The notes beneath the pieces are model-generated. The model was not told the origin of the DNA. It searched no databases and was given only the letters and a program-made list of their open reading frames with translations. The position numbers and the translations under genes were made by a program. From Pyrinomonadaceae bacterium (GTDB lineage Bacteria; Acidobacteriota; Blastocatellia; Pyrinomonadales; Pyrinomonadaceae), in NCBI GenBank assembly GCA_025054715.1, contig JANWYH010000001.1, forward strand, positions 60,001-124,000: a stretch of 64,000 bases of DNA, in the 5' to 3' direction. Shown here piece by piece: positions 1-64,000 of the stretch (position 1 is the first letter of the stretch; every line of letters starts with the position of its first letter).

Positions 1-1604
<1,604 letters not shown>

Positions 1605-1681
1605 TAAAACTTGCCTAGCAGCAAAGATCTCTTTCCGAGGCTATTCAGTTGTCTAAAAGTTTTATGATTCTTGAAAAGAAA

Positions 1682-1799
<118 letters not shown>

Positions 1800-1813
1800 T
1801 TTCTTAAAATTTT

Positions 1814-1841
1814 AGCCACCTTCTCCAAGGTGGCTTTTTTA
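1814..1841 (+). terminator. Rho-independent terminator of the rRNA operon
   Basis: A perfect 9-bp stem AGCCACCTT / AAGGTGGCT with a CTCC loop is followed directly by a T run, 15 nt after the 5S gene. This is a textbook intrinsic terminator ending the rRNA transcript. Confidence 0.93.
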
Positions 1842-2369
1842 TTCAAAATTAACCTCCTGTTTTCGAGCCACATCGAAACTGTTCGAAAAGAAAGTAACTG
1901 TTTTACTCTAACGAAGAAAACTCTTTGCCTTGCAAGCAAGAAAAGATTGTCTGTCAAAAAGTTGAACGAAGAAATGCCTTCTACAAGGTGGAGTTACCAA
2001 CAATCACCCGCTGAGAGAAACTACTCTTTGAAAAGTCGGCTTTCTTGTAGATGTTAAAAAGTCTCAAGTTTTTGCCGTAATGGGTTAAAGGCTTAACCTA
2101 AGCCTTGATTAGACTGTATGGATAAACTGGCTCGAACTAGACTAACGGAGAGAAAACCTTCGCTTTGGATGCGCATAGTAAGCTTCCTCGGTGAAGGAGG
2201 AGGAAACTTTAGAGGCAGGAGGAAGTCACCGGAGACGGATCTTTCCGATTCAAAGAAATTTTTCTGCAAATATTAACCAGGTCGTTTCTGTAGAGGCTTG
2301 GTGTCAGTCTTTCAAACAGAAAAAGGTAAAAGCCTATTCGCCTAATTTCTGTAGAAATCGGACTTGTAG
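1842..2369. other. Gene-free stretch after the rRNA operon
   Basis: About 530 nt with no convincing gene. Short open frames at 1830-2057 and 2191-2394 have no recognisable product. Several local hairpins are visible: GGTTAA-AGGC-TTAACC (2083-2098), overlapping the alternative AAGGCTT-AACCT-AAGCCTT (2088-2106), and TTCCTC pairing with GAGGAA near 2185-2210. I checked by eye for RNase P RNA, tmRNA, SRP RNA, 6S RNA and cobalamin or cyclic-di-GMP riboswitch signatures and recognised none. Confidence 0.5.
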
Positions 2370-2378
2370 TGATATAAT
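2370..2378 (+). promoter_or_regulatory. Extended -10 promoter for the M50-type protease gene
   Basis: TGATATAATT contains a perfect TATAAT preceded by TG with one spacer base, an extended -10 element. No good -35 is seen 17 nt upstream, which is usual for extended -10 promoters. It lies 30 nt before the GTG start of the next gene. Confidence 0.55.
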
Positions 2379-2407
2379 TCTGTGTAGAAAATGAAAGGAG
2401 ACTAGAG

Positions 2408-3184
2408 GTGAAAGTAGCTAAGGACGCAAAATCACAAGTGAAACTAATAATGGCTGCTGTTTTTGTGACGATGATCTTATGGTTTATACCTTTTGTAGAT
2501 TGGATTGTTTATCCGCTAAGGCTTTTTGTGACTTTTATTCACGAAAGCTGTCATGCAATAGTCGGTGCTTTAACGGGTAGTTCAGTTAAAGGTTTAGTAG
2601 TCTTAGCTAATGGAAGTGGGTTTGTTCTAGTTTCATCGGACAATTGGTTTTCTAGTTTTCTTACTTCAAGTGCAGGATACTTAGGGACAACCTTTTGCGG
2701 AGCAGTTCTACTTGTTTTGCTTCGGTATAGAGCAAATCCTCAAGGCGTTTTGATAGGGCTTTCAGTTTTGACTAGTACTGTGACTTTTCTTTTTGCCTTC
2801 TTAATTCCTTCGCTAAATTTTTATGCATTTGTTGGATTTAAAGATGTTGTTTTTACCTCACTTGTAGGATTTATCTTGTCTTGCTTATTGCTTTCTGCCA
2901 CTAAGCTTGATAGAGCTTGGCAGGAAGCCGGCTTAGCTTTCTTAGCTGTTCAACTCATTTTGAATGCCTTTTTGGATTTGAAAACCTTATTTTTTCTTAA
3001 TGCGCCAATTTTAGGATCGGACATAAATACAGATGCTACGAATATGGCGCGGATAACGGGTTTGCCGGCGGTTTTTTGGATTTTGATTTGGATAGTAGTT
3101 TCCGTTTTGATTGTCTCGATTACGTTGAGACTATATGCCATAAGTCGAAGGAGAAACGAAAGCCTTTTTGAAGACTTGGATTAG
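2408..3184 (+). CDS. M50-family (M50B-like) membrane metallopeptidase
   Basis: A polytopic membrane protein of 258 residues. The zinc-binding motif HESCH (HExxH type) sits within hydrophobic segments near residue 44. A later acidic motif, TDATNMA (about residue 208), resembles the second zinc-ligand region of M50B-like proteins. Such enzymes cleave, or are predicted to cleave, substrates within the membrane; the substrate here is unknown. The start is GTG, chosen because AAAGGAG lies 7 nt upstream. It is followed 17 nt later by the NFACT gene, so the two may be co-transcribed from the extended -10 promoter. Family assignment rests on HExxH in a multi-helix protein plus the Asp motif; protease activity is inferred. 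Confidence 0.75.
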   Translation: MKVAKDAKSQVKLIMAAVFVTMILWFIPFVDWIVYPLRLFVTFIHESCHAIVGALTGSSVKGLVVLANGSGFVLVSSDNWFSSFLTSSAGYLGTTFCGAVLLVLLRYRANPQGVLIGLSVLTSTVTFLFAFLIPSLNFYAFVGFKDVVFTSLVGFILSCLLLSATKLDRAWQEAGLAFLAVQLILNAFLDLKTLFFLNAPILGSDINTDATNMARITGLPAVFWILIWIVVSVLIVSITLRLYAISRRRNESLFEDLD

Positions 3185-3201
3185 CCCGTAAAAATCTTCT
3201 T

Positions 3202-4647
3202 ATGGAATCAAAAAACCCGTTTAATGACGCAACTGTTGAGGCTTTGGCAGAAGAATTTGAGAAATTTCTAAACGGTAAGACTCTTGGCAAAATTTTCCAG
3301 CTTTCCTCATTTTCTTTCGCTTTTGATTTTCTTCTACCTTACGGGCTATATCTTTTCGTAAGCGTTGAACCTAATTTCCCGAGAGTTTACCTGATAAGGC
3401 GAAAATTGCGGGAATTGAAGGAGGTAACACCTTCAAACTTCTTGCTTTTCGTCCGTAAGCGTCTTTCAGGAGCTATTCTAGAGAGCATTTCTAAGCTAAA
3501 GCAAGACAGAGTCTTGGAGTTAGGTTTCATTAAAAGGGATGAATCTGAAGGTTTGAAGAAATACTTTTTGATCATACAGCTAACTGGTCGTTCTGCAAAT
3601 TTATTTTTGGCAGATGAAAACAAAATAATTCTCAAAAGTTTGAGACAGAATCATGGTGAGGGGCAGGTAGTTGGCTCCAAATTTTCGCCACCTGAGAGGC
3701 AATCACAAGACAAGAGTGGATTATTTGATAAGGGGGACTTTGGGACTCTTTCGGAAGCTTTAGATGTTTATTGTAAAAGGCTTGAGTCTGAAAGGGCTTT
3801 TCAGTCAAAGGCAAAGAAGGCTAAAGGTATTGTAAGGAGAAGCCTTGAAAGATGTGAGCTTAAAAGAGAGAAGCTTTTAAGTGAGCTAAAGGAAGCTGAG
3901 AAGGCCTCTTTATGGAAAAAGTACGGCGATTTGATTCTAGCAAATCTCAATGACATAGTTCGCCTGGGTAGGAAATTGCTGCTAGTTGATTACTTTGACG
4001 AAAGATTGCCTACTATAGAGCTTGAAGTGGACGAAGAGCTTTCTTTGGTTGAAGCCGCAGAATTCTTCTTCAAAAAGTATGCGAAGGCAAAAAGAGCGGT
4101 AGAAAAGATAAATAACCAGCTTGAAGATTTAAGTTCAGAAATTCAGGAGCTAAAGCATAAGCAATTACAGCTTGAAAAAGCGATTGAAGAAGGAGATGAG
4201 GAATTTTTGGATAGATTCTTAGGAACGAGCGAAAGGGCTCTCGAGTCAAAACCAGTCAACGATAGTTGTTTAAAATACGCGCGGCGCTTTTTATCGTCTG
4301 ATGGAATGGAAATTCTGGTTGGCAGAGGAGCTAAAGAAAATGATTATTTGACGTTCCGTATTGCTAAATCACTTGATTTTTGGTTTCATGCAGCGGATTA
4401 TCCTGGCTCTCACGTTGTTGTTCGTAATCCGAGAAGATTTGAAAGCTTACCGCAAAAAACGCTAATTGAGGCTGCCGAAATAGCCGCATTTTACAGTCAA
4501 GCGCGCGGGCAGCCGAAGGTTGCTGTAAATTACACCCAGAAAAAATTCGTTAACAAACCCAAATCCGCTCCACATGGACTTGTAAGTTTGTCAAAGTTCA
4601 AAACCATCTTGGTCGAGCCGAAGGTAAGTTTGCAGAATTTGTCATAA
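3202..4647 (+). CDS. rqcH: NFACT-family ribosome quality-control protein (RqcH/FbpA type)
   Basis: 481 residues with the NFACT layout: an N-terminal FbpA-like domain, a charged coiled-coil middle (about 200-340), and an NFACT-R domain around 365-465 containing FWFHAADYPGSHVVV (about 393-407). RqcH binds stalled 50S-peptidyl-tRNA complexes and recruits tRNA-Ala to add C-terminal alanine tails. The Asp-Arg pair that B. subtilis RqcH needs for tRNA selection appears to be present (D102-R103 in QDRVLEL). The protein is somewhat shorter than the roughly 560-570 residues usual in Firmicutes, mainly in the coiled coil. It ends 6 nt from the convergent LOG gene. Older annotation as fibronectin-binding protein is a misnomer for this family. 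Confidence 0.85.
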   Translation: MESKNPFNDATVEALAEEFEKFLNGKTLGKIFQLSSFSFAFDFLLPYGLYLFVSVEPNFPRVYLIRRKLRELKEVTPSNFLLFVRKRLSGAILESISKLKQDRVLELGFIKRDESEGLKKYFLIIQLTGRSANLFLADENKIILKSLRQNHGEGQVVGSKFSPPERQSQDKSGLFDKGDFGTLSEALDVYCKRLESERAFQSKAKKAKGIVRRSLERCELKREKLLSELKEAEKASLWKKYGDLILANLNDIVRLGRKLLLVDYFDERLPTIELEVDEELSLVEAAEFFFKKYAKAKRAVEKINNQLEDLSSEIQELKHKQLQLEKAIEEGDEEFLDRFLGTSERALESKPVNDSCLKYARRFLSSDGMEILVGRGAKENDYLTFRIAKSLDFWFHAADYPGSHVVVRNPRRFESLPQKTLIEAAEIAAFYSQARGQPKVAVNYTQKKFVNKPKSAPHGLVSLSKFKTILVEPKVSLQNLS

Positions 4648-4653
4648 AACGCG

Positions 4654-5400
4654 CTATTTGTTCTGTTCAAGCACTTTGCTTATAAATTCTACAGCATCTT
4701 TTGGAGAGTCTGTTAAGTAAATAATTTTTAGGTCTTCAGGGTCGATATTTTTTTCTTTGAGCATCGTTGAAGCTATCCATGAAAGAAGTCCACGCCAGTA
4801 TTGTGAGCCGAAAAGAACTAGCGGAAAATTTCTTATTTTCCGAGTTTGAATCAAAGTGAGAGCTTCAAAAAGTTCATCTAATGTTCCGAATCCGCCGGGA
4901 AAGATAATGTAGGCATTTGAATATTTGATGAAAATGGTTTTACGAACGAAGAAATACTTAAATTTCAATGCCTTTGTTTGATAAGGATTTGGTATTTGTT
5001 CCATCGGAAGTTCGATATTGCAGCCGATTGAGGTTTTTCCGGCGAGGAAGGCTCCGCGATTTGCTGCTTCCATTATGCCTGGTCCTCCACCTGTTATAAC
5101 TTCAAAACCTGCTTCAGCTAGAAGTCTGCCAGTTTCCATTGCAGCTTGATAGTATGGATCTTCTTCTGGAGTTCTGGCTGAGCCGAAAACAGCTACGCCC
5201 TTTGTAACAGTAGCCATTGCATCAAAGCCGCTCACAAACTCGCTCATTATACGAAGCACTCGCCATGAATCCGATGTAAAGTAGCTATCATCAGGTTCTG
5301 GTGATCGCAACAAAACTTCATCTTCTGTTAACTTCCAATAGGAAGTTTCGAGTTCTTTTTTTATATCTGCTATAGTTTTTTTTTCGTCTTTTACTTTCAT
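4654..5400 (-). CDS. LOG-family Rossmann-fold protein (TIGR00730-like nucleotide hydrolase)
   Basis: 248 residues with the two LOG-family signatures: GGGPGIME (104-111) and PGGFGTLDE (168-176). These carry the Arg/Glu residues that hydrolyse cytokinin riboside monophosphates or other nucleoside 5'-monophosphates to free base and ribose-5-phosphate. Proteins of this family are often misnamed lysine decarboxylase. The N-terminal 60 residues are an extra charged segment. It is the last gene of a minus-strand run (icd, PfkB kinase, membrane protein, fabI, this gene), with only 6 nt after the fabI stop, so it is probably co-transcribed. The physiological substrate cannot be told from sequence. Confidence 0.88.
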   Translation of the reverse strand: MKVKDEKKTIADIKKELETSYWKLTEDEVLLRSPEPDDSYFTSDSWRVLRIMSEFVSGFDAMATVTKGVAVFGSARTPEEDPYYQAAMETGRLLAEAGFEVITGGGPGIMEAANRGAFLAGKTSIGCNIELPMEQIPNPYQTKALKFKYFFVRKTIFIKYSNAYIIFPGGFGTLDELFEALTLIQTRKIRNFPLVLFGSQYWRGLLSWIASTMLKEKNIDPEDLKIIYLTDSPKDAVEFISKVLEQNK

Positions 5401-5406
5401 AGTTTT

Positions 5407-6171
5407 TTATATTCCCATTATGTTGTAACCACAATCAACAAAAATAGTTTCACCCGTAATAGCTGAAGACAGATCGCTTACGAGAAAAAGGGCTGTATTG
5501 CCGACCTCACTTGCTTGAACGTTTCTTTTCAATGGAGAGCGTTCAGCAACGATTTGTTGCATCTTTCCAATATCGCCTACTCCCATTGCGGCAAGTGTCT
5601 TTATTGGTCCAGCACTTATGGCATTGACTCGGATGTTATATTTACCTAGATCGGAAGCTAGATAACGAACAGAAGCCTCAAGAGCCGCCTTTGCAACGCC
5701 CATTACGTTGTAATTTTGAACAACCTTTTCCGCACCGTAGTATGTCATTGTTACGATGCTTCCTCCATCTTTCATAAGTGGTTTTGCTGCTCTTGAGAGC
5801 TGCGTGAGTGAGTAGGTGCTGATTTCTAAAGCTGTGAGAAATGCCTCTCGGCTCGTTTGTAAAAATTCCTCGCTTAAGGCTTCACGGGGAGCGAAGGCTA
5901 TTGAGTGAATCAAAAAGTCTAGCTTTCCGTATTTCTTTTCAATTTCAGCAAAAACATTATCAACTTGTGACTGGTCGGTGACTTCACAGGGTAGAAGCAA
6001 CGATTCGGGTATGTTTGCTGTGAGCTTTTCGACCTTTTCCTTTAGCCTTTCGTTTTGGTATGTAAACGCAAGTTTCGCTCCGTGCTCAAGACATGCTTCT
6101 GCACATGCCCATGCTATTGAACGCTGGTTTGCAACTCCTACGATCAGTCCGATTTTATTTTCAAGAAGCAT
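5407..6171 (-). CDS. fabI: Enoyl-[acyl-carrier-protein] reductase (NADH), FabI
   Basis: FabI reduces trans-2-enoyl-ACP in the last step of each fatty acid elongation cycle. The divergent SDR signature is clear: an N-terminal GVANQRSIAWA nucleotide-binding loop and the catalytic Tyr-x6-Lys as Y154 and K161 in YNVMGVAK. At 254 residues it matches the family. An in-frame extension to 6213 exists, but the ATG at 6171 is chosen because it starts directly at the conserved domain and lies 4 nt after the upstream gene's stop. The FabI-type active site predicts triclosan sensitivity, although that is inference. It sits in the icd-kinase-membrane protein-fabI-LOG run. Confidence 0.95.
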   Translation of the reverse strand: MLLENKIGLIVGVANQRSIAWACAEACLEHGAKLAFTYQNERLKEKVEKLTANIPESLLLPCEVTDQSQVDNVFAEIEKKYGKLDFLIHSIAFAPREALSEEFLQTSREAFLTALEISTYSLTQLSRAAKPLMKDGGSIVTMTYYGAEKVVQNYNVMGVAKAALEASVRYLASDLGKYNIRVNAISAGPIKTLAAMGVGDIGKMQQIVAERSPLKRNVQASEVGNTALFLVSDLSSAITGETIFVDCGYNIMGI

Positions 6172-6175
6172 AAGA

Positions 6176-6937
6176 CTATTCCGTATATTTTTCTTGTAGA
6201 GCTTCAAAATCAAAAAAGCGAATGTCGGTATCTACGATTGTTGAAGAAAATTTTTCTATCAGAAACTTCTTAAGTTTATTTTCTGAATCCTTTTCAAGCT
6301 GGGTTACAATTGCAAAGAGCAATTTTATTTTATGTTTTGATCGAATCTTTTCGAAGTTTTTTCTTGCTTTTTCGATTTTTTCAAATAGCTTTTTGATTTT
6401 TTCTTCTGAGATTGAAGGAGTCACGACGAAAGTTACTTCTACAAAGGTAAGGTATTTTTTATCTAAAAAGACGGCATCAAATTGAGCTTCGCCAAAGCTG
6501 ACATGTCTTTTCAGTGGAACCCGGTTTTCTTGCTCAATTTGTCGTAAAGCGAGGTCTTCAGCCAAAACATAAGCCGCTCGCAAATTGCTCAGGTCATCTC
6601 CTGTTATTTCGAGGATCGAAGCCAGTTCATAGACTTGGTCGTTTAGTTTTTTTCGCTGTGCTTCCGGTGGCATTAATTTTACAACCTGATCAAATTTGCT
6701 GCGAACTAACTTTTCAATGTTCTGCCAAAGTATTAAGACAGCAACGGCAAAACCCAGTAGTGGCAGGAAAATGACAAGAAGAATGGCGTGTTTTTGCAGA
6801 GCAGGATCGGCGTATTTGTTTATCAAAGCGACGGAAAAAGCTATTAGGCAAAGCAAAAAGACTAAAAGCAGGAAGACAGCTATCAGCAGGCTTTTTGAGG
6901 AAAAGACAATTTGAAGAGTTTCAGTTGCTTTACTCAT
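6176..6937 (-). CDS. Membrane-anchored protein with a possible degenerate PD-(D/E)xK-like domain
   Basis: 253 residues, not recognised as a named family. Two N-terminal hydrophobic helices (about 16-40 and 50-71) precede a basic cytoplasmic domain. Within that domain, a helix containing AEDLALRQIE is followed by FDAVF (D154) and FVEVTF (E167), a spacing like the alpha-beta-beta core of PD-(D/E)xK nucleases. The catalytic Lys position holds Thr (E-V-T), so activity is doubtful. The C-terminal part (175-230) is lysine- and glutamate-rich and helical. Its start is 4 nt downstream of the PfkB-kinase stop and its stop is 4 nt before fabI, so it is embedded in that operon. The nuclease-fold idea is a by-eye inference. 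Confidence 0.55.
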   Translation of the reverse strand: MSKATETLQIVFSSKSLLIAVFLLLVFLLCLIAFSVALINKYADPALQKHAILLVIFLPLLGFAVAVLILWQNIEKLVRSKFDQVVKLMPPEAQRKKLNDQVYELASILEITGDDLSNLRAAYVLAEDLALRQIEQENRVPLKRHVSFGEAQFDAVFLDKKYLTFVEVTFVVTPSISEEKIKKLFEKIEKARKNFEKIRSKHKIKLLFAIVTQLEKDSENKLKKFLIEKFSSTIVDTDIRFFDFEALQEKYTE

Positions 6938-6941
6938 TTTC

Positions 6942-7880
6942 TCAGGCTGACGTCATCTTTTCAAAGGGAATATCGTCGAAATGAGTCATTTTCTTGAAAT
7001 CACGGAATCTTTGGTTGATTTCGTGATATTCGAGTTTATCAACTCTTTCTGTTCCAAATTCTTCAACGTTGAATGAAGCCATTATTGAACCGTAAATCAT
7101 GGCTCTGCGAAGAGCGGATTCATCAATTCGGTTTTGGCTTGCTAAGAAGCCCATGAATCCACCTGCAAACGTATCGCCTGCACCGGTCGGATCAAAGACT
7201 GATTCCAAAGGGTAAGCGGGACAGGCAAAGAAAGAATCTTTTGTAAATAGAATTGCTCCGTATTCACCGCGTTTGATGACAACAGCTTTTAGATCAGCTA
7301 TTTTCATAAGCTGTTTTGCAGCTTTATGAATATTCGGTTCTTCGGCCAGTTGGCGAGCTTCAGCGTCGTTTATCACTATGCAATCAACTGTTTTCATCGT
7401 TTCAATAACGGCATCTTTCATCGAAGAAATCCAGAAATTCATAGTGTCCATGGCGACAAATTCGGCATTTGGACATTGATGGCGGACCTGCTTTTGCAAG
7501 GTTGGCATTATATTTGCCAGAAAAAGGAGCCTTGAATTTCTAGATTTTTCTGAGAGTTTTGGTTGAAACTTTTCAAATACATTCAATTGAGTTTCAAGCG
7601 TGTGTGCCACGTTCATATCGTAGTCATAGCGCCCACGCCAGAAAAAGGTTTTTCCATCTGGTATTACCTCGACGTCATTTACGTTTATATGATGGCGTCG
7701 GAAAACTTCCCATTCTTTTTCTGTAAAATCACCACCGACTACACCAACAATATTTACTTTGGTGAAAAAACTAGCGGAAAGGGAAAAATGCGTTGCTGCT
7801 CCCCCGAGAACTCGCTCCTTTTTGCCGAAAGGAGTTTCTAGAGAATCGAATGCAATCGAGCCAACTACTGTTAAAGACAT
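6942..7880 (-). CDS. PfkB/ribokinase-family carbohydrate or nucleoside kinase
   Basis: 312 residues with both PfkB-family hallmarks: an N-terminal glycine-rich GGAATHFS substrate lid region (26-33) and the C-terminal signature DPTGAGDTFAGGFMG (230-244), in which D236 is the expected catalytic base. The family phosphorylates sugars, nucleosides or related alcohols with ATP; the acceptor here is not predictable by eye. It starts 3 nt after the icd stop, indicating tight co-transcription, yet no pathway link to isocitrate dehydrogenase is obvious. The C-terminal 30 residues (KKMTHFDDIPFEKMTSA) extend beyond the usual end of the fold. Confidence 0.87.
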   Translation of the reverse strand: MSLTVVGSIAFDSLETPFGKKERVLGGAATHFSLSASFFTKVNIVGVVGGDFTEKEWEVFRRHHINVNDVEVIPDGKTFFWRGRYDYDMNVAHTLETQLNVFEKFQPKLSEKSRNSRLLFLANIMPTLQKQVRHQCPNAEFVAMDTMNFWISSMKDAVIETMKTVDCIVINDAEARQLAEEPNIHKAAKQLMKIADLKAVVIKRGEYGAILFTKDSFFACPAYPLESVFDPTGAGDTFAGGFMGFLASQNRIDESALRRAMIYGSIMASFNVEEFGTERVDKLEYHEINQRFRDFKKMTHFDDIPFEKMTSA

Positions 7881-7883
7881 AAT

Positions 7884-9356
7884 TTACTGTCCTTGTCCAA
7901 GAGAAAATCCTGGTTTTCCATCGAAATAATATAGATTCTCCGTTTTGATGAAGTCAAAACCTGCTTTTTGGAACCGAGAAAGTAGATTAATGATTTGTTC
8001 ATGTGTGACAACAGGATTTTCTTCGTTAGATGAGATGAATCGGCATCTCCAGTGATCTACACAGAAAGTGTCAGGAAGTCCTCCAGGATAAACTTTTGTG
8101 CCACGGTTAGTTATCATCTGCAGTTTTAGCCCATCGCCATTAAGTTGTTCAATCTTCTTGCCCAGCTCTTCAGCTGCGCCATAGAATTTTCCATTCCACC
8201 AGTGGACGAAAACATCAACACCAACAAGCTCTTTTCTTTGAGGTTCGGGAGCGCTATAGAGTGGCTTTTGTGGAATTTGTCCGAGTTCTTCTGTGGATTT
8301 ATATTCAGCAGGTTTTAGAACTTCTGGTTTTTGTCCGAGTCTTTCAACAACTGCTTGCGCAAACTCTTTCGTTCCAACTTTTTGCTTTGATACGCCTTCT
8401 GTGTAAATGTCGTATGTGTGAATTCCATCTTCGATTGTTTTTAGCCAAGCATTGTGGCAAAGCTCAGCAACATCTGGCTGATTTATGTGAACCAACATCA
8501 TGACAGCGGCGAGAAAAAGTCCCGAAGGGTTAGCTACGTTTTGACCGGCCCGTCTTGGAGCTGAGCCGTGAATTGCTTCAAACATTGCTATATTCTCACC
8601 GATATTGGCTGAGCCTGCTAGTCCGACTGAGCCGGCTATTTGTGCGGCGACGTCCGAAAGAATATCGCCGTAAAGATTTGGCATTACGACAACGTCGAAG
8701 TTTTCGGGTGTGTCAGCAAGTTTTGCCGCTCCTATGTCAACTATCCAATGATCAGCTTGAATCGAAGAATATTCTTTAGCTATCTCGTCAAAAACTTTGT
8801 GAAATAGTCCATCCGTTTGCTTCATTATATTGTCTTTAACAAATGCTGTTACGCGCTTTCGATTGTTGCGAACGGCGTATTCAAAAGCGTATCGAATTAT
8901 TTTTTCACAGCCTGGACGCGTGATCAGTTTCAAGCATTGCTCGACCATATCGGTTTGTCGGTGTTCTATTCCTGCGTATGTATCTTCTTCATTTTCGCGT
9001 ATGATTACAACGTCCATTATTGGGTGCTTAGTCTTGATGAATGGATAATAAGAAACACAAGGACGAACGTTTGCAAAAAGCCCCAAAGTTTTGCGAACAG
9101 TCACGTTAAGGGATTTGTAACCGCCTCCTTGTGGAGTTGTTATCGGCGCTTTTAGGAATACTTTTGTGCGCCTCAAAGATTCCCATGACTCAGGTGCGAT
9201 GCCTGCTGTATTACCCGATAGATAAACCTTTTCGCCTATTTCGATTTCCTCAATTTCGATTCTGGCACCTGCTTCCTTTAGAATGTGAAGCGTTGCATCC
9301 ATTATTTCGGGACCTATACCGTCGCCTCTAGCAACCGTAATTGGAACTTTACTCAT
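7884..9356 (-). CDS. icd: NADP-dependent isocitrate dehydrogenase (long Thermus/Rickettsia type)
   Basis: Oxidative decarboxylation of isocitrate to 2-oxoglutarate in the TCA cycle. The isocitrate/isopropylmalate dehydrogenase fold is seen in GDGIGPEI near the N-terminus, the substrate-loop Lys in FVKDNIMKQTDG, and the metal-binding NLYGDILSD. At 490 residues it is longer than E. coli Icd (416) because of a C-terminal domain (about 345-490). This matches the longer subfamily known from Thermus and Rickettsia. It heads a minus-strand operon with the PfkB kinase 3 nt downstream. The leader between this gene and the pterin dehydratase stop contains two mutually exclusive hairpins that may control its expression. 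Cofactor preference (NADP) follows the subfamily and was not tested. Confidence 0.92.
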   Translation of the reverse strand: MSKVPITVARGDGIGPEIMDATLHILKEAGARIEIEEIEIGEKVYLSGNTAGIAPESWESLRRTKVFLKAPITTPQGGGYKSLNVTVRKTLGLFANVRPCVSYYPFIKTKHPIMDVVIIRENEEDTYAGIEHRQTDMVEQCLKLITRPGCEKIIRYAFEYAVRNNRKRVTAFVKDNIMKQTDGLFHKVFDEIAKEYSSIQADHWIVDIGAAKLADTPENFDVVVMPNLYGDILSDVAAQIAGSVGLAGSANIGENIAMFEAIHGSAPRRAGQNVANPSGLFLAAVMMLVHINQPDVAELCHNAWLKTIEDGIHTYDIYTEGVSKQKVGTKEFAQAVVERLGQKPEVLKPAEYKSTEELGQIPQKPLYSAPEPQRKELVGVDVFVHWWNGKFYGAAEELGKKIEQLNGDGLKLQMITNRGTKVYPGGLPDTFCVDHWRCRFISSNEENPVVTHEQIINLLSRFQKAGFDFIKTENLYYFDGKPGFSLGQGQ

Positions 9357-9406
9357 AGTCTAACCTAGCCTCTTCTTAGTTACTGAAAGCAAAATAAAAA
9401 ATATAA

Positions 9407-9448
9407 GCCAAAATGAGCTTTTGGCAAAATCTATTTTGACAAAAAGCT
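9407..9448 (-). promoter_or_regulatory. Overlapping alternative hairpins before icd (terminator or attenuator)
   Basis: Read on the minus strand, a 16-bp near-perfect stem (9448-9433 with 9431-9416, one bulge and one mismatch) overlaps a second stem GCCAAAA-gctca-TTTTGGC (9425-9407). The second stem is followed by a T-rich tail. The two cannot form together, and the second looks like an intrinsic terminator 50 nt before the icd start. It may simply end the pterin-dehydratase transcript, or act as an attenuator for icd. Confidence 0.5.
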
Positions 9449-9449
9449 T

Positions 9450-9737
9450 TTAGTTTTGAAGTTTGTCTATTTCTTTTGCTAGAAGAAAGTCTAACTCGGT
9501 AAGCCCGCCTTCGCTGTGGGTTGTTATTAGAAATTCTGCATAGCCCCAGCCAAAAAATATGTCGGGGTGGTGATCTAGCTTTTCAGCAATTTCGCCGGCT
9601 TTGTTGACGAAGGCAAGTGCTTCAGCAAAGTCTCTAAAACTGAAGCGTTTTTTCAATCTCGACTCTACTACTTGCCAATTATTGAGTTCTAGAAGGTGTT
9701 CTTGAATTTCAGATTCGGATAGTTTCCGTCTTTGCAT
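9450..9737 (-). CDS. Pterin-4a-carbinolamine dehydratase (PCD/DCoH family)
   Basis: 95 residues matching the whole PCD family length. It dehydrates 4a-hydroxytetrahydrobiopterin formed by aromatic amino acid hydroxylases; in bacteria lacking those it may act in molybdopterin or other pterin metabolism. The conserved core KLDHHPDIFFGWG with the catalytic His pair, followed by TTHSEGGLTELDFLLA, is diagnostic. Its start codon region overlaps only the non-coding upstream part of the divergent lipoprotein gene. The stop is immediately followed by the hairpins in front of icd. No aromatic hydroxylase is visible in this window. Confidence 0.93.
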   Translation of the reverse strand: MQRRKLSESEIQEHLLELNNWQVVESRLKKRFSFRDFAEALAFVNKAGEIAEKLDHHPDIFFGWGYAEFLITTHSEGGLTELDFLLAKEIDKLQN

Positions 9738-9803
9738 TCGTCTTTTTCCTCTTTTAAGTTATACTTTTCGATTCTAAAGTATATCATATTGGGTAAGGTT
9801 CTT

Positions 9804-10283
9804 ATGAAAAGACTCTCAGTTATATTTTTATCTTTGTTTGTGTTTGCTTGTGCGTCTGAATCTGGGTCTGAGAAAAGTCCTGTTGAGGTTCTAAAGCAAT
9901 ATGTTGTTGCTTTTAAGAAGAGTGACACTACTGAGATGAAGAGCCTTCTTTCGAAAGAATCCTTGAAGATGGCACAAGAAGAAGCAAAAGCTCAGGGCAT
10001 GACGGTCGATGAAGTTCTATTGAGAGAGACCTTTTTTGATAAAACTCAAGACAAGGTTGAGTTCAAAAATGAGACTATTCAAGGCGAGCAAGCAACTGTA
10101 GAAATAAAGGATAAATTTGGCATCTGGCAGAGGGTTTATTTTGTTAGGGAAGATGGAAGCTGGAAGATAGCAAAAGAAAAAGGTTTTCATCAAATTCTTC
10201 ATGATGTGGAAAGGAAGATAGAAAGTTTAGAGAAAGAAATAAAAGAAAAATTTCCTTTTTCAGAATCGAATTCAAATCAATGA
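9804..10283 (+). CDS. DUF4878-like lipoprotein with an NTF2-type fold
   Basis: 159 residues from the ATG at 9804; an in-frame upstream extension is rejected because MKRLSVIFLSLFVFAC forms a classic lipoprotein signal with the lipid-modified Cys near residue 16. The mature domain opens with SPVEVLKQYVVAFKKSDTTEMKSL and has the long N-terminal helix, central hydrophobic strands and YFVREDGSWKIAKE ending typical of DUF4878 / NTF2-like periplasmic proteins. Function is unknown for the family. Its last 7 nt overlap the end of the convergent methyltransferase gene. Confidence 0.72.
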   Translation: MKRLSVIFLSLFVFACASESGSEKSPVEVLKQYVVAFKKSDTTEMKSLLSKESLKMAQEEAKAQGMTVDEVLLRETFFDKTQDKVEFKNETIQGEQATVEIKDKFGIWQRVYFVREDGSWKIAKEKGFHQILHDVERKIESLEKEIKEKFPFSESNSNQ

Positions 10284-11137
10284 ATCTTTCTGCAAAGGTT
10301 TTTTATAAGACTGCCGATACCTTCGAACCTTAAGGTTCTGTAAATCCTCATCAGAATGGATTTTTTAACAGTTGCCTCGTAAGTCATTAGTTCTTTTATG
10401 TAACGTTCTTGTTCTACAAAAAGATGCTCTAATTCTTGCTTTTTTCTTACGGCGTCAATTCTTAGCCCTAAGGTTTGGAAGAAGCTTCTTATCAAGGTGG
10501 CTTCCTCTTCAGTTGAATTAAAAAAATCTTTAAGGGCGGCAGGTATTTCTGTTCCGACAGCTACTACTCCGAGCCCGTGTCCGTGTAGAAACTCAAAATG
10601 CGGATATTTTTGTGATATTTCTCTCCATAGAGCATGAACACCAAAATCTCTTTGGCGTTCGTTAGTGTCATGTAGAAGAATTACGCCGTTTGAAGACATC
10701 TTTGGAAGCCAAGTCATAAAGTCATGTTTTACGGCTTCGTACGTATGTAGTCCGTCAATGTGAAGAAGATCAATTTCTCGATCTGCAAAATGTTTAACAG
10801 CTTCGTCAAATGTGCTTTGAATTAGGGTGGAAAAACTCGAATACAACGGATCGTGATGTTGCTTAAGTTTCAGAAAATCTTCTTCGATTAAGCTTCCTGC
10901 ATGGGCATCGCCTTTCCATGTATCTATTGCGTAACATCGAGTATTTAGTCGTAATTCCTTAACTGCTTGGCAAAAGGCACAATAAGAAACACCTTTCCAT
11001 GTTCCTAGTTCGACTATTACTTTTGGTTTCATGGCTGACACGATAAACATTGCAAATGGTATGTGTTCAGCCCATGCAGTTTCCTCGAGAAGTAGCGGAA
11101 ATTGAAGACAAACAGGGTGTTCCAATGGGTTTAGCAT
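10277..11137 (-). CDS. Class I SAM-dependent methyltransferase (Methyltransf_24-like)
   Basis: 286 residues. Motif I is VIVELGTWKGVSYC, and the acidic ribose-binding residue follows in CYAIDTWKGD. The DLLHIDGLHTYEAVKHD block with a downstream VILLHDTN is characteristic of Methyltransf_24 enzymes. These often methylate sugars, glycans or small molecules and are frequently found near cell-surface biosynthesis genes. The C-terminal 60 residues form a charged helix followed by a basic tail. It starts 5 nt after the stop of the radical SAM gene, so it is very likely co-transcribed with it. The substrate is unknown; a lipid or head-group role is only suggested by that neighbour. Confidence 0.8.
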   Translation of the reverse strand: MLNPLEHPVCLQFPLLLEETAWAEHIPFAMFIVSAMKPKVIVELGTWKGVSYCAFCQAVKELRLNTRCYAIDTWKGDAHAGSLIEEDFLKLKQHHDPLYSSFSTLIQSTFDEAVKHFADREIDLLHIDGLHTYEAVKHDFMTWLPKMSSNGVILLHDTNERQRDFGVHALWREISQKYPHFEFLHGHGLGVVAVGTEIPAALKDFFNSTEEEATLIRSFFQTLGLRIDAVRKKQELEHLFVEQERYIKELMTYEATVKKSILMRIYRTLRFEGIGSLIKNLCRKIH

Positions 11138-11142
11138 CTAGA

Positions 11143-13095
11143 TCAAACATTTACAGTTTTAGCAGATTCTTCTTCGACAAGATAAGGTGAGATAACCTTT
11201 TCACCTTCAAGGACTTTTGCAATCACAGGCAGTGTAAGTGATTTGGTTTTGCCTATTCCGGGTACTATTTTACCTTTTGCATAAATGGGATGGCGACCAT
11301 GAGTTTTATACCATTCGGCAACAGTTGCTGTTTTGTGCATATTCTCGATTATTTGCCTCCAGCCTACACCAGTGTTGTATGCACAGAAGCTAATTTCTCC
11401 TTCTTGTGTGCCGTAGGGTATTACGCACATTTCTGTTCTTCGGAAGTCGTAGGTATATAGATCTTGAAACCACATTCCTTCTATGCAAAGGACACGCCAA
11501 ACATCCTTTTCCGATAGATTCTGTTTCATCCGATCGTTTCGATCAGAGTTCGCATTTGTTGATGAAGGTTTGAATAAATTTATGATCTGAGAGATTGGGA
11601 AATCTTTCGGAGCTTTTTGCGGATCGTAGTTTCGCATTATTGCCATTGCAAGTTGCGCCATAGTTAGTTTTTTGCCTCTTGCTGTGTCGGTAATCACCGC
11701 AACGTCCTTCATGAATTGTTCATAATTGAAAAACTCAAACAAGGACTTCATTTCTCCAGTTTTCTTATTAACAACAACAAGTGTGAATATGCCGCAGTTC
11801 GGGTGGCAATTGCATGATGACCAACCCCAAGGTGCATCAGCACCTTGTAGCATATCCATTACGCTTGTGAAGGCTGAATATGAAGATAGCGGAAACCAAT
11901 CTCGCAAAGGTTGAAGATCGAGGCAATCTTTTAGTTGCTCTTTCAAATCATGTGCCATTGCTGAAAGTGTATAACGATATTTTTTGCGGTTTTCGTCCGA
12001 AATGTCTTCATCTCGACCCGTGAAGCTTACAGGTTGGAATGCGATTGTCTGAATTTTATCAATGTTTGCAGCGGCAAATCTGACTATGTCACCGATAGTG
12101 TCGTTGTTGATAGTATTTACGATTGTTGTAACGAGAGTTACCTTGATTCCAACTGATGCAAGATTTTCGATAGCTTTTAGTTTGACGTCAAAGAGATTTC
12201 CGACTCCACGGTGCTTATTCTTTTCTTCACCGATGCCATCGAATTGTAAGTAGACACCGTGCTGTCCGGCTTCTTTCGCTTTCTTGCAGAACTCGATGTC
12301 TTCGGCATAACGGATTCCATTTGTTGCCACTAGAATTCGATAAAATCCTATCTTTTTCGCATAGGAAACAGCGTCAAAAAAGTGAGGTGAAAGCGTCGGT
12401 TCTCCGCCAGAAAAGAGAATGATGATCTGGCGACGAGGTTTAAAACTAATAGCGCGATCGAGAATGGCTTTAATATCTTCAAAAGATGGCTCGTGGACAT
12501 AGCCAACCTGATTTGCATCCATGAAACAAGGATTACACATCATGTTACAGCGGTTCGTTAGATCAACTGTGAGAACAGCACCACGCCCAAATTTTATATC
12601 CGAAGTTCCATGATGATGAACATGTGCATCATCAGCTGTGCGAAAATCGCGACCGAAGAACAAAGACTCGATCCTTTTCAGGAAATTTGCATCTGTAGCT
12701 AAAATATCCTCGAAAAAACCATGTGTTGGGCAAGTTTTGCGAATGAAGATTTTACCGTCCTCTTCGACTAGTTGTGCTTTTATTTCTCCTGGATGTGAAT
12801 ACATCAGGATTTCAAGTGGAATGTCGCCCTTGATTACTCCTTCACGAACGATTTTAACGCATTTTGGACAGAGCGAGTCCGTTTCACGGGGAAAGCCTAA
12901 AGGCGGTCGAGTTCTTTCGTATGATTTTAGCAATGGTCTAGGAGCCCATTTAGGATGGATTGACTTTCCTTCTGGTAGAGCTGTATTTATCGTTTGAAAG
13001 ACTTTCCAGCTTAAATCAGCAAGTTTAGAGATTATATTAGAGCTTGTCTTTATACTTTTACCTTCTTCTCCACGCCTGAAGTTATCAATAAACAT
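11143..13095 (-). CDS. Radical SAM enzyme resembling tetraether / membrane-spanning lipid synthases (Tes/Mss type)
   Basis: 650 residues from the ATG at 13095, which has AAAGGAG 6 nt upstream; the 10-residue in-frame extension is rejected. Domain order: an N-terminal Cys-rich module with C76-x2-C79 and CPTHG (C122, H125), a radical SAM core with C183-x3-C187-x2-C190 and SGGEP (229-233), and C-terminal cysteines in GWSSCNCHPNCG and in MCVIPYGTQEGEISFCAYNTG that could hold extra Fe-S clusters. This CPxC / K-x-CPxHG / CNxxCxxC / FCAYNT plan is that of the MJ0619-like family, which includes archaeal tetraether synthase and bacterial homologues proposed to join fatty acid tails into membrane-spanning lipids. 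It lies between an SDR and a methyltransferase gene. Family placement is good; the exact reaction is inference. Confidence 0.75.
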   Translation of the reverse strand: MFIDNFRRGEEGKSIKTSSNIISKLADLSWKVFQTINTALPEGKSIHPKWAPRPLLKSYERTRPPLGFPRETDSLCPKCVKIVREGVIKGDIPLEILMYSHPGEIKAQLVEEDGKIFIRKTCPTHGFFEDILATDANFLKRIESLFFGRDFRTADDAHVHHHGTSDIKFGRGAVLTVDLTNRCNMMCNPCFMDANQVGYVHEPSFEDIKAILDRAISFKPRRQIIILFSGGEPTLSPHFFDAVSYAKKIGFYRILVATNGIRYAEDIEFCKKAKEAGQHGVYLQFDGIGEEKNKHRGVGNLFDVKLKAIENLASVGIKVTLVTTIVNTINNDTIGDIVRFAAANIDKIQTIAFQPVSFTGRDEDISDENRKKYRYTLSAMAHDLKEQLKDCLDLQPLRDWFPLSSYSAFTSVMDMLQGADAPWGWSSCNCHPNCGIFTLVVVNKKTGEMKSLFEFFNYEQFMKDVAVITDTARGKKLTMAQLAMAIMRNYDPQKAPKDFPISQIINLFKPSSTNANSDRNDRMKQNLSEKDVWRVLCIEGMWFQDLYTYDFRRTEMCVIPYGTQEGEISFCAYNTGVGWRQIIENMHKTATVAEWYKTHGRHPIYAKGKIVPGIGKTKSLTLPVIAKVLEGEKVISPYLVEEESAKTVNV

Positions 13096-13150
13096 ACTCG
13101 ACTCCTTTTCTAGAAAGAGTATCAAATTTTGGCTCAGAATTACAAGGTTA

Positions 13151-13876
13151 CTAGATAATCTGATGGCTTTCTGGCATCATTGCTATTTCCGCGACTACAC
13201 CCTCGCCGTCCTGAGTTGCAGCAAAGAAAATAGCTTTTGCGGCGTCTTCTACTTTTAACATTTTTGATCTATCGACTCGAATTGAAGTTATATTGTCCCA
13301 GAAATTTGAGTCAACACCACCGAAATACATGAGAGAAAACTTTATTCCGAATCGTTTGTATTCTTCCTTCAGACATTTTATCAACCCGGTTAATCCGTAC
13401 TTGGCAGCACAGTAAACAGAAGCCTGGGCCATAGGAGCTTTGCCTAATACACCAGGAATTACTACTACTCGACCCGATCTGTTCCTTGCCATGTGTGGCA
13501 AAACTTCTTTTAGGACTACAAAAGCGCTTCTTAAATTGTTGTCTATTGAATTTTGAAAATCTTGTAGCGTAATTTCAGAAAAAGGTTTTAAGACCCCGAT
13601 ACCCGCTGCGTGAACGAGAATATCAATCGAATTGAATCGCCGAAGGGTTTCTTCTACTAAGGTTTTAACGTCAGACTCAACCGTTGCGTCAGCTTCCATC
13701 ACAAGTACATTTGGATTACCTTTTGAGTTTAGCTTATATTCAAGCTCTGATAACTCTGCGAAATTTCTAGAGCAGATAGCTAAATTTGCTCCAGCCTCAG
13801 AGAAGAGTTCCGCAACAGCGCGCCCTATTCCGCGACCTGCACCAACTATCAAAGCCGTTGAATTTTCAAGTTTCAT
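13151..13876 (-). CDS. Short-chain dehydrogenase/reductase lacking the usual catalytic Ser
   Basis: 241 residues of the FabG-like SDR fold, with GAGRGIGRA for NAD(P) binding and the YxxxK pair in VYCAAKYG. Counting back 13 residues from that Tyr, where FabG has the catalytic Ser, there is Gly in VIPGVLGK. The NAG motif is also altered (HAAGIG). Activity may therefore be changed or lost. It lies 55 nt upstream of the radical SAM gene on the same strand, with the methyltransferase beyond, suggesting a three-gene operon. The substrate is unknown; a role in lipid or polyketide-like keto reduction is possible but only inferred from context. Confidence 0.85.
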   Translation of the reverse strand: MKLENSTALIVGAGRGIGRAVAELFSEAGANLAICSRNFAELSELEYKLNSKGNPNVLVMEADATVESDVKTLVEETLRRFNSIDILVHAAGIGVLKPFSEITLQDFQNSIDNNLRSAFVVLKEVLPHMARNRSGRVVVIPGVLGKAPMAQASVYCAAKYGLTGLIKCLKEEYKRFGIKFSLMYFGGVDSNFWDNITSIRVDRSKMLKVEDAAKAIFFAATQDGEGVVAEIAMMPESHQII

Positions 13877-13960
13877 AAACCTACCCCTTGCTCGATTTTT
13901 TCTACATATAAGTTTAGCTAACTACAAAGCAAAGATCATCTTTACCGAAGATGAAATCAT

Positions 13961-15676
13961 TTAGATTCTAAAGCCATTCTTGTTTAGTAGAGCCTCAAAT
14001 CCTGTTTTATCAACGGCTTTCAGATAAGCATCGCGAGGTTCTACGAGTCCTTTTTTAACAAGTTCAAGTAGAGAATCATTTAGGGTTATCATTCCAATTG
14101 CTTTGCCAGTTTGCATTGCGGATGGAATTTGATAAGTTTTTCCTTCTCTGATCAGGTTTGAAATTGCGTGAGTAACGATTAAAATCTCGAAAGCTGCAAC
14201 TCTACCACCACCTTTTTTCGGCAAGAGAGTCTGAGCTATGACAGCTTTTAGAGATTCTGAAAGCATGACACGTATTTGTTGTTGTCGATCGGACGGGAAT
14301 TGGTCAATTATTCTATCAACAGTTGATGCGGCTGAAGATGTATGCAAAGTTCCAAAGACGAGATGTCCAGTTTCTGCTGTTTCTATGGCAATAGCAATCG
14401 TTTCAAGGTCTCGCATTTCGCCGACCAGAACTATGTCCGGGTCTTCACGCAAAGCGGCTCGCAAAGCGTCCTTAAAGCTTCTAGTGTGGCTATGAACTTC
14501 GCGCTGATTTACTAGGCAACGTTTATTTTCATGAACGAACTCTATAGGGTCCTCAATGGTAATTATGTGGTCGTCGCGGTTTTGATTGATGAAATCTACA
14601 AGTGAAGCTAAAGTCGTTGATTTACCTGATCCGGTAGGTCCAGTTACAACTACCAAACCTTTCGGTAAAAAACATAGGTCGGTTACTGCTTTTGATAAAC
14701 CAAGCTCTTCAGGAGACATTATTTTTGTCGGAATTAAGCGAAATACACCGCCTATGCCCTTTCTATCCATGAAGATGTTTGCACGAAAGCGTGCTACACC
14801 GGGAATTTCGTAAGAAAAGTCCGTATCGTTTCTTTCTGCAAATTCGTCTTTATTTTTCTGAGGCATTATTGAAAACAGCAGTTCTCGGACTTTCTCAGGG
14901 GGAAATGGTTGACTAATTCCCGGAAAAGGCATCATCTTACCGTCTTTACGTATCATTGGAATTACTGAAGACGATAAATGAAGGTCAGATGCGCCTAATT
15001 CCTTCATCTGACGAAACAATGCGTCTATTTGTTCTTTCGGATTTGTAGTCTTTGTCTCATTCATTTTTTCTGTTTTAATTACGGTTTGACCTTTTAGAGA
15101 TATTTCTTCATAAGAAGAATAAATTTCTTGAGGTCTAATAGGTGGCTCATAAGTTGCAGTGTCAGAAAATCTTGTTACAAATTCTGGATCGTTTACCGAA
15201 GTAACTTCAACCTTTGGTATTTCAAGTTCCGGTTCTTTTCTGTCAAAGGTTTCGATTACAATTTCAGGATTCTGCTCTTTTTGAACAAAATTATTTGTTT
15301 TTATTACAGTTTGTTTGTTTTGGTTTTCAAAAGAAACTTGAGGTGCTGATTGAGGTATTTGCTCCTGAGTGGAATTTGAAGATGGGCGGATTAGAACGTT
15401 AAAACCTAAAGGAGATTTTCTGACGATAAAATTGAATCTGCCAAGCTTATGTGGAATTTCAAATTCAACTTCTAATTTGCTAGTAAGCTCTAATCTGACG
15501 TTTTGTGGAATCAATGGAAAAACCATTGAATTTATCTGTGCTCCAAGTAGTGGCGCATTGTCAATTTCTTTTATCCCTTCATTGCAAGAGACATAAGGCT
15601 TTTTGTTCGGTTCAAGATAAATTTCTTCTGCTTGCAAAAGAACGGCTTTTTGCAAAAGTTCGTTTAGCCTATCCAT
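13961..15676 (-). CDS. pilT: PilT-type twitching-motility ATPase with a duplicated N-terminal domain
   Basis: 571 residues. PilT hexamers at the inner membrane retract type IV pili. The C-terminal two-thirds (about 216-571) is a complete PilT: GASDLHLS, Walker A GPTGSGKS (346-353), the Asp box and Walker B in EDPDIVLVGEMRD, and a His box region GHLVFGTLHTSSA. Ahead of it lies an extra block at 1-98 that resembles the PilT N-terminal domain again (for example EFEIPHKLGRFNF aligned with SYEIPGVARFRAN), joined by a roughly 115-residue low-complexity linker. PilT is normally about 350 residues. The ATG at 15676 is preferred over an upstream TTG because AGGAT precedes it. Confidence 0.88.
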   Translation of the reverse strand: MDRLNELLQKAVLLQAEEIYLEPNKKPYVSCNEGIKEIDNAPLLGAQINSMVFPLIPQNVRLELTSKLEVEFEIPHKLGRFNFIVRKSPLGFNVLIRPSSNSTQEQIPQSAPQVSFENQNKQTVIKTNNFVQKEQNPEIVIETFDRKEPELEIPKVEVTSVNDPEFVTRFSDTATYEPPIRPQEIYSSYEEISLKGQTVIKTEKMNETKTTNPKEQIDALFRQMKELGASDLHLSSSVIPMIRKDGKMMPFPGISQPFPPEKVRELLFSIMPQKNKDEFAERNDTDFSYEIPGVARFRANIFMDRKGIGGVFRLIPTKIMSPEELGLSKAVTDLCFLPKGLVVVTGPTGSGKSTTLASLVDFINQNRDDHIITIEDPIEFVHENKRCLVNQREVHSHTRSFKDALRAALREDPDIVLVGEMRDLETIAIAIETAETGHLVFGTLHTSSAASTVDRIIDQFPSDRQQQIRVMLSESLKAVIAQTLLPKKGGGRVAAFEILIVTHAISNLIREGKTYQIPSAMQTGKAIGMITLNDSLLELVKKGLVEPRDAYLKAVDKTGFEALLNKNGFRI

Positions 15677-15707
15677 AAGATCCTGATCTCTCAAAATCTA
15701 AAATAAC

Positions 15708-15724
15708 TTGGCTGGCAAAGCCAA
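15708..15724 (-). terminator. Probable terminator of the PLP decarboxylase gene
   Basis: On the minus strand TTGGCT-ttgcc-AGCCAA is a 6-bp hairpin followed by GTTATTTTAG, a moderately T-rich tail. It lies between the decarboxylase stop and the pilT start, so it probably separates the two transcripts. The short stem makes this a weak terminator. Confidence 0.4.
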
Positions 15725-15777
15725 AAAAAGATTAACACAAAAAAGCAGGTTTTTCTACAAAAATTTTTTAAGGATTT

Positions 15778-17217
15778 TTAACTTTTTTGTTGACGAAGTC
15801 GCTCTAAGGTTTCATTTAAGAGCCACCACACTTTTTCTAAGTGTTTTTCCTGTGTATGAAGACTTCCAATAGAGAGTCTCAGAGAAAATTTTTCACCGAT
15901 TTTCGTATGAGATATAAAAGCTTTTCCGCTGGAATTAACTTCGTTCATTAGTTTTTCATTTAGGAAGTTTAGCTCTTGTTCAGTTAGTTTTTCGTCGTAG
16001 GCTCGGAAGCAAACTAAAGCAAAATTGACAGGTGCTAGAAGTTGAAATTTTGGTGAAGCTTTGACCCAATCTGCGAAAAGTTTTGCTAAGCGACAGTCTT
16101 CACTTATGCGAGCTTGCATTCCTTTTTGACCAAAGTATCTAATTATGAACCAAAGTTTAAGGGCGCGAAAGCGTCTTCCAAGTTGGATTCCGTAATCCAT
16201 CTGATTCATTGCATTTTCATTAGTTTTCAGATATTCGGGTACTAGCGAAAAAGTGTCTTTAAGTAACTGCATGTCCTTAACGTATAGAACCGATAGATCA
16301 AAGGGTGTAAATAGCCATTTGTGAGGGTTGATTACGATTGAATCTGCATTTTCCCATCCTGCAAAGTAGTGGCGCATCTGTGGTAATATCGCTGCAGCTC
16401 CAGCGTAGGCAGCGTCTACATGTAAAAATAGATTGTTTTTCGCGCAGATTTCCGCTACAGATTTCACGTCATCAATGCTTGTTGTAGAGGTTGTTCCTAT
16501 AGTTGCGACAACGCAGAAAGGTAGAAAACCTTTTGTTTTGTCTTCTTTGATAACTTTCTCTAAAACATCAGTTTTCATTCGAAAATTTTCATCAGATTCG
16601 ATCTTAACAATGGATCTTTTTCCGAGACCTATTAGGATTGTAGCTTTATCTATGGAAGAATGTGCATGCTCAGAGCAATATAATCTAAGAAGTGGCAGGG
16701 TTCTTCCGCTCATCCCTTCTTCCTTTGTGTCGGGTAAGATTCTATGCCTAGCCATTGCTATAGCGTGAAGACTTGACACGGATGCTGTATCGTAAATAAT
16801 TCCGTTGAAGCTTTCAGGAAGCCCTAGCATTTTTCTAAGCCATGAAAGCGTTACCTGTTCAAGTTCGGTCGAGGCAGGAGCAGTTCGCCAAAGCATAGCC
16901 TTCATGTCGAAGGCGGCTGATAGCATTTCGCCAAAAATTCCTACAGCAGAGGATGAGGTTGAAAAAAGACCATGAAAATTTGGGTGATTCCAATGGGTTA
17001 CTGCAGGAAGAATAAATTTTTCAAAGTCGGAGAAAATTTTATTGAAATCTTCTCCTTCTTCTGGTGCTGATTGAGGAAGAGAATCTTTTAATTGGCCAGG
17101 CTTATTTTGCGATAAGACTGGAAATTGCTCGATTTTTTCAAGGTAATCTGCTATCCAATCAATTATTTTATAGCCATGTTTTCGAAATTCTTTGCTTGGG
17201 ATGTCTCCTAAACTCAT
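15778..17217 (-). CDS. PLP-dependent group II (aromatic L-amino acid type) decarboxylase
   Basis: 479 residues, typical for aromatic-L-amino-acid or related decarboxylases. The PLP-binding Lys is K300 in NPHKWLFTPFDLS, and the HVDAAYAGAAAILP segment carries the cofactor-ring Asp. It removes CO2 from an amino acid such as Tyr, Trp, Phe or Dopa to give an amine; the exact substrate is not clear by eye. It is transcribed divergently from an APC permease 116 nt away, and two more APC permeases follow. This resembles decarboxylase-antiporter pairs used in acid resistance or amine production, though a coupling is inferred. Confidence 0.88.
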   Translation of the reverse strand: MSLGDIPSKEFRKHGYKIIDWIADYLEKIEQFPVLSQNKPGQLKDSLPQSAPEEGEDFNKIFSDFEKFILPAVTHWNHPNFHGLFSTSSSAVGIFGEMLSAAFDMKAMLWRTAPASTELEQVTLSWLRKMLGLPESFNGIIYDTASVSSLHAIAMARHRILPDTKEEGMSGRTLPLLRLYCSEHAHSSIDKATILIGLGKRSIVKIESDENFRMKTDVLEKVIKEDKTKGFLPFCVVATIGTTSTTSIDDVKSVAEICAKNNLFLHVDAAYAGAAAILPQMRHYFAGWENADSIVINPHKWLFTPFDLSVLYVKDMQLLKDTFSLVPEYLKTNENAMNQMDYGIQLGRRFRALKLWFIIRYFGQKGMQARISEDCRLAKLFADWVKASPKFQLLAPVNFALVCFRAYDEKLTEQELNFLNEKLMNEVNSSGKAFISHTKIGEKFSLRLSIGSLHTQEKHLEKVWWLLNETLERLRQQKS

Positions 17218-17268
17218 ATAAAACTTGACAAAATTTTCTCAAAAGCTAAAAAAATGTTATCTATTGGC

Positions 17269-17312
17269 TCGACAAATCTCAAATTAAAGTGTAATAATCT
17301 GAAACGATTATT
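17269..17312 (+). promoter_or_regulatory. Promoter with overlapping inverted-repeat operator before the APC permease
   Basis: TCGACA (17269-17274) and TAATAA (17292-17297) are separated by 17 nt, a good sigma-70-type promoter. A perfect 7-bp inverted repeat AATAATC-TGAAAC-GATTATT (17293-17312) covers the -10 and start region, as expected for a repressor site. The regulator is unknown. Confidence 0.5.
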
Positions 17313-17333
17313 TTGTTGAGGGTCTGAGAAGAT

Positions 17334-18860
17334 ATGTCAACCGAGGCAATCAAGCTTGATAAGGCTGAAAATGGATTTGTCCGCGGTTTGGGTTTGATAG
17401 ATTCGACAATGATAGTTGCCGGTTCAATGATAGGCTCGGGCATATTCATTGTTTCGGCAGATATAGCAAGACATACTGGCTCGCCGGGTGGCTTGCTGCT
17501 TACGTGGATAATAACGGGTTTGCTTACGATATTTGCGGCTTTAAGTTACGGTGAGCTTGCAGCTATGATGCCCAAAGCAGGCGGACAGTATGTTTATCTA
17601 AGAGAGAGTTACTCTCCGCTTTGGGGTTTTCTCTACGGTTGGACGCTTTTTTTGGTTATTCAAACGGGAACGATTGCAGCTGTTGCTGTTGCGTTCGCTA
17701 GATTCTTGGGCGTTTTGTTTCCTTGGATTTCAGCTGAAAATTATTTAGTATCACCGATTCATATCTCAGCAAATTATGCCATATCTTTGTCTGCTCAACA
17801 GTTAATAGCCATATTGATGATAGTTTTCTTAACCTTCATAAACACTCGTGGATTGGCTTTAGGAAAGTGGATTCAGAATGTGTTTACTTCTGCAAAAACC
17901 TTATCGTTGATTCTATTGATTTTGATAGGGATTTTTATAGGCGGAGCTGCAGGAACTTTCGCTAGAAATTGGGAAAATCTCTTTGTTGCGCATAATCCCG
18001 TCGTGATAAAGCCCGATTATTTTGAATGGTTTTTGCCAGAGGTGACTGTGACGAGCGGACTTTGGGGGGTTATTGTGGCTTATTGTGTCGCACAAGTGGG
18101 TTCACTTTTTTCTTCCGATGCTTGGAATAACATAACTTTTACGGCAGGTGAGGTAAAAAACCCCGAAAGAAACATACCTCTTTCTTTGGTATTAGGAACC
18201 GGGCTGGTGATTACACTTTACATTCTGGCAAACTTTGCTTATTTGAGTACGCTTTCAATTGATCAGATTCAAAATGCTCCAGACGATCGGGTTGGAACGG
18301 CGGCTTTGCAGGTAATCTTCGGCGATACCGGAGCCATTATAATGGCAATTGCTATTATAATTTCAACCTTCGGTTGTAACAATGGGTTAGTGCTTGCTGG
18401 AGCAAGGGTTTATTACGCTATGGCAAAAGACGGATTATTCTTTAAGGCTACTAGTAAACTAAATAATTACCATGTGCCTGCCGTTGCGCTCGTTTTGCAG
18501 GGAATCTGGACTTGTCTTTTAGTTTTACCTCGCACTATTCAAACCGACTCAAGTGGTGTAATAAAATATGGAAATCTATATAGCACCTTGCTTGACTATG
18601 TAGTTTTTGCGGTTTTGATTTTTTACATATTGACCATCACCGGACTTTTCGTGTTACGAAAGAAAAAACCTGAAGCAGAAAGGCCTTACAAAGCTTTCGG
18701 TTATCCTGTGATTCCGATTGTTTATATAATTGCAGCTGGTCTAATCTCATTTGTTTTACTGTTTTATAAGCCTAAGACGTCATTACCGGGACTGCTTATA
18801 GTTTTGACCGGAGTTCCAGTTTATTGGATATGGAAAAAATTAAATGAAAAGCAGTTGTAG
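17334..18860 (+). CDS. APC-superfamily amino acid permease
   Basis: 508 residues with about 12 hydrophobic helices. The first helix carries the APC substrate-binding signature GSMIGSGIFIVSADIAR, and the family's helix-2/3 region AGGQYVYLRESYSPLWGFLYGW follows. It imports or exchanges amino acids across the inner membrane. It is divergent from the PLP decarboxylase, which suggests that it may bring in the decarboxylase substrate or exchange it for the amine. Only a short gap follows before a new promoter, so it is probably monocistronic. Specificity cannot be read from sequence. Confidence 0.9.
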   Translation: MSTEAIKLDKAENGFVRGLGLIDSTMIVAGSMIGSGIFIVSADIARHTGSPGGLLLTWIITGLLTIFAALSYGELAAMMPKAGGQYVYLRESYSPLWGFLYGWTLFLVIQTGTIAAVAVAFARFLGVLFPWISAENYLVSPIHISANYAISLSAQQLIAILMIVFLTFINTRGLALGKWIQNVFTSAKTLSLILLILIGIFIGGAAGTFARNWENLFVAHNPVVIKPDYFEWFLPEVTVTSGLWGVIVAYCVAQVGSLFSSDAWNNITFTAGEVKNPERNIPLSLVLGTGLVITLYILANFAYLSTLSIDQIQNAPDDRVGTAALQVIFGDTGAIIMAIAIIISTFGCNNGLVLAGARVYYAMAKDGLFFKATSKLNNYHVPAVALVLQGIWTCLLVLPRTIQTDSSGVIKYGNLYSTLLDYVVFAVLIFYILTITGLFVLRKKKPEAERPYKAFGYPVIPIVYIIAAGLISFVLLFYKPKTSLPGLLIVLTGVPVYWIWKKLNEKQL

Positions 18861-18888
18861 ATTGACATCGAGTGAGAAAATTGAAAGG

Positions 18889-18917
18889 TTGACGAAACTC
18901 AAGCAAAAGTGTATGTT
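18889..18917 (+). promoter_or_regulatory. Sigma-70-type promoter of the orphan ORF / second permease
   Basis: TTGACG (18889-18894), exactly 17 nt of spacer, then TATGTT (18912-18917). The start codon of the orphan frame follows about 27 nt later, so the transcript would include the orphan frame and the permease after it. Confidence 0.65.
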
Positions 18918-18944
18918 TTTCGTATGCAAAAAAAGAAGGCTTAA

Positions 18945-19502
18945 ATGGTAACATTACAGCGTAAATTAGAGATCAAGAAAAGAGGTATTAAACTTCTGGG
19001 GAACCTAACGAAGAAAAAGGTTTCATACATTAGATATGCTTATCAGGGGCTGAGAGTGTGGAAGGAGGAGGTTGAAGTGGGGTTGGGACTAGGGGTTGAG
19101 GGGTACAAGCGTATGTCAGCGAGGGGGCGGATGGATAAGGTTTTACTGGAAAGCCTTAGCAGTGAGCCATTGACTTGGGAGTTTGTGGGGAAAGGGATGG
19201 TGGTGTTTGGAATGCAGAGGCAATGGCAATCTGCTGAGGTAGCCCTTAACTTTCCTGTTCTTGTTCTTGAGGAATTGATTGAGAGGGGTTTCTTTAAGAA
19301 GTTGAGGGATAGGGAAGTAGAAGGGTTAGTTCCTGCTGATGCAGGGGCTATGGCTGACCAAAAGCCGCCAGTCAGTTTGGGTCAGCCTGAAAGGGCGGGG
19401 TATAAATACGCTGACCTAAAGTGTGCCAGTCTCGACACTTTAGTTGATCAGGAAATAGATGTCACTTCTTGCTACGAAACCTGTAGAGAGAATAATAGCT
19501 GA
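18945..19502 (+). CDS. Orphan 185-residue ORF of unusual codon use, overlapping the next permease
   Basis: No family recognised. The frame is open for 185 codons, starts with ATG after AAGG at good distance, and follows a strong promoter. The product begins with a basic region (RKLEIKKRGIKLLGNLTKKK) and contains hydrophobic LNFPVLVLEELIERGFF (about 101-117). Composition differs from the neighbours: glycine is mostly GGG, arginine often AGG, and the coding strand is very G-rich, whereas flanking genes favour GGT/GGA. This suggests a transferred gene, or a structured RNA whose G-rich sequence happens to stay open. Its last 44 nt overlap the permease start at 19459, and its 3' part has strong alternative hairpins. 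Whether protein is made is uncertain. Confidence 0.4.
   Translation: MVTLQRKLEIKKRGIKLLGNLTKKKVSYIRYAYQGLRVWKEEVEVGLGLGVEGYKRMSARGRMDKVLLESLSSEPLTWEFVGKGMVVFGMQRQWQSAEVALNFPVLVLEELIERGFFKKLRDREVEGLVPADAGAMADQKPPVSLGQPERAGYKYADLKCASLDTLVDQEIDVTSCYETCRENNS
19352..19443 (+). promoter_or_regulatory. Attenuator-like set of alternative hairpins before the second permease
   Basis: Segment B GGTCAGCC (19380-19387) can pair with segment A GGCTGACC (19352-19359, 8 bp) or with segment C GCTGACC (19410-19416, 7 bp), but not both. Segment C abuts a perfect 9-bp stem CTAAAGTGT / ACACTTTAG (19416-19443), which ends 15 nt before the permease start, next to its CAGGAAA ribosome-binding region. A CCTGC-TGAT-GCAGG hairpin lies just upstream (19332-19345). 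This layout is typical of leaders that switch translation or transcription. Confidence 0.45.
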
Positions 19503-21411
19503 AGCTCAAGAAACGGGAGAGCACACTCTAAAGAGAGCTTTAACCGGTTTGGATTTAACCTTTCTCGGTGTGGGTGCGATCATTGGCACAGGGATATTTG
19601 TTCTAACGGGGCAAGCTGCAGCAAAGCATGCTGGTCCAGCAGTAATTGTTTCGATGATACTGGCAGGCATTGTTAGCGCTTTGGCAGCTTTCTGTTACGC
19701 AGAGTTTGCCTCGACGGTTCCGATTTCAGGATCGGCTTATGCTTACGGTTATGCTACCTTGGGCGAATTTGTCGCATGGATAATTGGTTGGGATTTGATT
19801 TTGGAATATGCCTTTGGTGCTGCCACTGTTGCGGTTGGATGGTCTGGTTATGTTGTAAGTTTCTTGCGTGATTTTGGCGTAGAGTTTCCAGTTATGTTTC
19901 GAGCTGCTCCGGGGACTGAGTTTGTTCATCTACCAGCTGCAATAGCTGCGCAGTTGAATGAAGCAAAGACGATAGCTGTCGATCCGGGCTGGAACATAGT
20001 AAACGATGCTTTGAAGGCAGAGCTTACGAAAATAGGTCATAGTATTTCGCATTTTCCGGTAGAAAAATCAGTTTTTAATCTGCCGGGATTTCTAATAGCT
20101 GTTTTCGTTACTTTGCTTCTTGTAAAGGGAATAAAAGAGTCAGCTAACTTTAACACGGCGATTGTTATTGTTAAAACTTCGGTTGTGGTGCTTTTTATTG
20201 TAGCTGGCATCGGATTCATCAATACCGAAAACTTCACCCCATTTATTCCTCCGCAAAGAGTAGATTCTTTGGGTAATCCAATTTTTGGAGCTTTCGGCTG
20301 GAGCGGTGTGTTAACAGGCGCAGCCGTTATATTCTTTGCTTACATCGGTTTTGATGCTGTTTCTACTGCAGCACAAGAGGCGAAAAATCCGCAAAGAGAC
20401 ATGCCTATTGGAATTTTAGGAAGCCTTGCTATTTGCACGGTGCTTTACGTTCTGGTGTCTTTTGTAATGGTTGGTGTTGTCAGCTATACGCAATTAAATG
20501 TTCCAGCTCCGATTGCTGAAGCCATAAACGCTGCGCGAATCCGTGCTGAAGGAACGTTTTTTGAGAGCATTCTTTCTGCAATGCCCTTCATAATCAAGCT
20601 TGGAGCAGTCGTAGGACTCAGCTCTACCATGGTTGTTATGGTGATGGGTCAGCCTCGCATCTTTTATTCTATGTCAAAGGATGGGCTTTTGCCAGAATGG
20701 GCAGCAAAAGTTCATCCAAAGTTTAGAACACCTTACGTAACGACCATAATAACTGGTGCGATTGTTGCCATAATGGCTGGGTTTGTAAGGATTGATATTT
20801 TGGGAGAACTAGTTTCCATAGGAACGCTTTTTGCCTTTGTCATAGTTTCGTTGGGTGTGATAATAATGCGTTATACGCATCCTGACGTAGAGCGTCCTTT
20901 CAAGGTTCCACTATCTCCTGCCTTCCCGATATTATCGGCACTTGCAAGTGCTTATTTAATGAACGGGCTTCCGCTCGATACATGGATGCGGCTTATTTTG
21001 TGGATGTCTGTAGGGATGGTGATTTACTTTGCTTACAGTTACAAGCATAGTCATCTTGCCTTTCTAAGTTCTGAAGAGGCGAAGGTAAAAATTCCTGAGG
21101 GCAAAGTTCCTGTTTCGCCGATTGTAGGGGTCATTTTGCTGATTGCTCTTACTTTCTGGCAATTTGCTTTTACAAATCAGCCAGCAATGCAGCGCATAGT
21201 TGAAACTTCGATTCGTTTGTTCTTGTGGTTAACTTTAGGCGTAATGGTTTACTTTTTGACTTATGGAAGGAAGCAATTGACTTCTTATGCTCGCGATCAG
21301 AGAGTAGCGCTATATGGGTTAATAGCCTCTTTAGTTAACCTTGCCGTTTGGATAGGCGTAGCCTATTGGTTTTGGGAACACTACGCAGAATTACATGGTG
21401 GCATAAGGTAA
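19459..21411 (+). CDS. APC-superfamily permease, cationic amino acid transporter (CAT) type
   Basis: 650 residues, the length of CAT-type transporters with about 14 helices. Helix 1 carries GAIIGTGIFVLTG, helix 3 EFVAWIIGWDLILEYAFG, and the helix 6/8 region AYIGFDAVSTAAQEAKNPQRDMP is the CAT-family signature. It moves amino acids, often Arg/Lys/His or other substrates in bacteria, across the inner membrane. The start ATG at 19459 lies within the end of the orphan frame. A long loop between helices 3 and 5 (about 150-205) is larger than in typical members. A strong terminator follows the stop. Confidence 0.93.
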   Translation: MSLLATKPVERIIAEAQETGEHTLKRALTGLDLTFLGVGAIIGTGIFVLTGQAAAKHAGPAVIVSMILAGIVSALAAFCYAEFASTVPISGSAYAYGYATLGEFVAWIIGWDLILEYAFGAATVAVGWSGYVVSFLRDFGVEFPVMFRAAPGTEFVHLPAAIAAQLNEAKTIAVDPGWNIVNDALKAELTKIGHSISHFPVEKSVFNLPGFLIAVFVTLLLVKGIKESANFNTAIVIVKTSVVVLFIVAGIGFINTENFTPFIPPQRVDSLGNPIFGAFGWSGVLTGAAVIFFAYIGFDAVSTAAQEAKNPQRDMPIGILGSLAICTVLYVLVSFVMVGVVSYTQLNVPAPIAEAINAARIRAEGTFFESILSAMPFIIKLGAVVGLSSTMVVMVMGQPRIFYSMSKDGLLPEWAAKVHPKFRTPYVTTIITGAIVAIMAGFVRIDILGELVSIGTLFAFVIVSLGVIIMRYTHPDVERPFKVPLSPAFPILSALASAYLMNGLPLDTWMRLILWMSVGMVIYFAYSYKHSHLAFLSSEEAKVKIPEGKVPVSPIVGVILLIALTFWQFAFTNQPAMQRIVETSIRLFLWLTLGVMVYFLTYGRKQLTSYARDQRVALYGLIASLVNLAVWIGVAYWFWEHYAELHGGIR

Positions 21412-21419
21412 AACCGCAA

Positions 21420-21450
21420 AGGGGCAACTAATGGGTTGCTCCTTTTTATT
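21420..21450 (+). terminator. Rho-independent terminator after the second permease
   Basis: An 8-bp stem GGGGCAAC / GTTGCTCC (one G-T pair) with a TAATGG loop is followed by TTTTTATTTATTTT. It separates the two CAT-type permease genes, so the third permease probably has its own promoter or is made by read-through. Confidence 0.85.
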
Positions 21451-21475
21451 TATTTTCGACTAATGGAGATAAAAA

Positions 21476-23494
21476 ATGAGTTGGGCAGGTTTGTTAAAAA
21501 CGAAGTCCATTGAGCAAATTAAGAGGGATGCAGAAAGCGGAGAGTTTGTAAGGGTGACATTGCGCCGAACGCTTGGAGTATTTGACCTTACAATGTTAGG
21601 AATAGCTGCAATTATCGGTGCAGGTATTTTTGCAATGATTGGAAACGCAGCAAGTCGAGGTGGGCCAGCGGTAGTTCTTCTTTTCATTTTTGCTGCTATT
21701 GCTTGTGCTTTCTCGGCGCTTTGTTATGCAGAGTTTGCATCTAGAATTCCTATAGCAGGCTCCGCATACACTTATGCTTATGCTTCTCTTGGCGAATTGA
21801 TAGCTTGGATTATAGGTTGGGATTTGATAGTGGAATATGCGATAGGAAACATAGCAGTTGCAATCTCTTGGAGCGATTATTTTACGGGAATGCTCAAGGG
21901 TTATGGGATAAATCTTCCGTCTTACCTTACGATGGATTATTTGAGTGCCTATCGTAGTTTTAATGAAAGTTCAGAAGCGGTCGTTGGAGCGCTAGCAAGC
22001 GGTTACACGCTCAGTGCGCTTCTTGAGATGAGTTCCGACAGTTTAACTGAAATTTCTGATAAGTTGACACCATCAGCAGTCGAAGCTTATGCCGCATGGA
22101 CTCAAGCTCCAATGATAGGAAATTTGAGATTGATAGCAGATTTGCCAGCGTTAATGATTACTGTTTTGATAACAGCACTGGTTTACATCGGTATTCGTGA
22201 GTCAAAAGTAACAGCCAATGTAATGACAGTTCTTAAGGTTGCAGTAATTTTGTTGGTAATCGTGCTGGGCGCTTTTTATGTAAATCCAGCGAATTGGTCT
22301 CCGTTTGCGCCTAATGGTTTTGCGGGCGTTATGTCTGGCGCAGCGGCAGTATTTTTCGCTTATATCGGGTTTGATGCTCTTTCGACAACGGCAGAAGAAT
22401 GCCGTAATCCACATAGAGACTTGCCACGCGGAATGATACTATCGCTTTTTATCTGCACGGTTTTGTATTGCCTTTTGGCTTTAGTCTTAACAGGAATGGT
22501 GTCGTATAAAAAACTTGCCGTTGGCGATCCGCTGGCGTTTGTTTTTGGCCCAGATGGTGCAAATCTTCCTTGGATTGCGGGAATCATTGCAGTAAGCGCG
22601 GTTATAGCAATGGCAACCGTTTTCTTAGTTTTCCAAATAGGTCAACCGCGTCTTTGGATGGCAATGAGCCGTGATGGTCTTTTGCCGCCGATATTTTCCT
22701 CAATTCACCCAAGATTTAGAACGCCGTGGTTTTCAACTATTGTTACTGGTTTAGTAGTAGCGATTCCGGCATTGTTTTTAAATTTGACCGAAGTAACGGA
22801 TTTAACGGTTATCGGGACACTTTTTGCCTTTTCAATAGTTTGTGCTGGGGTTTTGTTTAAGGACAAAGAGTTCAGCTCAGAAAAGCGCTTCGTGCCTTAC
22901 ATCAATGGTAGATATTTTGTTCCTATCATCATGCTTATTGTTTTAGGTTTGGTTTACTATTTTAACAATGAAGCTTTCTGGGCGTTTTTAACCAGAATAG
23001 AACCTAAAGAAGGGGAAACCTTATGGCAGGCTTTTTCTCATAAAATTCCAACAATCGCTTTTATCATTTTAGCTACGGTCGTAACGATTCTTTCCGTTGT
23101 GAAAAAACTTTCGTTAATACCAGTTTTAGGGCTTCTTTGCTGCACTTATCTGATGAGCGAACTTGGTTGGACAAATTGGCTTCGCTTTGCTGTTTGGCTC
23201 CTTTTAGGACTTTCGATTTACTTTGGTTATGGTTACGTGCATAGCAAGATAGGTCGCGAAGAAAACCGTCCTGAAACTGCTACTTCCTATTTGAAGCTAG
23301 CTTCTTTCGGATTTTTACTCGCTGCTTTCGGCATAGCCATTTCTGCATTCGATTTTATCAATGGACTTATAATTTACGTGTTTCCATTTCTTGATGGAAT
23401 CTTAAGGTTTATAGAAATAGGGCTAGCCTTTTTCGGTCTTTTGATGGGAATTTATGGTGCATTTTCACAAATAAAGAAACCTTCGAGTGTCTGA
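21476..23494 (+). CDS. APC-superfamily permease, CAT type (paralogue of the preceding gene)
   Basis: 672 residues and collinear with the preceding permease: GAGIFAMIGNAASRGGPAVV in helix 1, ELIAWIIGWDLIVEYAIGN in helix 3, and AYIGFDALSTTAEECRNPHRDLPRG in the CAT signature. The pair therefore looks like an old tandem duplication with considerable divergence. The loop after helix 3 (about 130-215) is again expanded but differs in sequence, suggesting different periplasmic features or specificity. The ATG at 21476 follows ATGGAGATAAAAA, with GGAG 9 nt upstream. Two extra hydrophobic C-terminal segments (about 595-665) follow the usual fold. Confidence 0.92.
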   Translation: MSWAGLLKTKSIEQIKRDAESGEFVRVTLRRTLGVFDLTMLGIAAIIGAGIFAMIGNAASRGGPAVVLLFIFAAIACAFSALCYAEFASRIPIAGSAYTYAYASLGELIAWIIGWDLIVEYAIGNIAVAISWSDYFTGMLKGYGINLPSYLTMDYLSAYRSFNESSEAVVGALASGYTLSALLEMSSDSLTEISDKLTPSAVEAYAAWTQAPMIGNLRLIADLPALMITVLITALVYIGIRESKVTANVMTVLKVAVILLVIVLGAFYVNPANWSPFAPNGFAGVMSGAAAVFFAYIGFDALSTTAEECRNPHRDLPRGMILSLFICTVLYCLLALVLTGMVSYKKLAVGDPLAFVFGPDGANLPWIAGIIAVSAVIAMATVFLVFQIGQPRLWMAMSRDGLLPPIFSSIHPRFRTPWFSTIVTGLVVAIPALFLNLTEVTDLTVIGTLFAFSIVCAGVLFKDKEFSSEKRFVPYINGRYFVPIIMLIVLGLVYYFNNEAFWAFLTRIEPKEGETLWQAFSHKIPTIAFIILATVVTILSVVKKLSLIPVLGLLCCTYLMSELGWTNWLRFAVWLLLGLSIYFGYGYVHSKIGREENRPETATSYLKLASFGFLLAAFGIAISAFDFINGLIIYVFPFLDGILRFIEIGLAFFGLLMGIYGAFSQIKKPSSV

Positions 23495-23530
23495 AAGTGT
23501 CTTTAGGCTATCAGGAGGTTTGTTTGATTT

Positions 23531-24067
23531 ATGAAAAAAATAGTTTCAAGTTTTGCTTTGCTTTTGGCTTTTGTCATCTTTGCTTTTCCCCAGAATCAGC
23601 CTAATTTTTCTGGCGAATGGGAACTTGACATTCAGCTGTCGAAATTGGATGCAAGAAGTAGAATCGAATCAATAAGGATGCTAGTTACACAGACTGAAAA
23701 AGACATAAAAGTAGAAACACATGTAAAACGTCAACCAGGATCTGATGGACAACGGGGACGCTTTGGTGGCGGTTTCGGAATGATGGGCGATACACTCTAC
23801 ACATATACTCTTGACGGGAAGGAAACCGAGATCACACAAGAAACACCGATGGGAAGTGTTCCTGTTTCCTTGAAAGCGAAAATAGAGAAAGGGCAACTAA
23901 AGCTTAGCCAAGTTCGCAATCTAAATACACCGATGGGAGCTGTTTCTATTTCGGTAAAGGAAACTTGGAAACTTTCTGAAGATGGGAAAACCTTAACCGT
24001 AAAGAGAGAAATTGACAGCCCAATGGGAATTAACTCTTCTGAAATGGTTTTTGTCAAGAAGAATTAG
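23531..24067 (+). CDS. Small secreted beta-rich protein with Pro-Met-Gly repeats
   Basis: 178 residues with a clear Sec signal peptide (MKKIVSSFALLLAFVIFAFPQ, cleavage near 20-22). The mature part starts NFSGEWELD and ends WKLSEDGKTLTVKREIDSP; it is a string of short beta-strands like the lipocalin-like secreted proteins often seen in Acidobacteriota. A Gly/Arg-rich loop (RGRFGGGFGMMG, about 78-89) interrupts it, and three similar turns TPMGSV, TPMGAV and SPMGIN are spaced through the second half. It lies 36 nt after the third permease and may be co-transcribed. Function unknown. Confidence 0.7.
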   Translation: MKKIVSSFALLLAFVIFAFPQNQPNFSGEWELDIQLSKLDARSRIESIRMLVTQTEKDIKVETHVKRQPGSDGQRGRFGGGFGMMGDTLYTYTLDGKETEITQETPMGSVPVSLKAKIEKGQLKLSQVRNLNTPMGAVSISVKETWKLSEDGKTLTVKREIDSPMGINSSEMVFVKKN

Positions 24068-24092
24068 TTTCTTTGAACTAAAAGGGTGGTAG

Positions 24093-24126
24093 AGGCTTCC
24101 GCTTTTAGGCGTGAAGTCTTTTTTAT
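24093..24126 (+). terminator. Rho-independent terminator after the secreted protein gene
   Basis: GGCTTC-C-GC pairs with GC-G-T-GAAGTC across a TTTTAG loop (one internal mismatch), followed by TTTTTTATTTT. It lies 26 nt after the stop codon. Confidence 0.75.
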
Positions 24127-24230
24127 TTTGTGCATTCGGTTTTAGAGAAAGTGGCTTTTCGGTTTACCTCTAGCGGATAGAGTTTTGCTAAAATCTCTTT
24201 TCAAGTTTTGCAAAAACGGTGGAAGAGGCT

Positions 24231-25619
24231 ATGGAGAAAAGAACAAGAATAGAAGTTGATTCTATGGGGGAAATAGAAGTCCCAGTAGATTTTTACTGGG
24301 GTGCTCAAACTCAAAGAAGCCTTCATCATTTCAACATTGGCGATGATCTGATGCCGAGAGAATTGATAAGAGCCTTCGGAATTCTAAAGAAGGCTTGTGC
24401 GATGGTCAATTTCGAGCTTGGGAAGCTTTCTGAAGAAAAGATGCGTTTGATAGTTCAAGCAGCAGACGAAGTAATCGAAGGTCGGCTCGACGCTCATTTT
24501 CCATTAAGAGTTTGGCAGACAGGTTCGGGAACGCAAACTAATATGAACGTAAATGAGGTTATCTCAAATCGTGCCATAGAAATTGCTGGTGGCGTTCTGG
24601 GAAGTAAAAAACCAATTCATCCTAATGATGATGTGAACATGTCACAGTCATCGAATGATACCTTTCCAACCGCGATGTATATTGCTGCAGCAGAACAGAT
24701 GAACAAGTTAATACCGCAAGTAAAGCGGCTTTCTGATACAATAAAGGCGAAAGCTGAAAAATTTAAGGATGTTGTAAAGATTGGAAGGACGCACCTTCAA
24801 GATGCAACGCCTTTAACGGTTGGACAGGAATTCAGTGGTTGGGCAAATCTTCTCGATAGAGACATAGAAAGATTGGAAAAATCTCTGGATGGGCTTTATG
24901 ATCTGGCAATCGGCGGAACAGCCGTAGGAACGGGACTTAATTCTCATCCGGAATTTGGCGAGCGAGTCGCAAAAAAAGTTTCTGAATTTACAGGGCTTCC
25001 ATTCCGCTCTCATCCTAATAAGTTTGCCGCATTGTCGGCTCATGACGAAATAGTTTTTGCTTCTGGAGCGTTGAGGACTTTGGCTTGTAGCTTGATGAAA
25101 ATAGCTAACGATATTCGTTGGCTGGCTTCTGGTCCAAGATGTGGGATAGGTGAGCTGATAATTCCTGAAAACGAACCCGGTTCTTCCATCATGCCCGGAA
25201 AGGTGAATCCAACGCAATGTGAGGCTTTAACGATGGTAGCTGTTCAGGTTTACGGTAACGATTTTGCTATTGCTTTCGCCGGTTCGCAAGGTAATTTTGA
25301 GCTGAATGTTTATAAGCCAGTGATGATTTACAATTTCCTGCACTCGGTCAGGTTGCTTCATGATTCGATAAGAAGCTTTGTCGAATTTTGCGCTTCTGGA
25401 ATAGAGCTGAATTACGAAAGAATAAGGAAGTATGTTAATGAGTCTTTGATGCTTGTCACTGCCTTAAATCCACACATCGGCTATGATAACGCAGCGAAAA
25501 TAGCCAAAAACGCCTACAAAAAGGGAATAACCTTGCGTGAGTCTGCAATAGAACTGGGAATTTTAGACGGTGAAACTTTCGATAAATTGGTAAAACCTGA
25601 AGAAATGGTACATCCGTAG
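24231..25619 (+). CDS. fumC: Fumarate hydratase, class II (fumarase C)
   Basis: Reversible hydration of fumarate to L-malate in the TCA cycle. It has the fumarase/aspartase signature [11 protein letters not shown], with the catalytic Ser at S318 (same number as E. coli FumC), the [12 protein letters not shown] substrate loop and the second-site SSNDTFPTA. The length of 462 residues matches FumC (467). The ATG at 24231 is chosen over a GTG four codons upstream because GGAAGAGG precedes it at normal distance. It is monocistronic: terminators lie on both sides. Confidence 0.95.
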
Positions 25620-25634
25620 CAGTTTCCCAAAAAT

Positions 25635-25671
25635 AGACTTCGTCTCCGAAATTTCGGAGACGAAGTCTTTT
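25635..25671. terminator. Bidirectional terminator between fumC and groEL
   Basis: A perfect 34-nt palindrome (25635-25668; 17-bp arms starting AGACTTCGTCTCCG) has a T run on its plus-strand side and an A run on its other side. It should therefore end transcription from both the convergent fumC and groEL genes. Confidence 0.92.
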
Positions 25672-25677
25672 ATGTTT

Positions 25678-27297
<1,620 letters not shown>

Positions 27298-27307
27298 TTA
27301 TGAAAAA

Positions 27308-27628
27308 TTACTTTTTGGCGCTTGTGCTAGCGCGTTCGATAATACCAAGAATTTCATCTTCTCGCATTATCAAAAATTCTTCTCCATCAATTTTGATTTC
27401 TGAACCGCTATATTTTCCGAAAAGAACACGATCGCCTTCTTTTACATCAAGCGGCTGACGAGTACCATCTTCTTTATATCTTCCGGCACCGACGGCTATC
27501 ACTTCGCCTTCTTGAGGCTTTTCTTTAGCGGTATCTGGAATATAAATCCCACCAGCCGTTTTTTCTACGGCTTCTTCTATTCTCTTAACCAAAACTCTGT
27601 CATGAAGAGGTTTTATTTTTACTCCCAT
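27308..27628 (-). CDS. groS: 10-kDa co-chaperonin GroES
   Basis: 106 residues. GroES caps GroEL rings. The N-terminal [11 protein letters not shown], the mobile loop [20 protein letters not shown] and the C-terminal [16 protein letters not shown] match the family. It is slightly longer than E. coli GroES (97) through a short C-terminal [10 protein letters not shown] tail. It is the first gene of the groES-groEL operon, preceded by a strong promoter with a CIRCE site. Confidence 0.97.
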
Positions 27629-27671
27629 TTTCTTAATCTCCTTTCTTTGAAATTTTCAGGCTAATTTAAAT

Positions 27672-27698
27672 TTAGCACTTTCTGCCTGAGAGTGCTAA
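27672..27698 (-). promoter_or_regulatory. CIRCE operator (HrcA-binding site) of groES-groEL
   Basis: TTAGCACTT-N9-GAGTGCTAA matches the CIRCE consensus TTAGCACTC-N9-GAGTGCTAA with one mismatch. It overlaps the -10 and start region of the groES promoter, implying repression by HrcA. No hrcA gene lies in this window. Confidence 0.93.
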
Positions 27699-27726
27699 TA
27701 TACAAAAACAGAGTTTAACTTGTCAA
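27697..27726 (-). promoter_or_regulatory. groES promoter
   Basis: On the minus strand TTGACA (27726-27721) and TATATT (27702-27697) are 18 nt apart; using GTATAT instead gives 17. The -10 merges into the CIRCE repeat, so HrcA binding would block it directly. Confidence 0.8.
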
Positions 27727-27788
27727 GTCTTTAAGAAAGATTTTAGAATATCAAAAGCAGAAAATTTGATAACATTGTTATCAAAGCT

Positions 27789-28613
27789 ATGTTTTTATCA
27801 CAGATAAACGTTTATCCAATAAAATCGTTACAAGGAATAAGCCTAACTCAAGCTGAGTTTGACAGTAGAGGTTTAAAATTTGACAGGCGATGGATGTTGG
27901 TTGATAAGAATTTTCGTTTTCTAACTCAAAGAGAATATCCGAAAATGGCTGCGATAAAAACAGATATTTTAGACGATGGCTTGCGAGTTTCCTTTTCTGG
28001 TGATGAGCTTTTGATTTCTTTCTTCCCACGACAGCTTAGAAAAGCATCGGTTAAAATTTGGCAAGATAAGGTCGAGGCTTTAGTTTATGAAGAGCAAATA
28101 AACAGGTGGTTTAGTGATGTTATAGGGGTTGATTGCTTTCTTGTTCGTATCTTTGGTAGTCGTAAGGTTGATCAAAAGTATGCAGTTAGTGATTCCGACG
28201 AGGTTGCTTTTGCAGATGGCTATCCATTTTTGTTGACCAATCAAGCTTCGTTAAGGCTTCTCAATAAGTACGCTTCGACACCAGTGGATATGAGTCGCTT
28301 TCGCGCAAATCTTGTCGTTGAGGCTTCCGTAGCTTTTGTGGAAGACAGATGGAAGAAGATAAAGATAGGCGACAATATCTTTCGTGTTGTTAAACCCTGT
28401 TCAAGATGTGTGATAACTACGATTGATCAGATAAACGGGGAAAAACTCAATGATGAACCTTTGAAAACACTTTCGAAAATTCGCCGCTTTCGGCAGGAAG
28501 GTGAGAACAAAATTCTTTTTGGTCAGAATCTAATTTCTGAGCAAAAAAGTGGCAGCTTAAAAGTTGGCTGTCAAGTAGAAGTTTTGGCTGAGCAAGCCCT
28601 TACGAAAGGGTAA
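27789..28613 (+). CDS. MOSC-domain protein (YcbX/mARC-like)
   Basis: 274 residues: an N-terminal MOSC beta-barrel domain (about 1-115, starting LSQINVYPIKSLQGI and containing DRRWMLVD) followed by a MOSC domain with the conserved Cys in KPCSRCVITTID (C204/C207). These proteins bind molybdenum cofactor through that Cys and reduce N-hydroxylated compounds, usually with an electron-transfer partner. No fused ferredoxin domain is present (unlike E. coli YcbX). It is divergent from groES, with about 160 nt in between. Confidence 0.88.
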   Translation: MFLSQINVYPIKSLQGISLTQAEFDSRGLKFDRRWMLVDKNFRFLTQREYPKMAAIKTDILDDGLRVSFSGDELLISFFPRQLRKASVKIWQDKVEALVYEEQINRWFSDVIGVDCFLVRIFGSRKVDQKYAVSDSDEVAFADGYPFLLTNQASLRLLNKYASTPVDMSRFRANLVVEASVAFVEDRWKKIKIGDNIFRVVKPCSRCVITTIDQINGEKLNDEPLKTLSKIRRFRQEGENKILFGQNLISEQKSGSLKVGCQVEVLAEQALTKG

Positions 28614-29036
28614 AACCACAGCTTGAAGGAGCAGATAGAATTACCGTTATTAGACTACCCTTTACGTTTGACGTTTCCGTTGCGATAGCGAAAATGGATA
28701 TAAGAATTTGATTGAGATCAATGAAATAATTGCCATTCTTGGAAAATGATGTCCGACAAGTAAGATAGCTATACGCCAAGCCCCACATAAATTAGACTTA
28801 TCGGTTTATTTTTCATCTCTGATTATTCCTATCTGCTAGGTCTAGCCAAATTTATGGATAAGTATTGTCGATGTAGTTTTGGCTTTCTTATTTGCTAGTT
28901 TCTGGAAGATGCGCCCACGTTCGGAAGAAGCGTGCCAGCTACTTCTGACTAGCGGACTTCATCGGTAAACTACTTTGTTAGTATAAGAAAAATCGGTAGA
29001 AAATTATTGTCAAGTGTGTTTTTTGAGTATTTTCAA
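28614..29036. other. Gene-free stretch between MOSC gene and the Fis-like gene
   Basis: About 420 nt between the ends of two converging transcription units. I see no open frame with a ribosome-binding site, no clear intrinsic terminator and no tRNA. On the minus strand TTGACA (29013-29008) and TATACT (28985-28980) are present but 22 nt apart, too far for a standard promoter. A CACG / CGTG hairpin lies near 28915-28935. Nothing recognisable beyond that. Confidence 0.4.
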
Positions 29037-29252
29037 TTAGCTTGTTTTGTTTTTTCTTTTTTGGGAAGTTATTTTTTTTGACAGAGTGTTGCGGTGAATA
29101 CCGAGAGCATGAGCTGTTTTTGATATTTGGCGGTAGCGCTCCAGAGCCTTTTGGATGTAGAGCTTTTCAAATTCGGACAAAGCTTCATTAAGCAGTATCC
29201 GACCGTCGAGCATTTCTTCAATCAAGCTTTCCATTTTTTCTCTTATTTGCAT
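29037..29252 (-). CDS. Small Fis-type helix-turn-helix protein
   Basis: 71 residues. The C-terminal part, LYIQKALERYRQISKTAHALGIHRNTLSKKI, is the Fis/NtrC-type HTH_8 DNA-binding motif. The N-terminal 25 residues form a short acidic helix. It contains no receiver or AAA domain, so it is a stand-alone HTH protein. It starts 3 nt after the purC stop, so the two are almost certainly one transcript. Similar small Fis-like proteins occur in Acidobacteriota. Target unknown. Confidence 0.75.
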   Translation of the reverse strand: MQIREKMESLIEEMLDGRILLNEALSEFEKLYIQKALERYRQISKTAHALGIHRNTLSKKITSQKRKNKTS

Positions 29253-29255
29253 ATT

Positions 29256-30140
29256 TTAAAGTTTCCTTCCTGTAAGTGTTTCATATGCTTGCAGGTAACG
29301 TTTCTGTGTTGCCTGGACTATTTTTGGCGGTAGCTCCGGGGCTGGGGGTTTTTTGTTCCAACCTATGGATTCAAGGTAGTCGCGAACGAATTGCTTGTCG
29401 AAAGAGGCAGGTGATATGCCCGTTTTGTAATCTTTCGCAGCCCAAAAACGAGAAGAATCTGGAGTAAGGACCTCATCAACTAAAATGATCTGACCACTTT
29501 CGTCAATCCCAAATTCAAGTTTCGTATCCGCTATTATTATGCCTCTTTTAAGGGCATAATCGGAAGCCTTCTGATAGATTTGCAAAGACAAAGATTTCAA
29601 CTTTTCGGTTATGTTTCTACCTACAATTTCTGCCATTTCTTCTTCGGTGATATTTTCGTCATGTCCTTTTTGAGATTTTGTAGCGGGTGTAAAGATCGGT
29701 TCTGATAATTTTTCAGATTCTCTTAATCCTGGGGGAAGTTTATGCCCGCATACTGAATTTGTTGACAGGTAGTCTTTCCAACCAGAACCTGCAAGATAGC
29801 CTCTTACTACGCATTCTACAGGGAAAACCTTTGCTCGCTTTACTATCATTGAGCGACCGCGAAGGTATTCATGCATTCGGACTGAATCGGGCATTTCATC
29901 GAAATTGTCCGTTACGAGGTGATGAGCTGTAATATCCTCGAGAAATCGAAACCAGAAAGCGGAAATTGCCGTGAGAATCTCTCCTTTTCTTGGAATCGGT
30001 GTTGGTAAAACGCAATCGAAAGCGGAAATTCTATCAGTCGCAACGATTAGAAGATGACGTTCGTCTATCTCATAAATATCACGAACTTTGCCACGATTTA
30101 CAAGTTTTATGTTGTCGATATCTGTTCGGGTTACTAGCAT
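29256..30140 (-). CDS. purC: Phosphoribosylaminoimidazole-succinocarboxamide synthase
   Basis: SAICAR synthetase joins aspartate to CAIR in purine biosynthesis. 294 residues from the ATG at 30140, in the length class of the yeast-type enzyme. Signatures include NRGKVRDIYEI (N-terminal), VATDRISAFD and a C-terminal LVDEVLTPDSSRFW motif that positions the ligand. A 13-residue upstream in-frame extension (ATG at 30179) also exists; the shorter start fits the family alignment better, although neither has a clear Shine-Dalgarno sequence. It is divergent from the secreted PPC-like gene, and the Fis-like gene follows in the same operon. Other pur genes are not in this window. Confidence 0.93.
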   Translation of the reverse strand: MLVTRTDIDNIKLVNRGKVRDIYEIDERHLLIVATDRISAFDCVLPTPIPRKGEILTAISAFWFRFLEDITAHHLVTDNFDEMPDSVRMHEYLRGRSMIVKRAKVFPVECVVRGYLAGSGWKDYLSTNSVCGHKLPPGLRESEKLSEPIFTPATKSQKGHDENITEEEMAEIVGRNITEKLKSLSLQIYQKASDYALKRGIIIADTKLEFGIDESGQIILVDEVLTPDSSRFWAAKDYKTGISPASFDKQFVRDYLESIGWNKKPPAPELPPKIVQATQKRYLQAYETLTGRKL

Positions 30141-30224
30141 GATATATCTATGATGCAAAATTACTGGATTTATCATCAAGCTTTGGTATAATCTTACAGA
30201 ACGTTTTTAAGGAGTGATAACTTT

Positions 30225-31484
30225 ATGAGGAGGGTTTTTCACTTTGTTTTCTTGCCTGTTCTTATTGGATTTCTCTTTCTCAAGATTATCTTCGGTCAGA
30301 TCGAATTAGAACCTGAGCGAGTCCATTATTTTCTTTTAGGGGCGGAAGAGAGAAGATTTTTCTTGAACTTGAAAGAAGGTGATTACGCGGAAATAAAAGT
30401 GTCTCAAAATGATGAAAACGGCCATGAGAACGATGAGGAAAACGGACCTACTTGTGTTGTTTATGATCCTTCTGGAAAAGATATTAGGCAGCAGTTGATA
30501 CTTGTCTTTCCTGAAGAGTGGATCGGAACAGATTGCCAAGATTTCTATTTTGTGGCACCGGAAACAGGAAAATATATTTTCACGATAAAAGCTGATTCAA
30601 AAAGTTTTTCTGTCAACAAGGAGCGAAAGTTTTCTTTGAAATATTCGAAAAGGTTAAAACTTTCTGCTAATAGTGAAGAGAAATTTAGAAGAATTGGTGA
30701 CTACACAGCAAAAATCGTAAGAAGTGAAGAAGACTTTGTAGAATCAATTTTCCTATTAGAGAAAAATGGCAAATTGAAGGCTGTATCAAAGGGATTTTTA
30801 CTTTATTTTGGTGATGACGCATATGGTGGGAAGAAACATGCTAACTTGATTAGAAAGACCGTGGATAAAACTGGTGATGGTGTTCCGGATATTATGCTAG
30901 TGCACTATTCTGGAGGCGCTCATTGTTGTTTCGACGCTGCTTTCATCGAGTTGGGTGAAGAGCCTAGATTGAGGGAGTATATTTATACAGCCGACGCCCG
31001 TATCATTGCGATCGGGAAGAATCCACGAGGAGGCCTTAGATTTGCTACTCGAGATTACAGTTTCGCTTATTGGTATACAAGTTTTGCAAGCTCGCCTTTT
31101 CCTGAAGTCGTATTAGAGTTTGTTGATGGCAAACTTCGACCAAATATAGATTTGATGAAAAAAACAAAACCCCAAGAAGCTATCTTAAAAAAGAAGGCAG
31201 CAAAGGCCAGGAATAATTTGTTGAGGGCTATAAGAATCAACAAGCCCAGAAGTTGTGGTGATATTTTTGCACTTTTGGATGGAGAAGGTGTGGTGTTTTG
31301 GGGTGAGGTCTTGGACTTACTTTATAGCGGTAATGATCAAGCAGCATGGAAGTATTTCGATTTAGTTTGGCAAGGATTGAGGCAGGAGTGTAAAGAGCAG
31401 TTTAAGAAGAAATTTAACGAGCAATTGCTTTCGAGTCGCTTTTGGAACATGATTTTAGAAGAGAGAAAGAAAGCAAAGCAATAG
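30225..31484 (+). CDS. Secreted protein with PPC-like and FG-GAP/VCBS-like segments
   Basis: 419 residues with a signal peptide (about 1-25, ending IIFGQ). The N-terminal half resembles a bacterial pre-peptidase C-terminal (PPC) beta-sandwich, with YVF-type strands such as DFYFVAPETGKYIFTIKA (about 105-122). A second block has DKTGDGVPDIMLVHYSGGAHCC (about 217-238), a motif of FG-GAP-type extracellular proteins. The C-terminal 100 residues are helical and Lys-rich. AAGGAG lies 9 nt before the start, and TATAAT at 30187-30192 is a likely -10. No enzymatic residues are recognised; function unknown. Confidence 0.6.
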   Translation: MRRVFHFVFLPVLIGFLFLKIIFGQIELEPERVHYFLLGAEERRFFLNLKEGDYAEIKVSQNDENGHENDEENGPTCVVYDPSGKDIRQQLILVFPEEWIGTDCQDFYFVAPETGKYIFTIKADSKSFSVNKERKFSLKYSKRLKLSANSEEKFRRIGDYTAKIVRSEEDFVESIFLLEKNGKLKAVSKGFLLYFGDDAYGGKKHANLIRKTVDKTGDGVPDIMLVHYSGGAHCCFDAAFIELGEEPRLREYIYTADARIIAIGKNPRGGLRFATRDYSFAYWYTSFASSPFPEVVLEFVDGKLRPNIDLMKKTKPQEAILKKKAAKARNNLLRAIRINKPRSCGDIFALLDGEGVVFWGEVLDLLYSGNDQAAWKYFDLVWQGLRQECKEQFKKKFNEQLLSSRFWNMILEERKKAKQ

Positions 31485-31495
31485 ATATCATGGGT

Positions 31496-31524
31496 TTTTC
31501 ATTGTAAGCTCGTGCGATTATAAT
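31496..31524 (+). promoter_or_regulatory. Probable promoter for the dienelactone hydrolase operon
   Basis: TATAAT (31519-31524) lies 17 nt after TTTTCA (31496-31501), a perfect -10 with a weak -35. A GGAGGGATTTG ribosome-binding region precedes the gene start at 31563. Confidence 0.5.
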
Positions 31525-31562
31525 TTCACATAGAACGATTACTTTTTGGAGGGATTTGTAGG

Positions 31563-32231
31563 ATGAAGTCGGAGACTTTTGAATTTGATACGGCGAACGG
31601 TAAAACTACGGCATACGTTGCTTTGCCTGATGTCGAAACTGACAAGGCGTTGATTTTGATTCATGAATGGTGGGGGCTAAATGATCACATAAAAGATGTA
31701 GCAAATCGTTATGCGGAAGAAGGTTTTATCGTCATAGCCCCAGACCTTTTTAGAGGTAAAGTCACGGCTGATCCGACTGAAGCCTCGAAACTGATGCACG
31801 GATTAGCTATTGAAGACGGACTTGATACCATCAAAAATGCAATTCAATCAGCTAAAGCGAAATACAATGTTAAGTCTTTCGGTATAACTGGTTTTTGCAT
31901 GGGTGGCACTTTTGCTTTAAGAGCCGCTTGTGAGCTAGAAGATTTGAGGGCTTCCGCACCGTTTTATGGTGACATTCCTGAAGAGGAAGTTCTGAAAAAG
32001 TTGAAGATACCGACTATGTTCATTTCTGGTAAACGCGATCAATGGATAACACCTGAAAAGGTGTCAGTGATGGAGCAGATAGCCTCAAAGCATAATCTTC
32101 CCTTAGAGTCTATCAAATACGATGCGGATCATGCATTTTTCAATAACACGAGACCAGAAGTTTATGATGAAGCATCGGCTAGGGATGCATGGGAAAAGGT
32201 GTTGAAATTCTTCAAAGAAAGACTTTCTTAA
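31563..32231 (+). CDS. Dienelactone hydrolase family alpha/beta hydrolase
   Basis: 222 residues. The catalytic triad of dienelactone hydrolases is in place: nucleophile C112 in GFCMGG, D159 in SGKRDQW, H190 in DADHAFF, and E35 in HEWWGLND, which holds the Cys in its resting position. The family hydrolyses dienelactones in chlorocatechol degradation but most genomic members have unknown ester substrates. It is the first gene of an operon with the SDR (4 nt downstream) and recG. Confidence 0.9.
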   Translation: MKSETFEFDTANGKTTAYVALPDVETDKALILIHEWWGLNDHIKDVANRYAEEGFIVIAPDLFRGKVTADPTEASKLMHGLAIEDGLDTIKNAIQSAKAKYNVKSFGITGFCMGGTFALRAACELEDLRASAPFYGDIPEEEVLKKLKIPTMFISGKRDQWITPEKVSVMEQIASKHNLPLESIKYDADHAFFNNTRPEVYDEASARDAWEKVLKFFKERLS

Positions 32232-32235
32232 ATTT

Positions 32236-32952
32236 ATGAGTTTAGAAGGCAAGGTCGCTTTCGTTACGGGTGGCACCAGAGGTATCGGTCGGGCTATAGC
32301 ACGTGAGTTGCTAAAAGAGAAAGTGCTTACTTTCATCTGTGCTAGGAATCGAGAGGAGATTAGAGAGACAATCAAGTCCTTATCTGAATTTGGGCGCATA
32401 GAAGGCGAAACTTGCGATGTTACGGATGAAAAGCAAGTGAAGGTGGCTCTTGAGCATTGCGAAAAGATTTTCGGCGGACTCGATATTCTGGTTAATAATG
32501 CTGGCATTGGGATAATCGGAAAAACAGTTGAGGAAATGTCTTGTGAAGAGTTCCGAGCCGTAGTTGAGACAAATCTCTTTGGAGTATTTTATGCCTGTCA
32601 CTACGCTATACCGATAATGAAAAGGCGTGGCGGAGGTTATATAATCAATATCTCGAGTCTTGCCGGGCAAAATGCTCACCCGAGAATGGCTGCCTACAAT
32701 GCGTCGAAGTTCGGATTGAATGGCTTTTCTGAAGCACTAATGCAAGAAGTCAGACACGATCGTATAAGGGTGAGTTATATTTGCCCGGGTTCGGTTAATA
32801 CTTCTTTTGGTGGCGATCTGCCTTCTGCTGAAAAATCTTGGCAGCTTCAGCCCGAAGATATAGCAAAAGTAGTTATCGAGCTTCTGAAAATGCCTGATAG
32901 AGCTTTGGCAAGCAAAATAGAAATACGTCCGAGCAGACCTCCAAAAGGATGA
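32236..32952 (+). CDS. SDR-family oxidoreductase (FabG-like)
   Basis: 238 residues, classical SDR: TGGTRGIGRAIA for NAD(P) binding, NNAGIGIIG, catalytic Ser in NISSLAGQ and Y-N-A-S-K. All the active-site residues are intact, in contrast to the other SDR in this window (13151-13876). It lies 4 nt after the dienelactone hydrolase stop and its own stop overlaps the recG start (ATGA). The substrate cannot be assigned. Confidence 0.92.
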   Translation: MSLEGKVAFVTGGTRGIGRAIARELLKEKVLTFICARNREEIRETIKSLSEFGRIEGETCDVTDEKQVKVALEHCEKIFGGLDILVNNAGIGIIGKTVEEMSCEEFRAVVETNLFGVFYACHYAIPIMKRRGGGYIINISSLAGQNAHPRMAAYNASKFGLNGFSEALMQEVRHDRIRVSYICPGSVNTSFGGDLPSAEKSWQLQPEDIAKVVIELLKMPDRALASKIEIRPSRPPKG

Positions 32953-35243
32953 GCAAAGGGGACGAGAAAATCAGACTTGACACACCTATTTTCAAGCTTT
33001 GCGAGTATGGCGTTGCTGGATTAAGCAAAAGAAAAGCATCTAGTCTAGCTTATTCTGTCGCAGCTTTTGTCGAAAGAACGGATCCGAAACAAGCAACGGT
33101 CGAGGATTTGCTTTCATATCTTCCGATGCGCTGGGAAGATAGATCAAATCTTGTCAAGGTAAGAGACTTAAAGCCTGGTATGGAAGCTTCACTAGACCTT
33201 TATGTAAGAGTGGCTGGAGGTTATAGAGTAGGACGAAATCGCGCACCAAACCAGCTGCCTCTTTACATTTTTGAGATTTCTGCTTCTGATAAGGAAAATT
33301 TTTTCAAGCCTGTGGTTATTTGGTGGTTTGTTTCAGGCAAGAACGCAGAGAAGATAGTTGAGTATTATAAAAACCGTTTTCAGCGTGGAACCCGTCTTGT
33401 AGCTTATGGAAAATGGGAGTGGGACCCTAGAAGAGCTACTTTCTCGTTAAGAATAAATAAGCCTGATGAGCTTGAGCTTCTTCCTGGGGAAGCAAAAGAT
33501 GACCTCGAGCTTTTTGTCGAAGAATCTAGTTGTAGCGAAGAAGAAAGCCTTGATGACTCGAATCAATTTCCGATGATTCACACGGCTCGCCGCGTTCCTG
33601 TTTATCGAAAGCTTGGGCAATTTCGAACAAAGGCATTGAGAGAAATTGTTTTTGACGTTCTACAGAAACTTGATTTTGAAAGCATAGATGAAAAGCTACC
33701 ACAAGAACTTCTAAAAAAGTACAGTTTAATTCCTTTGGGGCAGGCTTATCGAGAGATACATTTTCCGCCTGAAGACTCTGATCTGGCTGAATACGAGAAG
33801 GCTCGTTCGAAAGCCCACAGAAGACTTATATTTGAAGAATTCTTCTGGATGTCTTTTTGTTTGCAATTAAGGCGTCGTGAAAGAATCAAGGAGAAGAAGG
33901 GCACAAGAATTTGCCTGAATGAATCTATCCGCAAGGAAATCTTTTCTATCTTGCCTTTTGATTTAACGAACGCTCAAAAGCGGGTTGTAGAGGAGATATT
34001 TAGTGATATGGTGTCGGATAAGCCGATGAATAGGCTTATCCAAGGTGATGTTGGAAGTGGGAAAACCATAGTTGCTCTTCTTGCGATGCTCTTAGCAGTT
34101 AAAAATGGCTATCAGGCGGCTTTGATGGTGCCTACCGAGATTCTGGCTGAGCAGCATGCTAAGAATATAAAAAAACTTGTTGAAGAAAAACTTCCTTACA
34201 AGATTGCGTTATTGACGGGAAGTTTGAAGGTCGCGGAAAAACGTAGGCTTCATCAAGAAATAGCAGAAGGAAAACACGATCTTATTATAGGCACACATGC
34301 TTTGATTCAGGAAGGTGTTAAATTTGCCAAACTAGGACTTGCCGTTATTGATGAGCAGCATCGCTTCGGAGTTTTACAAAGAGCGGAGCTTCAAGCAAGG
34401 GGTTACAACATAGATACTCTGGTTATGACAGCTACTCCTATTCCACGTTCGCTGGCAATGACTGTTTATGGTGATCTAGACGTTTCAATCATTGACGAGT
34501 TGCCACCGGGCAGAACTCCTATTAAAACGGTCGTTCTTGGTGAGGACAAACGGGCCGGCGTTTATAAGGGAATAAGGCGGGAAATAGGTCTTGGGAGGCA
34601 GGTTTACATTATTTATCCGCTTGTTGAAGAGTCGGAAAAGATGGATCTAAAGGCAGCAACTGAGATGTATGAAAGGCTTCGCAGTGAGATATTTCCTGAA
34701 TATCGTGTAGGACTATTACATGGCAAGATGAAGCCTGCTGAAAAGGAAGCTGTAATGCAGGAGTTTGTTTCAGGAAGGTTACATATATTAGTTGCTACGA
34801 CAGTTGTTGAAGTCGGCGTTGATGTGCCGAATGCCTCGCTTATGATAATTGAACATGCCGAGAGGTTCGGTTTGTCACAGCTTCATCAACTGCGTGGTCG
34901 AGTCGGTAGGGGTGCCGCGCAGAGTTATTGTGTCTTGATGACCTCTGATAAACAGACAGAAACAGCAAAAAAGAGACTGGGCATTATGGAAGAGACATCC
35001 GATGGATTTAAGATAGCAGAAAAAGATTTGGAAATAAGAGGTCCTGGTGATATTTTGGGAACGAAACAATCGGGACTGCCTGAATTTAGAATAGGAAACT
35101 TGGTTCGTGATCTTGAAATTCTGGACATAGCAAAACGTGAGGCAGCTTGTTATCTAAATAGACAAAGTTTGGAAAGTGAAGTTTTGAGGATGATTGAAAC
35201 CGTAAAGTCTGATCCTCGATTTAGACTCGCAGGTGTAGGCTAG
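32949..35243 (+). CDS. recG: ATP-dependent DNA helicase RecG
   Basis: RecG reverses stalled replication forks and remodels Holliday junctions. The helicase core has Walker A GDVGSGKT (366-373), DEQH (468-471), motif III TATPIPRSLA and the RecG-specific C-terminal QLRGRVGRGAAQSYC. At 764 residues it is longer than the usual roughly 690, through extra length in the N-terminal half; residues about 187-200 form an acidic insertion (EESSCSEEESLDD). Its ATG overlaps the SDR stop by 4 nt, so translation is probably coupled. Confidence 0.95.
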   Translation: MSKGDEKIRLDTPIFKLCEYGVAGLSKRKASSLAYSVAAFVERTDPKQATVEDLLSYLPMRWEDRSNLVKVRDLKPGMEASLDLYVRVAGGYRVGRNRAPNQLPLYIFEISASDKENFFKPVVIWWFVSGKNAEKIVEYYKNRFQRGTRLVAYGKWEWDPRRATFSLRINKPDELELLPGEAKDDLELFVEESSCSEEESLDDSNQFPMIHTARRVPVYRKLGQFRTKALREIVFDVLQKLDFESIDEKLPQELLKKYSLIPLGQAYREIHFPPEDSDLAEYEKARSKAHRRLIFEEFFWMSFCLQLRRRERIKEKKGTRICLNESIRKEIFSILPFDLTNAQKRVVEEIFSDMVSDKPMNRLIQGDVGSGKTIVALLAMLLAVKNGYQAALMVPTEILAEQHAKNIKKLVEEKLPYKIALLTGSLKVAEKRRLHQEIAEGKHDLIIGTHALIQEGVKFAKLGLAVIDEQHRFGVLQRAELQARGYNIDTLVMTATPIPRSLAMTVYGDLDVSIIDELPPGRTPIKTVVLGEDKRAGVYKGIRREIGLGRQVYIIYPLVEESEKMDLKAATEMYERLRSEIFPEYRVGLLHGKMKPAEKEAVMQEFVSGRLHILVATTVVEVGVDVPNASLMIIEHAERFGLSQLHQLRGRVGRGAAQSYCVLMTSDKQTETAKKRLGIMEETSDGFKIAEKDLEIRGPGDILGTKQSGLPEFRIGNLVRDLEILDIAKREAACYLNRQSLESEVLRMIETVKSDPRFRLAGVG

Positions 35244-35249
35244 TTTTCT

Positions 35250-35279
35250 TGAATTTTTGTTACAAAATCGTTTATTATC
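35250..35279 (+). promoter_or_regulatory. Probable promoter for the two RsmD-type genes
   Basis: TTGAAT (35250-35255) and TATTAT (35274-35279) are 18 nt apart (or TTATTA at 17), just after the recG stop. A GAGAGG ribosome-binding site precedes the ATG at 35356. Confidence 0.5.
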
Positions 35280-35355
35280 AAACTCATGGCTATATCTAGA
35301 TGGGAGATTCGAAAAAGGAAGTTAACCCGCCGATAAATCAAAGAGAGGAAAAAGT

Positions 35356-36219
35356 ATGGAAAATAAAGAAAAGCAACCTACTTCTTCTGCATTATCTTAC
35401 GGAAGAACAAGAAATAGAGAAGGTGAAAGAAGAAAACTAAAAAGAAGACACTCGCTCAGGCAGAATAACAAAGGGCGTTCAGCAAAAAGAGGACATTTTG
35501 CCGTTAAGGGAAAAAGAAAAGAAGCTTTCCGCGGTGACGGTCGTTCTAAAGCTCGCAAGTTTTTTGGAAAGCTAAACAAAAAAAAGAATCTAAGGCAAAA
35601 AAGAGCAAAGCCTGCAAAGGTTCGTACTCGTAAAAGAAGAGTTGAGTTAATAAAAAGTGATTTACAGATAACAGGCGGAAAGCATCTAGGAAAGATACTT
35701 GAGACGACAGCTTCGCCGAAGGTGCGCATAACTCCAGCAGCTGTTCGTCAAGCTTTGTTTCGGGCTTTGCGCCGTCGAATAAGGATGAAACGCTTTCTTG
35801 ATCTTTGTGCGGGTGCTGGAACCGTTGGAATTGAAGCATTGTCGCGTGGTGCGCTTCTTGGAACTTTTGTTGAACGCTCGGCAAAGATGTGTAGCTTTAT
35901 AAGAAAAAATATGGAAATTTGCGGGATTAAACAGGGTCATGGTGAGATTTTTCAAATAGAAGCCATACCATTTCTCAAGCGCATGAAGAAGCGTCGCCGA
36001 TATTGGGATGTTGTGTATTTTAATCCTCCTTACGATGCAAATTACGATGAAGTTTTGGAATACTTCAAAAAAGGAGCAGCAGTTGCGCCAAAAGGTGGAA
36101 TGCTGGTTATAGAACATCCAGCTGAGATGTTTTTTGATGAAAACTTAGGCGTTCTCAAGAGAGTAAATGTTCTTACAATAGGAGATGTTGGACTTACCTT
36201 TTATGAAAGGGTGTCATAA
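35356..36219 (+). CDS. RsmD-like RNA methyltransferase with a long basic N-terminal extension
   Basis: 287 residues. The C-terminal 185 (about 103-287) are an RsmD-type methyltransferase: RITPAAVRQALFRAL, motif I FLDLCAGAGTVGIEALSRGA, and the target-base motif NPPYDANYDE, where canonical RsmD has DPPY. The first roughly 100 residues are a Lys/Arg-rich, presumably disordered extension (for example KRRHSLRQNNKGRSAKRG), likely to bind RNA. A canonical RsmD follows 21 nt downstream, so this paralogue may modify a different base or RNA. NPPY is more typical of N6-adenine or N-type methyltransferases of other groups. Specificity is inference. Confidence 0.82.
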   Translation: MENKEKQPTSSALSYGRTRNREGERRKLKRRHSLRQNNKGRSAKRGHFAVKGKRKEAFRGDGRSKARKFFGKLNKKKNLRQKRAKPAKVRTRKRRVELIKSDLQITGGKHLGKILETTASPKVRITPAAVRQALFRALRRRIRMKRFLDLCAGAGTVGIEALSRGALLGTFVERSAKMCSFIRKNMEICGIKQGHGEIFQIEAIPFLKRMKKRRRYWDVVYFNPPYDANYDEVLEYFKKGAAVAPKGGMLVIEHPAEMFFDENLGVLKRVNVLTIGDVGLTFYERVS

Positions 36220-36240
36220 CAGAAATTGCTTTGAAACTAA

Positions 36241-36786
36241 ATGAGAATAATAGCAGGCAAATATCGAAGGCGCGTTATAAAAAGTTTGCCTTCGATGAAA
36301 ATACGTCCTACCTCAGACCGGTTGCGAGAAACTCTTTTTAATGTTCTCGCTTCGAGAATTGGTGAAGATAGCTGCTTTCTGGATTTATGTGCAGGAACCG
36401 GTGCAGTCGGAATAGAGGCTTTATCGCGTGGGGTCGGGTTTGCTACATTTGTTGATAAGTCAAGACGAGCTTGTATTTTGATTGAAGAAAATTTGGACCT
36501 ACTTGAAATTCCTGAAGAAAAAACGGAAGTTATTCGATCCGACGCTGCTGAATATTTGAGAAAAACCAATCGAACATTTGACTTGATTTTTTACGATCCG
36601 CCTTATCGGGATGAATACATTTGGGTTCTCAATGAAATAGGCTTTAGAGACGTGCTTTCTGAGAAGGGCATTTTAATAGTTGAACATGAGACCAAAAGAG
36701 GACTTCCTGAGACAATAGGAAAAATCCGTAGATGGCGAGTTATCAAACAGGGTAGTTCGTCGCTAAGCTTTTACGAATCACTTTAG
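36241..36786 (+). CDS. rsmD: 16S rRNA (guanine(966)-N(2))-methyltransferase RsmD
   Basis: 181 residues, the standard RsmD size. MRIIAGKYRRR and SMKIRPTSDRLRETLFNVL at the N-terminus, motif I FLDLCAGTGAVGIEALSRG, and the catalytic DPPY at about 119-122. RsmD methylates G966 (E. coli numbering) of 16S rRNA in the 30S subunit. It lies 21 nt after the RsmD-like paralogue in the same operon, and a strong terminator follows. Confidence 0.93.
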   Translation: MRIIAGKYRRRVIKSLPSMKIRPTSDRLRETLFNVLASRIGEDSCFLDLCAGTGAVGIEALSRGVGFATFVDKSRRACILIEENLDLLEIPEEKTEVIRSDAAEYLRKTNRTFDLIFYDPPYRDEYIWVLNEIGFRDVLSEKGILIVEHETKRGLPETIGKIRRWRVIKQGSSSLSFYESL

Positions 36787-36814
36787 AGCTTTGCGGATTT
36801 GCATTAGTAAGAAT

Positions 36815-36846
36815 AAGAGGATTCCTTTGAAGGAATCCTCTTTTTT
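36815..36846 (+). terminator. Rho-independent terminator after rsmD
   Basis: AAGAGGATTCCTT (36815-36827) pairs fully with AAGGAATCCTCTT (36830-36842) and a T run follows. It also faces the end of the convergent pilin operon and may act in both directions. Confidence 0.9.
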
Positions 36847-36860
36847 GTCTTGGAAATCTT

Positions 36861-39611
36861 TTAGTTAACCCTCTGGAATCCTGTGAGCTGTATGTTTTGA
36901 ATGTAGGGTGTTCCAGGTGGTAATCTGGTTGGATCTAAGAACGAAACGTCGAATGTCCAGTCTCTTGTGGGTGGACTATAAACGCGACTACAGCACTTGA
37001 AAGGTCCGTTATTGTTTTGCGAGTTGTAGAGGTTGATTATAGAACCAGTATAGCAAAGCCTTGCGTTAGACCAATCTTCGAGAAAACGCTTAAAGTTATG
37101 AACTCCACCAGCCAGCCTCGGATCACCTCCGCCTTGATGAGGAGTCTGATTGCGGCTACTTATCGGATCGCCTGCTATCATTGCAAATCTCATATAAGTT
37201 GTCGTAGCTGGTCTTTGGCTTCTTTGGAAGGGATAACGAAAACTAAGAGAGTCAAGCCAGTTGTTTGAAAGAATGATTATGGCATCCGCTACTATTGAGG
37301 CAGGAATGTGGTTTGCTGTATTTTGAGGTAGATAGGCTGACGGAGGAGTTGGATTGCCAAATGCAGTTACCCCAGTGGTGTTGTAGTTTCCTTGCACATA
37401 TATAGCATTTTCGGAGGCAACCGTAAAGCCCTTTGTGTTGTATGGATTTGAAGAGTCATATATTCCTGGTATGGTTTGACCGTTGACGAGTCGAACTCCG
37501 CGACGGTAGAAGCTATGCTCAAACAGCGCTGCTATATCAGGTGATACATGACTCCCCGTGCCAGTAAATCTTGGAGCTTCATTAGTATAATCGGCTTGGA
37601 GAACCCCATCAAAATTCACGTCTTCACCTCTTTGCAGAATACCATCGTTTGGTCCATAAACATCTTCCATATCATATTGACCGTCAAAGTCGTAATCGCC
37701 TCGCCTATCTGAGATGTATAGGACCCAACCGTTTGCTTGGGGTACATCACTGGCTCTAAGTCCACGCCCCATCGTAGTTGCAAATGGGGTCCCTGTATTA
37801 GGTGTTAGATTGTCAAAGTTTCCGTTGAGAAAACTCCTAAGGTTTCCAACATCAATTTCAACCATGCTCATTACACCGTTCCACGGCACATTTCCATTAG
37901 GATACAGAGAATTGAGATTAGCGTCTGTGAGGCTGTCGTTATAGAGTCCTTCACGGGTGTCAAACATCTCTATCGGGAAAGGAACGATTCTTCTTAGTTG
38001 TCCTGAGCTTGGTCCCTGAACTACCTTGTAGTGTGCAGTATGATCACTAAACCCATTATCTACGTTCGTCCACGTGGAGCCGTTATTTGAAGAACTTTGC
38101 TTGACTACTACGTTTTGGTTGGATATGACAGCATCATTGACAAAAGTGTAATGATTTGTATCACTGGCCATTATTTGAGTACCAGGAATTGAGAATCTTT
38201 GTAGCCTTATTATTGAACGCGAATCAGCATTTCCATAGCCCTGTATGCTGCTAGCAAACTGAGGCCTTTCGGTAACACCAAAACTTAGAATGTCTTCAGT
38301 TACATCCGTTGTCTGAATAGAGCCGGTAACGGGGTTATAATCAACAAGCTCGATTTTTATCCATGTTTCCCGTCCTGGAATATAAAATCTTTCACCGTTT
38401 ATTCTGGTAGCTTGATAACCATCTCGCATCGGTTTAGGGAGATAACCACGAGGTTGTCCGGGGGCAGGCTCTGCTCCTTGACCACTTGCATCTCCGTCTA
38501 GTCTAACTCCGCAAGGAGTGGAAACGGGCTGTTGTCCCACTCCTGACGCACAACCGGGTAATCTAGCTTTACTGTCAGATAGACTAATTCGGATTCCCTT
38601 TTTGTTTGCGTATCTCTCTTTTGCTGTTATTTGAGTATCTGCAGTAGCTGTCGTTACGGGAACTACTGAACCGCTTAGATTATGTAAGTCGCCTACTTGC
38701 TTTCCTCTTTTGATAAGTTCGATGTAGCTTAATCCTCCGTGGCTAGCTATTATGAGAGGTAGGTGTAGTTGAGGAACGCGGGCATCTAGGTTTCCTTGAA
38801 AGAGGTTTTTGATACTACTCCAGTTAGCATTTTTGTATAGTACTGGAAAATCGGGATCACTAAATACCGGTGCTCCGTTTGCTGGACTCGACAGAACGCT
38901 GCCCATGTTGGCTTGGAGGTGGACATAAGTTCCTGAGGCGTTTCTTATATAAACATTATTTCCCCAGTTTGAAGAAGGACTCCAATTTCTCGCTACATCA
39001 GTTATAATTTCGCCACTTGCAGTTACTGCCGAAGAAAAGTATAAACCTGTCCCTGCCATTAGAAACATGTTTCCGTTTGAATGAACGCGGCCACCAAAGT
39101 CAAAACGAGGACCTGGGTGAAATTCAACATCATCGTTGTAGAAGATTCCAAATTGAAATAGGGGAATTCTATTGTTGTAAAACCAGCGACGTAAATTTAC
39201 CTGAACTCCTGTTGACTGTTCAGTTACAGTCGTGTCAAGTTGCCATTCATCTCTTATTGCTTTTAGGCCTTTTAGTAGAGAACCTGTAAGATCAACCACT
39301 TGAGAAGCTTTAGTTTGAGTTATTTGTTGATTGAAGGTATATTCTGTAAAACCTGGAGGTATGGTGTTTCTAACGTTATCTAGGTCAATCGGTTCAGGAG
39401 ATAACTTTTCTTCAAAAATCTTGTCAAAATTTCGGGTCATGATTTCTAGACTTGCTTGAGCAGCGGCAAAAGCCCGGGTTTCCGCTGCATCGTTTGATAC
39501 GGCTATCGTTTCGTTTGTCGTTCTAGTTATTGCTAAAGCGACGAAAGCCGTAAGAAGAGTTAAGATCATCAAAGTAATTACGATTGCTGAGCCTTTTTCA
39601 TTGTTTTTCAT
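36861..39611 (-). CDS. Large PilX-like minor pilin / type IV pilus assembly protein
   Basis: 916 residues from the ATG at 39611 (GGAGGT 7 nt upstream; the 15-residue upstream extension is rejected). The N-terminus has the prepilin site KNNEKG|SAIVITLMILTLLTAFVALAI, without Glu at +5, as is usual for PilX/GspK-type subunits. The rest is a very large, Asn/Gly/Ser-rich extracellular region rather than the roughly 200-300 residues of PilX. It contains an Asp-rich DYDFDGQYDMEDVYG and GEDVNFDGVLQAD pair near residues 640-680 that look like calcium-binding or dockerin-like loops. It is the last gene of the minor pilin operon and may act as a tip adhesin, like PilY1, though that is inference. Confidence 0.75.
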   Translation of the reverse strand: MKNNEKGSAIVITLMILTLLTAFVALAITRTTNETIAVSNDAAETRAFAAAQASLEIMTRNFDKIFEEKLSPEPIDLDNVRNTIPPGFTEYTFNQQITQTKASQVVDLTGSLLKGLKAIRDEWQLDTTVTEQSTGVQVNLRRWFYNNRIPLFQFGIFYNDDVEFHPGPRFDFGGRVHSNGNMFLMAGTGLYFSSAVTASGEIITDVARNWSPSSNWGNNVYIRNASGTYVHLQANMGSVLSSPANGAPVFSDPDFPVLYKNANWSSIKNLFQGNLDARVPQLHLPLIIASHGGLSYIELIKRGKQVGDLHNLSGSVVPVTTATADTQITAKERYANKKGIRISLSDSKARLPGCASGVGQQPVSTPCGVRLDGDASGQGAEPAPGQPRGYLPKPMRDGYQATRINGERFYIPGRETWIKIELVDYNPVTGSIQTTDVTEDILSFGVTERPQFASSIQGYGNADSRSIIRLQRFSIPGTQIMASDTNHYTFVNDAVISNQNVVVKQSSSNNGSTWTNVDNGFSDHTAHYKVVQGPSSGQLRRIVPFPIEMFDTREGLYNDSLTDANLNSLYPNGNVPWNGVMSMVEIDVGNLRSFLNGNFDNLTPNTGTPFATTMGRGLRASDVPQANGWVLYISDRRGDYDFDGQYDMEDVYGPNDGILQRGEDVNFDGVLQADYTNEAPRFTGTGSHVSPDIAALFEHSFYRRGVRLVNGQTIPGIYDSSNPYNTKGFTVASENAIYVQGNYNTTGVTAFGNPTPPSAYLPQNTANHIPASIVADAIIILSNNWLDSLSFRYPFQRSQRPATTTYMRFAMIAGDPISSRNQTPHQGGGDPRLAGGVHNFKRFLEDWSNARLCYTGSIINLYNSQNNNGPFKCCSRVYSPPTRDWTFDVSFLDPTRLPPGTPYIQNIQLTGFQRVN

Positions 39612-39633
39612 AAGGTTTACCTCCGCGATGATT

Positions 39634-40707
39634 TTACCCTGCGTCATAGAGAACATTTCTTGTGCTGAAAGAAGCCGTCAGGGTTATTCTCATTGGTTGT
39701 CTAGTTTGCTCGTCAATCTCAGGCGATTGAACGCGTATTGTTACATTTATTTGCCTAACATCATTCATCGCTAAGGGATTATCATCAGCATTTCCACGAA
39801 TGCCGTCAGGTCCGGCTATCGGATCGTCTGATACTCTGCCGTTAGCCAATAGATACTGCACCTGAAAATCCTCAACATTGTAAGCTATAGGCATTTCTTG
39901 AATCTGTTGAGAGGCAGCTGCTCCAGTATTGTTGCCAAGAGATACTCTTACCAAAGTGCCATCAGGACGAACTCTGTAAAAAACCCAGAAAAATCGTTTT
40001 GCTGATGCAGGAGCATAAGTTGTGCAGTCGCTTACTATCAAGGGAGGATTACATTTTCTAAGAAGACTTCCGTTTATTCCTGAGCCGTTTAAAGGTTGGT
40101 TTATGCCGAGAGGATCGCCCGGTGCAGCAACGATTCTATTTAGTGAAGATAATACATTTGTCGCAACCACTGCAACTTGAGAAGAATCCGATTCTACAAG
40201 ATAAAGATCAAAAACATTTGCATTGTTTGCTCCGCCTGGGTTAGTTATCAGGGCCACGTCTGTTGGTATGGTACCGGCAACAGCGTCAACTAAAGAAATA
40301 GGATTTCCATTATTAAATGCCATGTCACGATAAGCAAATGAGATGATATCTGTTCTTGCACTTGGGTTAGGATTTAAGCTGTTTGGATTGATGTTATTTC
40401 CTGCAATTATTGCTGTTAGAAAGTCTCGATTATTGTCTCCGTCAGGAGGCAGTCCAAGACGGTTTTGTATTAGATCGTCAGGCACAACAGCCCCTATTGC
40501 GTTGTAACTGAGGCCAGCGTTTAGCGCGTCTCTTCCAATAAGATGAAGTGCAACACGAGCGTTTTTCAAAATATTTGCATGACGGCTAGCACGGTTCCGA
40601 TCGACAAATCCAACTTGAAGAAGTCCATAGACGGAACCGATAACAATAAGAAATATCAGCATCGTTATCATCATCTCAACTATCGAAAAACCTTTTTCAT
40701 TTCTCAT
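39634..40707 (-). CDS. PilW-like minor pilin
   Basis: 357 residues with a type III-free, classical prepilin N-terminus: MRNEKG|FSIVEMMITMLIFLIVIG, cleavage after G6, F7 to be N-methylated, and E11 as the +5 Glu. The long mature region, with an N-terminal helix and RDALNAGLSY, fits PilW-type minor pilins. Residues 299-309 (GPDGIRGNADD) repeat a motif also found in the PilV-like neighbour. It is third in the operon, 22 nt from PilV and 22 nt from the large PilX-like gene. Confidence 0.83.
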   Translation of the reverse strand: MRNEKGFSIVEMMITMLIFLIVIGSVYGLLQVGFVDRNRASRHANILKNARVALHLIGRDALNAGLSYNAIGAVVPDDLIQNRLGLPPDGDNNRDFLTAIIAGNNINPNSLNPNPSARTDIISFAYRDMAFNNGNPISLVDAVAGTIPTDVALITNPGGANNANVFDLYLVESDSSQVAVVATNVLSSLNRIVAAPGDPLGINQPLNGSGINGSLLRKCNPPLIVSDCTTYAPASAKRFFWVFYRVRPDGTLVRVSLGNNTGAAASQQIQEMPIAYNVEDFQVQYLLANGRVSDDPIAGPDGIRGNADDNPLAMNDVRQINVTIRVQSPEIDEQTRQPMRITLTASFSTRNVLYDAG

Positions 40708-40729
40708 CGCTAAAGCACCTCACTGAATA

Positions 40730-41302
40730 TTAGTAGTAATTTGTTATTATCGTTGAGACGGTTTGCTCCCTTTGTAGCTGGTTGACTCGATACCGAACGG
40801 TAACATCAATTCTTCTTATCATTATTTCGTATGGTGGACTGGGTCGTGTAGGATCATTTATGTTCGTTATTACTATTCGTCTTTCAAAGCCCTCGATTAT
40901 GGGACTTGTATTCGTGTAGCCTCCAACCATACAAGGCCCTGGTGCAGGACAAGCATCATCAGCTGTTCCAGCTATTCCGTCAGCGCCTAAATCCTGACGA
41001 ATTGGAGTCCAGCCGTTTAGAAAAATGCCTTGAGGAACTCCATTGGAATCTGGATTACTTCCTACGTTACCGATCGCTCCCCAATTTGTGATTCCGTAGG
41101 ATGATTCTCTGCCAAGGTCACGAGCAGCAAATATAGATTCTATTGCCGAAAGAGCAAACTGCTTTGCCATTGCTTGTTTTTCAGACTCAAAAGCACGGAC
41201 TAAATTTGCCGTAAGCGCGCCTGCTGCTGCAAGAACTCCTATCATCAATATAACCATGGCTATTATCACATCCATGTATGAAAAACCTTCTTCTCTTTTC
41301 AT
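40730..41302 (-). CDS. PilV-like minor pilin with Asp at +5
   Basis: 190 residues. The prepilin N-terminus MKREEG|FSYMDVIIAMVILMIGVLAAAG is clear, but the residue at +5 of the mature protein is Asp instead of the near-invariant Glu. The mature domain has the ANLVRAFESEKQAMAKQFALSAIE helix typical of PilV-type minor pilins. GADGIAGTADD (106-116) matches the Asp-rich loop of the PilW-like protein. Its start overlaps the FimT stop (ATGA). Confidence 0.82.
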   Translation of the reverse strand: MKREEGFSYMDVIIAMVILMIGVLAAAGALTANLVRAFESEKQAMAKQFALSAIESIFAARDLGRESSYGITNWGAIGNVGSNPDSNGVPQGIFLNGWTPIRQDLGADGIAGTADDACPAPGPCMVGGYTNTSPIIEGFERRIVITNINDPTRPSPPYEIMIRRIDVTVRYRVNQLQREQTVSTIITNYY

Positions 41303-41970
41303 GGGAGACCTCCTGAACTAAATCTCCTGGAATCTTTCCATTTGTTTGGAGTTGATAGATTAGGGTCGTATTCCCATAGTCTAATAAACCCTGTAGTCCC
41401 TACAACTGTTATAGCTCTGGCAATCTCATATTGGCTTGGGTTGCCATTTCTAGGTGACCAAACAAAAATAGCTGCACTTGTTAGACTTGCGTTTGAACCT
41501 ATTGGATCAGTTCCTGCATTTACGACACTACCATTTCTTAAAAAACGTAAAGTGCAAACATTGTGAGCTACACTTGGTGGATAGACGCTGATGGGGAATG
41601 TTGCCGGTGGGACGCTTATCATCTCAGGTGGATCAAAACTTATTCCCGGAGGGCGAGTATCAATTCTAACCTCTTGCGGTGGAAAAAGAGAAATTTGACG
41701 AATTAGCTTATCGTCGGTGTGAGTAGTAGGAGAGTTTTCATCAATTAGTCTGACTGAGTTATCTGTTAAATCAATTTCAACTCGCATGGTTTCACGTTGA
41801 GTCAAAGCTCTTTGCCTAGCTTCTTGGAGAATGTCAGCTATTTTCAATACCTGTTCGTCAGGTTTGAATAGCCTTTGGTGAGAAGTTAGTAGAAAAAAAC
41901 TTATTCCTGTTAAAATAAAGGCAACGGTTATTACTATTATCAGTTCTATCAATGAAAATCCTTTTTGCAT
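41299..41970 (-). CDS. FimT/GspH-type minor pilin
   Basis: 223 residues from the ATG at 41970 (GGAGGAG upstream; the 11-residue extension is rejected). The N-terminus MQKG|FSLIELIIVITVAFILTG is a textbook prepilin signal with E at +5. LKIADILQEARQRALTQRETMRVEI is the GspH/FimT helix. It is the first gene of the minor-pilin operon, which FimT starts in other type IV pilus systems. It is needed for pilus initiation together with PilV, PilW and PilX by analogy. Downstream PilV overlaps by 4 nt. Confidence 0.87.
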   Translation of the reverse strand: MQKGFSLIELIIVITVAFILTGISFFLLTSHQRLFKPDEQVLKIADILQEARQRALTQRETMRVEIDLTDNSVRLIDENSPTTHTDDKLIRQISLFPPQEVRIDTRPPGISFDPPEMISVPPATFPISVYPPSVAHNVCTLRFLRNGSVVNAGTDPIGSNASLTSAAIFVWSPRNGNPSQYEIARAITVVGTTGFIRLWEYDPNLSTPNKWKDSRRFSSGGLP

Positions 41971-42003
41971 TATTTTCTCCTCCGCCAGTTTAAAGGCAAT
42001 CAA

Positions 42004-42012
42004 ATTATAGCA
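42004..42012 (-). promoter_or_regulatory. Extended -10 promoter of the minor pilin operon
   Basis: On the minus strand TGCTATAAT combines a perfect TATAAT with the TGn extension. The sequence 17 nt upstream is only a weak -35. It lies 34 nt upstream of the fimT-like start. Confidence 0.65.
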
Positions 42013-42143
42013 TTTGTCCTAAAAAAAGCAAATAAACAATGTAAAACTTTTTCCAAAAATTTTTGTTAATGCAAGTTGATTAGCTCCAAAGTTTTTTCAG
42101 AGAAGGAAAGGCTCTATTATAATCTAGGGGAGCAGAATTAGCC

Positions 42144-42980
42144 GTGAAAAAAAGAAGTTTAGTTGATGTTTTAGTAAGAGGCGTTTTAATAAAGCTTGGT
42201 AAGGTAGTAGATAAGGTAACAGGTCGCGAGTGGAAGCCATCTAGTAGTCTTGCTACAAGTGAGCTGATAGAAAAGATTAAAAGAATGATGGATTTTGAAG
42301 CTGAGCAAAATGGCAATTGTCATTTAGTTCCTCATGAGATAAAAATAAAGGTGCAGTGGGATAAGTTCAGCGAAGCCAAAAGTTTAGAGAAGCTGAAAAA
42401 TGAATTGCTCGTAGCCATTGTTGATCATATAAATGACAATCTTTATCATACTTATGCACCGCTAAGTTTAGAGATAGAGGCTGATTATTTTGTTGAAGGT
42501 GTGGTTTTAAGAGCTGGTTTCGGACGATTTGAAGCAAGAGAATCTGAAATAAGAATTCCTCTTGATGGCGAAATCGTGCAGAAAATTTCGAAAAGTTCTG
42601 ATGAAAGTCTCTATTTACTTGAGTACGCTATTGAAGGAGATAGAACCTCTGTGCAACTTGAAGTCAAGGAAAAGGAAGTTTTAAGTATAGGTAGAGGGAA
42701 AGGCAACAGGATAGTTATCTCACATCCCAGCGTTTCAAATTTCCACGGCAGTTTAAGGGTGAAGGATGGAAGGCTTTGGATTTCTGATTTGGGTTCTACA
42801 AATGGAACTTTTGTTAATGGAGAAAAGATTTTGGCTGGTGAAATTTATGAACTAAGCAGTAATGATCGGGTCAGAGTTGGCATGGTTGAAATAAAATTTC
42901 GTGTTTTTCAAAAGCAAATGCCTACAGAAAGGGAATCGCCGATTTTGCTTGAATTGACAGATTCTAAAGAAACAAAATAA
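42144..42980 (+). CDS. FhaA-like protein (DUF3662 plus FHA domain)
   Basis: 278 residues. The N-terminal part (about 1-150) resembles the FhaA N-terminal domain (DUF3662), and residues about 185-262 form a forkhead-associated phosphothreonine-binding domain: IGRGKGNRIVISHPSVSNFHG, then DLGSTNGTFVNGEKI, with the Arg/Ser/Asn phosphate ligands in place. Actinobacterial FhaA links Ser/Thr kinase signalling to cell-wall synthesis. It is the first gene of a cluster with PBP, SEDS polymerase and PP2C phosphatase (4 nt to the PBP gene). The GTG start is tentative; TATAAT at 42118-42123 is a likely -10. Confidence 0.83.
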   Translation: MKKRSLVDVLVRGVLIKLGKVVDKVTGREWKPSSSLATSELIEKIKRMMDFEAEQNGNCHLVPHEIKIKVQWDKFSEAKSLEKLKNELLVAIVDHINDNLYHTYAPLSLEIEADYFVEGVVLRAGFGRFEARESEIRIPLDGEIVQKISKSSDESLYLLEYAIEGDRTSVQLEVKEKEVLSIGRGKGNRIVISHPSVSNFHGSLRVKDGRLWISDLGSTNGTFVNGEKILAGEIYELSSNDRVRVGMVEIKFRVFQKQMPTERESPILLELTDSKETK

Positions 42981-42984
42981 GGAT

Positions 42985-44844
42985 ATGTTGCTTTTTTTTA
43001 TTAGCAGGCAAGATTTTGGACTGGAGAAGATTTTTGGGGGGCAAATTTTGGAAAGGGTGCCTGCTGGATTGAGCTTGGCTTATCTTTTTGGGCTTTTGAT
43101 TTTGCTAATGCTTCTTGTTACTTCAATCTTCAGGAAGGCCGAAAAAGGTTTTGTGTTTGAGCGTGAACTACCCCGTGAAGTATCGAAGAAGGTAAATAAG
43201 GCAGTAACCGGTAGAAGCTTACGTTTGTGGAGTTTTATTTTTTTATGTTTTTCTTTTGTAATTTTTGGTTTTCACTTTTACTGGGTTTTTTTTGCGGATG
43301 CTAATAGTGAAAATTTCCAAAAGCTTGCTAGTCGCGATATAAGGTTTCGTCGGCTCTTAGCGTCTCAACTGCGAGGATGGATTCTGGACCGTTCAGGGAA
43401 GCTACAAAATGCCCTAGCCTACTACAAGAAGCAATCGGATGGCTCGATATTAAGAATTTATCCGCTTGATAAGGAAATGTCTCATTTGCTTGGGACTGAG
43501 GTAGGAGTGCCTGGGCTAGAGCGCGTTCTCTTTAGACAAGAAAACGACAAGATGCCAGAAACATTAGACATTTTGTTTACTAGGAAGAACCCCGAGCCTG
43601 AAAACATAGATGTTAGACTTACGATAGATAAAGAGTTACAAAGCTTTCTGGCTAGACAGCTCGAAGGAAAAAAAGGCGCCATTGTGGTTCTAAATCCACA
43701 AACGGGGGAGGTTCTTGGGATTTACTCAAGCCCAGCGTTTTCGATAAACGAATTGAAAACAGAAGATGATTTGCGCAGGTTTGAGGCGGACAGGGCTAAC
43801 CGACCCCTTTTGAATCGTGCAATGCGCGAGTATTATGTTCCGGGTTCTACTTTCAAGACCTTTACGATGATTGCTGCATTTAGAGCCGGAATGCAAGATG
43901 CTATTTTTACTAGTAAGCCAGAAGGATTCATTCCATTTAGAGGTTCTCGCCCCATTCTTGACGCAAATGGTGGATGTGAGCCACCTTATGGTTGCACGGA
44001 TTTAAATATAGCGCAGGCTTATGAAGCTTCTAGTAATCAGTACTTTGCGCAACTAGCAGTAGCTTTGGGAAGAGAGAGGTTGAAACAAACCGCTGAACTT
44101 TTAGGGATTGAGGCTGTAGAGAAACCTGAGGATACCTTTAAGATTGATTTTTTCCCTGACATTTGGAATACGAGTAACCCTAGTATTGCAAATGCCATTG
44201 CTCCTATTCGATCTGCTTTGGTTACCGGGGCGAAAATTTCTGATTATGATGTGGGTTTAGAAGGAATGGGACAGGGTTATGCTGGGCAAATGACTCCGTT
44301 TCAGATGGCTTTGATAGCCGCTGCAGTGGGAAATCTTCAAGGAAACCTAATGAAACCGAAAATAGAATTTGCTCAGCCGCCGCAAGTTTTTTCTAGGGTT
44401 TTAACAGCGCAACAAGCTTCGCAAATCAGAGAAATAATGGCGTTAGTCACGGAAGGAGTAGGTGGAACGGCGACACGAGTCTTCGCTAACGTTCGTTCGC
44501 TAGGTATAAGAGTTGGGGGCAAAACTGGGACAGCCGAGAAATTAGCTCCTGTGTTCGATGAAAAAGGAAGATTAAAGACAGTCAAAAAGAAGAGGCGCAT
44601 TAAAGGTCAATGGATTGAATACGAAGCTCCTATGATGTATGAAAGAACGGATAGTTGGTTTATTTGCATAGCTCCGTTAGAAAATCCGCAAATTGCTGTG
44701 GCTGTTGTGGTTGAAGGTGGTGGATATGGCGCAAAAACAGCCGCTCCAATAGCAGCGAATATAGTGTTGAAGGCTAGGGAGCTTGGTCTTCTAGGGGATA
44801 AATACAAACCTGAAGCCAAACGCGAAAAGAAAAGGTCAAGATGA
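42985..44844 (+). CDS. Class B penicillin-binding protein (PbpA/FtsI-like transpeptidase)
   Basis: 619 residues with the three PBP transpeptidase motifs: SxxK at S288-T-F-K291, SxN at S349-S-N351 and KTG at K513-T-G515. It cross-links peptidoglycan peptides outside the inner membrane, working with the SEDS polymerase of the next gene. Two N-terminal hydrophobic segments are visible (about 30-47 and 81-103), unlike the single anchor of most class B PBPs. RGWILDRSGKL (129-139) marks the start of the PBP dimerisation region. Start and stop are nested in the operon (4 nt after FHA; overlaps SEDS start by 4 nt). Family-level function is sure; whether it serves elongation or division is not. Confidence 0.93.
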   Translation: MLLFFISRQDFGLEKIFGGQILERVPAGLSLAYLFGLLILLMLLVTSIFRKAEKGFVFERELPREVSKKVNKAVTGRSLRLWSFIFLCFSFVIFGFHFYWVFFADANSENFQKLASRDIRFRRLLASQLRGWILDRSGKLQNALAYYKKQSDGSILRIYPLDKEMSHLLGTEVGVPGLERVLFRQENDKMPETLDILFTRKNPEPENIDVRLTIDKELQSFLARQLEGKKGAIVVLNPQTGEVLGIYSSPAFSINELKTEDDLRRFEADRANRPLLNRAMREYYVPGSTFKTFTMIAAFRAGMQDAIFTSKPEGFIPFRGSRPILDANGGCEPPYGCTDLNIAQAYEASSNQYFAQLAVALGRERLKQTAELLGIEAVEKPEDTFKIDFFPDIWNTSNPSIANAIAPIRSALVTGAKISDYDVGLEGMGQGYAGQMTPFQMALIAAAVGNLQGNLMKPKIEFAQPPQVFSRVLTAQQASQIREIMALVTEGVGGTATRVFANVRSLGIRVGGKTGTAEKLAPVFDEKGRLKTVKKKRRIKGQWIEYEAPMMYERTDSWFICIAPLENPQIAVAVVVEGGGYGAKTAAPIAANIVLKARELGLLGDKYKPEAKREKKRSR

Positions 44845-46709
44845 AGTTAAAGACAACGACTCATGTTTTGATTTTGTTGATTTTAGTTCTTCTGACTGCG
44901 ATTGCTCATTATTCAATCTATTACAGCGCATTAATACGTGGTTACGAGACTTCTTGGCTTACTGCCAGCAGAAATCTGTTTTTATTGTTTGTTCTTGCTA
45001 TTTTGCCGATATTCCTTTCTGCTTTGCTCAAATACAAGGGTGAGTGGACTATATATACTGCTGCAGTTATACTTTTTTCCATCGGATTGACAATTCAGTA
45101 TCGTCTTTTCAGTGATCCGGAATATATTTCTCGTGACAAGAGAGCGGAAGCTCGCCAGCAGAAGATAAAAACTTTGCAAGAAAGATACATTCAAGAAAAC
45201 TACACGCCGGAGAAGAAACAAATTGCCGGATTTCCGCCGACGCCTGCACAGCCTGCAGACTTATCAAAAGAGACTCCTCGACCAGCACCCGAAAAGATAA
45301 GTGATGTTTTAACTTCAGGTAAAACCTGGATACCGCTTTTTGGAATTTTAATGTTGATAGCCAGCTTTCTTTTAATGACACAGGATAAGTTTTTGAAGTT
45401 GTTACAAAACAATGGATTTTTAATAGTTGTGGGGACTTTGATTCCTCTCACGGTAGCGGCGATAACGTCGCAAGCGGGTAAGTTTATAGGAAACATGACT
45501 CCTTGGGAGCCTTCAAAAGTTCCGTTTCTAATAGGTTTCGCTGCTGTTTTAAGTGAACTTTATAGGAGATTAATGAAGACTTATTGGGGAATTCCAAGGG
45601 CACAAGACCTTATTCCGTTAGTTTTCATGGCAGTTCTGCCTTTTGTTCCTTTTTTCGTTCTTAAGGATTTCGGGCAAATGCTGGTTTTTAGCTCGGTTTA
45701 CATAACGCTTTACCTGATAGCAGTAAGAAGAATGTTGCAAAGATTAGTTTTTGCCGGTTCAGTAGCTTTTCTAGCTACGGTTTTGATTCTAAGTGCTTTG
45801 CCCCAAACCGTTCAGGTTAAAATTCCTATTCTTTCAACACTTTCTGAGCCTATAAAGAAGATTCTTCCCCCTAGGATTCATCAAAGGTTTCATCTTTGGT
45901 TTGACGCTTTTACGCCGCCTTCGCCTGATACGGCATGGTGGAAAGATGACTTAGCAGAATTTTATTGGAAAAATTATAGAAGCGATCTCATTGAAAGAAA
46001 ACCTGAAGCCGAACAGCTATACAACGAGCTTGATAGAATATCAAGTCAGCCTAATCAAACTTCCGAGACAAAAGCAAAGTCGTCACAAATTCGTTCTGAA
46101 CTTAGAAGGATAGCTCTAGAAGACATTTTGCAGATTCATCAGTTAACAAAGGATTTAGATAATTCTGAGATGAGCGAGAATCGAGAGGAAGAAAGAAACT
46201 TGAGGGAACTAAAAGCTAGACTTGATAGCATAAATGAAGAAGCTTGGTTTAGTGACGATGCGCTTCAAGCTTCAAGAGCTACCTTTGGGATTTTTTCTGG
46301 TGGGAAGACCGGCAGAGGGCTTGGTCTCGGTTATGTGGAGTTGATACCGGTGGCTGATTCGGATTATATTTATGCGGCAATAGGTGAGGAGCTAGGACTT
46401 TTTGGTGGGTTTTTGGTAATCTTTGCATTGATAATTTTTGTGATTGTAGGAATAAAAATTGCCATTGCTAGCCGTGATATGTTCGGTAAGCTTTGTGCTA
46501 CGGGGCTTACAGCTTTCATAGGCTTTCAGGCTTTGGTAAATATAGGTGGTATTACTAGGGCTTTACCGATGACTGGGATAACGCTCCCGTTTGTAAGTCA
46601 CGGTGGTTTTTCTTTGATAACAAGTTTTATAATGTTAGGGATGCTTATGGCGATTTCTCATAGAAACGCAGTTGATTTTCAAAACGATAATCTAATTGGG
46701 AGAAGATAA
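44841..46709 (+). CDS. SEDS-family peptidoglycan glycosyltransferase (RodA/FtsW type) with large insertions
   Basis: 622 residues, against about 370-430 for RodA/FtsW. SEDS proteins polymerise lipid II into glycan strands with a cognate class B PBP. The family core is clear: RFHLWFDAF, FGIFSGGKTGRGLGLG, PVADSDYIYAAIGEELG with D508 at the position of the essential RodA Asp, and FVSHGGFSLI. Extra material lies at about 92-160 (charged, Pro-rich, in an extracytoplasmic or cytoplasmic loop) and at about 360-474, a roughly 110-residue charged helical insertion inside the catalytic extracytoplasmic loop. It overlaps the PBP stop by 4 nt. Confidence 0.9.
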   Translation: MKLKTTTHVLILLILVLLTAIAHYSIYYSALIRGYETSWLTASRNLFLLFVLAILPIFLSALLKYKGEWTIYTAAVILFSIGLTIQYRLFSDPEYISRDKRAEARQQKIKTLQERYIQENYTPEKKQIAGFPPTPAQPADLSKETPRPAPEKISDVLTSGKTWIPLFGILMLIASFLLMTQDKFLKLLQNNGFLIVVGTLIPLTVAAITSQAGKFIGNMTPWEPSKVPFLIGFAAVLSELYRRLMKTYWGIPRAQDLIPLVFMAVLPFVPFFVLKDFGQMLVFSSVYITLYLIAVRRMLQRLVFAGSVAFLATVLILSALPQTVQVKIPILSTLSEPIKKILPPRIHQRFHLWFDAFTPPSPDTAWWKDDLAEFYWKNYRSDLIERKPEAEQLYNELDRISSQPNQTSETKAKSSQIRSELRRIALEDILQIHQLTKDLDNSEMSENREEERNLRELKARLDSINEEAWFSDDALQASRATFGIFSGGKTGRGLGLGYVELIPVADSDYIYAAIGEELGLFGGFLVIFALIIFVIVGIKIAIASRDMFGKLCATGLTAFIGFQALVNIGGITRALPMTGITLPFVSHGGFSLITSFIMLGMLMAISHRNAVDFQNDNLIGRR

Positions 46710-46710
46710 A

Positions 46711-48168
46711 ATGCAAAAGACTCAAATAATCTCGGCAGGTATAACCGATAGAGGGTTAAATGAAAGAAGGTTTACAAATGAGGATAGCTTTCTAAATAAG
46801 CCCGAATATGGAATTTTTGCGGTTGCAGATGGAGTGGGAGGCGCACAAGCTGGTGAAGTTGCGTCCGGTGCAGCTATAGACATACTTGCAGAAGCTTTTG
46901 CTAACTTGCGTCCCGAAGATGATGCTGAAGAGGTGATGAAAAGAGCTATAAAAAAGGCAAACGAATACATTTATCAGATGTCAAGAGAGCTACCGCGGTT
47001 ATCTGGGATGGCAACTACTATAGTTGCGCTTCACATCAGCGGGAATATAGCTACCATCGGTCACGTGGGAGATTCACGTTTATATAGGCTCGATCCAAGA
47101 GGTAACATCTTTCGGGAAACTCAAGATCACTCTGTAGTTGAGGAAGAGGTCCGAGCCGGAAGAATGACTTTGGCTCAAGCGGCTAACCATCCAGCAAGAA
47201 ACGTGATAAGCCGTGCTATAGGAGCAGAAGAAAATGTGGAAGTTGATTTGAAAACCATCATGATTGAGCCAAATACCACATTTCTTCTTTGTTCAGATGG
47301 AATCACCAGACATATAGAAGATTATGAGATACGGGAAATCCTTTTGGAAAATCCTGACCCAGAAAAAGCTTGTGAAAAGATGAAACAAATCTGCTACAGA
47401 CGCGGAGCTGAGGATAATTTGACTGCTATCGTTGTTAAAGTAGGGGCTGTTACTCAGGAAGCCGAAGAAGAGGAGGAAAAAACTATATCTTCGGCAAGGG
47501 TTGTGGAAGGTGCACCAACCGTAAAGCTGGAGATGCCTGAAGAAATTCAAATGACCTCAGAAAGCTTAGTTGAGACTGAAACTCAGACGAGTCTTCCTCA
47601 AGCAAAGTCAATACAGAACGAGGATAAGATAAAAAAGAGGAATGGGATTTTTGTCAGATTCTTATGGATGATTCTATTGATTATTCTTGGGGGAATTTTA
47701 GGAGTAGTCTTGTATCACTTTAGTCTTTTAAAGCCAGTCTTTCAGCAAGATACCGCTCAAATGCCTCAATTTCCAGTCACTCCAGTAATGCAAACCCCTA
47801 ACATAGAATATACGGCATTTGAGGATAACCGAAGAAATGTTGATGCTGACCCAGAGAAATACATCGAATTAAGTGAAAAAAGCGCTCAGACGGCCGAAGA
47901 CTTTTATCTTCTCGGAAGAGCTTATCTTCTCACAGGAAAGTATCAGCAAGCAAAGCGAGCCTTTGAGATGGCAAAAGAAAGACTTTTTGAGACAAGAGAG
48001 ATAAATCGTGTAGTTTTAGAAACTGAAATTGCTATGGGACTTGCAGTTGTTGAAAATGAAGTAGCTCGTCGGGAATTTGCTAATCAGAGAAAACTCCTGA
48101 TAGAAAATTCTCGTTCATTGCCGCTTGGGGTTGAAGATACTAATGTTTCAAATTCAGAAAATCGCTGA
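46711..48168 (+). CDS. PP2C-family (PstP-like) Ser/Thr phosphatase with TM helix and C-terminal TPR-like region
   Basis: 485 residues; the ATG at 46711 follows GGGAG and is 1 nt past the SEDS stop. The catalytic domain (1-245) has the PP2C metal motifs: N23-E-D25, D40-G-V-G, GHVGDSRLYRL, LLCSDG and EDN. A flexible linker leads to a single membrane helix (about 312-340) and a roughly 145-residue extracytoplasmic part. Part of this (about 385-445) looks like TPR repeats (AEDFYLLGRAYLLTGKYQQAKRAFEMAKE). PstP of actinobacteria has the same inside-TM-outside plan and reverses cell-wall kinase signals. No Ser/Thr kinase gene lies in this window. Its last 15 nt overlap the convergent radA. Confidence 0.9.
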   Translation: MQKTQIISAGITDRGLNERRFTNEDSFLNKPEYGIFAVADGVGGAQAGEVASGAAIDILAEAFANLRPEDDAEEVMKRAIKKANEYIYQMSRELPRLSGMATTIVALHISGNIATIGHVGDSRLYRLDPRGNIFRETQDHSVVEEEVRAGRMTLAQAANHPARNVISRAIGAEENVEVDLKTIMIEPNTTFLLCSDGITRHIEDYEIREILLENPDPEKACEKMKQICYRRGAEDNLTAIVVKVGAVTQEAEEEEEKTISSARVVEGAPTVKLEMPEEIQMTSESLVETETQTSLPQAKSIQNEDKIKKRNGIFVRFLWMILLIILGGILGVVLYHFSLLKPVFQQDTAQMPQFPVTPVMQTPNIEYTAFEDNRRNVDADPEKYIELSEKSAQTAEDFYLLGRAYLLTGKYQQAKRAFEMAKERLFETREINRVVLETEIAMGLAVVENEVARREFANQRKLLIENSRSLPLGVEDTNVSNSENR

Positions 48169-49509
48169 AATAGCTTCTTCTAAAGTTCTAACTCCTATAG
48201 TTCTTGTTCCGATGAGCCTTTCTAGTCCTTTTCTGTTGTGATTTGGGAGTATAACTCGCTTGAATCCTAGCTTTTGAGCTTCACGAACTCTCGTTTCGGC
48301 TTGTGAGACACTTCGGATTTCGCCAGCAAGACCTACTTCTCCGAAAATTACTGTGTCAGATGGAACGATTGCATTGCGGAAACTAGATACGACGGCTATA
48401 ATGACGGCTAAATCAGCAGATGGTTCATCGATTTGCAGCCCCCCTGCAACATTTATAAATACATCTTCTCGGTAAATTGCGTAGGCTAATCTTTTTTCTA
48501 AAATGGCTAACAAAAGCGTTGCTCGGTTATAGTCAAAACCTTGAGTCATTCTTCTACTCATCCCAAGTTTTGTCTCGGTAACTAATGCTTGAATCTCAAC
48601 CAACATAGGACGAGTGCCTTCCATGCAGACGGTTACGACCGATCCGGGCGATTCTGAAAGCCTTTCTTGCAAAAAAATTTCCGAAGGATTTTTGACTTCT
48701 AGAAGACCAGATTCCGTCATTTCAAAAACTCCTATCTCTCCAGTCGGGCCAAAACGATTCTTTACAGCCCTTATAATTCTATGATTATGATGTCGGTCTC
48801 CTTCAAAGTATATGACTGTATCAACAATATGTTCGAGCGCTTTTGGTCCTGCTATCATTCCTTCTTTTGTGACATGACCTATCAGGAAAATCGTCACTTC
48901 ATTTTGTTTTGCATACATCATCAATTCGACGGCTGCTTCTCGAACCTGACTGACCGATCCCGGAAATGAATCTAATTTCGCACTGAAGATAGTTTGGATT
49001 GAATCGACAATTATATAATCAGGGCTGATTTTGTAGGCTTCTTCTATTATGCTTTCTAAGTTCGTTTCTGTAAGTAGAAAAAGGTTTTCTGGGAAAAGCT
49101 TTAGCCTTTCTCCTCTCATTTTGATTTGTTTTTCGGACTCTTCACCTGCAACGTAAAGAATACATGCACCGAGGTCTGATAGTTTACCAGCCACTTGAAG
49201 AAGTAGTGTAGATTTACCAATACCAGGACTGCCGCCTATGAGAATGAGTGAGCCTTTAACGATTCCACCACCTAATACACGATCAAATTCTTCTATTTCG
49301 GTTTGCAAACGATCTTCTTGATAGGTTTCTATTTTGCTAAATCTTTGAGCATGTTGATTACTCTTCCCAAGGTTTTTCTCTATGAATCTTTCTTGTATTA
49401 TTTCTTCAACAAATGTGTTGAATTCTCCGCATTCAGGGCATTTACCTTTCCACTTTCTTTCCTGTCTTCCACAGGCTTGGCAGATGTAAATACTTCTAAG
49501 CTTTCCCAT
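48154..49509 (-). CDS. radA: DNA repair protein RadA
   Basis: 451 residues. RadA processes recombination intermediates with RecA. It has an N-terminal zinc finger (C10, C13, C24, C27), Walker A GGSPGIGKST (92-101), the RadA-specific KNRFG (250-254) in KNRFGPTGEIGVFEM, and the Lon-like C-terminal domain ending GLERLIGTRTIGVRTLEEAI. The ATG at 49509 is preferred to the adjacent GTG. It lies next to the PIN-TRAM and ispD-ispF genes, as in Bacillus, but here on the opposite strand. Confidence 0.95.
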   Translation of the reverse strand: MGKLRSIYICQACGRQERKWKGKCPECGEFNTFVEEIIQERFIEKNLGKSNQHAQRFSKIETYQEDRLQTEIEEFDRVLGGGIVKGSLILIGGSPGIGKSTLLLQVAGKLSDLGACILYVAGEESEKQIKMRGERLKLFPENLFLLTETNLESIIEEAYKISPDYIIVDSIQTIFSAKLDSFPGSVSQVREAAVELMMYAKQNEVTIFLIGHVTKEGMIAGPKALEHIVDTVIYFEGDRHHNHRIIRAVKNRFGPTGEIGVFEMTESGLLEVKNPSEIFLQERLSESPGSVVTVCMEGTRPMLVEIQALVTETKLGMSRRMTQGFDYNRATLLLAILEKRLAYAIYREDVFINVAGGLQIDEPSADLAVIIAVVSSFRNAIVPSDTVIFGEVGLAGEIRSVSQAETRVREAQKLGFKRVILPNHNRKGLERLIGTRTIGVRTLEEAISAIF

Positions 49510-49598
49510 CACAAAAAGAATATCAACTTTCTGTTTGCAAGCGAAACATCGCTTACTCGATGAGCCAAGATTAAATTTGTGATAAAATTTCCTTATCT

Positions 49599-50717
49599 AT
49601 GAAATCGGATTCTGTAATTTTCAGGATAGGATTTGTAATACTCATATCTTTAGTGGGATTTTTGATAGTACCGCTTGATAGGACTTCTTATTTTGAGGAG
49701 TGGGAGCTTTTTAGTAAGAGAATAGCTTCTGCAGTTTTAGCTTCCGCTATAGGACTTTTGATAATTTTATTTGAGATTCGCGTTCGTCAGGCGACCTTAA
49801 AGACGCTCATAGGAGCAGCAATAGGCTCAATTCTGGGACTATTGGGAGCTTTTTTACTCGGGTTACTGGTAATTTTACAGGAAACAAGCACTATAAGTGG
49901 TGAAATGAAGACCTTTTTAACAGTTGTTCTTGCTTTTTTTATGGGATATGTTGGTTTGGTTGTAGGAGCAGCGAAGGGCGAATATCTGGATTTATCGGCT
50001 TTCGGCGGAATTTTTTCTGATAAAGGGGGAAGAGGGGATTTTAAGATATTAGACACTTCAGTAATTATCGATGGTAGGATTGCTGATGTAGCTGAGACAG
50101 GTTTTTTAAGTGGAACTTTGGTAATTCCACATTTTATTTTGCGTGAGCTTCAGCAGGTAGCTGACTCACCGGATTCGTCGAAACGTCAAAGGGGACGCCG
50201 TGGACTTGATATGTTGCAAAGATTACGAAACAACTCAAAGCTTGATGTTCAAATTCTAGAAACTGATTTCCCCAACATAAAAGAGGTCGATCATAAACTG
50301 ATAGAATTGGCAAAGGAATTAAGAGCGGTAATCGTCACGAATGACTTTAATCTAAACAAAGTTTCTCAGCTTCGAGGCGTGCAGGTTTTGAATATAAACG
50401 AGCTAGCAAATGCTCTCAAACCTGTTGTATTGCCAGGTGAAAAGATACAAGTTTTTATTCTTAAAGAGGGCAAAGAGTACAATCAAGGAGTTGGTTATCT
50501 TGAAGATGGAACGATGGTTGTCGTTGATAATGCTCGCAAAATAATTGGCAAGAATGCAGGTGTAATTGTAACGAGCGTTTTGCAAACTACAGCTGGCAAA
50601 ATGATTTTCGGGAAACTTGCTGAAGAAGACACTCTTGAGGTAAATGACATACATGACTCTCGGGCTTCATTTCTTAATAAGAAAGGTTGTCGTGAAGGTA
50701 AGATAGGAGACTTTTGA
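49599..50717 (+). CDS. Membrane PIN-TRAM domain protein (YacL-like)
   Basis: 372 residues: four hydrophobic helices (about 5-22, 42-58, 65-92, 100-125), a PIN nuclease domain (about 148-265) with the first metal-binding Asp D152 in [11 protein letters not shown] and ELQQV / VTNDFN further on, and a TRAM RNA-binding domain (about 300-365). YacL proteins are predicted membrane-tethered ribonucleases. IspD starts directly after its stop codon, with no gap. This is the same radA/yacL/ispD/ispF neighbourhood known from Bacillus. RNase activity is inferred from the PIN fold. Confidence 0.9.
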
Positions 50718-51443
50718 ATGAATTCGGCTGTAATTGTAGCTGCTGGGAGCGGTAGTAGATTTGGCGGCAAAACCCCGAAGCAGTTTGTAAACCTTGGTAA
50801 AAAACCTTTGATTTTTCATACGCTGGAAAAATTTGACCTATGCGAGTTAGTGGATGAGATCGTTCTAGTTCTTGCTGAAGATAAGATAGATTATTTCAGG
50901 CAGTTAGGTTATCAATCGAAAAAGAAACTTAAGTTAGTTGAAGGAGGAAAGACGAGAGCTGAATCAGTTTTTAAGGGATTAAGCAAAGTTGATCCTAGGA
51001 CACAGATAGTTGCAATTCATGATGGAGCAAGACCCCTGGTTTTTGTTGAAGAGATTTCGAGAACTTTGGAAGTTGCTATCGAAAAAGGTGCCGCTTGTCT
51101 TGTCGCTCCAATAAACGACACCATCAAAAAGGTTTGCGACGGTAAGATTACGGAAACAATTGATCGTCACCTTCTAAGACGTGCCCTTACTCCACAGGCA
51201 TTTCGTTTTGAAATTTTACTTAAAGCCTTTGACGGGGTTTGCTTGAACGAAAGCATAACGGATGAGAGCTTACTTGTCGAAAGACTAGGAATAAAGGTTT
51301 TTGCCGTTGAGGGAAGTGCAAGGAATATAAAAATAACTACACCTGAAGATTTGGCTTTTGCTAATTTCATTTTACAAGGTGAAAAATGTTCAGAATCGGT
51401 TTCGGAAACGATATTCACAGACTTGAAGAAGGTAAAAAGCTAA
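50718..51443 (+). CDS. ispD: 2-C-methyl-D-erythritol 4-phosphate cytidylyltransferase
   Basis: 241 residues. IspD makes CDP-methylerythritol in the MEP isoprenoid pathway. The nucleotide-binding loop AAGSGSRFGGKTPKQF (7-22), HDGARPLV and IKITTPEDLAFA (C-terminal) are diagnostic. The start follows the yacL stop with no spacer, and the last 58 nt overlap ispF, so the three genes are translationally linked. The C-terminal extension CSESVSETIFTDLKKVKS beyond the fold is encoded inside the ispF overlap. Confidence 0.94.
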   Translation: MNSAVIVAAGSGSRFGGKTPKQFVNLGKKPLIFHTLEKFDLCELVDEIVLVLAEDKIDYFRQLGYQSKKKLKLVEGGKTRAESVFKGLSKVDPRTQIVAIHDGARPLVFVEEISRTLEVAIEKGAACLVAPINDTIKKVCDGKITETIDRHLLRRALTPQAFRFEILLKAFDGVCLNESITDESLLVERLGIKVFAVEGSARNIKITTPEDLAFANFILQGEKCSESVSETIFTDLKKVKS

Positions 51444-51874
51444 TTCTAGGCGGAGTTGAGATCCCATCTGATTTCGGTGCTGTTGGACATTCGGATGCAG
51501 ATGCTTTAGTTCATTCGGTTACGGATGCTATTTTCGGGGCTTTGGCTTTTGGGGACATAGGTGAACACTTTTCAGATAAAGACGATAGGTGGAAAAATGC
51601 CGATAGCTTTATATTTTTGCATGAGGCCGTCAAGATGATGAAGGAAAAAGGATACAGGGTCAGAAATCTAGATGCAGTAGTCAGTTTAGAAAAGCCTAAA
51701 ATACGTAGTTATATTCCTCAGATGCGTGTAAACCTAGCATCTGCTTTAGAGATAGATGTTTCTCAAGTTTCCATAAAGGCAAAAACGGGTGAAGGGCTGG
51801 ATTCCGTAGGCAGATGTATGGCAGTAAAAGCAGAAGCAGTAGTGCTACTTTACAAAGTAACCGACGAAAAATAA
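51386..51874 (+). CDS. ispF: 2-C-methyl-D-erythritol 2,4-cyclodiphosphate synthase
   Basis: 162 residues, the whole IspF length. It cyclises CDP-ME-2-phosphate to ME-cPP. Zinc ligands lie in GNDIHRL (D9-x-H11) and GHSDADALVHS, and the family signature is VTDAIFGALAFGDIGEHF. The ATG at 51386 starts within the end of ispD in a different frame. ispE is not in this window. Confidence 0.95.
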   Translation: MFRIGFGNDIHRLEEGKKLILGGVEIPSDFGAVGHSDADALVHSVTDAIFGALAFGDIGEHFSDKDDRWKNADSFIFLHEAVKMMKEKGYRVRNLDAVVSLEKPKIRSYIPQMRVNLASALEIDVSQVSIKAKTGEGLDSVGRCMAVKAEAVVLLYKVTDEK

Positions 51875-51877
51875 AAA

Positions 51878-52375
51878 TCAGTAAGCATTTTGAGGTATTT
51901 CGGCATTATACCTTTTCGCTACTTTGAGGACTTTCATCCAAGTTTCATTGATTTCGTTTCTAAGTTGATTTGCTTTTGCATCAACGTCTTCCTGTGTTGC
52001 TGATAACTCGTTGAGATAGTCGGCGTATTTTTCCCATGCTCTTAGGTGCTTTTCCCATGCTTTAACGAAGCTCGGTGGTAAATCTTCCGTAGATATTGAG
52101 CGAGAAGCTTCAACATACTCTTTCGTTATTCTTGCTATGTTTTTGCGGGATTCTACTGAATCTTGCGAGTTTAGCACTTCTTTTAAACGATCGTTACGAA
52201 TCCTTCCGTTTTCGATGTCTTTTTCGAGAAGAGTAGTTATTTGGGAAGGCTGATAATAATCGTAGCAGTTCTTTTCAAACCGCCATTTACTCGGTTGGTT
52301 TTTGGGAGCAAAAGCAACACCAATAGAGAAGGCTAGAACGAAGGCAACTATGGAGATGAGCGTTCTCGACTTCAT
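51878..52375 (-). CDS. Secreted or membrane-anchored helical protein, unknown
   Basis: 165 residues from the ATG at 52375. An N-terminal hydrophobic stretch (MKSRTLISIVAFVLAFSIGVAFA) looks like a signal peptide or membrane anchor. The rest is helical and charged, with a conserved-looking WEKHLRAWEKYADYLNEL segment of heptad-like spacing. No family is recognised. The stop is 3 nt from the convergent ispF end, and no good Shine-Dalgarno sequence is visible. Confidence 0.55.
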   Translation of the reverse strand: MKSRTLISIVAFVLAFSIGVAFAPKNQPSKWRFEKNCYDYYQPSQITTLLEKDIENGRIRNDRLKEVLNSQDSVESRKNIARITKEYVEASRSISTEDLPPSFVKAWEKHLRAWEKYADYLNELSATQEDVDAKANQLRNEINETWMKVLKVAKRYNAEIPQNAY

Positions 52376-52485
52376 ATTTTTATTATTACTCAAAAGTTAG
52401 GAAAGGTAAACGATTTTTTATTAGTTTCGAAAAATTTTTCTTGGGATTTTGGTTTTAGGTCAGATATTTGTTTAGCATTATCTTA

Positions 52486-53802
52486 ATGATGAAGCCACAG
52501 GATGTGATACGTCGAAAGCGCGATGGTGAGGAACTTTCAATTGACGAGATAGAGTTTTTTATTTCGGGGGTTTGTAGTGGAAGTTGGAGCGAAGCTCAAA
52601 TTGCAGCATTAACGATGGCAATTTTTATTCATGGACTGAGCGATAAAGAACGAGATGCTTTGGTTAAGGCAATAGTTTATTCCGGTGAGGTGCTTGATTT
52701 TTCTGATCTGGACAAACCAAAAGCGGACAAACATTCAACTGGTGGAGTCGGCGACAAAACTTCTTTAATAGTTGCGCCTTTGGTTGCTAGTTTTGGTGTT
52801 GCTGTGCCAATGATTTCAGGTCGCTCGCTAGGGCATACAGGCGGGACCTTAGATAAACTTGAGTCAATAAGTGGCTATAATGTCAATTTATCCATCTCGG
52901 AAATAAAACGCATAATAAACCATTGTGGATTCGTATTTGCTGGTCAAAGCGAATCTTTGGTTCCTGCAGACAAGAAACTTTACGCGCTGAGAGACTCGAC
53001 TGCAACGATAGAGTGCTTACCGCTTATTGTCGCTTCTATTATGTCTAAAAAACTTGCTGAAAGACTCGATGCCTTGGTTTTAGACGTTAAAACTGGCAAT
53101 GGTGCTTTCATGAAAAGTTTTGATGAAGCTTGTAAGCTGGCTGAAGCTATGGTTCAGACGGGTAAGAATTTCGGCGTTAAAACGGAAGCCTTGATTACCG
53201 ATATGAATCAACCACTTGGCAAATTCGTTGGTAATAGCCTTGAAGTTTATGAGTGCATTCGTATAATGCGCGATGAAGCTGATGAAAAGATGAAACGCAC
53301 AGTTGATCTTTCTGTAGAGCTTGCAGCCAGAATGCTTCTAGCAGTTGGCAAATTCAAAAACTTAACCAATGCTTTATTAGAATGCAGAAAAGCAATAAAA
53401 GAAGGTGCAGTTTTAGAAAAGTTCAGGGAGAATGTTACTCTTCAGGACGGTGATTTGAGGATTTTTGATCATCCTGAATCTCTTTTGGAAAAAATGTTAA
53501 AATTTCCTGTCAAAGCTGAAAAAGCAGGTTTCGTAGCGGAAATTGATACAAGACAAATTGGCGAGGCGGTAGCTCTTATGGGAGCTGGTAGAGTTAGGCC
53601 TGAGGACAAGATTGACCATGGTATCGGATTGGAGTGTTTGAAAGAAGTTGGTGATGAGATAAAGCAAGGTGAAGATATTTGCATCCTTTATTGCCGAAGC
53701 GAATCACAAGCATCTAGGTTTTCAAGAAAAATCCTTGATGCTTATAAAATAAAGGAAGAGCCTGTAGCTCGGCTACATCTTATCCATGGATTTGTTAGTT
53801 AA
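52486..53802 (+). CDS. Pyrimidine-nucleoside / thymidine phosphorylase
   Basis: 438 residues (two adjacent Met codons at 52486/52489; either could be the start). Phosphorolysis of thymidine, uridine or deoxyuridine to base and (deoxy)ribose-1-phosphate. The phosphate-binding signature KADKHSTGGVGDKTSL and SGRSLGHTGGTLDKLES are those of the DeoA/Pdp family. The next gene, 14 nt downstream, is a BMP-type nucleoside-binding lipoprotein, so the pair probably acts in nucleoside salvage. Pdp versus DeoA specificity is not resolved. Confidence 0.93.
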   Translation: MMKPQDVIRRKRDGEELSIDEIEFFISGVCSGSWSEAQIAALTMAIFIHGLSDKERDALVKAIVYSGEVLDFSDLDKPKADKHSTGGVGDKTSLIVAPLVASFGVAVPMISGRSLGHTGGTLDKLESISGYNVNLSISEIKRIINHCGFVFAGQSESLVPADKKLYALRDSTATIECLPLIVASIMSKKLAERLDALVLDVKTGNGAFMKSFDEACKLAEAMVQTGKNFGVKTEALITDMNQPLGKFVGNSLEVYECIRIMRDEADEKMKRTVDLSVELAARMLLAVGKFKNLTNALLECRKAIKEGAVLEKFRENVTLQDGDLRIFDHPESLLEKMLKFPVKAEKAGFVAEIDTRQIGEAVALMGAGRVRPEDKIDHGIGLECLKEVGDEIKQGEDICILYCRSESQASRFSRKILDAYKIKEEPVARLHLIHGFVS

Positions 53803-53816
53803 GTTTGGGGTGAAGA

Positions 53817-54860
53817 ATGCGAAAGTATATTTCTTTTGTTGTTATTTGTCTAATTTTTGTTGGCTGTCGGTCAGTAACTGAGTCTTCCCGAAGAGATTGC
53901 AACATAAGAGTAGGGATAGTTTTCGACATAGGTGGTAAGAACGATCGTTCTTTCAATGCAGCAGCATGGGAGGGTGTGAAAAGAGCAGAGCGGGAATTGG
54001 GAATCTGCTTATACGACATAGAACCGGGTAACCCAACTTCTATAGAGCCCGCGATGCGCGCCTTTGCTGAAAGAAATTTCGATCTAGTAATAGGTGTAGG
54101 CTTTGCGCAAGCGCCGCTGATGCAGAAGGTTGCAAAAGATTTCCCGCACGTGAAATTTGCTATAGTTGATGGTGTCATATTTGAAGATGACGGAAAAACA
54201 CCCAAGAGTAATGTTGCATCTTTGGTCTTTCGTGAGCACGAAGGATCTTATCTTGTCGGAATGATAGCAGCAGCAAAGTCAAAAAGCGGAATCATCGGGT
54301 TTCTAGGTGGAATGGATATAAAACTCATACATCGTTTCAAAACTGGTTATGAAGAAGGTGCTCGATCAATAAATCCGAGCATAAGAGTGATTGAAAATTA
54401 CGTCGGTGTAACGGATGCAGCTTGGAACAATCCGGGAAAAGGAAAGGAGTTAGCTCTTTCGCAGATAGAAAAAGGGGCTGATGTGATTTTCACTGCTGCT
54501 GGTAATTCTGGGCTTGGCGCCTTTGATGCTGTAGAGCAATACGGACGAGACGAAAAAGGCGAGGCTAAAAAGTATGTCATCGGGGTTGATTCGAATCAAA
54601 ACGGTGTAAAACCAGGATTCGTATTGACCTCGATGGTAAAAAGAGTTGACAATGCGGTTTACGAAGTTGTCAAGGAAGTTTTAGAAAAAAGATTCCAAGG
54701 AGGAATACATTCTTTTGGGCTAGATAAAGATGGCGTAGCTTATGCTATGGATGAAAATAACGCTGGGCTTATTCCTGACGATGTTATAAAGAAGGTTGAA
54801 GCTGCTAAAAGAGAAATAATCGAGGGAAAAATCAAGGTTACTGATGCAATGGCAAATTAA
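53817..54860 (+). CDS. BMP-family ABC transporter substrate-binding lipoprotein (nucleoside-type)
   Basis: 347 residues. The signal MRKYISFVVICLIFVGC ends in a lipobox with Cys near 17. The mature part is a BMP/Med periplasmic-binding-protein fold: VGIVFDIGGKNDRSFNAAAWEG, FAERNFDLVIGVGFAQ and the C-terminal AYAMDENNAGLIPDDV. Such proteins bind nucleosides for ABC uptake. It forms an operon with pyrimidine-nucleoside phosphorylase. The permease and ATPase genes are not adjacent and must be elsewhere if used. Confidence 0.92.
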   Translation: MRKYISFVVICLIFVGCRSVTESSRRDCNIRVGIVFDIGGKNDRSFNAAAWEGVKRAERELGICLYDIEPGNPTSIEPAMRAFAERNFDLVIGVGFAQAPLMQKVAKDFPHVKFAIVDGVIFEDDGKTPKSNVASLVFREHEGSYLVGMIAAAKSKSGIIGFLGGMDIKLIHRFKTGYEEGARSINPSIRVIENYVGVTDAAWNNPGKGKELALSQIEKGADVIFTAAGNSGLGAFDAVEQYGRDEKGEAKKYVIGVDSNQNGVKPGFVLTSMVKRVDNAVYEVVKEVLEKRFQGGIHSFGLDKDGVAYAMDENNAGLIPDDVIKKVEAAKREIIEGKIKVTDAMAN

Positions 54861-54861
54861 A

Positions 54862-54886
54862 AAGCTAGGCTAATGATGCCTAGCTT
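54862..54886 (-). terminator. Terminator after the DUF3501 gene (minus strand)
   Basis: A perfect 9-bp stem AAGCTAGGC / GCCTAGCTT lies in the gap between the two converging operons. Read on the minus strand it is followed by TTTAATTT, so it terminates the rubrerythrin-cluster transcript. On the plus strand the tail is A-rich and termination would be weak. Confidence 0.75.
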
Positions 54887-54896
54887 AAAAGTCGAG

Positions 54897-55463
54897 TTAG
54901 TTTTTCAAGTCTTCTTCAAGAGCTTTTCGTTGTTCTTCCTTAAGCTCTGTCTCCATCTTGTAGTTTTCAAAATCACACCCGACGGCTACTGGGACTTGAC
55001 CGTTACATGCAAACTTTAAAAACTGCACCGATGATATCTTGTGTTCGTCCTTTTGTCTCTGATCTACTTTTGCGTAGATTTTTGTTCCGTCTTCTAGCTT
55101 CACATAGACTTTTTCGGGAAGTCCGAACCATTCATGAAGTTTTTGGGCTCTTTCTTTTGGATCTTCTATTTCTATCAAAAGCGTGCAACCTAATTCGCCT
55201 TCGTTGCCTAGAAGTTCATTGTAAGTTTCGATCTCGTGTTGTATGTCAGCTTCTTTGACTATTCTTTCTGCTCTTATCATTTCAAGGATTTGATAACGAA
55301 CGGTTTCATGATTTTCAAAAAGGAAGGTCAAGTGCTCGCCTAGATGAACTCGTCTTCTTTCTTTCGCTCTCATTGCAGATGCCCTGATTTCGGGTCTCTG
55401 CTCTTCGTAAGTTACATAATCAAGAATTTCGTTTCTTTGAACTTTTCTTGTCGCGTTTGACAT
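54897..55463 (-). CDS. DUF3501 family protein
   Basis: 188 residues matching the DUF3501 family: an N-terminal helical RRVHLGEHLTFLFENHETVRYQILEMIRAER, then a strand-rich half with CTLLIEIEDP and VPVAVGCDF. Function is unknown. The family is found next to GlpC-like Fe-S proteins and rubrerythrins, as here. Its start shares one base with the stop of the upstream Fe-S protein gene. Confidence 0.88.
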   Translation of the reverse strand: MSNATRKVQRNEILDYVTYEEQRPEIRASAMRAKERRRVHLGEHLTFLFENHETVRYQILEMIRAERIVKEADIQHEIETYNELLGNEGELGCTLLIEIEDPKERAQKLHEWFGLPEKVYVKLEDGTKIYAKVDQRQKDEHKISSVQFLKFACNGQVPVAVGCDFENYKMETELKEEQRKALEEDLKN

Positions 55464-56803
55464 TATACTTCCCCCTTGTTTAAATTTTCAAAACCGTTTT
55501 CTCTGTAGGCTCTAGCTAGGATGGATATAGGGTGCATCGGCTTTATGCCGGTGTGTTGATAGAATTGAATTGCGGCTAATGGGCATTCAGTCGCCCAAAC
55601 TTTTGTCTTTGACTGCTTCATTAAATCAAAGGCTTTCTTGCCAATTCTTTGCGATGCATTGAATCCTTCGACCTTCATTGCAAAAGTTCCATTGTGTCCA
55701 CAGCATTCCATCGTCATTGTTATCGAGGATACCCCTGGGATTTTTCTTAAGAGATCCCGGCCTTTGAAACCTATGGCTTGAGCCCTTAGATGACATGGTG
55801 CGTGATAGGAGATTGTGCTTCCGGGAGATGATTTGAAATTTGTATTAAAACGCTCTTCGTTGCGAATTGACCAGAGAAACTCACTCGGATCCATTGTAGC
55901 TTCTGCTACCTTTCTCGCTTTTTCTCGGTCTTCTTGTTCAACTAGGTTTGGATACTCCCGGCGAAGCATCATCGCACAAGTAGGATTTATCGCAATTACC
56001 TTCGCTCCTTTTTCTACAAAACCGTAAAGAATACGTATGTTCTCTTTTGCTTGGCTTTGCAAAGTTTTAATGTCGCCATGTTCCCAAGCAGGCATTCCAC
56101 AGCACTTCAAACCTTTTACGCAGGCTACATCTACTGAATTCTTTTCAAAAACCTCGATCAAGTCTTTCCCGATTTCTGGTTCATTGTGTTGAATGTAACA
56201 AGTTTGAAATAAAACAACCTCACCTTCTTTCTTTATTTTTCCATTTTTTTCAGCCCATTTCTCGAAAGTTTCTGATGCGAAGTTAGGCAGTAATTTTTCG
56301 CGATGAATCCCTAAGAATTTTTCCATGAAGATTCTGTGAATGCGATTTTGATTCATTTTATTTGTCAGTATTACGGGGAGGGTTCTTGCTAATTTACCGG
56401 CTCTGTCAGGATTGCCAAGCATTTTGTCTCTTATGGAAGCACCCCTCTCACGAAATCTGATAGCTTTATAGCGATGAACTAACTTAGGAAAGTCAAGCTT
56501 AAATTCATGATTGTCTCGCTCGGTGTATGGGCATTGTACCTCACAAAGCTTACACTGAAAACACTCGTTCATTACCTTTTCGATTTCTCGATCAGTTAGT
56601 TTGCGAACATCTCCGCCGTGCGCATCAATAAATGAGAAAAGCGAAGGGAAGCTATCGCAGAACTTAAAGCACATTCTACAACCGTGGCATATTTCAAAAG
56701 TTCTTTCAATCTCTTTCTTTAGACCTTCCTTATCCCAATACTTTGCTTCTGACGGATCGTAAGATAGACCATCAGTAGGGGCGTATCTAATATTTTTGTC
56801 CAT
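55463..56803 (-). CDS. GlpC/HdrD-like Fe-S oxidoreductase with two CCG domains
   Basis: 446 residues. The N-terminus has two [4Fe-4S] cluster motifs (C39, C42, C45, C49 and C81, C84, C87, C91). Two CCG domains follow: one ending CVKGLKCCGMPAWEHGD and a second with YHAPCHLRAQ and MECCGHNGTF. It resembles GlpC and heterodisulfide reductase subunit D and probably passes electrons, perhaps to the rubrerythrin encoded 62 nt upstream. No flavin or quinone domain is seen in the protein itself. It shares one base with the DUF3501 start. Confidence 0.88.
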   Translation of the reverse strand: MDKNIRYAPTDGLSYDPSEAKYWDKEGLKKEIERTFEICHGCRMCFKFCDSFPSLFSFIDAHGGDVRKLTDREIEKVMNECFQCKLCEVQCPYTERDNHEFKLDFPKLVHRYKAIRFRERGASIRDKMLGNPDRAGKLARTLPVILTNKMNQNRIHRIFMEKFLGIHREKLLPNFASETFEKWAEKNGKIKKEGEVVLFQTCYIQHNEPEIGKDLIEVFEKNSVDVACVKGLKCCGMPAWEHGDIKTLQSQAKENIRILYGFVEKGAKVIAINPTCAMMLRREYPNLVEQEDREKARKVAEATMDPSEFLWSIRNEERFNTNFKSSPGSTISYHAPCHLRAQAIGFKGRDLLRKIPGVSSITMTMECCGHNGTFAMKVEGFNASQRIGKKAFDLMKQSKTKVWATECPLAAIQFYQHTGIKPMHPISILARAYRENGFENLNKGEV

Positions 56804-56831
56804 AGTTTCTAGATTTTGAAAGTTGAATTTG

Positions 56832-56859
56832 AAGACTCCTCATTCGGAAGAGGAGTCTT
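56832..56859 (-). terminator. Hairpin between rubrerythrin and Fe-S oxidoreductase genes
   Basis: AAGACTCCTC (56832-56841) pairs perfectly with GAGGAGTCTT (56850-56859). On the minus strand the tail TCAAATTC is not T-rich, so this is more likely a partial terminator or an mRNA-processing hairpin that lets rubrerythrin be made in excess of the downstream proteins. Confidence 0.55.
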
Positions 56860-56865
56860 TCAGGT

Positions 56866-57285
56866 TTACTGAATTGACTCGAGTAGCTTTTGGAATCTTC
56901 CAGCGTGTGACTTTTCAGCTTTTGCTAAAGTTTCAAACCAATCGGCTATTTCATTGAAGCCTTCTTCTCGAGCAGTTTTTGCCATTCCTGGATACATGTC
57001 AGTATATTCATGCGTTTCACCATGAATGGCCGACTTTAGATTTGTAATTGTGTCTCCAAAAGGAAGGTCTGTTGCCGGATCGCCACAAGCCTTTAGATAA
57101 TCAAGATGGCCATGAGCATGTCCGGTCTCACCCTCTGCGGTTTCACGGAAATTGCCAGCAATTTCCGGATAACCTTCAACGTCAGCTATCTTTGCAAAGT
57201 AAAGATAACGACGGTTTGCCATTGATTCACCAGCAAATGCATATTTTAGATTCTCATGTGTTTTTGTCCCTTTAAGCTCAGGCAT
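56866..57285 (-). CDS. Rubrerythrin (ferritin-like di-iron domain only)
   Basis: 139 residues. The four-helix di-iron domain has the expected ligands: E20 in [13 protein letters not shown]53 and H56 in [11 protein letters not shown]90/E93, and E124-x2-H127 in [10 protein letters not shown]. The C-terminal rubredoxin domain of classical rubrerythrin is missing, so electrons must come from another protein; the Fe-S oxidoreductase downstream is a candidate. It reduces hydrogen peroxide. The promoter carries a 7-1-7 repeat typical of Fur-family regulators, in line with peroxide or iron control. Confidence 0.92.
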
Positions 57286-57322
57286 ATTTTCTCCAATCCT
57301 CCTAACTAGAGATTGTTTATTA

Positions 57323-57337
57323 TTAGATTCAATCTAA
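57323..57337 (-). promoter_or_regulatory. Fur/PerR-family-like 7-1-7 operator of the rubrerythrin gene
   Basis: TTAGATT-C-AATCTAA is a perfect 7-1-7 inverted repeat, the architecture of Fur-family boxes (for example PerR TTATAAT-N-ATTATAA), though the base identity differs. It directly follows the -10 hexamer, where a repressor would block transcription. Confidence 0.5.
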
Positions 57338-57367
57338 ATAATAATACCTAGTCAGAAACAAAGTCAA
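57338..57367 (-). promoter_or_regulatory. Rubrerythrin promoter
   Basis: On the minus strand TTGACT (57367-57362) and TATTAT (57343-57338) are 18 nt apart; a second TATTAT sits 15 nt from the -35. GGAGGATTGGAG precedes the start codon, a strong ribosome-binding site. Confidence 0.6.
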
Positions 57368-57667
57368 ACTGATTTTGACGTATGGCTTGAAATTTTACAA
57401 AAATTTTTCTGTTTCGTTTTTCCATGACGAGGCTTATCTTCCAGTTTCCTTTCCAAGTCTTGCCACTCTTGAAGTAAGCAGGTCTTCAAAAAGCAACTTA
57501 GTTGTATTCATTCTATCTATTAATAGGCGAACGGTTCTTGCTTATAAAACGAAGAGATTCTTTTGTCTGAAACTTTGGTAAGAGATTATATTCAGAGTTA
57601 GCTATTTTGCAAATGCTTTGATGTGAAGATTTTCTTACAGTAGCTTAGAATATCTTTTTGCAAATTT
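57368..57667. other. Gene-free remainder between rubrerythrin promoter and pgsA
   Basis: 300 nt. An open frame at 57375-57581 has no ribosome-binding site or recognisable product. No tRNA, terminator or repeat is evident. A pgsA promoter should be here but no confident -35/-10 pair was found. Confidence 0.4.
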
Positions 57668-58228
57668 ATGATGATTCTTACGGTTGCTAATCTTCTAACC
57701 TTTCTCAGGATGACTTTAATACCAGTGTTTGCCGTTTTGCTCTTTTACGGTTATAACGTTCTGGCTCTAATTGTATTTCTTGTTGCTGGAATTTCTGATG
57801 GTATAGATGGCGTTGTGGCTCGCAGATATAAGCAACAATCTGAACTGGGAACGGTGCTCGATCCGATAGCCGATAAGCTCTTGATGACTGTGGCATTTGT
57901 TGTTCTTTCTATGCCTAGCGTGCTTCCTTCTACGGAGTATCTTCCAGTGCCTTTTTGGGTAACTGCGGTTGTAATAGGCCGTGATGTTCTTATACTAGCT
58001 TCTGCGGTTGCAATCTTCATGATAACGGGATTTCGTAAATTTAAACCTTCCGCTTTAGGAAAGGCCAGCACGGTTGTGCAGGTAATAGCAGTTTCTTTGG
58101 TTCTGTTTGCTAGCGTTTCAGGTTACAGCTTTTATCTTCCTATAGTTTACTTTCTCGTCGTTTTGTTGGCCGTAGCTTCTGGTATTCATTACATTTTTTA
58201 TGTTTCAAATCTGGTACGGGAAGGATAG
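57668..58228 (+). CDS. pgsA: CDP-diacylglycerol-glycerol-3-phosphate 3-phosphatidyltransferase
   Basis: 186 residues with about four to five membrane helices. It makes phosphatidylglycerolphosphate, the precursor of phosphatidylglycerol and cardiolipin. The CDP-alcohol phosphotransferase motif is complete: D44-x2-D47-G48-x2-A51-R52-x8-G61-x3-D65-x3-D69. The length fits PgsA. Two adjacent Met codons leave the exact start open. PgsA versus other CDP-alcohol transferases is assigned by size and the ANLLTFLRM N-terminus, typical of PgsA. Confidence 0.9.
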   Translation: MMILTVANLLTFLRMTLIPVFAVLLFYGYNVLALIVFLVAGISDGIDGVVARRYKQQSELGTVLDPIADKLLMTVAFVVLSMPSVLPSTEYLPVPFWVTAVVIGRDVLILASAVAIFMITGFRKFKPSALGKASTVVQVIAVSLVLFASVSGYSFYLPIVYFLVVLLAVASGIHYIFYVSNLVREG

Positions 58229-58273
58229 TCTGGTTATTTCGTGATTAGTGTTGATTAGAATTTGCTAAAAAAA

Positions 58274-58303
58274 CTTGACAATAATAGACTCATCTTCTAT
58301 CAT
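58274..58303 (+). promoter_or_regulatory. dnaK promoter with a HAIR-like HspR site
   Basis: TTGACA (58275-58280), 17 nt, TATCAT (58298-58303) is a near-consensus promoter. Its -35 region also reads CTTGACA-N7-ACTCATC (58274-58294), matching 10 of 14 positions of the HAIR operator CTTGAGT-N7-ACTCAAG bound by HspR, whose gene lies in this operon. The promoter call is strong; the HAIR call is tentative. Confidence 0.6.
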
Positions 58304-58349
58304 CAAAAGTGTAGCGAAAGAAAATTGTTATGTAAGGAGAGTTAGAAAA

Positions 58350-60272
58350 ATGAGCAAGATAATAGGTATTGACTTAGGAACGACTAATTCAGTAGTTGCC
58401 GTGATGGAAGGTGGTGAGCCCGTAGTAATACCGAATGAAGAAGGCGGGCGCACTACTCCATCAGTCGTTGCCTTTACAAAAGATGGTAATCGTCTAGTGG
58501 GACAGGCAGCTAAAAGGCAAGCTGTGACTAATCCAGAAAATACCTTGTATTCAGTAAAAAGGTTCATAGGTCGGCGCTATGATGAAGTTACTGAAGAAAT
58601 AAAGCAGGTTCCATACAAGGTGACGAAAGCGCCGAATGGTGATGTTAGATTCGAAGTTCAAGGAAAACTATACGCTCCGCCTGAAATTTCCGCAATGGTT
58701 TTGCAGAAGTTGAAGAAGGCAGCCGAAGATTATCTTGGGCAGAAAGTTGAAAAAGCTGTAATTACTGTTCCAGCCTACTTTAATGATGCTCAAAGGCAGG
58801 CAACCAAAGATGCTGGACGCATAGCTGGTCTTGATGTGGTTCGTATAATCAATGAGCCAACGGCAGCGGCTCTTGCTTACGGACTAGACAAGAAAAAGGA
58901 TGAAACCATAGCTGTTTTTGACTTCGGTGGTGGAACCTTTGACATTTCTATTCTTGAAGTTGGTGAGGGTGTTGTTGAAGTAAAGGCTACGAATGGAGAT
59001 ACACATCTCGGAGGTGACGATATAGACGATGTTCTTATAAAGTGGATAATCGAAGAATTCAAACGCGATCAAGGAATAGACCTCACGACAGATAAAATGG
59101 CTTTGCAGAGATTAAAGGAAGCAGCCGAGAAAGCAAAGATAGAGCTTTCTTCGACAATGGAAACCGAAATAAACTTGCCATTCATAACGGCTGATGCTTC
59201 AGGACCAAAGCATCTTTTAATGAAATTGACAAGAGCGAAATTTGAGCAGTTAGCTGAACCGGTTCTAAAGCGTTTAATACCGCCCGTTGAGCAAGCTCTG
59301 AAAGACGCTGGGCTTACGCCGAATCAAATTGATGAAGTTATTTTGGTCGGTGGTTCAACCCGCATTCCGAAAGTTCAGCAAATGGTTCGCGATTTCTTTG
59401 GCAAAGAGCCGAATAAATCGGTAAATCCTGATGAGGTAGTTGCTTTAGGAGCTGCGGTTCAAGCCGGCGTGCTAGCTGGTGAAAAGACTGACATCTTGCT
59501 ACTTGACGTTACGCCTCTTACGCTTGGTATTGAAACTCTAGGCGGAGTCATGACGCCGATGATACCGCGCAATACTACGATTCCTACAAGAAAATCCGAG
59601 ATTTTCTCGACTGCTACAGATAATCAAACTTCGGTTGAAATACATGTTTTACAGGGTGAAAGACCAATGGCTGCAGATAACAAGACTTTGGGTAAGTTCC
59701 ATCTGGTGGGAATTCCACCTGCACCTAGAGGCGTTCCGCAAATAGAAGTTACTTTTGATATTGATGCAAATGGTATCGTAAACGTATCGGCTAAAGACCT
59801 CGGCACAGGGCGTGAGCAAAAAATAACGATAACGGCTTCGTCCGGCTTGACTAAAGAAGAAATAGAAAGAATGGTGAAAGAAGCAGAAGCCCATGCGCAA
59901 GAAGATGCTAAAAGAAGAGAAGCCGTGGAAGCCAGAAATCGCCTTGACGGACTGGTTTATTCAGTCGAGAAATCTTTCAATGAAAATAGATCAAAGCTAG
60001 ACTCAGGCGCCGTAAGTGAAATAGAGTCGGCTTTGTCTGAGGCAAAAACTGCTCTAAATAGCAACGACGTAAATGTCATAAACAATGCGTATAACCGACT
60101 TCAAACAGCGTCCCATAAGCTTGCTGAGGTTCTTTACACTCAAAGCACTTCTTCTTCAGGAACTGCTTCTCAGACCTCATCTGCAAGTGCAGGCAGTGCC
60201 GAGTCAAGTAGTTCTTCAGATGATAACGTGATTGATGCTGAATATGTTGATGTTGAGGATAACAAGAAGTAG
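58350..60272 (+). CDS. dnaK: Chaperone DnaK (Hsp70)
   Basis: 640 residues from the ATG at 58350 (AAGGAGA 9 nt upstream; the 25-residue in-frame extension is rejected since GIDLGTTNS must be near the start). ATPase domain signatures [17 protein letters not shown] and [16 protein letters not shown], the linker/substrate domain [17 protein letters not shown], and the acidic end [14 protein letters not shown] are all present. It folds proteins with DnaJ and GrpE. grpE is not in the operon; dnaJ, hspR and an NTF2-like gene follow. A long Ser-rich segment (about 602-625) precedes the C-terminal motif. Confidence 0.97.
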
Positions 60273-60279
60273 TTTTAAG

Positions 60280-60311
60280 GGCTGAAGGTTTTTGGAAACT
60301 TTCAGCCTTTT
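60280..60311 (+). terminator. Intercistronic hairpin between dnaK and dnaJ
   Basis: A 12-bp stem GGCTGAAGGTTT / AAACTTTCAGCC (one G-T pair) with a TTGG loop is followed by TTTTCGTTTT. It looks like an intrinsic terminator with a broken T run, so partial termination could give more DnaK than DnaJ, or the stem could mark an mRNA-processing site. Confidence 0.65.
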
Positions 60312-60328
60312 CGTTTTGGTGTAAAGAA

Positions 60329-61477
60329 ATGGCTAACAAGGACTACTACAACATTTTAGGTGTTAAGAGAGACGCAAAGCCTGAGGAAATTAAAAAGGCT
60401 TATCGGCGCCTAGCAAGGAAATACCATCCAGACGTAAATCCTGGTGATAAGGTAGCCGAAGAAAGATTCAAAGAAATTCAGGAAGCTTATGAAGTGCTTT
60501 CTGACGAGAAGAAGCGCAAAATTTATGATCGATTCGGTTATTATAATGATAATCTAGACCCAGACTCTCCATTTGCTTCAGGCGCTGGTTCTAGAGCCAG
60601 TTCGACTGGGTTTGACTTTTCAGGATTTACTTGGGATTTTGGCACCTCGTCGACCGGCACGTCTTTTCGGGATATTTTCTCAGAACTTTTCGGTGGTGGT
60701 AGGCGCGAAACTGAGCCACCTAGACCGATGCCGAAAAGAGGTGAGGATATTGAAATACCTTTGGCACTTAGTTTTGAAGAAGCTGTTAAAGGGCTTACAA
60801 CGACTATAACGGTAAATCGTAGTGAACAATGCCCTCGTTGTCAGGGTGCTGGTGATACGGGAGGACCCTTAGTTACATGTTCGACATGTAATGGCACCGG
60901 CAGGGTTACGAGATTTGGTGGAAGAATTCAGCTAGCTCAAACCTGTCAAGATTGTGTAGGAACAGGAAAGCGTCGTCAGCCTTGCTCGCTCTGCGGTGGA
61001 AAAGGTGTAGTTCCTAAGACGGAGCAGGTTAAGGTTAGGATTCCGGCAGGAGTTGACACTGGCTCTAGGGTTAGAGTTCCAAAGAAAGGGCACGGAGGAA
61101 GGCTTGGTGCGGAACCGGGCGATCTTTACATAATCACGAATGTTAGTAACCATAAGTATTTTACACGTAAAGGCGATAACATCTATGTAACTGTGCCGAT
61201 AACAATACCTGAAGCTGTTCTTGGAGCCAGAATCGAAGTTCCTACGATTGAGGGTAAGGCACAACTAAAAATTCCACCTGGAACTCAAAGTGGTCAAAAG
61301 TTCAGACTTCGTGGGCGTGGCGTTCCGTCGCTTAGAAATCCTAATCTTAGGGGAGATCAGTTTGTAGAAGTGCAGATTAAGCTTCCGAAGGTTATTTCGG
61401 AAGAAACTAAAGAGTTGTTAAGGCAATTTGAGAAGATAAATCCGGAAAATCCTAGGAAAGAAATGGGTTTGGAGTAG
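60329..61477 (+). CDS. dnaJ: Chaperone DnaJ (Hsp40)
   Basis: 382 residues of class A DnaJ: a J domain with [11 protein letters not shown] (HPD), a Gly/Ser/Phe-rich linker (about 75-125), four CxxCxGxG-type zinc motifs ([32 protein letters not shown]) and the C-terminal peptide-binding domains. It stimulates DnaK ATPase. The ribosome-binding site GTAAAGAA is weak. hspR follows 10 nt after its stop. Confidence 0.97.
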
Positions 61478-61487
61478 TTCGGAATCG

Positions 61488-61904
61488 ATGAAAAAGAAAG
61501 TAAAAACATATACAATTAGCACTGTTGCTGAGCTTTACGGCGTCCACCCGCAAACCTTAAGGCTTTATGAACGTGAGGGACTGCTAAAGCCTTCACGTTC
61601 CGAAGGAAACACAAGGCTTTATACGGATGCTGACCTAGAAAGACTTGAGCTAATACTTTCCTTGACCCGGGAAATGGGGGTAAACTTGGCTGGTGTTGAG
61701 ATAATTCTCAACATGCGCGAAAAAATGCTTGCAATGCAACGAGAATTCGAGCTTTTTCTTGAACAGCTAAAACAGCATCTTGACAACATTTCCTTCCCGT
61801 TCCAGGAGCTTACGAATTCTGAAGCCATAGTTCCTGTAAGAAGAAGACCACCTGTAGCTTTTCAAAGAGAGGATAAGAATGAAGAAGTTGCTGGAAACGA
61901 TTGA
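61488..61904 (+). CDS. hspR: MerR-type heat-shock regulator HspR
   Basis: 138 residues. The winged-helix MerR head is clear: TYTISTVAELYGVHPQTLRLYEREGLLKPSRSEGNTRLYTDADLERL (N-terminal 60), followed by a long helix (MREKMLAMQREFELFLEQLKQHLDN) for dimerisation. HspR represses dnaK operons with DnaK as co-repressor in actinobacteria and some others, and binds HAIR sites like the one proposed before dnaK. Being in the dnaK-dnaJ operon, it is probably autoregulated. Its last 26 nt overlap the NTF2-like gene. Confidence 0.9.
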   Translation: MKKKVKTYTISTVAELYGVHPQTLRLYEREGLLKPSRSEGNTRLYTDADLERLELILSLTREMGVNLAGVEIILNMREKMLAMQREFELFLEQLKQHLDNISFPFQELTNSEAIVPVRRRPPVAFQREDKNEEVAGND

Positions 61905-62298
61905 AAATCACTTCAGGTTTGCCGTAGAGAAGAATGTTGAAGGCATTTTAGACTCATACTCAAAATCAGAAGATTTGTTGGTTTTCGTAGAGGGCCCTCG
62001 CTGGGCAACGCTCGGTTATGAAGCGGTTGCTAAGGGTTGGAGAGATTATTGCATTTCTAGCATAAATTTGAAAAGATGCGAATGGGTTGAGGTTTTGAAA
62101 GGTCAGGAAAATGGTGACATTGGCTTTTTAGCAGGTATTGTTGATGTTGAAGCAGAAATAAATGGAGAACTAAGAAAAATTCGATTCCGAGGCACATTTG
62201 TCTTGAAAAATGAAGGAGATAGATGGCGGATTGTACACGAGCATTTTTCTCAACCTGCCTCTGATCCTTACGGTGTAGGAGATTGGTTAAAGGAGTAA
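61879..62298 (+). CDS. NTF2-like (SnoaL/DUF4440-type) protein
   Basis: 139 residues with the NTF2-like fold order: helices, then strands with VFVEGPRWATLGYEAVAKGWRDY, and a C-terminal WRIVHEHFSQP, typical of SnoaL_3/DUF4440 proteins with ligand pockets. No catalytic function is certain. It overlaps the end of hspR in another frame, so it is translationally coupled to the heat-shock operon; a stress-related role is inferred only from this context. Confidence 0.78.
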   Translation: MKKLLETIENHFRFAVEKNVEGILDSYSKSEDLLVFVEGPRWATLGYEAVAKGWRDYCISSINLKRCEWVEVLKGQENGDIGFLAGIVDVEAEINGELRKIRFRGTFVLKNEGDRWRIVHEHFSQPASDPYGVGDWLKE

Positions 62299-62324
62299 AG
62301 CCAACGTTTTCCTTCTTTGGCTTC

Positions 62325-62353
62325 TTGACATTAAGCTTTTGTAAAGTTAAATT
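62325..62353 (+). promoter_or_regulatory. rpsA promoter
   Basis: TTGACA (62325-62330), 17 nt, TAAATT (62348-62353): strong sigma-70-type promoter 78 nt before the rpsA start. A weak hairpin AAGCCAA / TTGGCTT (62297-62323) ahead of it, without a T run, may help end the hspR operon transcript. Confidence 0.65.
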
Positions 62354-62430
62354 TTATCTTTGCCTTTTGCTTAAAAGGAGATTTTATAACGGCAATCTTT
62401 TGCTGAAAATTGTTAGGGCAGATTCTTTTC

Positions 62431-64000
62431 ATGGTTACGGAAGTTAACGAAATTCAATCAGCGGAAAATCAAGAAAACGGTCAAACGGTCGAAGTCGAGG
62501 TAGCTGAAACCCCAGCTGAAGATTTTGGTGCAATGCTACAGCAATATGAGCAAGAGCAAACCTACTTCAGGAGGGGTCAGGTTGTAAGCGGTCGTGTGGT
62601 AGGTTTTACCGAGAATGCGATGATGGTAGATTTCGGGCATAAGTCCGAAGGTGCGGTTAACATCTCGGAGGTCAAAACGCCCGAAGGTGAGTTGAAATTG
62701 AAGGAAGGCGATGAGGTAGAGGTTATAATTCTTAACATTGACTCTAGTGATAATCCGCCGGTTTTATCTTATCTGGAAGCCCTGAAGCGTCGTGCCTGGG
62801 AGAAGATTTCCAGAGCCTTCAGAAAAAAAGAAGCCCTGAAATGCAAGGTTGTTAACAAGGTAAAGGGCGGTTTTACGGTAGATATTGAAGGAGTTGAAGC
62901 ATTTTTACCCGGGTCTCAGATTGATTCTCGTCCGGTAAAGGATTTTGAGAAATTTATAGGTGAAGAGTTAGAAGTAAAAGTTATACGTTATAACCGAAAG
63001 AAGGGCAATGTCGTTGTCTCAAGAAAGGTAATAACCGACGAGATTCTTAGAAAGCAAAGAGAAGAGCTTTTCAGCCAGATAAAAGAAGGTTACGTAGTTG
63101 AAGGAACTGTAAAAAGCATAGTTGATTATGGTGTTTTTGTTGATATAGGTGGAGTTGACGGACTATTGCACTTATCTGAGATTTCTTGGGAGAAGATTGA
63201 AGATCCTTCGAAGATTTTCAAGGTAGGAGATAGAATTCAGGTAAAGATACTAAAGATTAATCGCAAGAAGAAAGATAAGATTTCGCTTGGTTACAAGCAA
63301 TTGCTGCCTGATCCTTGGGACATAGTTCCTGAAACTTATCTTGTTGGTTCAGTCGTCAAAGGAAAAGTTACTAGTATAACTAATTATGGGGCTTTTGTTC
63401 AGCTTGAGCCGGGTGTAGAGGGGCTTGTTCATGTTTCTGAGATGACTTGGTCGAATCGGAAGAAGCATCCGAAAAATATAGTCAGTCTTGGGCAAGAGGT
63501 AGAAGTTCAAGTCATTGGACTCGATCCGAAGGAGAAGCGGATAAGCCTTAGCATGAAAAACCTTATTCCTGATCCTTGGAATACCGTCGAAGAAAGGTAT
63601 CCTGTGGGTTCTACGGTTAGCGCTGTTGTAAGAAAATTAACTGAATTTGGCGCTTTCGTTGAGGTTGATGATGCCATAGAGGGTTTGGTGCATATATCCG
63701 AGATTTCATGGAAGAAGATCAAGCATCCCAAAGAGGTTCTCAAGCGAAAACAACGAATTGAAGCTCAGGTTTTAAGAATAGATCACGAAAAGAAAAGGCT
63801 TTCGCTTTCGATAAAGGCTCTTCAGCCGAGTGCTTGGGAGCTTTTCGTAAAGGATCACTACGTTGGAGACGTAGTAAAAGGTAAGATAACTAGATTCGCT
63901 AATTTTGGCGTCTTTGTAGAGCTTGCTGAAGACCTTGAAGGGTTGTGTCACATATCTGAGCTTTCTGAGGAGAAGGTAGATAGCCCTGAGAAGGTCGTCA
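62431..64000 (+). CDS. rpsA: 30S ribosomal protein S1 (partial, 3' end outside the window)
   Basis: The frame from the ATG at 62431 stays open to the window end (523 codons). It has an acidic N-terminal segment (1-35) and successive S1 RNA-binding repeats beginning near residues 48, 136, 218, 305, 393 and 477, the sixth cut off. Typical repeat motifs are DYGVFVDIGGVDGLLHLSEISW, NYGAFVQLEPGVEGLVHVSEM and EFGAFVEVDDAIEGLVHISEI. S1 unfolds mRNA leaders on the 30S subunit. The length and six repeats fit RpsA and not the shorter S1-domain regulators. Confidence 0.95.
   Translation, partial: MVTEVNEIQSAENQENGQTVEVEVAETPAEDFGAMLQQYEQEQTYFRRGQVVSGRVVGFTENAMMVDFGHKSEGAVNISEVKTPEGELKLKEGDEVEVIILNIDSSDNPPVLSYLEALKRRAWEKISRAFRKKEALKCKVVNKVKGGFTVDIEGVEAFLPGSQIDSRPVKDFEKFIGEELEVKVIRYNRKKGNVVVSRKVITDEILRKQREELFSQIKEGYVVEGTVKSIVDYGVFVDIGGVDGLLHLSEISWEKIEDPSKIFKVGDRIQVKILKINRKKKDKISLGYKQLLPDPWDIVPETYLVGSVVKGKVTSITNYGAFVQLEPGVEGLVHVSEMTWSNRKKHPKNIVSLGQEVEVQVIGLDPKEKRISLSMKNLIPDPWNTVEERYPVGSTVSAVVRKLTEFGAFVEVDDAIEGLVHISEISWKKIKHPKEVLKRKQRIEAQVLRIDHEKKRLSLSIKALQPSAWELFVKDHYVGDVVKGKITRFANFGVFVELAEDLEGLCHISELSEEKVDSPEKVV

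Follow-up and report, generated by a model that had tools for sequence, protein, structure and literature searches.

Which substrate does a tetraether synthase (Tes)-like radical SAM enzyme act on in a bacterium that carries two copies of it? This question is raised by a minus-strand gene at positions 11143-13095 of the 64,000-nucleotide stretch of DNA analysed here (the window). An earlier note, made from the letters of this DNA, had read the gene as a Tes-type enzyme, had linked it to diabolic-acid-type membrane-spanning lipids, and had suggested an acidobacterial source. The source is indeed acidobacterial: it belongs to the Blastocatellia, the class of the FMO-carrying Chloracidobacterium, and to the Pyrinomonadaceae, the family of Pyrinomonas methylaliphatogenes K22. 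Its genome is 2.45 Mb in size and 99% complete, and encodes, outside the window, a second paralogue with 58% identity (G000:C19:94955-96736; L002). We term the window gene and its closest relatives type A, and the second paralogue type B. The boundaries given in the note match exactly the 650-residue frame that starts with ATG at 13095; a longer version of 660 residues, starting with TTG at 13125 (ORF 13125..11143), is possible.

Two Pfam families match the window protein, Radical_SAM at 6e-24 and Zn_ribbon_HMPTM at 8e-15. Among curated models, Tes matches best (NF045702; E 9e-98, 328 bits, residues 72-588), and the closest solved relative is the archaeal MJ0619 (PDB 7tol; E 2e-70, residues 105-599). 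Structure prediction with AlphaFold on 41 homologues gave a model of mean pLDDT 76 and pTM 0.83, and a structure search with this model returned 7tol at rank 1 (E 1e-33), with TM-scores on target of 0.84 for 7tol and 0.83 for 7tom and 32% identity to 7tol in the structural alignment. Other radical SAM structures followed far behind, at E 3e-8 and above. The window protein is therefore, as the earlier note had proposed, a radical SAM member of the Tes/MJ0619 superfamily, and it shares the Tes fold, but it is not Tes proper: NF045702, an NCBIfam equivalog, has a curated cut-off of 450 bits, below which both the window protein (328) and type B (331) fall, and the CPxxCGLC motif of Tes is absent. 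The protein might instead be a non-lipid enzyme that shares the domain plan of Tes and modifies a cofactor or peptide (TrsS, heme d1/NirJ and MoaA relatives): the TrsS and NirJ models match it too, and Zn_ribbon_HMPTM is named after a pterin methyltransferase. We regard such a role as very improbable, since the window protein scores 214 bits for TrsS (cut-off 490) and 103 for NirJ1 (cut-off 650), compared with 328 bits at full length for Tes, and since type A lies in a lipid A (lpx) gene context and type B in a Tes context, as described below.

The motifs that the note had pointed out are all present in the protein, and chance is excluded both by the Pfam, NF045702 and 7tol matches and by their conservation: the motif cysteines and histidines are kept across ~130 homologues, with few gaps and isolated exceptions. 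All coordinates that follow are on the minus strand. An N-terminal mononuclear metal site (12721..12870; PF23545), conserved in ~130/130 homologues, is formed by C76-P-K-C79 and C122-P-T-H125-G (C76-x2-C79...C122-x2-H125), equivalent to the residues of the rubredoxin-like Fe site of Tes. The radical SAM motif C183-x3-C187-x2-C190 (12526..12549; Pfam Radical_SAM) occurs in every complete homologue, and the SAM-binding motif SGGEP (residues 229-233; 12397..12411) is invariant in homologue alignment A2. The protein thus has the radical SAM CxxxCxxC, GGEP and mononuclear-site motifs of Tes. It also has the second of the two auxiliary cysteine sets of Tes (HPxC/RC/FC): C430 and C434 lie in C428-N-C430-H431-P-N-C434-G (C428-x-C430-H431-P-x-C434; 11794..11814), where C428 is an extra, clade-specific cysteine present in 131 of 132 sequences, and C557 and C571, the latter in F-C571-AYNTG, follow at 11383..11427. 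Both C557 and C571 are found in 33/33 sequences of our Tes set, and all four retained cysteines are kept across the clade of the window protein (hereafter the window clade).

The other auxiliary set is missing. In the alignment, the CxxxCxxC that directly precedes the radical SAM motif (CPxxCGLC in Tes) occurs in 33/33 Tes sequences and in 0/131 sequences of the window clade, which instead have H160-x-H162 (12610..12618; H162 in 131/131, H160 in 124/131), with the invariant H162 aligned to the second cysteine of the lost motif. The earlier note had named absence of the auxiliary-cluster cysteines as evidence against its own reading; the C-terminal set stands and the CPxxCGLC set does not, so that reading is partly undercut on its own terms. 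The Tes structure described by Lloyd and colleagues in 2022 reportedly holds three [4Fe-4S] clusters and one mononuclear iron; given the loss of CxxxCxxC, we predict two clusters and one mononuclear metal for the window protein. If in Tes the carbon-sulfur intermediate is held by this lost cluster, the chemistry may differ here. Altered chemistry is also what would be expected if the enzyme catalysed another radical reaction on lipid tails, such as a mid-chain cross-link or ring, as by Gms and GrsA, or the methylation of iso-diabolic acid at C5/C6. Gms and Grs are likewise radical SAM lipid enzymes (PMC11186832), and the C5/C6-methylated form of iso-diabolic acid is known from Acidobacteria (PMC13274423). 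Tes is the closest relative in both sequence and fold, however, and the C-terminal Tes region (C434, C557, C571) is conserved, which makes such a reaction quite unlikely.

In a 75-row tree, made by a quick method with SH-aLRT support only, the window protein falls inside a 52-row bacterial clade (SH-aLRT 100) whose stem measures 1.92 changes per column and whose neighbour is bacterial Tes. The window clade, which comprises types A, I and B, is one branch apart from Tes and not Tes itself; the deep branching order is uncertain because the outgroup branches are long. The window protein groups within type A (SH-aLRT 99; A + I 98-100), and types A and B form old, separate branches. True Tes, scoring above the cut-off, is encoded by 29 of 247 Acidobacteriota genomes, none of them in the Blastocatellia. 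Separately, a few Blastocatellia genomes of family f7 (L193, L194; G047:C20, G059:C18) encode a divergent Tes that has CPxxCGLC in full.

The window clade is widespread in Acidobacteriota. All 48 of the good-quality Blastocatellia relatives searched encode a member, and almost every one has a type B copy. The clade also occurs in 140 of 148 good Terriglobia genomes (E 1e-150), in genome G160, which we take to be Luteitalea pratensis of subdivision 6, and in a 'gp6' MAG (L136); it was found in 0/60 genomes of the class of G083, probably a Holophagae-type class. Further records come from Myxococcota (including Minicystis rosea), Gemmatimonadota, Latescibacterota, KSB1 and Calditrichota. Type A is patchier than type B: by our count it occurs in 33 of 37 Pyrinomonadaceae genomes, in some as fragments, and is absent from others, such as the 98% complete G290. 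It is also found in two Terriglobia-class families (f84, f85), two further acidobacterial families (f32, f45) and a Planctomycetota MAG (L094). P. methylaliphatogenes has both types, its type A gene (L092) having the same contig position in G331 and G022 (family f1), and Chloracidobacterium has type B only. In three Terriglobia genomes, type B and true Tes share a strand, forming a putative acidobacterial two-enzyme tail-coupling neighbourhood: type B lies directly upstream of true Tes in G284 (L187:5818-10001; G284:C7), and the two lie within ~6 kb of each other in G157 and G119 (L188, L189).

This range follows that of iso-diabolic acid, which a survey, as quoted in PMC13274423, places in acidobacterial subdivisions 1, 3, 4 and 6; Solibacter usitatus is an acidobacterium that lacks it. 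The lineage of the source is itself known for this lipid, as the note's link to diabolic-type lipids would have it: P. methylaliphatogenes contains more than 40% ether and membrane-spanning lipid (PMC4644332), and Chloracidobacterium makes iso-diabolic acid (PMC12816986). Since Chloracidobacterium does so with type B only, type A is not required for iso-diabolic acid. The note's link thus fits the lineage but suits the window gene less well than its paralogue: type B matches the published range of iso-diabolic acid better and so makes the stronger candidate for the acidobacterial tail-coupling enzyme that is still missing, whereas the context of type A points to lipid A.

Only lipid A genes recur as genuine neighbours of type A; most other recurrent-neighbour clusters appear to be antisense shadow ORFs. 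Genes for LpxA, LpxB or LpxD lie within ~8 kb of type A at 12 of the 20 loci in the genus-level set and at 17 of the 39 in the named set, and lpx genes lie near type B at 1 of 20 and 0 of 41, respectively; the genus-level and named sets overlap in lineages. Fisher tests give p = 4e-4 (genus-level) and 5e-7 (named), values that are rough because the lineages counted are phylogenetically non-independent. The sole type B match is an LpxC-like gene ~6 kb away (L244). Among the type A neighbours scanned, LpxA, LpxB and LpxD scored above their equivalog cut-offs, and an LpxC-FabZ fusion was also present. We observed three arrangements: lpxA/lpxD divergent from type A in Pyrinomonas and its relatives; lpxD immediately downstream on the same strand (L090, L093, L097); and, in the planctomycete MAG (L094:345-7935), a single-strand series of lpxD, lpxC-fabZ, an lpxA-like stretch, a sugar-dehydrogenase-like ORF, lpxB and type A. 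One type A locus also encodes, just upstream, a small membrane methyltransferase-like protein (L093:5312-5861) with weak likeness to LmtA (61 bits, cut-off 325); LmtA is the Leptospira lipid A 1-phosphate methyltransferase.

The window's own genus lacks lpx genes beside type A, both in the 64-kb window and at two further loci (the congener L205, and L078), and the lpxC of the source genome sits on another contig. Loss of the lpx neighbourhood in this lineage is the simpler reading, because Pyrinomonas, which is basal in the type A tree, has the linkage. In the window, a FabG-like SDR oxidoreductase gene (13151..13876, minus) lies upstream of type A on the same strand, and a Methyltransf_24 gene (10277..11137, minus) lies 5 bp downstream. 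We rejected an operon of type A with these two genes, as neither is conserved beside type A elsewhere: the SDR gene accompanies it only within the genus of the source (L003) and in a single further genome (L012), and the methyltransferase gene was not found flanking other type A loci. A Ger/PlsA-type ether enzyme in the source genome was likewise unsupported, with matches limited to a ~338-residue BcrAD_BadFG kinase-like protein and one sub-threshold hit. The window also encodes a FabI-like enoyl-ACP reductase of fatty-acid synthesis (5407-6213, minus), ~5 kb from type A and probably unrelated to it; a membrane-anchored 253-residue protein with no Pfam match at the threshold used (6176-6937, minus); a PilT-like T2SSE ATPase with an extra N-terminal region of ~220 residues that has no Pfam match (13961-15694, minus); and three amino-acid permease-like genes in tandem (17334-23494, plus) beside a pyridoxal-dependent decarboxylase (15778-17217, minus).

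From these data we infer a reaction, substrate and product for type A. The radical SAM cluster would generate a 5'-deoxyadenosyl radical that removes a hydrogen from an iso-methyl tail end, the retained auxiliary [4Fe-4S] cluster (C430, C434, C557, C571) would handle the substrate radical, and the methyl-branched ends of two tails, probably iso-C15, would then be joined through a carbon-carbon bond, as Tes, which forms sp3 C-C bonds at the ends of lipid tails, couples two phytanyl tails. Type A would be a second, specialised paralogue next to the widespread type B. The substrate of type B is probably a phospholipid tail; for type A, an outer-membrane acyl chain or one linked to lipid A is the likelier substrate, because lipid A genes recur beside it. 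We give an even chance to the combined proposal that the window enzyme couples two fatty-acyl tail ends and does so on an outer-membrane or lipid-A-linked substrate rather than on bulk phospholipid. A possible but doubtful alternative is that A and B both join iso-C15 phospholipid tails, as iso-diabolic acid/brGDGT synthases, with A redundant or condition-specific. A and B have the same motifs, the range of the clade tracks iso-diabolic acid, and tail coupling is the general proposal for bacterial Tes homologues (Zeng 2022; PMC8941075), made again for Solibacter (PMC10087280). The A/B split is old, however, rather than a recent duplication, lpx genes recur beside A only, and Chloracidobacterium manages without A.

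If type A does act on lipid A, it could join the acyl tail ends of lipid A with one another or with a lipid of the inner leaflet, yielding a covalent outer-membrane-spanning lipid. We consider this extension rather unlikely; if true, it would help to explain why acidobacterial iso-diabolic acid reportedly comes free only when cell material or the residue left after Bligh-Dyer extraction is hydrolysed, and not in the extraction itself (PMC13274423). Hydrolysis-only release fits binding to lipid A but does not prove it, and iso-diabolic acid tetraesters are known from Koribacter (PMC13274423).

As far as we could find, the clean loss of the auxiliary motif, the A/B split, the fit of type B to the lipid range and the lpx linkage of type A are new; a term search for literature tying Tes-type enzymes to lipid A returned none. 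Iso-diabolic acid is presumed to be the unit from which the brGDGT palaeothermometer lipids are built, and the acidobacterial enzyme for it is not yet named in the literature we found; the activity of any bacterial Tes homologue was still unconfirmed as of 2025 (PMC11868695). Type B is a sharp, testable candidate, set apart from true Tes by the missing iron-sulfur motif. The link between type A and lipid A was previously unrecognised and, if true, would add outer-membrane tail coupling to bacterial envelope biology; type A may be the source of an as yet undescribed kind of membrane-spanning lipid.

Among known systems, the bacterial membrane-spanning lipid synthase Mss (Sahonero-Canavesi 2022) resembles the window enzyme in the proposed tail-to-tail coupling; Mss models reportedly have the catalytic architecture of Tes (PMC13274423). 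The bacterial Tes homologues of Zeng 2022 come from Solibacter, Koribacter and Edaphobacter, and those with ~32% identity, such as that of E. aggregans, probably belong to the window clade. True Tes of Acidobacteriota lies in another clade than the window protein, which belongs to the lpx-linked subgroup A. With archaeal Tes/GDGT-MAS (MJ0619; 7tol/7tom), the window protein shares the domain plan, mononuclear site, radical SAM core, C-terminal auxiliary cysteines and fold. It differs in having HxH in place of CPxxCGLC, the extra C428, an additional N-terminal helical segment and a C-terminal tail, and, whereas the archaeal substrate is isoprenoid, a bacterial iso-fatty-acyl chain is expected here.
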